From a virus: 21,775 bases of DNA. The notes beneath the pieces are model-generated. The model searched no databases. It was given only the letters and a program-made list of their open reading frames with translations, and was not told where the DNA came from. This document shows, one piece after another, positions 1-21,775 of the stretch (positions are counted from its first letter, which is position 1; the number at the start of each line of letters is the position of its first letter). The position numbers and the translations under genes are program-made. The DNA lies in the IMG/VR virus record IMGVR_UViG_3300015371_000209, positions 1-21,775 of that record; one strand, given 5' to 3'.

Positions 1-38
1 GCGAGTCGTGAACAAAACGTCTTTAATGGGACGGGCTT

Positions 39-203
39 TTAGTCGCCGCTGCGCCAGCGCTCTTGCATGAGCGAGCGGAGCGCGAGCGCGAGCCGGTCCC
101 TCTCGCGCTGAAGCTGCGCGATTTCGACCTTGGCGGCGCGGAGGTCGTGGCGGAGCTGGTGGAGCTGCGAGCCATTGCCGGAGCGCCTGCGGAGCCAGAG
201 CAT
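39..203 (-). CDS. Small coiled-coil protein, 54 aa
   Basis: Read on the minus strand this is a 54-residue protein starting MLWLRRRSGNG and ending RWRSGD. Residues about 12-45 form one charged amphipathic helix (QLHQLRHDLRAAK, then LQRERDRLALAL) with heptad-like leucines, so a short coiled coil is likely. I recognise no family. The start is chosen because a TATATT box lies at 210-215, exactly six bases before the ATG, which suggests a leaderless transcript; there is no ribosome binding site. The gene is divergent from the Pro-rich gene at 257, and the two share a 26-bp element (207-232). It is under 60 residues and easily missed by gene callers. The much longer open frame over this stretch on the same strand is in another phase and looks like a high-GC artefact. 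Confidence 0.6.
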   Translation of the reverse strand: MLWLRRRSGNGSQLHQLRHDLRAAKVEIAQLQRERDRLALALRSLMQERWRSGD

Positions 204-206
204 TCC

Positions 207-232
207 GCCAATATAGCAGCGCTATGCAGACG
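207..232. promoter_or_regulatory. 26-bp repeated divergent-promoter element, copy 1
   Basis: These 26 bases are identical to 5008-5033. Each contains the inverted repeat ATAGC-AGC-GCTAT (213-225 here) and, on the minus strand, a TATATT -10-like box (210-215). Both copies lie between a leftward and a rightward gene. I infer an operator or activator site within a divergent promoter. For the rightward gene a separate TACTAT box at 244-249 sits seven bases before its ATG at 257. No clear -35 hexamer is visible in either direction. Confidence 0.6.
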
Positions 233-256
233 GCGGGCTGAGATACTATTAGCGGC

Positions 257-397
257 ATGACGGAGATTGGCCAGCCGATTAAGACGATTGAGATCGAGCC
301 GCTCAAGGAGCCGCTGCCGCAGCGCGAGCAGCCGCCGCGCGAGCAGCCAGCGCGCGAGCCGGAGCCGCTCAAGCAGCCCGAGCCGCAGCCCGCTTAA
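257..397 (+). CDS. Small Pro/Glu/Arg-rich protein, 46 aa
   Basis: The 46-residue product starts MTEIGQPIKTIEIEPLKEP and continues as a low-complexity chain of PxREQP and EPEPLKQP units ending in QPA. The first 15 residues (I-G-Q-P-I-x-T-I-E-I-E-P) look like a short conserved head; the rest should be disordered. Small proteins of this style recur in actinophages and actinobacteria, but I know no function. The ATG follows a TACTAT box by seven bases, which suggests leaderless expression; no Shine-Dalgarno is present. The next gene begins two bases after its stop, so the two are probably co-transcribed. Confidence 0.6.
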   Translation: MTEIGQPIKTIEIEPLKEPLPQREQPPREQPAREPEPLKQPEPQPA

Positions 398-398
398 G

Positions 399-962
399 TT
401 GGAGCCGCCGCGTTGGTTCCCGCCGGGCTGGCAGCCAGCCGATGTACCGCCAGCGCCGCTGCCGCTGTACCACAGCCCTGTGCTGGGGTATCGGACTTGG
501 AGGATGGATGCGCAGAGAGGGCTATTGCGGGCGCTCAGCCGGAGCGTCTCTTGGCCGCCCGGCAAGCCGCTCGTTTCTCGGCACGAGGCCTTCCTCTCCA
601 GCGAAATGCGCTGCGAGCCGGGCACGCCTTGTCGCTACTGCGGCGCTTATGCGCTAGCCAGCTACGAGGACGTCGCGGAGCGGGAGCGCGGCAATTGGCG
701 CGTGCTCTGCAACGTGCGCGGCGCGGTCGCGGGCTGGGGCAGCGCCGTCCACCTCTGCTCGCACGGCTGGCGGGCCGGTAAGGCGTACCCGCTGGCGCTG
801 CTGGATTGGGTCTCAGAGCCTGCGGCCTTCGGCCCTGTAGGCGTGTATTGGCATACCGTCCTAGAGCTGATTGCGGAGCGGTACGAAATTCCGATTCTGC
901 CTGACGTCGAGCAGCTCGAGCGGTACGCGCTTACGCTCGCCCGCCCGCTGAGCGACTTCTAG
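399..962 (+). CDS. GYR-W / C-x-x-CGAYA type phage protein, 187 aa
   Basis: Starting at TTG 399 the product is 187 residues. It opens with a Pro-rich segment, then GYRTWRMDAQRG, a segment with W-x-P-G-x-P, and CRYCGAYALASYED. This order (GYR-x-W, then a central Cys pair running into CG-x-YA) resembles a small domain common in actinobacterial and actinophage hypothetical proteins; the function is unknown and the cysteines could bind metal. The C-terminal third (YPLALLDWVSEP to the end) is helical. The open frame extends further upstream, but there it translates the Pro-rich gene out of phase as Arg/Ser low complexity, so I prefer the TTG just after that gene's stop. Its TAG shares bases with the stop of the convergent minus-strand gene. 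Confidence 0.65.
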   Translation: MEPPRWFPPGWQPADVPPAPLPLYHSPVLGYRTWRMDAQRGLLRALSRSVSWPPGKPLVSRHEAFLSSEMRCEPGTPCRYCGAYALASYEDVAERERGNWRVLCNVRGAVAGWGSAVHLCSHGWRAGKAYPLALLDWVSEPAAFGPVGVYWHTVLELIAERYEIPILPDVEQLERYALTLARPLSDF

Positions 963-1171
963 TCCTTGAGCCTGCTGGGGTGCTCGACCTTGGCTGGGTT
1001 TACGCGGACGTAGATACCGCTCCAGGTCTCCAGCCCGCAATAGCAGCATTGCTCGCATTCGCGCTCCTGAATGGTTGTAGCGATGCGGCCGGGGTAATGG
1101 AGCCGCCAGCAGGAGAGACAGGCGGGCTGTGTAAATGAATAGCGAGGCGCTGCGCTCAAGGTAGCTAGCAA
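959..1171 (-). CDS. Small Cys4 putative zinc-binding protein, 70 aa
   Basis: The minus-strand product has 70 residues with CLSCWRLHYPGR and, about 22 residues on, CEQCCYCG, then SGIYVRVNPAKV. The two CxxC-type pairs suggest a zinc ribbon. The overall pattern (CxxCW..H..G, then ECEQCCYCG..T..GIYVR) matches small zinc-ribbon-like proteins frequent in mycobacteriophage-type genomes; the role is unknown. The start is TTG at 1171, the most upstream plausible start; no strong ribosome binding site is seen, so a start closer to the first Cys is possible. It converges on the upstream gene and their stops overlap as CTAG at 959-962. Confidence 0.75.
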   Translation of the reverse strand: MLATLSAAPRYSFTQPACLSCWRLHYPGRIATTIQERECEQCCYCGLETWSGIYVRVNPAKVEHPSRLKD

Positions 1172-1204
1172 GAGTAAGGCAGAGAGGCAGGCCGGTGGAA
1201 TGAA

Positions 1205-1420
1205 ATGGCGCGGCTACCTGAGGCGCTCGATGTGGTGCTCGCCCGGATCAGCGCTACACCGGAGGCGAGCTACATAGAAAGCATGCACGAGCTTGGTATC
1301 AGCACGGAGGAGGCTGTCGCGCTGGTGGTCGAGGTCTTGCGCCAAAGCGAGAATAGGGCCGAGGGTGTAGCCATAGGCGTCTATCTCGGCATCATGCTTG
1401 GGCGCGAGCTATCTAGCTGA
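1205..1420 (+). CDS. Small helical hypothetical protein, 71 aa
   Basis: This 71-residue acidic, helical product begins MARLPEALDVVLARIS and ends GVYLGIMLGRELSS. A GGTGGA motif lies six bases before the ATG and supports this start; the out-of-phase ATG at 1200 gives only a short peptide. The central segment HELGISTEEAVALVVEVLRQ looks like a helix-turn-helix-like helical hairpin, but nothing identifies a DNA-binding role. The GVYLGIMLGREL ending resembles small actinophage proteins I have seen with no known function. It is first in a rightward set with the membrane peptide and the DUF2786-like gene. Confidence 0.6.
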   Translation: MARLPEALDVVLARISATPEASYIESMHELGISTEEAVALVVEVLRQSENRAEGVAIGVYLGIMLGRELSS

Positions 1421-1431
1421 GGCGGGGGCTT

Positions 1432-1527
1432 TTGCGCGACGGGGCTGAGGTACTACTGGTGATTGTGCTGGCGCTGGGCCTGCTCGTAATCATTGCCGCG
1501 CTCATCCTGCTCGGTAAAGCGGCCTAG
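1432..1527 (+). CDS. Single-helix membrane peptide, 31 aa
   Basis: A 31-residue product from TTG 1432: MRDGAEVLLVIVLALGLL continuing through VIIAALILLGKAA. Residues about 8-28 form one uninterrupted hydrophobic helix flanked by Arg/Asp at the front and Lys at the end, so it should be a one-pass membrane peptide. A GGCGGGGG tract ends four bases before the TTG and is a plausible ribosome binding site; GTG 1459 would give only the helix. It could be a small holin-like or membrane-tethering peptide, but the sequence alone does not show that. It lies between stop 1420 and start 1539 with no overlap. Confidence 0.5.
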   Translation: MRDGAEVLLVIVLALGLLVIIAALILLGKAA

Positions 1528-1538
1528 ACTCCGACGGT

Positions 1539-1964
1539 ATGGATCGCGCCGCCGCGCTGAAGCTATACACGAAGCTGCTGGCGCTGGCTGACCCGGAGCG
1601 GGGCGGGACGCCTGCCGAGCGGGCCGTCGCAGCAGCTAAGGCGGAGCGGCTACGTGAGCGCCATGGGCTAGCAGAGCATGAGGCGCAGCAGCAGCGCCAG
1701 CGCGCGGCCCGGCCTCGGCCGCAGCAGCCAGCATGGCGAGCGCCAGCGCGCGGCCCGGCGGAGCGCTGGGCTTTCAACCCGAATACGGGTGAGGCGAGCG
1801 CGAACGTCAAGGTGGAGTGGTATCGAGATAGGGGTAATTGGAAGATCGAGGTTCCCGCCGACGTGTTTCATGCGCAGGGCGAGGCGGCGCTGCGCGAGCA
1901 GCGCAACCGCGAGCGGCTAAGGCGCTTGGACGATCTGAATCGGCGGCGCAGGAGGTTGAAATGA
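1539..1964 (+). CDS. DUF2786-like protein, 141 aa
   Basis: The first 45 residues (LYTKLLALADPERGGTP, then AVAAAKAERLRERHGL) match the DUF2786 pattern: a K-LLALA helix, a Gly/Thr-Pro turn, then an A-AKA-LMxxHGL helix. Known members are of unknown function and frequent in phages and actinobacteria. Residues 48-75 are a Gln/Arg/Pro-rich linker, residues 80-110 a small beta segment (VKVEWYRDRGNWKIEV), and the C-terminus a very basic helix ending RRRRRLK that could bind nucleic acid. The ATG has only a weak upstream purine tract. Its TGA overlaps the ATG of the next gene (ATGA at 1961-1964), so the two are translationally coupled. Confidence 0.7.
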   Translation: MDRAAALKLYTKLLALADPERGGTPAERAVAAAKAERLRERHGLAEHEAQQQRQRAARPRPQQPAWRAPARGPAERWAFNPNTGEASANVKVEWYRDRGNWKIEVPADVFHAQGEAALREQRNRERLRRLDDLNRRRRRLK

Positions 1965-2176
1965 GTAGCCAGCCAGTAGACGAGGACCTGCAAAAGGCAG
2001 AGATGCGCGAGATCCTGACGGAGATTGCGCGGACGAGCGGTAATGCCGCTGCGCGAATCGCGGCAATCAAGGAGCTGCGCGCGCTCGATGCCGACAACCC
2101 CGGCGGAATGCCGCTCTCGGGCGAGGACAAGCTGCTTGATGAGCTGGCCCCCCGGCGCTACAAGACGAAGCGCTAG
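1961..2176 (+). CDS. Probable terminase small subunit, 71 aa
   Basis: A 71-residue acidic protein beginning MSSQPVDEDLQKAEMREIL and ending APRRYKTKR. Residues about 15-48 (EILTEIARTSGNAAARIAA, then IKELRALDA) look like the helix-turn-helix and following helix of short actinophage small terminase subunits. The strongest argument is position: it ends one base before the large subunit starts. The small subunit would recognise the packaging site and stimulate the large subunit. An AGGAGG six bases before the ATG and an ATGA overlap with the upstream gene fix the start. It is short for the family, which often exceeds 100 residues, so a different DNA-binding role remains possible. Confidence 0.6.
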   Translation: MSSQPVDEDLQKAEMREILTEIARTSGNAAARIAAIKELRALDADNPGGMPLSGEDKLLDELAPRRYKTKR

Positions 2177-3634
2177 GTGGCCGACCTCCAGCCGTTCACT
2201 GTCGAGCATTTTCGGCAATTCGCAAAGCTGGTCGTATGGGACGACCAGAAGAAGAGGGAGCCGGAGCCTTGGCAGCTAGCGCTTGTCGAGGACCTCTTCT
2301 CGGGCTTTGCGCGCAACCTCTGGATCATCCCGGAGGGCAACGGCAAGTCGACGCTTACCGCGCTCGTTGCGCTGTACGGGGCGGCCTACTCGGAGTCGCC
2401 CTGGATCCCGATAGGGGCGGCCTCGGCTAAGCAGGCGCGCATCATTCACGACCAGGCGACGGGCTTCGTACAGCGCACGCCCGGCCTCAAGACTTGGTTC
2501 AAGCCTTACGGCGGCTATCTGCGCATCAAGGCAATCGAGGCCGGAGGTATCGGCATCGAGGTCTTCGCCCATGACCCTAAGACTGGAGACGGCGTTATCC
2601 CCTACCCGTACGCGCTGCTGGATGAGCTACATAGGCACCCGGACATGCGGCTCTGGGACCTCTGGGCGGGCAAGCTGCGCAAGCGCGGCGCTCAGATCCT
2701 TGGCATCAGTACGGCCGGGGAGCCGGAAACCCCTTTTGAGAATATGCGCGATGCGATCCGCAATCGCGCTCAGAGCAGGACGCGCAAGGGCGCGCACCTA
2801 CGGGCGGTAGCTGAGAATGAGGTACTGCACGAATGGATGGTGCCTAAGGACGAGCAATGCTCGGACATGGCGGCCGTCAAGGCAGCTAATCCGCTCTCGA
2901 CAATTTCGATTGAGGGCCTGACGCAGGATTTCGCGCTCGTTACGAACCTCGGGGATTGGAAGCGGCTCAAGTGCAATCGCCCGACGCGCTCGATCGCAGC
3001 GGCGATTACAGATAAGGAATGGGACGAGGGGTACTCGCAGCAGCGTATCCCTGAGGGGGCCGAGGTCGAGGTCGGCGCAGACATAGCGTTCAAGTGGGAT
3101 TGCACGGCGCTGGTCCCGCTCTGGCGCGCGCCGCGCTTCCGGCTACTGGGCGAGCCAAAGATCTTGACGCCGCCGCGTGATCATTCCTCCATGCACCCCG
3201 ACGAAATCAAGCACGCTTTCTACGAGCTGGCTACGGCTTACCGGCTACGTACGGTCGTCATGGATATGCACCGCGCGGAGGATATCGCGGCCTGGGTCGA
3301 GGACGAGCTAGGCGTGACGGTAATCGATCATGACCACCGCCAAATGAAAGTACACGTCCAGGATTTCGAGGCGTTCATGGACGGCCTGCGCAATTCGACG
3401 CTCAAGCATACGGGCGACCAGGGGCTGCGCATCCATGTACTGAACGCTATTGCGCGGCGGCTGCCGGGCGGCGATTACCGCTTCGATAGGCCAGCGCAGG
3501 CCCGAGGCGTCGTACACGAGCAGGATCGGCGGGTAATCGATGCGCTGACGGCGGCGGCGATGGTGGTACAGCACTCCAATCGCGCTCCCTCGCGGCGCTC
3601 GGTCTATGAGGAGCGGGGGCTACTCACCGCTTAG
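2177..3634 (+). CDS. terL: Terminase large subunit (TerL)
   Basis: The 485-residue product is a two-domain phage packaging motor. The N-terminal ATPase has an adenine-binding PWQ (31-33), a Walker A IPEGNGKST (51-59), a Walker B YALLDEL (145-151; D149 and catalytic E150) and the coupling motif ISTAGEP (177-183). The C-terminal RNase H-like nuclease offers acidic residues D302 (GADIAFKWD), D363 (VVMDMH) and D455 (RVIDALTAA). It cleaves concatemeric DNA and pumps it through the portal. Length and motif order are those of the HK97/actinophage siphovirus type. GTG 2177 directly follows the small subunit's TAG, so translation is probably coupled. The last 15 bases overlap the convergent leftward gene. 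Confidence 0.95.
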   Translation: MADLQPFTVEHFRQFAKLVVWDDQKKREPEPWQLALVEDLFSGFARNLWIIPEGNGKSTLTALVALYGAAYSESPWIPIGAASAKQARIIHDQATGFVQRTPGLKTWFKPYGGYLRIKAIEAGGIGIEVFAHDPKTGDGVIPYPYALLDELHRHPDMRLWDLWAGKLRKRGAQILGISTAGEPETPFENMRDAIRNRAQSRTRKGAHLRAVAENEVLHEWMVPKDEQCSDMAAVKAANPLSTISIEGLTQDFALVTNLGDWKRLKCNRPTRSIAAAITDKEWDEGYSQQRIPEGAEVEVGADIAFKWDCTALVPLWRAPRFRLLGEPKILTPPRDHSSMHPDEIKHAFYELATAYRLRTVVMDMHRAEDIAAWVEDELGVTVIDHDHRQMKVHVQDFEAFMDGLRNSTLKHTGDQGLRIHVLNAIARRLPGGDYRFDRPAQARGVVHEQDRRVIDALTAAAMVVQHSNRAPSRRSVYEERGLLTA

Positions 3635-3910
3635 TAGCTCGACGTCCTCCACGACGAAGCGCTTGAGCGTAACCGACGTTCCGCGCGCTGCTAGCTCGCG
3701 TCCGTACTCGCGCAAATGGTGCGCGCGCCGCTCATCGGAGGCGAGCGCCGGGCCGATGTCGATGCTGTGCCGAATAGCGACCTCGCGGGTAATGCCTATG
3801 ACACCCTCTTGGTTATCGGCCGGGTCGACCCCGGTCAGCATCCATAGCTCGCGGATACGAAAGCCGTCGTAGCGCGGGTCGCCCGGCTCGATGTGCTCGT
3901 GCGCGCTCAT
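3620..3910 (-). CDS. Hypothetical protein, third gene of leftward operon, 96 aa
   Basis: A 96-residue product from ATG 3910: MSAHEHIEPGDPRYDGFRI, then RELWMLTGVDP, ending VEDVELLSGE. The region IGPALASDERRAHHLREYG followed by ELAARGTSVTLKRFVVED reads as a helix and a beta strand, a small alpha/beta fold. I know similar short proteins only as unknowns in actinophages. The start is set by an ATGA overlap with the preceding gene on the same strand. The upstream extension of the frame is Arg-rich and is the shadow of that gene. The 3-prime end runs 15 bases into the terminase gene on the other strand. Confidence 0.65.
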   Translation of the reverse strand: MSAHEHIEPGDPRYDGFRIRELWMLTGVDPADNQEGVIGITREVAIRHSIDIGPALASDERRAHHLREYGRELAARGTSVTLKRFVVEDVELLSGE

Positions 3911-4614
3911 GACGCCTGCTGGATGTCGAGAGTCTCGCCTGTGGTCTCGAACGTCCAAGCGACAGCGTCGTGGGCTGTCTCGATGGTCGGCGGGACGCGC
4001 AGGAAATAGTGCGCATGGCTGCCGTCCTTCTCGGGAGTCGCATTTACGACCTCGACCCATTGGGCGTGCTTGTCTTGGCTGTTGTCGGAGGCCATTCGCC
4101 ACAGTGTTCCTGAGTCGTCCTGCTGGTAGCGCTCAGCGCCGCCCTCTCGGAGCAGCCTTTCGATTCCGTATTTGGTCATGGCATGGCGGCGAACGGTTAC
4201 GTTCCGAATGCCGAGGATGAGCGCCGGAGATAGCTGCTCCCAAAGCACCTGCTGGTCCACGATGTGCTGGAGTAGCTGGTCGAACGGCGGCGGGGTGCGC
4301 CATTGGGGCCGCCAATGCGTCCCCAGCGTCGAGCGCGCGGGCAAGTCCTTGCGCTCATACGAGGGAGCGTCCATTTCTGTCGCGGTAGGCCAGCGGCCCT
4401 TTGCGAGCGCCCAAGCAAGCACTGCGCGGGCGAGAGAATCGCGGTTCCAGTCGCCCTGCATAGGGACTGCCTTGTCGGCGCGTTTGAACTCCCCCAGCGT
4501 CAGGCTCAGCGCCTTGCGAATCTGGGTGTCGCTCCAGCGCTGCCTCAAGTTACGCTGAGGGCGGCGCAGGGCCGCAATCATGCGACCCTGCTCCTCCGGC
4601 GAGAGATCAGTCAT
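3907..4614 (-). CDS. HNH-repeat-like N-terminus fused to a DUF6745-type C-terminal tail, 235 aa
   Basis: The start is ATG 4614 (MTDLSPEEQGRMIAALRRP), which overlaps the upstream gene by eight bases; the longer frame to 4830 is that gene's shadow. Residues about 50-95 (LARAVLAWALAKGRWPTAT, then LPARSTLGTHW) resemble the small homing-endonuclease-associated repeat: helix, G-RWPT, LP-xx-T, W. The C-terminal ~90 residues (KYGIERLLREGGAER, DSGTLWRM, VVNATPEKDGS, FLRVPPTIETAHDAVAWTF) match, from memory, the end of DUF6745-type actinobacterial proteins, without their repeat region. No catalytic HNH residues are visible, so DNA recognition rather than cleavage is the better guess. It pairs with the GEATGHHH gene as such proteins do in hosts. 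Confidence 0.65.
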   Translation of the reverse strand: MTDLSPEEQGRMIAALRRPQRNLRQRWSDTQIRKALSLTLGEFKRADKAVPMQGDWNRDSLARAVLAWALAKGRWPTATEMDAPSYERKDLPARSTLGTHWRPQWRTPPPFDQLLQHIVDQQVLWEQLSPALILGIRNVTVRRHAMTKYGIERLLREGGAERYQQDDSGTLWRMASDNSQDKHAQWVEVVNATPEKDGSHAHYFLRVPPTIETAHDAVAWTFETTGETLDIQQAS

Positions 4615-4966
4615 ACACCCAGCGGGTTGAGGGGCGGCTGCGCTCCCTGACACCGCCGGATGGCTCGCGCGGCGGCTCGTACTCGCGCTGGCGCTGGATG
4701 ACGTAGTCGCCGTGCGGTAGCTCGATGGTGTCGTGCTCCTCATGCACGAGCCGCGCGCCCCGGCGCGATACGTGCAAATAGCGCTGGCCGTCCATGATGT
4801 GTAGGCGCGCCCATGGGTCCGTGACGACATGGTGGTGGCCTGTCGCCTCTCCGGCTGCGAGCACGATCCCCTTGACCTTGGGGTATTCCCAGTCGCGCTT
4901 CAGCCGGTGGGCCGCCAGCGGGATGTTGGCGATGGGCTTGAGCAGTACGTCTCCCTGTCGGTACAC
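4607..4966 (-). CDS. QGDVL...GEATGHHH...HEEH...RQREY small beta protein, 119 aa
   Basis: This is the first gene of the leftward operon. From GTG 4966 the 119-residue product reads MYRQGDVLLKPIANIP, GIVLAAGEATGHHHVV, RYLHVS, HEEHDTIELPHGDYVIQRQREYEPP, and ends STRWVYD. The order matches a conserved actinobacterial small protein usually encoded beside DUF6745-type genes. The clustered histidines (HHH and H-EEH) look like a metal site on a cupin-like or SH3-like beta fold; the function is unknown. An AGGAGG seven bases before the GTG fixes the start. The repeated 26-bp element with its TATATT box at 5011-5016 probably provides the promoter, giving a leader of about 38 bases. Confidence 0.75.
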   Translation of the reverse strand: MYRQGDVLLKPIANIPLAAHRLKRDWEYPKVKGIVLAAGEATGHHHVVTDPWARLHIMDGQRYLHVSRRGARLVHEEHDTIELPHGDYVIQRQREYEPPREPSGGVRERSRPSTRWVYD

Positions 4967-4991
4967 AGGAATCCTCCTTGGGGTGGCTTTT

Positions 4992-5004
4992 GCCCTTAAA
5001 GGGC
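4992..5004. promoter_or_regulatory. GC palindrome at probable leftward transcription start
   Basis: The 13 bases GCCCTTAAAGGGC form a perfect 6-bp inverted repeat around one A. On the minus strand they lie about seven bases after the TATATT box of the neighbouring repeat, so they coincide with the expected start of the leftward transcript. They could be an operator or a small 5-prime hairpin. This is inference from position only. Confidence 0.35.
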
Positions 5005-5007
5005 CGG

Positions 5008-5033
5008 GCCAATATAGCAGCGCTATGCAGACG
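5008..5033. promoter_or_regulatory. 26-bp repeated divergent-promoter element, copy 2
   Basis: Identical over 26 bases to 207-232, including the ATAGC-AGC-GCTAT inverted repeat (5014-5026) and the minus-strand TATATT box (5011-5016). It lies between the leftward operon starting at 4966 and the portal gene starting at 5051. The flanks differ from copy 1 immediately outside the 26 bases, so the element itself is under selection or was recently copied. I infer a shared regulator binding site within a bidirectional promoter. Confidence 0.65.
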
Positions 5034-5050
5034 ATTGAGAGAGGGCTTAC

Positions 5051-7048
5051 TTGAGAGTATTTCCGAGGATTCGTCTGACGCGAGAGAAGGCGCTGACGGC
5101 CTCCACGCAATTTCTGGAGGCGGCGCAGGACCGGCGCGTCCAGGTCTACCCCGTGCTTGGCGGGACAACGCGGAATGCGCAGGTCGCGGCTGCCTTTGAG
5201 CGCAGCCAGAGCGCGGCCTATGGCTGGCTCTATGTCAATAGGCCTGCCGTGCGCACGGTCATCGACTACATCGCGCGGAACCTCGCGCAGCTACCGCTCC
5301 AGCTTTTCGAGCGGGTAGACGACACAAATCGAGAGCGGCTGTACGACCACCCGGCGGCCGAGCTAATGAAGTACCCGGATGACCTGACGCCGCAGACGCA
5401 ATTCATTTTCAGATTCACTGCTGACTTTCTCGTCTACGACAACGCGTATCTGGTCAAGTTCCGGCCCCCGGAGGCGCAGGGGCGGCTACTGCTCCAGCGC
5501 GTCCCGCCTTACCTCATGTCGGTTTCGGGCGGGCGCTTCTACGTCGAGCGCTACCGCATGCACCGCTTTGACGGCTCGTATATCGACTTGCCGCCGGAAG
5601 ACGTAATTCATTGGCGCGGCTACAACCCAGACGACCCGCTGCTGGGGGTTTCGAGACTGGAGACGCTCCGAGATACGCTGGCTGAGGATTCGGCCTCGCA
5701 GGCGGCGACGGTCGAGCTGATGAAGAACGGACTCAAGGGCGGCCATATCGAGCGGCCTTTGGAAGCGCCGGAGTGGTCGCCGGAGGCGATGTCTCGATTC
5801 CAAGAGGCGTGGGCGAATCAGCGTACGCGCTCGCCGCGCACGGATCCAGTTCTTGAGGAGGGCATGAAGTGGGTACCGACGTCGCTCTCCCCTAAGGACG
5901 CCGAGCTACTCGCGGGCCGCCGCTTTACCGTCGAAGAGGTGGCGCGCGTCTACGGCGTGCACCCGCGCGTGCTTGGCCTCTCTGAGGGCGGTAGCTCGAC
6001 GGAGATTGAGGACCTCCGCCGACAGGTCTACACGGATACGCTGCCGCCGCTGACGCAGCCGCTGGCGGCGCAATTGGATGAGGGCTTGCTGCGCACAGAA
6101 TTCATGGAGGACGACCTTTACTGGGAGTTCAACCTCAACGAAAAGCTGCGCGGCGACCCCGACAAGCGCTTCCAGGCGATTACCGCTGCTGTAGGCGCGC
6201 CTTGGTTGCTCCGTAATGAGGCGCGAGCGCTGGAGAATCGGCCGCCGGTTGAGGGCGGCGACGAAATCGTAACGCCGCTGAACGTGCTCGTTGGCGAGAA
6301 TCCCAAGCCAGCCCCGAACGTCATGGGGCCGCAGAACCCGCTCGGGCCACCGCAGGGCGGCGGGCACCGCGAGGAGGCAGCGGCGGGGCCGGTGGAGGTA
6401 AAAGAGGTAGAGACCCCCGAGCCGCCGCGCGAGCTACCGGCACCCTACGCGGAGCGCGCCCTGCACAAGCTGCTGGAGCGTTTCTTTACCCGGCAGGCGG
6501 ATAGCCTCCGGGCTGGCTCGGGCAAGTTCACGGCTAAGCGCTGGAACCGCGAGCTAGGCGACGACTTGTACGTCCTGCTGCGCGAGATAGTCGGCCGCGA
6601 GAGCGGCGAGCGCTACGACCCGGCGGCGGACGATGATCCGAGGCTTAAGGTCATGGCGGCAGGGGCCGCTGAGGGAATTAACGAGTACGTTCGGCAGCAG
6701 CTAGCCGGGGCGGATCGTCGGAAGGCGCTAGAGCGGATACAGAGCCGCTGCGGCGAGGCTGCCGGGCTACTTGCTGCGCAGGCTGGCGAAATGGCGCTGG
6801 AGCGTAAGGCGATGACGATGGGGCGCTCGCTCTCGATGCTCATGCCGAATAGCGACGACCACCCTGTGCTCAGCGACCGCGAGCGGCTTGAGCGGCTGCG
6901 GCTGCTGCGCGAGCTAGCGCTGCCGGATGAGGTCGTCTGGGAGCTGGCGGGTTTCTCTCAAGACGAAATTGACCGCATGCGCGCGCTGAACCATACTTCC
7001 GCGCTGCTGGACGCGTCCTCTAATGCCGTCGAACCGAAGCTCCCTTAG
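5051..7048 (+). CDS. Portal protein with long C-terminal extension, 665 aa
   Basis: Residues about 25-420 are a HK97-type portal: AAYGWLYVNRPAVRTVIDY, IARNLAQLPLQLF, HPAAELMKYPDDLTP, DVIHWRGYNPDDPLLGVS, VYGVHPRVLGLSEGGS and IEDLRRQVYTDTLPPL. The dodecameric portal forms the DNA channel at the capsid vertex and docks terminase and connectors. After a Gly/Pro/Glu-rich linker (about 420-455) there is a ~210-residue helical extension (RALHKLLERFFTRQADS, KRWNRELGDDLYVLL) of a kind seen in some actinophage portals. The start is TTG 5051 behind an AGAGAGGG tract; no ATG fits the conserved N-terminus. It sits 18 bases from the 26-bp promoter element and overlaps the MuF gene by 26 bases. Confidence 0.92.
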   Translation: MRVFPRIRLTREKALTASTQFLEAAQDRRVQVYPVLGGTTRNAQVAAAFERSQSAAYGWLYVNRPAVRTVIDYIARNLAQLPLQLFERVDDTNRERLYDHPAAELMKYPDDLTPQTQFIFRFTADFLVYDNAYLVKFRPPEAQGRLLLQRVPPYLMSVSGGRFYVERYRMHRFDGSYIDLPPEDVIHWRGYNPDDPLLGVSRLETLRDTLAEDSASQAATVELMKNGLKGGHIERPLEAPEWSPEAMSRFQEAWANQRTRSPRTDPVLEEGMKWVPTSLSPKDAELLAGRRFTVEEVARVYGVHPRVLGLSEGGSSTEIEDLRRQVYTDTLPPLTQPLAAQLDEGLLRTEFMEDDLYWEFNLNEKLRGDPDKRFQAITAAVGAPWLLRNEARALENRPPVEGGDEIVTPLNVLVGENPKPAPNVMGPQNPLGPPQGGGHREEAAAGPVEVKEVETPEPPRELPAPYAERALHKLLERFFTRQADSLRAGSGKFTAKRWNRELGDDLYVLLREIVGRESGERYDPAADDDPRLKVMAAGAAEGINEYVRQQLAGADRRKALERIQSRCGEAAGLLAAQAGEMALERKAMTMGRSLSMLMPNSDDHPVLSDRERLERLRLLRELALPDEVVWELAGFSQDEIDRMRALNHTSALLDASSNAVEPKLP

Positions 7049-9323
7049 GCTCACGGAGGATTATCGGGCCAAGCTGACAGCCCTTTCGGAGGATGCGCAG
7101 CAGGCGGCGCGCTCGAGCTGGGGCAGGCTGGATTACGACAACCTCAGCAGCAGCTACGTTCCGCTCGGCGACGCAATCGCGCGGGCGGTAGAGCGCGGCC
7201 AGCGCGAGGCGGTCTACTTGACGGCGGGCTATTTGGGGGCCTTCCTCAGCAGTGAGCTAGGCCAGCGCGTCAGCCCTCCGACCGTCAGGCCGAACGGATA
7301 CGTAGGTAAGTCATTCCGGGGCGAGCCGCTGCGCCCAACCTTGGACAAGCCGCTAATCGCCACGCTGGTTGCAATCCGCGAGGTTCAGCAAGACCCGCTC
7401 GGGATTGGCCTGCGGGCGCTGCTGGCCAACGTCGATTTGGACGTAAAGCAGGCGGCCCGGCAGGCGCTCATCGATGAGATTGAGGCGGACGAGCGCATTG
7501 ACGGATTCATTCGCTCGGTGCGTGGTACCTGCCCGGCCTGCGCCTCCAAGGCGGGCGCAGACGGCCATACCAAATTCCCAGTACATCCACACTGTCAGTG
7601 CATTGGTGAACCAAACGTCAAGGTACCGGACAACAAGAGGAATCAGCGGCTCTCCGGCGAGCAGCGCTTTGACCGGATGTCGTATCAGGAGCAGGACGAG
7701 CTGCTGGGGCCTGATTTGGCGCAGGCGGTACGCGACAACCGGGTCAAGCTGGCGGATCTCGGGAGTATCAGCGCGGACGGCAAATTCCTGACCAACCTCT
7801 CGATACAGGAGGCCTTGGCAGAGCATTTGGCGGAGCGCTCGCCGCTGGGCTTCCGCGCTCGGATTGGGCGCGTCACCAAAGGCATTGACCCGGATAAGCC
7901 CAAGCAGCCGGTCAATAGCCTGGACGAGATTTACGCGCGAGCCGATGCTGAGAACCGGGCGCTGGAGGAATTCCTAGACCTCGGTAGGGGCGTGTCAAGA
8001 GAGCTAGGGGCGGGCGAGCTACGCGCGGCCGAGGGGAATTTCATCGAGCGCGCGGCGGCTCTATCCGCAGAGGAGCGCCCGCAGGTCATCATCGCTCCGA
8101 TCAAAAAGCGCGCGACGGCTGAGGCCAAGCTGGCGGCCAAGCACAAACAGCCGCAGGACCTTAGAGATGTAACGCGCGCCTCGATCCTCGTCCACCATGC
8201 CGACGACATTCCGGGGGCGGTCGCCAAGCTGCGCTCATACGCGGATAAGCAGGGCTGGGACCTGCTGAATGCGGAGAACGGCTTCCTTGGGCCAAGCAAG
8301 AGCGGCTACCGCGACTTGGCGGTGCTGCTGCGCTCCCCGAGCGGCTTCATCCACGAGCTGCAATTCCACATAGACCCCATGTGGGCTGCCAAGTTCCGAG
8401 GGCAAGGGCATGACCTCTACGTTGAATGGCGGCGGCTGAACGCGATTAAGCGCGGCGGCGAGCGCCCGCTGACGGCTGGCGAGAATTCGAAGCTGCTCTC
8501 GCTTGAGCGTCAGATGAAGCGGATGTACGACCGGGCCTGGAAGGCGGCTAAGCCGACGCGCGGGACGGAGCGGGTACGAGATGCACTGGAGCCTTGGCAG
8601 CGCGAGGGCCGGAAGCTTTTCCGCGAGGACCTCAAGAATCCAGATGCGCTGACCCCGGCTAGCGATTACGCCGATACCGTGCTCTCCGTGCCGGAGCGGA
8701 ATGCGGCCAATACTTACGGCTCACCGAACCTATACAAGCTGTTTCAGCAGGCCAGCCGCGATCCGTCAAAGGTTTTGAAGGAGGCGGAGGACTTTAAGTC
8801 GCGTGGGGGGGTTATGCCCCGAACCATGGTTCCCTCGGATGCTGTGTATGGTTTCGGCTTCGAAAGTACCTCGCGCTTGACGGCGGAGGAAATAGCAACC
8901 GAGATAGAGCGGCAATCGTCCTGGCTTACGCACGCGATTGCGCGGCATGGCGAGGAGCCTCCCCTGGGTACAGAGCTGGTGCGTATGACCGGCATGGACC
9001 ATTTGCCTGAGGAAATCCTGCTCCAGCTTGCACAGGGCGAGCAGGTCGATTTGCAGGACACCGGCTATCTGGCCTTTACGGACGATCTTGAGGTCGCGGA
9101 CTTCGTTTCAGCGATTACGGCTAAGGAGGCAGGCGCGGCCGACCGCGCGCTCTGGCACGTTCATACAGATGGGGTAAAGGGCCTACATACAAATGGGGTA
9201 GACCCCCACAACCACCCGATTGACGAGTGGATCTACCCGCCGCGCACGCCCTTTACCATCAAGCTGAGGCGGGCAGCCGCTAGGGGCCGCCCTGCTGAGT
9301 ACGACGTACACCTACACCATTGA
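7023..9323 (+). CDS. MuF minor head protein fused to RelA/SpoT-like and ADP-ribosyltransferase-like domains, 766 aa
   Basis: Three parts are visible. (1) Residues ~10-260 are MuF-like: a helical N-terminus, then GTCPACASKAG..KFPVHPHCQC (168-193; C170, C173, H190, C191, C193), a metal-knuckle pattern typical of MuF, and FDRMSYQEQDELLGPDLA (216-233). (2) Residues ~340-505 resemble RelA/SpoT-like synthetase toxins: KKRATAEAKLAAKH, RDVTRASILV (381-390), SGYRDLAVLL (427-436), HELQFH (444-449) and GHDLYVEWRR (462-471). (3) Residues ~600-766 resemble an ADP-ribosyltransferase of the R-S-E type: ELVRMTG (R654), GYLAFTDD (681-688) and IDEWIYPPRTPFTI (733-746; candidate catalytic E735). MuF proteins ride inside the head, and phage MuF-toxin fusions are a known class. 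Two effector-like domains in one chain would be unusual. Domain 3 has a more AT-rich feel than its surroundings. MuF assignment is secure; the enzyme domains are motif-based inference. Confidence 0.8.
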   Translation: MPSNRSSLRLTEDYRAKLTALSEDAQQAARSSWGRLDYDNLSSSYVPLGDAIARAVERGQREAVYLTAGYLGAFLSSELGQRVSPPTVRPNGYVGKSFRGEPLRPTLDKPLIATLVAIREVQQDPLGIGLRALLANVDLDVKQAARQALIDEIEADERIDGFIRSVRGTCPACASKAGADGHTKFPVHPHCQCIGEPNVKVPDNKRNQRLSGEQRFDRMSYQEQDELLGPDLAQAVRDNRVKLADLGSISADGKFLTNLSIQEALAEHLAERSPLGFRARIGRVTKGIDPDKPKQPVNSLDEIYARADAENRALEEFLDLGRGVSRELGAGELRAAEGNFIERAAALSAEERPQVIIAPIKKRATAEAKLAAKHKQPQDLRDVTRASILVHHADDIPGAVAKLRSYADKQGWDLLNAENGFLGPSKSGYRDLAVLLRSPSGFIHELQFHIDPMWAAKFRGQGHDLYVEWRRLNAIKRGGERPLTAGENSKLLSLERQMKRMYDRAWKAAKPTRGTERVRDALEPWQREGRKLFREDLKNPDALTPASDYADTVLSVPERNAANTYGSPNLYKLFQQASRDPSKVLKEAEDFKSRGGVMPRTMVPSDAVYGFGFESTSRLTAEEIATEIERQSSWLTHAIARHGEEPPLGTELVRMTGMDHLPEEILLQLAQGEQVDLQDTGYLAFTDDLEVADFVSAITAKEAGAADRALWHVHTDGVKGLHTNGVDPHNHPIDEWIYPPRTPFTIKLRRAAARGRPAEYDVHLHH

Positions 9324-9544
9324 TTAACCCCGCTGACATACCGCCCTCGCTTTGGGATCCGGGCGACCCGCAGCCTGCCGGGCCGCCGCCCGAGGGAGAT
9401 TTCTTCGCCAGCCTGAGCGAGGCTGAGCAGGACGCCTTGGTCGGCCGCGATGTTGCGGAAAGGGTCCGCTCGGGCGAGGTTTCAAGCCTGGACGCGAGCG
9501 TTCTGCGCCTAATCGAGACGGCTAGGCAGGAACCGGAGCTTTAA
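9320..9544 (+). CDS. Small MuF-motif protein, 74 aa
   Basis: The TTG at 9320 overlaps the TGA of the MuF gene (TTGA), so translation is coupled. Residues 1-28 are Pro-rich (INPADIPPSLWDPGDPQP). Residues 29-59 (FFASLSEAEQDALVGRD, then AERVRSGEVSSLD) align without gaps to MuF residues 216-246 in the same phage (S-x-x-EQD-x-L-x-G-x-D-x-A-x-x-VR...V). That motif is often found at the C-terminal end of MuF minor head proteins. It may be a displaced MuF tail left when the toxin-like domains were inserted, a capsid-contact peptide, or a partner that masks the effector. None of these is shown directly. Confidence 0.65.
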   Translation: MINPADIPPSLWDPGDPQPAGPPPEGDFFASLSEAEQDALVGRDVAERVRSGEVSSLDASVLRLIETARQEPEL

Positions 9545-9723
9545 GGGGCCTCGGCCAGCAGGCGGCGGGCGTCTTGCTCGGAAACCTGCCTCATATGGTC
9601 CAAGTCCTGCTCGCTGATGGTATGGACGCCTACGGCCGGTACCCATTTGCCCTCAAGGCCAATGTCTAAGGCCCCATCGGGGTGCTCCCTCCAGACATTC
9701 TCGTCGTAGGCGTAATAGATCAT
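9541..9723 (-). CDS. Hypothetical leftward protein beside the MuF fusion, 60 aa
   Basis: A 60-residue product: MIYYAYDENVWREHPDGAL, then VPAVGVHTISEQDLDHMRQ, ending RRLLAEAP. The N-terminal half looks like a beta sheet rich in aromatics and the second half like a helix. No family is recognised. A TACAGT box (9730-9735) lies six bases before the ATG, suggesting leaderless transcription, and a GGAGG is 12 bases upstream. A palindrome at 9751-9770 sits where the -35 would be. Its TAA overlaps the TAA of the 74-residue gene on the other strand (TTAA). Its place next to a toxin-like gene under separate control makes it an immunity candidate, but nothing in the sequence shows this. Confidence 0.55.
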   Translation of the reverse strand: MIYYAYDENVWREHPDGALDIGLEGKWVPAVGVHTISEQDLDHMRQVSEQDARRLLAEAP

Positions 9724-9750
9724 GCTTCCACTGTACCTCCGGCCCGGCGC

Positions 9751-9770
9751 TTTGGCTCTATAGAGCCTAA
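9751..9770. repeat. TTTGGCTCT-type palindrome, copy 1
   Basis: TTTGGCTCTATAGAGCCTAA: the central 14 bases GGCTCTA/TAGAGCC are a perfect palindrome and the outer pairs have one mismatch. It overlaps the expected -35 region of the leftward 60-residue gene and lies 18 bases upstream of the TTGCGG box of the rightward promoter. It belongs to a set of three with centres at about 9760, 9880 and 10004. Operator function is inferred. Confidence 0.7.
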
Positions 9771-9788
9771 AAACGATGCGGGATTTGG

Positions 9789-9817
9789 TTGCGGGGGGAG
9801 CAGGCTAGTGCTATAAC
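9789..9817 (+). promoter_or_regulatory. Sigma70-type promoter for protease and capsid genes
   Basis: TTGCGG at 9789-9794, a 17-base spacer, then TATAAC at 9812-9817: the best -35/-10 pair I see in the window. Transcription would begin near 9824 and run through about 270 bases of leader to the protease ATG at 10098. An inverted repeat (9826-9841) lies right at the predicted start, so repression there is plausible. Assigned from sequence alone. Confidence 0.55.
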
Positions 9818-9825
9818 CGATAACA

Positions 9826-9841
9826 CTAATGTTCACATTAG
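9826..9841. promoter_or_regulatory. Operator-like inverted repeat CTAATG-TTCA-CATTAG
   Basis: Perfect 6-bp arms separated by TTCA, positioned about +3 to +18 relative to the start predicted from the TATAAC box. This is the classic place for a repressor site. It differs in sequence from the three TTTGGCTCT palindromes, so a second regulator is implied. No regulator gene matching it is identified in the window. Confidence 0.5.
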
Positions 9842-9870
9842 CCTCCTACGGCGCGCCGGGCAATCCCATT

Positions 9871-9890
9871 TTTGGCTCTGTAGAGCCAAA
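9871..9890. repeat. TTTGGCTCT-type palindrome, copy 2
   Basis: TTTGGCTCTGTAGAGCCAAA: perfect 9-bp arms around GT. Its centre is 120 bases from copy 1. In the rightward transcript it could form a hairpin, but the strand carries T on the 5-prime side and A on the 3-prime side, the reverse of an intrinsic terminator on either strand. Confidence 0.7.
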
Positions 9891-9932
9891 TTCGGAGGAG
9901 CAAACTTTGTAGCATTCTGCATTATCTGGTGC

Positions 9933-9959
9933 AAGTTTACTTGGCACGGTGCTAAACTT
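9933..9959. repeat. Inverted repeat AAGTTTA...TAAACTT
   Basis: AAGTTTA (9933-9939) and TAAACTT (9953-9959) are perfect 7-bp arms, and inside them GCAC (9944-9947) faces GTGC (9949-9952) around one base. It lies between palindrome copies 2 and 3. It could be a further protein site or an RNA hairpin in the protease leader; the loop arrangement makes a strong RNA stem less likely than a DNA site. Confidence 0.4.
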
Positions 9960-9994
9960 AGAAGGTTACGACTGCCGAGCGCGCTGCGGGCAGC

Positions 9995-10014
9995 TTTTGG
10001 CTCTACAGAGCCAA
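9995..10014. repeat. TTTGGCTCT-type palindrome, copy 3
   Basis: TTTTGGCTCTACAGAGCCAAAA occupies 9995-10014 with perfect 10-bp arms around AC, the longest of the three copies. Its centre is 124 bases from copy 2. It lies about 85 bases before the protease ATG. Confidence 0.7.
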
Positions 10015-10097
10015 AACTAAGACCACACCCCTCCTGCCTCGCCCCGGCCAGCACCTAATTGATGCCCCGTAGATGGGGCAGATCCGAGGGGGTCGGT

Positions 10098-12122
10098 ATG
10101 CCTTGGCATGTCGCAAAGAGCACAAGCTGCCCAGACTCCAAGCCGTGGGCCGTCATTAAGGACGCCGATGGTTCGGTGGCAGGCTGCCACGCGACGCGCG
10201 AGGCGGCGAATTTGCAAGTGGCAGCGCTGTACGCGCAAGAAAGCTGGGAGGAAATGCAGCACAAAGCATTCTCTGTCGATGTCAAGGCGGATTCAGACGG
10301 TGAGGCCGGTAGCTTTGAGGCGCTTGTCGCCGTCTTTGGCAACGTCGATTCGGTAGGCGACCGGATTGTGCCGGGCGCGTTCAGCAAGACGCTGGAGCGC
10401 TGGCGCGGCGCTGGCGACCCTATTCCGATCATCCTCAGCCATAAGCACGACGATCCGATGGCGCATATCGGGATCGCTGACCCGAACGACGTCGTAGAGA
10501 CGGATCGCGGCCTGCGGGTACGCGGCACGCTCGATATCCACGACAATGAGACGGCCAAGCAGGTCCACCGTCTGATGAAGCGCCGCTCGCTTAAGGAATT
10601 CTCGTTTGGCTACCGCGTTCCGCGCGGCGGCGAGCGGGCTGCTAAGGATGGCGCGAACGAGCTACTTGAGATCGACCTGGTCGAGATTGGGCCGACGCTC
10701 AAGGGGGCGAATCCGAGCACGGAGCTACACGCCGTCAAGAGCGCGCTCGAAAAGGCAACTTGGACGACGGCGTACATAAACGATTTGCCGGACTCGGCGT
10801 TCCTCTACATCGAGGCTGGGGGCGAGAAGGATGCGGAGGGTAAGACGACGCCGCGCTCGCTGCGGCATTTCCCCTACAAGGACGCTAGCGGGGCCGTCGA
10901 CATGGCCCATTTGCGAAATGCGGCGGCACGTATCCCGCAGGCCAGCATCCCGCAAGAGGTAAAGGACCGGCTGGCGGCGCGCGTCTCGCGCATGCTGGAG
11001 GAGCGCAAGGACGAGCCTCCGAACGAGAAGGCGCTGCGGCGCGAAAGCTGGGAGAGCCACCTTTCCGATTTGACGGCCGGGCTGCCGAGCGCGGCGGCGC
11101 TGGCTAGCGAGAGCATCGAGCAGCTCCAAGGCCGCGTCGAGCAGCTAGGCGGCGAGCTACAGGCGGCCCGCGAGGGCAGTAAGGCCCCGGCGAGCGAGGG
11201 CGAGCTACGGCGGAAAGAGCAGCAGGATCGCCTCAAGGGCCTAGACGTGCCTGAGGGCGAGCCGGAGCCGCCGGGCGAGGTCCGTTTCGCGCAGATCGAG
11301 GCTGAGCTAGCGCTGATTAAGCAGGCGCTCGCGGAGCGCGAGCCTGAGCCTGAGCCGCAGCCACTTACGGCCAATGAGCTACGGCGCATGCACAGCATGG
11401 ACAGGCTCAAGGACGCGGCCGTCCCAGTAGGCGAGCCGGAGCCGGAGCCGGACCCCATGGTCGAGCTGCGGGGCGCGCTGGAGCGACTCCAATCCGACCT
11501 AGCGGAGGTCAAGGCCGAGGTTCAGCGCCCGCCGGAGCCGCCCGCTGAGGAGGAGCTGAGGCGCGCGGACGCGGAGGCGCGGCTGCGCGAGGCGGAGGTA
11601 GCGGCGAGCGAGCCGGTCAATCCGCTAGCTGAGGTCGCAGGGCAGCTAGGCGAGCAGATGACGGCGCTCAAGGCCGAGCTAGAGGCGGTCAAGGCGGCCG
11701 TCGAGCGCGAGCCGGAGCCTACGGACGGCGATTTGCGGCGGCGCGCGCAGGCGGAGCGCCTCAAGGATGCGACCGAGGGTGTCCCGCCCGCGCCGCCGCA
11801 GCCGGACGTCGCACAGGAATTGCGAGAACAGCTAAAGCAATTGACGGATACCGTCAGTGAGCTAGCTGCGCAGATGCAGCAAAGATTGGACCGGATCGAG
11901 GATTCGGTGTCCGAGGAGCGACTCGCCAAGGACGCGGGACAAGATCCCCTCAGGAAGCGCAGCCGAGAGGTCGTGCTGGAAATTGCCAGCCGGGGCCTCA
12001 GCCAGCGCAAGCCGCCCAAGACGCGTGAGCCGGAGCAGCCCGAGGGGCTGAACGAGCAGGCGCTTAAGCGTCAGTCACGCGACGTCATGTTAGAACTACT
12101 CACGGGTAGGGAGGAATCTTGA
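10098..12122 (+). CDS. Prohead protease fused to a repetitive coiled-coil scaffold-like tail, 674 aa
   Basis: Residues 1-45 (MPWHVAKSTSCPDSKPWAV, GCHATREAANLQVAALYA) are a leader domain found ahead of some actinophage proteases. Residues ~52-215 are a HK97-type (U35) prohead protease: FEALVAVFGNVDSVGDRIV, LSHKHDD (H115/H117), LKEFSFGYRVPRG (S169) and DLVEIGPTLKGANP. It cleaves scaffold and capsid N-termini during maturation. Residues ~220-300 form a second small domain (LPDSAFLYIE, HLRNAAARIP). From ~366 to ~604 come four ~59-residue ELRR/PEP/coiled-coil repeats, then two related LKRQSRDVMLEL-type segments. The tail probably serves as the scaffold (delta-like). I prefer ATG 10098, behind GAGGGGG, over TTG 10059. 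The TGA overlaps the capsid gene's TTG. Confidence 0.9.
   Translation: MPWHVAKSTSCPDSKPWAVIKDADGSVAGCHATREAANLQVAALYAQESWEEMQHKAFSVDVKADSDGEAGSFEALVAVFGNVDSVGDRIVPGAFSKTLERWRGAGDPIPIILSHKHDDPMAHIGIADPNDVVETDRGLRVRGTLDIHDNETAKQVHRLMKRRSLKEFSFGYRVPRGGERAAKDGANELLEIDLVEIGPTLKGANPSTELHAVKSALEKATWTTAYINDLPDSAFLYIEAGGEKDAEGKTTPRSLRHFPYKDASGAVDMAHLRNAAARIPQASIPQEVKDRLAARVSRMLEERKDEPPNEKALRRESWESHLSDLTAGLPSAAALASESIEQLQGRVEQLGGELQAAREGSKAPASEGELRRKEQQDRLKGLDVPEGEPEPPGEVRFAQIEAELALIKQALAEREPEPEPQPLTANELRRMHSMDRLKDAAVPVGEPEPEPDPMVELRGALERLQSDLAEVKAEVQRPPEPPAEEELRRADAEARLREAEVAASEPVNPLAEVAGQLGEQMTALKAELEAVKAAVEREPEPTDGDLRRRAQAERLKDATEGVPPAPPQPDVAQELREQLKQLTDTVSELAAQMQQRLDRIEDSVSEERLAKDAGQDPLRKRSREVVLEIASRGLSQRKPPKTREPEQPEGLNEQALKRQSRDVMLELLTGREES
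11193..11906 (+). repeat. Four tandem ~59-codon repeats in the protease tail
   Basis: The anchor motif (E/D)LRR-x-x-x-x-x-RLK recurs with its acidic codon at 11202, 11376, 11553 and 11730, that is at spacings of 174, 177 and 177 bases (58, 59 and 59 codons). Each unit reads: ELRR helix, VP-x-GEPEPxP-like turn (weaker in units 3 and 4), then a leucine heptad helix such as LQSDLAEVKAEV, then PEP. Units have diverged, so the duplication is not recent. This is an in-gene protein repeat, not a mobile element. Confidence 0.75.
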
Positions 12123-13468
12123 CCCGCAACGAAAGACGTAAGAAGGCAATCGAGCTGGAGATGCAGCGGCACTCCGGCGAAATCAAGGGGATCTGGCAGA
12201 AGGCGGACGAGGAGGACCGCGAGAGCAACTCCGACGAGCGCCGCGACGTCGAGTCGAAGCTGAAGGCCATCGAGCTACTCAAGACTGAGCTAGCCGAGGT
12301 CGAGGCGAACATCAAGGTCGAGCAGGACGTCAACGACGTCTCGCGCGGCCTCGGGCAGGCCGAGCCGAGCGTCAGCGACGACGGCGGCGCGAGGGTGAAG
12401 TTCGAGCCTGCGCCGTGGGCGTATGGCCCGCCCCGCGTCAAGGACATGGGCCAGGAGTTCATCGAGTCCAAGTCCTTCCAGGCGATTCACGAGTCCTGGA
12501 AGAGCGGGAACCGGGTCGAGTTCTCGACCGGCTCGGTTTCGATGAAGGGCACGCTGCTGGAGGGTACGGGCACCTCGCCCGGTACCGGCGGCGCGCTGGC
12601 GGCCCCCGTGCCGCAGGTGGTCCCCGGTGTCGTTCAGAGGCTTTTCCAGCCGCTGAGCGTCAACGACCTACTGGCGCAGGGTACGACCAATTCCAACACG
12701 CTCCGGTACGTCGTGGAAGGCACGGCGACCTCGGGCGCGGCGGGAGTCGCGGAGGGCGGCACCAAGCCCGAGTCGACGCTCGCGCTGAGCACGGTAGACG
12801 AGCCGGTCAAGAAGATCGCGACCTCGCTTACCGTCTCGGACGAGATGCTGGAGGACGCCCCGGCCCTCCAGTCGTACATCAACGGGCGGCTCTCGCTGTT
12901 CATCCGTATCGAGGAGGAGCGTCAGCTCCTGCTCGGCGCGGGCGGCAACGACCTGACCGGCCTTTCCACTCGCACGGGTGTCAACACCTACGCGGGCGGC
13001 ACGGCACAGGGGAACGCGGCGGTGCAGATCTTCAAGGCCCTGAACGGGACGAGAGGGTCGGCGCTGCTGGAGCCGGACGGGATCATTCTGAACCCGGCCG
13101 ACTGGGAGAAGATCAGGCTGCTGACGGATACCGCCGGGCAGTTCTACGGCGGCGGCCCGTTCCTCGGCCCGTACGGCGGCCCGCAGGGGCCGATCGGGTC
13201 AAGCGGCCAGCTCTCGGGACCGACCGACCAGATCTGGAACAAGCCGATTGTCGTCACCACGGCTATCGGCGCTGGCACGGCGTTCCTCGGAGCGTTCTCG
13301 TCGGCAGCGCAGGTCTTCCGGCGCTCCGGCATCGGGATCGAGGCGAGCAACTCACACTCGAATTACTTCGAGCTGAACCTCATCAAGATCCGGGCAGAGC
13401 AGCGGCTGGCGCTGGCGGTCTACCGTCCGTCGGCATTCACCAGGGTCGTGCTCGGCCACACCAACTAG
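12119..13468 (+). CDS. Major capsid protein, HK97 fold, 449 aa
   Basis: Residues 1-75 are a charged helical delta-like region (AIELEMQRHSGEIKGIWQK, ELLKTELAEVEAN), usually removed by the protease. The HK97-fold body follows: LAAPVPQVVPGVVQRLFQP, VNDLLAQGTTNSNTLRYVV, PVKKIATSLTVSDEMLED, LFIRIEEERQLLLGAGGND, DGIILNPADWEKIRLL and a C-terminal strand IKIRAEQRLALAVYRPSAF. It self-assembles into the icosahedral shell. TTG 12119 sits behind AGGGAGG and overlaps the protease TGA (TTGA). Codon choice is far more C-ending than in neighbours (about 20 ATC to 3 ATT and no ATA for Ile), as expected of the most highly translated late gene. A large hairpin follows its stop. Confidence 0.95.
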   Translation: MTRNERRKKAIELEMQRHSGEIKGIWQKADEEDRESNSDERRDVESKLKAIELLKTELAEVEANIKVEQDVNDVSRGLGQAEPSVSDDGGARVKFEPAPWAYGPPRVKDMGQEFIESKSFQAIHESWKSGNRVEFSTGSVSMKGTLLEGTGTSPGTGGALAAPVPQVVPGVVQRLFQPLSVNDLLAQGTTNSNTLRYVVEGTATSGAAGVAEGGTKPESTLALSTVDEPVKKIATSLTVSDEMLEDAPALQSYINGRLSLFIRIEEERQLLLGAGGNDLTGLSTRTGVNTYAGGTAQGNAAVQIFKALNGTRGSALLEPDGIILNPADWEKIRLLTDTAGQFYGGGPFLGPYGGPQGPIGSSGQLSGPTDQIWNKPIVVTTAIGAGTAFLGAFSSAAQVFRRSGIGIEASNSHSNYFELNLIKIRAEQRLALAVYRPSAFTRVVLGHTN

Positions 13469-13490
13469 GCGGCTGATTAAGTCGCTTTCG

Positions 13491-13548
13491 CTAGAGCCGG
13501 GCGCGGAGCGTTCCTCCCAAGCGCGCCAACTCCGCGCTCGGCCTCTAG
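13491..13548 (+). terminator. Long hairpin after the capsid gene (attenuator-like)
   Basis: 13491-13508 (CTAGAGCCGGGCGCGGAG) pairs with 13530-13548 (CTCCGCGCTCGGCCTCTAG) over about 18 bp with one bulge and one mismatch, around a 21-base loop. It begins 22 bases after the capsid stop and ends just before the ribosome binding site of the connector gene. There is no U-tract, so it is not a standard intrinsic terminator. It may lower read-through into the less-needed connector, or protect the 3-prime end of the capsid mRNA. Confidence 0.55.
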
Positions 13549-13564
13549 CTCAGGGAGGGGGTAG

Positions 13565-14140
13565 ATGCCTGATCCATTCATTACCACTGGTGACCTCTCG
13601 GACATTCTCGGCCGCGACGTAACGAATGACGACGGCGCGGTCATCGCAGTGGACGCAGCCTGCGATATGTGTAGGACGATTTCCGAGCAAGAATTCAACC
13701 GTGGCACAACGACGATTACGCTGGATGGCTCGGGTACGGACTCGCTCGTGCTGCCGCAGATGCCAGTAGCGAGCGCAGGGACGGTAGTCGTCTCCGGCGG
13801 TACCGTTACGGATTGGGTGCTGAATTCAGACCTCGGCACGCTAATTCGCAAGGTCCAGGACCCAGCGGCCGTCGCGGATTGGTGGAGCGGCTTTTCTCCG
13901 GACATAGTCGTTTGGCCCTTTGGTCGCCAGAACGTACGCGTCACCTACGTGCATGGCTACCTGGATGCCGATATCCCGAGAGACGTTCGGATGGTGGCGC
14001 TCAGCTATGCCCAGCGAATCGTTGTCCAAGGGCCAGCGCTGCTAGAGGGCCTCGGGCAGGCCTCCATCCGCTATGCGGGGGCCGCTACGGATTTGACGAA
14101 TGGGGAGGCGGCCATTCTGCGGAAGTACAAGCGTCGGTAG
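13565..14140 (+). CDS. Head-tail connector (HK97 gp6-like adaptor), 191 aa
   Basis: A 191-residue product: FITTGDLSDILGRDV, AVDAACDMCRTISEQEFNR, a beta segment (TTITLDGSGTDSLVLPQMP), NVRVTYVHGYLDADIPRDV and a helix MVALSYAQRIVV. The helical start, central beta hairpins and VTYVHGY..IP.DV strand are typical of head-tail connector proteins that form a ring under the portal. The ATG follows a strong GGGAGGGGG. It is the first gene after the capsid, the standard place for this function. It ends exactly where the leftward block begins (TAG next to CTA). Confidence 0.85.
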   Translation: MPDPFITTGDLSDILGRDVTNDDGAVIAVDAACDMCRTISEQEFNRGTTTITLDGSGTDSLVLPQMPVASAGTVVVSGGTVTDWVLNSDLGTLIRKVQDPAAVADWWSGFSPDIVVWPFGRQNVRVTYVHGYLDADIPRDVRMVALSYAQRIVVQGPALLEGLGQASIRYAGAATDLTNGEAAILRKYKRR

Positions 14141-14341
14141 CTAGCCGCCGCTCAGAATGGCTACCGCTGCGAGCACTAGCGCAAAGACGAGCGCCAGCAG
14201 TACCGCCGCCCCTAACTCGGCTAGCGACGGCAGCATCCGGGCGCGCTCGCGCTCGCGCCGGTCCAAGGCGCGCTCCTCCATGAGCCGGGCCTTGCGCCGC
14301 CACTCGTACATCGAGCGAGGCGGCTGCTCGTCGAGGGTCAT
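14141..14341 (-). CDS. C-terminally membrane-anchored small protein, 66 aa
   Basis: The 66-residue product has a highly charged helical front (YEWRRKARLMEERALDRR) and one hydrophobic segment near the end (LGAAVLLALVFALVLAAVA, about residues 43-62), closed by ILSGG. It should be a single-pass membrane protein with a basic cytoplasmic domain. No family is recognised. Superinfection exclusion or a holin-accessory role is conceivable for such a moron but not shown. It is last in the leftward block; its ATG overlaps the upstream gene's TGA (ATGA). Confidence 0.65.
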   Translation of the reverse strand: MTLDEQPPRSMYEWRRKARLMEERALDRRERERARMLPSLAELGAAVLLALVFALVLAAVAILSGG

Positions 14342-14604
14342 ACGCGCGGCCTCCGCCCCTTCTTGGGCGTAGCCGGGATGACCGACAAGCGCTCGGCGGG
14401 GCGCTCGGCTCGGGCGGCCTCTACCCGGTAGGCCCGGCGGGCGCGGTAGGCGGCGTCCTGGAACCAGTTCAAGGCGTCCTCTAGGGCCTCCTCTCTCGCG
14501 CCGACCGGATTATTGATGAGGTCCATGACTTTGTCCCGCGCTTGCGCGGCCTCGTTCATGGCTGCCATTACCTCGCGGTGCATATCGTTGGGCATGCGCT
14601 TCAT
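14338..14604 (-). CDS. Hypothetical helical protein, 88 aa
   Basis: The start is ATG 14604 (MKRMPNDMHREVMAAMNEA), behind GAGGTG at a good distance; the open frame extends further but its added residues (MAPACCCGQRRGDS) are out of keeping. The product is mainly helical (AAQARDKVMDLINNPVG, EEALEDALNWFQDAAYRAR) with a basic tail ending PKKGRRPRV. I recognise no family. It sits four bases after the previous gene on this strand and is coupled to the membrane-protein gene. Confidence 0.6.
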   Translation of the reverse strand: MKRMPNDMHREVMAAMNEAAQARDKVMDLINNPVGAREEALEDALNWFQDAAYRARRAYRVEAARAERPAERLSVIPATPKKGRRPRV

Positions 14605-14608
14605 GCTG

Positions 14609-14935
14609 TCACCTCTTCTCTGGCCGCAGCAACAGGCCGGTGCCATGGTCGCTTTTCAGGTGCAGGCCGCCCGGGACTACGCTAACCGAGACGCCTTGCC
14701 TCGTTGCTCCGATGGCTTCCAGCCAGCGGACGGCCTCCACCATCTCTTCGGCGTCGATGCGGAACAGCGTCCCAGCTAGGCGCTCCTCGATGGCTTTGCG
14801 GACGTCCATCTCGATGAGGGCGCTCGTCTTTTTGCTAAGTACGTTGGCGAAATCAGGCATAGCTTTCCTCTCTTGGGCTATTTCGTGCCGGGCGGTTTCA
14901 AAGAGTTCGTTTGCATATTCGCGGAGAGTGGTCAT
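14609..14935 (-). CDS. Hypothetical protein, 108 aa (alternative start gives 83 aa)
   Basis: The product begins MTTLREYANELFETARHEI and ends LHLKSDHGTGLLLRPEKR. The middle (RKAIEERLAGTLFRIDAEE, MVEAVRWLEAIGA) is helical and the end is beta. No family is recognised. I chose ATG 14935 because it overlaps the preceding gene's stop as ATGA, the pattern used throughout this block, and its first 25 residues look like protein. However, ATG 14860 (MPDFANVLSKK) has a much better ribosome binding site, GAGAGGAAAG, so an 83-residue form may be made instead or as well. Confidence 0.6.
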   Translation of the reverse strand: MTTLREYANELFETARHEIAQERKAMPDFANVLSKKTSALIEMDVRKAIEERLAGTLFRIDAEEMVEAVRWLEAIGATRQGVSVSVVPGGLHLKSDHGTGLLLRPEKR

Positions 14936-15111
14936 CTCTCGGCGGTTACCGGCTCGTCAGGCGTCTCGATTACGCGCGTCTCGCGGACAAGGGTCCAACG
15001 GAGCGCAAGGTCCGCGACCCAATCCTCGGCCTCCTTGCGGGTCGCAAAGCGGAGCGCGTTGCCAGCCCACTTGCCTGAGCCGTCCGCGATTACCTCTGGT
15101 TTGAAACTCAT
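14932..15111 (-). CDS. SGKW-x-GN-x-LRFAT small phage protein, 59 aa
   Basis: A 59-residue protein, too short for a 60-residue cutoff: MSFKPEVIADGSGKWAGNA, LRFATRKEAEDWVADLAL, RWTLVRETRVIET, PDEPVTAER. The pattern SGKW.GN.LRF.T..EA..+..DL..RW..VR.TRV.E...PV is one I know from many phage genomes as a small unknown protein. It folds plausibly as strand-helix-strand. Both ends overlap neighbours as ATGA (14932-14935 and 15108-15111), so it is firmly part of the leftward operon. Confidence 0.75.
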   Translation of the reverse strand: MSFKPEVIADGSGKWAGNALRFATRKEAEDWVADLALRWTLVRETRVIETPDEPVTAER

Positions 15112-15314
15112 GACTCGTCCTCCTCTGCCCTCAGCGAATAAGGGCCGGGTAGCTGGCTCTCATAGCGCCAGCGCACGCGCACGGCTGCGCCGGTACGCGC
15201 TCGCAATAAGACCTTGCCGCGCTGAGGTACCTCCTCGACTCGGTAGGTCATTATGACGCGGTTGGTAGAGCCGCGCCTCTCGATGATGTCTCCTGGTTCT
15301 AGGCGGCGGGCCAT
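15108..15314 (-). CDS. Small basic beta protein, 68 aa
   Basis: A 68-residue product: MARRLEPGDIIERRGSTN, RVIMTYRVEEVPQRGKVLL, RARTGAAVRVRWRYESQ, ending RAEEDES. Alternating hydrophobic residues and the opening PGDII...G suggest a small SH3-like barrel. It is basic overall with an acidic tail. I recognise no family. Its ATG touches the upstream gene's stop (TAATG) and its TGA overlaps the next start, so it is co-translated with both. Confidence 0.65.
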   Translation of the reverse strand: MARRLEPGDIIERRGSTNRVIMTYRVEEVPQRGKVLLRARTGAAVRVRWRYESQLPGPYSLRAEEDES

Positions 15315-15511
15315 TAGCCGGGAGTCCTCTCCAGCGCGGCGACCAGCTCGTCGGCTGCGCTCTTTACTGCGCGCGCTCGACGGAGCGCTTCGACGCGGTG
15401 GCCTTTACGGGCGTCGATCTCCCCAAAGCGCTCGACCGCTGAGCGTAGCTCGCGGCGTGCATTGCTGAGGTTCCGTTTGAACTTGCGGAGGTCCTCTGGC
15501 TGCCTGCTCAT
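15314..15511 (-). CDS. Small helical coiled-coil protein, 65 aa
   Basis: A 65-residue, almost wholly helical and basic product: MSRQPEDLRKFKRNLSNAR, RELRSAVERFGEIDARKG, VKSAADELVAALERTPG. Heptad-like leucine and alanine spacing suggests a helical hairpin or coiled coil. No family is recognised. Its start and stop each share one base with the neighbouring gene (TAATG), so it is part of the coupled leftward operon. Confidence 0.6.
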   Translation of the reverse strand: MSRQPEDLRKFKRNLSNARRELRSAVERFGEIDARKGHRVEALRRARAVKSAADELVAALERTPG

Positions 15512-15732
15512 TACTGGCTCCCGAATCTGAATAGCTCTTTGAGCGACTCGGGGCCGTCGCCGGAGCGCATGATCGAGGTATGCGTCCGCTTGCCAAGCCT
15601 GGTTAGCTCGCCGGTATCGGCGTCCACGAGGCCGCGCTTGATGAGCGAGGCCAAGGTGCGCTCGGAGACCTTTGCGTGCGGGTCTTGGGCAAGCGCGCGG
15701 ATAGCCTCGCGCTGGGTAACGCTTAGTAGCAT
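15511..15732 (-). CDS. Winged-helix-like DNA-binding protein, 73 aa
   Basis: From ATG 15732 the product reads MLLSVTQREAIRALAQDPH, then VSERTLASLIKRGLVDADT, GELTRLGKRTH. The order helix, helix, recognition helix (TLASLIKRGLV) and wing (D-x-x-TGELTRLG) is the MarR/ArsR-type winged helix, so it probably binds DNA and may regulate this block or the palindromes elsewhere. GAGAGGA five bases before the ATG supports this start. ATG 15756 gives eight more residues and lies six bases after a TATAGT box (15763-15768), so a leaderless longer form is also possible. Confidence 0.7.
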   Translation of the reverse strand: MLLSVTQREAIRALAQDPHAKVSERTLASLIKRGLVDADTGELTRLGKRTHTSIMRSGDGPESLKELFRFGSQ

Positions 15733-15762
15733 GGGGTTCCTCTCGTCGGGGGGCATAGAGCC

Positions 15763-15768
15763 ACTATA
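15763..15768 (-). promoter_or_regulatory. TATAGT -10 box inside the leftward block
   Basis: On the minus strand TATAGT lies directly after the stop codon of the 84-residue gene. Transcription would start about seven bases on, at the ATG of 15754-15756, giving a leaderless message for the winged-helix gene. No matching -35 hexamer is visible. It would let the distal six or seven genes be expressed independently of the promoter at 16313. Confidence 0.35.
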
Positions 15769-16023
15769 CTAGGCCCTCTCTTTTATGAGCCGCGCGACTG
15801 TTCGCGGGCTTAGCTCGTAGCCCTTGGGGGCTGTCTTGGGTTCGTACAGGAATCGCTCGACCTCTCCCTCGCCGTCGCGGTAGACGGAGACGCTGAACGT
15901 CGGCGGGTTGAGCTTGACCCATTCTCCGTCGACGCGCTGGATCCCGTTGCGGATTACGGATACCCAGAGTCCGTCGTCGCCTCGGTAGTAGGCCATGTTG
16001 GAGCTACTGCCGGTGTACTTCAT
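15769..16023 (-). CDS. Hypothetical beta-rich protein, 84 aa
   Basis: An 84-residue product: MKYTGSSSNMAYYRGDDGL, WVSVIRNGIQRVDGEWVKL, FSVSVYRDGEGEVERFLYE, ending SPRTVARLIKERA. Several short strands with Gly turns precede a C-terminal helix. Its DG-x-W...NG...G-x-W arrangement is loosely like the preceding 85-residue protein, so the two may be diverged paralogues; this is a weak resemblance. AGAGGAGA before the ATG and an ATGA overlap with the upstream gene set the start. Confidence 0.6.
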   Translation of the reverse strand: MKYTGSSSNMAYYRGDDGLWVSVIRNGIQRVDGEWVKLNPPTFSVSVYRDGEGEVERFLYEPKTAPKGYELSPRTVARLIKERA

Positions 16024-16277
16024 CGCGGTTCTCCTCTCTTGATTCGGGCTTGCTTCTCCAGCGGGCGCACCTTTTCTTGCAGCTTGGCGGCCAGCGCTGG
16101 GGCAACCTCAGTTCGGTGGAACGTTCGCTGGCGGGGGCCGTCGCGGAGCACCGCCTGCCAGCTTCCGTGCTTGCGGTCTACGTCGATTCCGTCGCCATTT
16201 ACGGAGACGCGCGCCTGCCAGTACCCGTCCTCATTTCGGAGCCGGGTGATTATGAAGGGCGGCCTGTCTGGGGTCAT
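16020..16277 (-). CDS. Hypothetical protein, first gene of the leftward block, 85 aa
   Basis: An 85-residue product: MTPDRPPFIITRLRNEDGY, WQARVSVNGDGIDVDRKHG, SWQAVLRDGPRQRTFHRTE, then a helix APALAAKLQEKVRPLEKQ. The front is beta-rich and the end helical and basic. No family is recognised. GGAGG six bases before the ATG is a strong ribosome binding site, and the extended -10 promoter at 16313-16321 lies about 36 bases upstream. It is the lead gene of nine on the minus strand. Confidence 0.65.
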   Translation of the reverse strand: MTPDRPPFIITRLRNEDGYWQARVSVNGDGIDVDRKHGSWQAVLRDGPRQRTFHRTEVAPALAAKLQEKVRPLEKQARIKRGEPR

Positions 16278-16312
16278 TCTCTGCCTCCTGTCGGGCGGGG
16301 GCTTATAGAGAC

Positions 16313-16321
16313 ATTATACCA
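16313..16321 (-). promoter_or_regulatory. Extended -10 promoter of the leftward block
   Basis: On the minus strand the sequence reads TGGTATAAT, a perfect TATAAT with the extended TG-n motif, which can work without a good -35; the -35 region (TCTTTC about 17 bases upstream) is poor. Transcription would start near 16306, about 29 bases before ATG 16277 and its GGAGG. It fires away from the rightward connector gene at 16349. Confidence 0.6.
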
Positions 16322-16348
16322 AACGGGGTTTTGAGGAAAGACTGGGGT

Positions 16349-16717
16349 ATGCCCTTTTCCACCTTCTTGAACGGCAAATTGCCTACTCAATTGCGCGGAC
16401 TCCAATGGCTCTCGCTGTCGGAGCTAGCGTCCATAGGAACGCGCACCTACGTCTCAGATGGCGGCGGCGGCGGGACCGCAAGCTGGAGCTACAACGGCTC
16501 CATCCCTTGCCGCATTGACCCGGCCGGAGGCTCAGAGGACGTCGTAGCTGAGCGCATGACGGACCGCTCAATCCATACAGTCTTGGTGCCCGCCGGAACG
16601 AGCGTGGACGAGAACGACCGCGTCCTTATCTCTGGGCGCGGAACGTTTGAGGTAATAGCCGCCGAGCAGCGCAGCGCCGAATGGGTGCGCGCTCTCTCAG
16701 TTGTCCAAGTTTTTTAA
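16349..16717 (+). CDS. Head-tail joining protein (stopper-like), 122 aa
   Basis: A 122-residue mainly beta protein: MPFSTFLNGKLPTQLRGLQ, RTYVSDGGGGGTASWSYN, IPCRIDPAGGSEDVVAERM, HTVLVPAGTSVDENDRVLI and GRGTFEVIAAEQRSAEWV. The sequence pattern P.RIDP..GSE...A.R.......VLVPAGT.V...DRV.I.GR.FEV is that of small head closure / stopper proteins that seal the portal after packaging. ATG 16349 follows GAGGAAAG; TTG 16331 would add six residues. Normally this gene follows the first connector directly; here 2.2 kb of leftward genes separate them. Confidence 0.8.
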   Translation: MPFSTFLNGKLPTQLRGLQWLSLSELASIGTRTYVSDGGGGGTASWSYNGSIPCRIDPAGGSEDVVAERMTDRSIHTVLVPAGTSVDENDRVLISGRGTFEVIAAEQRSAEWVRALSVVQVF

Positions 16718-16719
16718 AC

Positions 16720-16803
16720 CGTGAGGGAGCGTGCCCAGTTCTGGGTGGCTCTGTGCCGCTCCCTCGCGCCCTTGCGAGAGTAAAAGTCACCCGTAAGCCA
16801 CCC
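16720..16803 (+). promoter_or_regulatory. Structured leader with alternative stems
   Basis: 16720-16731 (CGTGAGGGAGCG) pairs with 16757-16768 (CGCTCCCTCGCG), and inside the loop CCCAG-TT-CTGGG (16734-16745) forms a second hairpin. Two competing pairings exist: CTCGC just before 16769 with GCGAG about 16774-16778, and GGGTGGCT (16743-16750) with AGCCACCC (16796-16803). Mutually exclusive stems directly ahead of a GTG start suggest an attenuator or translational control element for the glycosyltransferase operon. No known riboswitch class is recognised and there is no U-tract. Confidence 0.45.
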
Positions 16804-16820
16804 GAAAGGACGTAGCTGTC

Positions 16821-17009
16821 GTGGATCCCAACGACGAAGTTGCCCGGTTGAGGGCTGAGATGGACCAGGCCAAAGAGAGCATGAAGGAATTGGCAGGCAC
16901 GGTGTGGGCTTTCTACTCCGAGCTATGCGCGCAGGGCTTTAGCTCTGAGCAAGCACTCATGCTGACGATTGCCTGGATGCAGACGTTGCTGGGAGGGGCG
17001 TCGCAGTGA
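16821..17009 (+). CDS. Small helical protein, 62 aa
   Basis: A 62-residue product: MDPNDEVARLRAEMDQAKE, SMKELAGTVWAFYSELCAQ, GFSSEQALMLTIAWMQTLL. The last half (FYSELCAQGFSSEQALMLT) fits a motif recurrent in short actinophage proteins, in which a G-F/Y-x-x-EQAL turn joins two helices; the function is unknown. GTG 16821 lies after AAAGGACG. Its TGA overlaps the GTG of the glycosyltransferase gene (GTGA at 17006-17009), so it may chiefly couple translation. Confidence 0.65.
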   Translation: MDPNDEVARLRAEMDQAKESMKELAGTVWAFYSELCAQGFSSEQALMLTIAWMQTLLGGASQ

Positions 17010-18187
17010 AGATCCTGTGGCATTCAAACGCCCCGTGGGCAACGACCGGCTACGGCGCACAGACGGCTTTATTCGCGCAGCCGCTAGCGGAGCACCACGA
17101 CTTGGCTATCTCGGCGTTCTACGGGCTAGAGGGCGCGCGCATAAGGTGGAACGACATTCCGGTCTACCCCGGCCTGGGTGGAGAATTCGGGAACGATTAC
17201 CTTGCGGCGCACGCTAGCTCGCATTTCGGCGGCGACTTGCGCAAGGGGCTGCTCATGACGCTGCTGGATGTATGGGTGCTCCAGCCAGAGCGCGTCGCGC
17301 CCATGAATGCGCTCTGCTGGACGCCGGTAGACCACGAGCCAGCTACGCCGTTGCAGCAACAATTCTTCGACCAATCGGGAGCGATACCGCTGGCGATGTC
17401 GCGCTTCGGAGAGGAGCAGCTTGCGCAATTCGCGCCGCTCTATTGCCCCCATGCAGTTGACTGCTCTGTTTACAAGCCAAGGGACCGGGCGAGAATCCGC
17501 AAGCAGGTAGGCCTCCCCGACGATGCGTTCGTAGTCGGGATGATCGCGGCCAATAAGGGGCGGCCTTCGCGCAAGGGCTTCCAGCAAGCCTTCGAAGCGT
17601 TCCGGCTCTTCCGCGAAAAGCACGACGACGCGTATCTGTACCTGCATACGGTCATGGACCCCAAGTATTCGGAGGGCGAGGCGCTCGGCCTAATGATCGA
17701 GTCGCTCGGCATTCCGAAAAGCGCCGTTCGGATGGCCGACCAGTACGCGATGATGTTCGACCCCTACCCGAACGAGGCGATGTCCTGGATCTACTCGACC
17801 CTGGACGTGGTTCTGAATCCGGCCATGGGCGAGGGCTTCGGGCTGCCGGTACTGGAGGCGCAGGCTTGCGGGACGCCGGTAATCGTTACGGACTTTTCAG
17901 CTATGCGCGAGGTGTGCGGTGCAGGCTGGAAGGTCGGCTGCCGCCCGTATTGGTCCTATCAGCGCTCATGGATGGCGCAGCCGGACGTCATGGACATCCT
18001 CTCTGCGCTGGACGATTGCTACGGGATGCCGCGCGCTAAGCAGAAGGCGCTCGCCAAGCAGGCGCGCGAGCACGCGCAGACCTACGACGTCCAGCGCGTA
18101 CTCAAGACGTACATGCTCCCGGCGATTGAGGCGGCGGCGGCCCGCTTTGAGGACCGTAAGCCGGTCGAGCTAGCGGTGGCGGCATGA
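17006..18187 (+). CDS. Glycosyltransferase family 4-like (GT-B), 393 aa
   Basis: The product is 393 residues, full length for GT4. The N-terminal Rossmann half opens MKILWHSNAPWATTGYGAQ, with the Gly-rich acceptor-side loop. The C-terminal half has FVVGMIAANKGRPSRKGFQ, then MSWIYSTLDVVLNPAMGEG and the E-x7-E sugar-nucleotide motif E276-GFGLPVL-E284, followed by ACGTPVIVTDFSAMREV. It should transfer a sugar from an activated nucleotide donor with retention of configuration; acceptor and sugar are unknown. Lying inside a virion operon, it may glycosylate capsid or tail proteins, as reported for some actinophages. It overlaps neighbours on both sides (GTGA and ATGA). Confidence 0.88.
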   Translation: MKILWHSNAPWATTGYGAQTALFAQPLAEHHDLAISAFYGLEGARIRWNDIPVYPGLGGEFGNDYLAAHASSHFGGDLRKGLLMTLLDVWVLQPERVAPMNALCWTPVDHEPATPLQQQFFDQSGAIPLAMSRFGEEQLAQFAPLYCPHAVDCSVYKPRDRARIRKQVGLPDDAFVVGMIAANKGRPSRKGFQQAFEAFRLFREKHDDAYLYLHTVMDPKYSEGEALGLMIESLGIPKSAVRMADQYAMMFDPYPNEAMSWIYSTLDVVLNPAMGEGFGLPVLEAQACGTPVIVTDFSAMREVCGAGWKVGCRPYWSYQRSWMAQPDVMDILSALDDCYGMPRAKQKALAKQAREHAQTYDVQRVLKTYMLPAIEAAAARFEDRKPVELAVAA

Positions 18188-18396
18188 GCGGGCACAAGCT
18201 GCGGATCGAGGGTGCAGGTCCCGTTGGCTCGCATTACCGGGTTTGGCTTGATGACGTAGAGCTACGCGGTCTGAATAGCCTAAGGCTCGAAATGGGAGTG
18301 AGCGAACCGAATTGGGCGGTGCTGCGTTTGCTGATAGATGAGGTCATAGCGGAGCCGCCTATTGGGCCTTACACTGAGCCGAGGGTAAGAGCATGA
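18184..18396 (+). CDS. Hypothetical small beta protein, 70 aa
   Basis: A 70-residue product: MSGHKLRIEGAGPVGSHYR, VWLDDVELRGLNSLRLEMG, VSEPNWAVLRLLIDEVIAE. It is beta-rich with an LDD-V-L-G-L turn, of the style found in small phage virion-region proteins; no function is known. The ATG overlaps the glycosyltransferase stop (ATGA) and its own stop overlaps the next start (ATGA), so it is made in step with the two glycosyltransferases and might be an acceptor or accessory subunit. That last point is conjecture. Confidence 0.6.
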   Translation: MSGHKLRIEGAGPVGSHYRVWLDDVELRGLNSLRLEMGVSEPNWAVLRLLIDEVIAEPPIGPYTEPRVRA

Positions 18397-19142
18397 GGGT
18401 CGGCTGGTTACATGACGGCGGGAATATGGACGGCACTCAGGGCGGGGCGGAGCTAACGCAGGCGGAATTTCGCGCCGCTGCGCCGGAGGGCGTCGAGGTT
18501 GTGGATTGCCCGCACGACGAAATCGTTTCGGACCTCGACTGCTACGTACTCCACAACGTAGTCTTTTACACGCCTGAGGAATTGGCCTTCGCCAACGGCC
18601 CGCTCGTCAAATACTGGCACGACGTAGGCCCGCACATGCACCCTGAGGTACTAGAGCGGCTAGAGGGCGAGCGGCATATCTGCTGCTCTCCGCTCCAGAG
18701 CGGCTACCTGAGGCTAGACGAGGCGCGCTTGGTACCGCCAGCGCTCGACCTCGCTCGTTTCCGGCAGGCGGCCGGGCTGAATGGGCGGCCCCGCGCAGGC
18801 ATCGTTGCGCTGGGGCCTTGGATGAATTACGGGAAGCACCCTCGGGCGGTGCTCGAATGGGCGAACGGCAATGCGGTCGACTTCTATGGGAGCGGCCCGC
18901 TGGCTCCGCCCGGCGCGCGAGAGGTTCCTTACGACGACCTGCCTGAGCTGCTCGCGCACTACGAGAAATTCGTGCACCTACCGCTCGTCATTGAGCCATT
19001 CGGGCGCGGAGTCGTAGAGGCTTGGGCGGCGGGCTGCAAAGTCGTAACGAATAGCCTCGTGGGGGCGCGCTACTGGATCGAGCATAAGCCGGAGGGACTA
19101 GAGACGGCGGCGGCCGATTTCTGGAAAGCGGTACTGGAGTGA
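18393..19142 (+). CDS. Second GT-B glycosyltransferase, compact, 249 aa
   Basis: The product begins MRVGWLHDGGNMDGTQGGA, typical of a GT-B N-terminal fold. Later come YVLHNVVFYTPEEL, KYWHDVGPHMHP, VPPALDLARFRQA, a C-terminal half with FYGSGPLAPPGA, and an E-x7-E motif E201-PFGRGVV-E209 followed by AWAAGCKVVTNSLVGA. At 249 residues it is short for GT4 (usually 350-400), with a reduced N-terminal domain, but the donor-site half is intact. It probably acts with the other two glycosyltransferases on one glycan. Start and stop overlap neighbours as ATGA and GTGA. Confidence 0.8.
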   Translation: MRVGWLHDGGNMDGTQGGAELTQAEFRAAAPEGVEVVDCPHDEIVSDLDCYVLHNVVFYTPEELAFANGPLVKYWHDVGPHMHPEVLERLEGERHICCSPLQSGYLRLDEARLVPPALDLARFRQAAGLNGRPRAGIVALGPWMNYGKHPRAVLEWANGNAVDFYGSGPLAPPGAREVPYDDLPELLAHYEKFVHLPLVIEPFGRGVVEAWAAGCKVVTNSLVGARYWIEHKPEGLETAAADFWKAVLE

Positions 19143-19804
19143 TTACGGCGGAGGAGAAGCGGCGCTCGGCGCTGCGCGCGCTGCGGCACAATTGGGACCA
19201 GGCTGCGCGCGAAGATGCGCAGCACAACGTGGTCTCGATTCCCGGCCAAACGGTTGAGCAGTTCTTTAGCTCGGGCGAAGCTGAGGTCGAATGGGTTATG
19301 AATCGCCTGGAGGGGCTAGAGGTAGAGCGCGGCTGGCACCTCGCGCTTGATTTTGGCTGTGGCCTGGGGCGGCTCTCGGTAGCGCTGGCCAAGTATTACG
19401 ACGAGGTCGTCGGCTTGGACGTGTCGAGCGAGATGATCGCTCGCGCTCGGAGGATCGATGGGGTTCGGTACCTGCGCGCGGATTCGCTAGAGGGCTTGGC
19501 CTCCGGCAGCTACGACCTCGTCTACACGAACATAACGCTCCAGCATATGCCGGGCTGGCTCCAGCAACAGTACGTGGCGGACTTCCATCGGCTGATCGGC
19601 GCGGACGGCGTGGTTGTGTTCGAGCTACCGGATTGGCCGGACATGGAGCGGGTACGACATGCGCTGGCAATGAGCGGCGCTGAGCCAGACGAGGTTCGTG
19701 AATGGATCAAGGCGAGCGGCGGGAAGCTAATCGCGGTGGACCGAACAGAATCGGCAGGGCCGTCCATTCCCTGTTACCGCTATATCTCAACCAGGAGGCA
19801 GTAG
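19139..19804 (+). CDS. Class I SAM-dependent methyltransferase, 221 aa
   Basis: The product is 221 residues with motif I ALDFGCGLGRLSVALA (residues 69-84), the acidic end of strand 2 VVGLDVSSEMIARAR (D94), RADSLEGLASGSYDLVYTN (motif II/III) and HRLIGADGVVVFELPDWPD. This is a Methyltransf_11/25-type fold that would use S-adenosylmethionine. The substrate is not visible; among glycosyltransferase genes a sugar hydroxyl or carboxyl is the natural guess. The first 45 residues are a helical cap. GTG 19139 overlaps the previous stop (GTGA). The following gene starts directly after its TAG. Confidence 0.88.
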   Translation: MITAEEKRRSALRALRHNWDQAAREDAQHNVVSIPGQTVEQFFSSGEAEVEWVMNRLEGLEVERGWHLALDFGCGLGRLSVALAKYYDEVVGLDVSSEMIARARRIDGVRYLRADSLEGLASGSYDLVYTNITLQHMPGWLQQQYVADFHRLIGADGVVVFELPDWPDMERVRHALAMSGAEPDEVREWIKASGGKLIAVDRTESAGPSIPCYRYISTRRQ

Positions 19805-20206
19805 GTGGCAACTTTCAAGCCCAAGGACGTGGATTACCCGAGGACGTATTTCGTTCTGGGAGAGGCGATCCGGCTCGCTCCGGGCGAGACGTACGAAACG
19901 GATGACGGCGCTCTGATCGCTGCGCTAGAGCAGCACGGTCAGCTTGAGAAGGCCCGCCCCGGCCGCCCCCGCTCAGGGGATGAGCCGGAGGTGGAGGCGG
20001 AGGCTGTCGCAGACGAGCCGGAGGCCGAGCAGCCGGAGGCCGAGCCGGAGCCAGAGGACGAGGTGGATTATTGGGAGCAGCCGAAGACGGAGCTGGAGCG
20101 CGAGGCGCGCGAGCGTGGCATTTACGACTCCATCGAGGGCAGCGGCGCTGGCGGCGGCATTACCAAGGCAGACATCGTCGAGGCCCTGCAAGAGGACGAC
20201 GGGTAG
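19805..20206 (+). CDS. Acidic linker protein with SAP/HeH-like C-terminus, 133 aa
   Basis: Residues 1-45 (DYPRTYFVLGEAIRLAPGE, DGALIAALEQHG) resemble the N-terminus of small phage head-region proteins of unknown role. Residues 58-85 are Glu/Pro/Ala-rich (DEPEAEQPEAEPEPED), clearly disordered. Residues 93-133 (PKTELEREARERGIYDSIE, GGGITKADIVEALQEDD) match a SAP/HeH/LEM-like helix-extension-helix, a fold that often binds nucleic acid. Such proteins can be virion decoration or head-tail components. GTG 19805 directly follows the methyltransferase stop. The frame ends two bases before the apparent start of the next gene. Confidence 0.7.
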   Translation: MATFKPKDVDYPRTYFVLGEAIRLAPGETYETDDGALIAALEQHGQLEKARPGRPRSGDEPEVEAEAVADEPEAEQPEAEPEPEDEVDYWEQPKTELEREARERGIYDSIEGSGAGGGITKADIVEALQEDDG

Positions 20207-20208
20207 CG

Positions 20209-20802
20209 CTGGGCCTAACCGTTGTCATTCCAACCCTCTCGGGTAGAGAGGAATCGCTAGAGCGCGCCAAGGCGAGCTTCGACGCGACCGAGACGCTCGT
20301 CTACCACGACCTACCTACCTGCGGGGCGGGCTGGGTCGAGGGCGCGCGCTCGGCTTTGAACGAGTACATATGCTTCGCCGCTGACGACCTGGAGGCGCAC
20401 CCTCGCTTCGTGGATTTCATGGCTGAGGCGATTGAGCAAGATAAGCACCCGGCGGCGACGGTGCTCTGGGCGAACGGGCACCTCCAATCCTGCGGCGGGC
20501 GCGGCAACGATTGCTGCGGCCTGGGGTGCGCGGATTGGCAGCCCGTGGAATGGTCTCCGACCCCATTCCTCCGGCGCGATTGGTGGTGGGACATATTGGA
20601 CCAGCACGCCGACATGCTGGCTGAACTCCATTACGCAAGCGACATTCTCGTTTCCGCCCTGCTGGAGCGAGAGGGCATCCCCTCCATCTATAGAGCGCCA
20701 GCAACGCTTACGCACCACAACCACCCGGTGGGGCGCGACCATGGGCGGGCGCGGCCGGACGTAGAGAAATGCCGCGCCTATCTAGCGCAGCTACTGGTGT
20801 GA
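20209..20802 (+). CDS. GT-A-type glycosyltransferase (GT2-like), 197 aa, no standard start codon
   Basis: The protein begins LTVVIPTLSGREESLERAK, the classic first strand of family 2-type glycosyltransferases, followed by VYHDLPTCGAGWVEGARSA, YICFAADDLEAHP (D-D pair, metal/nucleotide site), WANGHLQSCGGRGNDCCG and FLRRDWWWDILD. It would transfer a sugar from a nucleotide donor. Conserved sequence starts at once after the upstream stop, yet no ATG, GTG or TTG in this phase fits; CTG 20209 is the best candidate, with AGAGGACG 12 bases before it. The long upstream extension of the frame is Arg/His-rich shadow. An alternative is a -1 frameshift from the upstream gene. The end overlaps the next gene (GTGA). 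Confidence 0.75.
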   Translation: MGLTVVIPTLSGREESLERAKASFDATETLVYHDLPTCGAGWVEGARSALNEYICFAADDLEAHPRFVDFMAEAIEQDKHPAATVLWANGHLQSCGGRGNDCCGLGCADWQPVEWSPTPFLRRDWWWDILDQHADMLAELHYASDILVSALLEREGIPSIYRAPATLTHHNHPVGRDHGRARPDVEKCRAYLAQLLV

Positions 20803-21338
20803 TTTCCGGCGAATTCCGCAACGCTCAGCCAGTCCAGGACGGGCCAGCAATCCTGACCGGCATTACGGCCGATGAGGCGGCGGCGCTTACCGCGCTCGTG
20901 CAACCAGATGATCGGCTGCTAGAGGTTGGTTCGGCCTATGGCTTCTCCGCTATTGCCTTAGCTATTGCGGGAGCGTACGTGCTGACAATCGACTCCCATG
21001 CGGGCGTAAACGCAGATTCGCTAGTGGTTCTGGATTCGCATGTGCGCGCTTGCGCTGTCGAGAATCGCGTCTTTCCGCTGACGGGCAATAGCGAGCACGT
21101 GCTTAAGTACCTGCGCGCTATCGGCGCAGAATTCGACGGCGTATTCGTAGACGGCGGCGGGCCAGAGACGGGCGTGGATGTAAGCGAGGGCTGGCATTTG
21201 CTCCGCTCGGGCGGCTGGCTAGCCCGGCACGATTACGGCGAGGTGCGCTCGCCGGAGGTAACCAAAGCGCTTGATTGGCATTTCCCCGAGGGGCCGGACC
21301 AGCTAACGCGAACGCTTTGGGTGAAATGGAAGCCCTAA
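20799..21338 (+). CDS. Class I methyltransferase (Methyltransf_24-like), 179 aa
   Basis: The product carries motif I DRLLEVGSAYGFSAIALAI, the second strand AYVLTIDSHAG, FDGVFVDGGGPETGVDV and LLRSGGWLARHDYGEV. The VGSAYGFSA glycine loop and VFVDG...D...L..GGWL..HD pattern fit Methyltransf_24-type O-methyltransferases of glycan clusters. I chose GTG 20799 because it overlaps the previous TGA as GTGA, the pattern of this operon; ATG 20769 would add ten residues (MPRLSSAATG) within the preceding gene. It is about the same size and fold as the next gene, with which it is clearly paralogous. Confidence 0.82.
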   Translation: MISGEFRNAQPVQDGPAILTGITADEAAALTALVQPDDRLLEVGSAYGFSAIALAIAGAYVLTIDSHAGVNADSLVVLDSHVRACAVENRVFPLTGNSEHVLKYLRAIGAEFDGVFVDGGGPETGVDVSEGWHLLRSGGWLARHDYGEVRSPEVTKALDWHFPEGPDQLTRTLWVKWKP

Positions 21339-21775
21339 CAAAGCAGGGCCAGCCGCGCCTCAATTTCGAGGGGCCTTATATCGAGACGGCTGTTGATCCT
21401 GCTGAGGCGACGGAGCTACGTAGGCTCGCTCAGGGCCGGGTGCTTGAGATAGGAACGGCCTATGGCTTCTCGGCGGTCGCTATGGCGGATAGCGGCAACG
21501 CTTGGGTTCTCTCAGTCGACTCGCATACGGGCTACAAGGATTCGCTGGCGATTGCGCAAGCGAACGTGGCGGCGTACGGGGTGGTTGACCGCATTGAGCT
21601 AGTAGCGGCTTGGAGTCAAGAGGAGCTACCTCGGCTACTCGAATCGGGCGAGCGCTTTGACCTTGTATTCGTCGACGGTGACCATTCAGAGGGAGCCGTC
21701 GCGCATGATGCTGCGCTCGGCTGGGACCTCTTGCGGCCGGGTGGCTGGCTCGCTTGCCACGATTACGTCCTGGAC
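21326..21775 (+). CDS. Class I methyltransferase, paralogue of the preceding gene, 3-prime end missing
   Basis: The frame is open to the edge of the window (150 codons, no stop). It reads MEALTKQGQPRLNFEGPYI, GRVLEIGTAYGFSAVAMAD, AWVLSVDSHTGYKDSLAIA, FDLVFVDGDHSEGAVAHDA and LLRPGGWLACHDYVLD. Motif I (EIGTAYGFSA), the SVDSHTG strand and VFVDGDH...LLRPGGWL..HDY align closely with the upstream protein, and here the VDGDH metal/SAM motif is complete where the upstream copy has VDGGG. Only the final strands should be missing. The ATG lies inside the previous gene, a 13-base overlap, behind GGGTGAA. Confidence 0.85.
   Translation, partial: MEALTKQGQPRLNFEGPYIETAVDPAEATELRRLAQGRVLEIGTAYGFSAVAMADSGNAWVLSVDSHTGYKDSLAIAQANVAAYGVVDRIELVAAWSQEELPRLLESGERFDLVFVDGDHSEGAVAHDAALGWDLLRPGGWLACHDYVLD

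Follow-up and report, generated by a model that had tools for sequence, protein, structure and literature searches.

A tandem-repeat tail on a phage head maturation protease ends in helices that follow the coat protein

In the window, the whole 21,775-nucleotide stretch of viral DNA that was analyzed, a prohead maturation protease carries a tail of 369 residues, made of five tandem units that each pair a short helix with a long heptad helix, followed by two further short helices, A and B. Among the proteases of related phages, A and B follow the coat protein, not the protease domain. We propose, with a probability of about 0.5, that this tail docks on the capsid and so tethers the maturation protease there; it probably anchors the protease in the growing head rather than fixing head size.

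The protease open reading frame spans 10059-12122, and computation shows its product to be a prohead protease of the Peptidase_S78 family with the fold of T4 gp21. The Pfam match has an E-value of 3e-21 and a score of 76.6 bits, against a gathering cut-off of 21; the PHROG assignment is head maturation protease, and T4 gp21 is the best PDB fold match of the catalytic domain (E 1.4e-4). His115 and Ser169 (counted from Met1) are unchanged in 14 relatives and are assumed from the family to be catalytic. No match was obtained with the protease in a PDB sequence search or in a single-protein scan of IMG/VR. The gene stands between a MuF-like gene and that of the major capsid protein, and its stop codon overlaps the start of the directly following coat gene at 12119. 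On this point the preliminary description, which had placed a head maturation protease with a modular coiled-coil tail inside a head-assembly cluster, is borne out.

Several neighboring features deserve mention in their own right. The 48-residue N-terminal module (MPWHV..CP.SKPWAVIKDsDGSV.GCH) recurs in L325-L364, on many otherwise dissimilar head proteases and also on some late proteins of other kinds. The domain LPDSAFLYIE...RSLRHFPYK...LRNALARIPQ immediately follows the protease in the window, but in relatives sits farther down the tail, ahead of A and B. L350 and L351 encode a head protease-like ORF of 982 residues with an apparent intein-like insert (CFAGETEYLTEGGV...VMNCH), seen by eye only. 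The C-terminal half of the MuF-like protein (7023-9323) has, by eye, a RelA/SpoT-like stretch and an ADP-ribosyltransferase-like end, with no Pfam match. Glycosyltransferase and methyltransferase genes come after the head-tail genes (17006-21338); the structural operon of cluster O mycobacteriophages includes genes of these types too, for which a possible part in modifying the capsid has been suggested (PMC4351075).

Table 1. Features of the protease gene and the adjoining coat gene in the window.
Feature	Position	Strand	Details
Prohead maturation protease gene, 674 aa	10098..12122	+	likely start ATG 10098, GAGGGGG upstream
Mobile N-terminal domain, ~48 aa (MPWHV..CP.SKPWAVIKD..)	10098..10241	+	opens many other phage head proteases
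S78 catalytic domain	10275..10754	+	Pfam, PHROG, T4 gp21 fold, relatives' alignment
Domain YINDLPDSAFLYIE...RSLRHFPYK...HLRNAAARIPQ	10761..11003	+	no Pfam match; L095, L100, L103, L252, L366, L371, L372
Unit R1	11025..11177	+	short helix 11025-11075, long helix 11085-11177
Unit R2	11199..11336	+	short helix 11199-11237, long heptad helix 11277-11336
Unit R3	11370..11525	+	short helix 11370-11417, long heptad helix 11454-11525
Unit R4	11547..11705	+	short helix 11547-11597, long heptad helix 11622-11705
Unit R5	11724..11936	+	short helix 11724-11771, long heptad helix 11808-11936
Motif A, DPLRKRSREVVLEIASRG, conserved short helix	11946..11987	+	relatives' alignment, profile, AlphaFold2
Motif B, QALKRQSRDVMLELLTG, conserved C-terminal helix	12054..12104	+	relatives' alignment, profile, AlphaFold2
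Major capsid protein, HK97 fold family	12119..13468	+	PF05065 E 1e-37; PHROG major head; TTG start
N-terminal delta-like coiled-coil region of coat	about 12119-12450	+	alignment with relatives

The tail is of low complexity, rich in Glu and Pro, and the longest of the 144 S78 tails compared, whose median is about 100 residues. The motif [x]L[RK][RK]x6[LM] occurs seven times in its 369 residues, against 0.06 expected, and none of 20,000 shuffles reaches seven, a count that is generous because the pattern was devised after viewing the sequence. Comparison of the tail with itself, which is unaffected by that choice, gave a best pair of 14-residue windows scoring 49 (shuffle mean 32, maximum 45) and a top-ten mean of 40.4 (shuffles 26.9, maximum 31.3). 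The copies start at 11031, 11202, 11376, 11553, 11730, 11946, and 12060, and thus lie 171, 174, 177, 177, 216, and 114 bases apart; for the first five this corresponds to 57, 58, 59, and 59 residues, with units of 57-59 residues. R2 to R5 form one family, of which R1 is a weaker member with similar spacing. Tandem Repeats Finder did not call the array at the DNA level; the repeats are diverged.

AlphaFold2 (14 sequences, mean pLDDT 72, pTM 0.35, moderate confidence in the tail) predicts for the tail of the window protease five pairs of one short and one long helix, with two short helices after the last pair; at this pTM the spatial arrangement of the helices is unreliable, and the helix boundaries are the usable part. 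Each of the five long helices is enriched in hydrophobic residues at heptad positions a and d (p from <0.001 to 0.02), in agreement with the leucine-heptad coiled coil described earlier. Four repeats of about 59 residues had been reported from the sequence alone: the repetition stands, and its recurrence at 174, 177, and 177 bases is exact, but the array is larger, with five units. R1 at 11025, with the upstream motif copy at 11031, had been overlooked, and so had the two downstream motif copies at the C-terminus. A PEP-type turn had been assigned to every copy; of the four reported, two are followed by a strict PEP and two by different Pro-containing turns.

Searches with the coat protein led to an IMG/VR clade of uncultured phages with coats about 50-61% identical, each represented by a fragment or by a record that carries no completeness estimate. 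Among isolated phages the best coat matches are <45% identical, and the tail alone gave no convincing match there. A genome-collection scan reached coats of at most 44% identity, the nearest coat relatives being actinobacterial; it returned no tails of this kind, and most of the nearest matches that were checked were without a matching S78 ORF. Unit number does differ among relatives, as had been supposed: the window protease has five units, that of L250 two, and the others none or possibly one. The two short/long helix pairs of L250 stand in the same order as in the window, according to its own AlphaFold2 model, and the R region, including R5, matches the L250 tail by pairwise BLAST (E 3e-5). 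A profile of the R copies gave nothing significant against L250, L251, or L372. By eye, L251 has two shorter Pro-rich look-alikes without a long helix and L372 possibly one unit look-alike, while none is evident in other clade members. Units outside the protease, which would have counted against the preliminary description, occur in none of the relatives found.

The proteases of the clade mostly end in A (DPLRxxAxxxALEVASGGxSLRKPP) and B (ELKRRSRDLMLQLLSG), motifs that are related to one another. It is this helix pair, which the preliminary description had overlooked in favor of the repeats, that is best conserved in the tail: mean pairwise identity is 52% for B, compared with 31-36% for equally coat-linked tail segments and 45% for the protease domain. 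We scored B with a leave-one-out profile in proteases grouped by the identity of the adjoining coat to the window coat (at least 45%, or less). Beside coats at least 45% identical, 18 of 26 proteases had B (21 of 26 including weak or shortened copies in L103, L255, and L372); beside other coats, 1 of 163 had it. The protease domains of B-positive proteins are 22 to 68% identical to that of the window, and proteases that are 46-58% identical to the window's but lie beside other coats are without B. Four proteases without B (L091, L253, L369, and L370) have the alternative ending PExxRxELERLxAL and form a single, fully supported clade on the coat tree; in the L251 protease, B is not clear. Tail type requires three changes on the coat tree versus seven on the protease-domain tree, and protease heads of two deep classes carry one tail type, L097 and L367 belonging to a different class with the same tail. 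As the tail end adjoins the coat gene, recombination hitch-hiking could yield part of this association; however, B is conserved above equally linked flanks, so linkage alone is insufficient as an explanation. The conserved C-terminal segment is specific to coat type, though linked to the coat gene, and its conservation and coat association would fit a role in coat recognition.

The short helix of the R units resembles A and B in its L-R-R...L pattern, and homology of the repeat helices to A and B is suggested. Outside this anchor the likeness is not significant (p 0.07-0.22), and the A/B profile recognizes R1 and R5 weakly and the remaining R helices not at all; for this reason the units are regarded here as spacers or oligomerizers of coiled-coil type. 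The profile and the anchor-free comparison did not establish that every R helix is simply a copy of A or B. Copies of the C-terminal helix are also present in L365, L366, and L371. The S78 ORF of L143 (3765-4613), an unrelated protease, ends in two near-identical 20-residue helices after an (NSED)n linker, and this duplication is independent.

Because B and tail type follow the coat and not the protease, A and B would be the elements that dock the protease onto the coat. We infer the steps of binding, encapsidation, oligomerization, and self-cleavage as follows. A and B would bind the cognate coat protein, at the inner shell surface or at the scaffold domain, and docking would carry the protease into the prohead. 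The five R units would form a long articulated coiled-coil arm that provides reach and probably self-association, and the short helices within the units may be docking helices that have diverged. Once the head is assembled, the scaffold domain would be digested by the protease, which would probably remove its own tail as well.

The units might instead be a neutrally expanded linker, with A and B alone of importance. They are absent from most relatives, their composition is of the Glu/Pro-rich, low-complexity kind, and near-saturation of synonymous sites makes dN/dS between them unreadable. We nevertheless think this rather unlikely in view of the regular spacing, the heptads that every one of the five long helices shows, the alternation of short and long helices retained in L250, and a dN below dS in all five unit pairs for which both could be computed. 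It is unlikely, too, that all seven short helices bind the coat, which would make the tail a multivalent protease array over several capsomers, with unit number setting loading strength or maturation timing; if this were true, such arrays would arise repeatedly, with the helix copies in L365, L366, L371, and L143. Another possibility is that the long helices join the coiled coils of the coat's delta domain, so that the arm, rather than A and B, holds the protease in the scaffold layer. The heptads would suit this arrangement, and the scaffold domains of HK97 assemble into trimeric coiled-coil towers (PMC10275583); yet most of the clade combines this coat type with few R units or none, so that R is not a general docking element, and we regard the arrangement as quite unlikely.

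The preliminary description had taken the tail for a scaffold whose length tunes head size, more units giving a longer coiled-coil core and a larger head. Unit number indeed varies, and capsid size in HK97, D3, and T5 correlates with the coiled-coil length of a scaffold domain, one that belongs to the coat (PMC12749128). The window coat likewise has its own N-terminal scaffold-like domain, a delta-like region of about 110 residues alignable with relatives. The segment before the capsid domain measures 159-170 residues in 12 of 12 aligned clade members, whose tails range from about 60 to 464 residues, and coat length remains at 435-452 residues with none to five units. The protease is moreover a minor component, at about 90 copies per prohead in D3 (PMC12749128). 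A size-setting scaffold is thus improbable, and a role of the protease tail as a head-size gauge is not supported. Least credible is a lambda Nu3-like internal start yielding a separate scaffold protein from the tail, as the in-frame ATG at 11457 with GGAG upstream is a weak candidate whose product would begin in R3, this GGAG is part of repeated Glu-Pro codons and expected by composition, and a scaffold domain is already on the coat.

The capsid-docking tether that we favor has counterparts in known systems. As in the HK97/D3 type, an S78 protease gene directly precedes a coat gene with an N-terminal scaffold (delta) domain; unlike in that type, the tail has 369 residues, five helix-pair units, and a clade-specific A/B ending. 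HK97 protease domains and encapsidation were reportedly treated by Duda et al. in 2013. Encapsulins load cargo into an HK97-fold shell by means of short C-terminal cargo-loading peptides, to which A and B are alike by analogy only. In contrast to lambda C/Nu3 and to herpesvirus UL26, which are sole-scaffold fusions, the window coat keeps its own scaffold domain. In the SPN3US protease gp245, of the T4 gp21 type, a C-terminal propeptide is proposed to direct the enzyme to the prohead interior (PMC7411985); it has 64 residues and no repeat array, and is likened here by description. Herpesvirus protease-scaffold proteins bind the HK97-fold coat through their C-termini, and in HSV-1 UL26/UL26.5 the protease is fused to a coiled-coil region (PMC12474303), although it belongs to another protease family and its tail is the main scaffold. 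Judged against SPN3US gp245, the herpesvirus scaffolds, and the HK97/D3 structures, capsid proteases bearing a C-terminal tail for capsid targeting are already known, and the repeat-built tail is a variant of this kind; a search of titles and abstracts in a limited collection for tandem repeats and capsid maturation protease returned no paper on such a tail.

The entry of phage proteases into the prohead is understood in few systems, and a C-terminal helix that stays with the coat while the protease domain swaps is a directly testable docking motif. Such a modular ending may allow phages to bring proteases and coats together in new pairs, and the docking helix could act as a cargo tag for HK97-fold shells.
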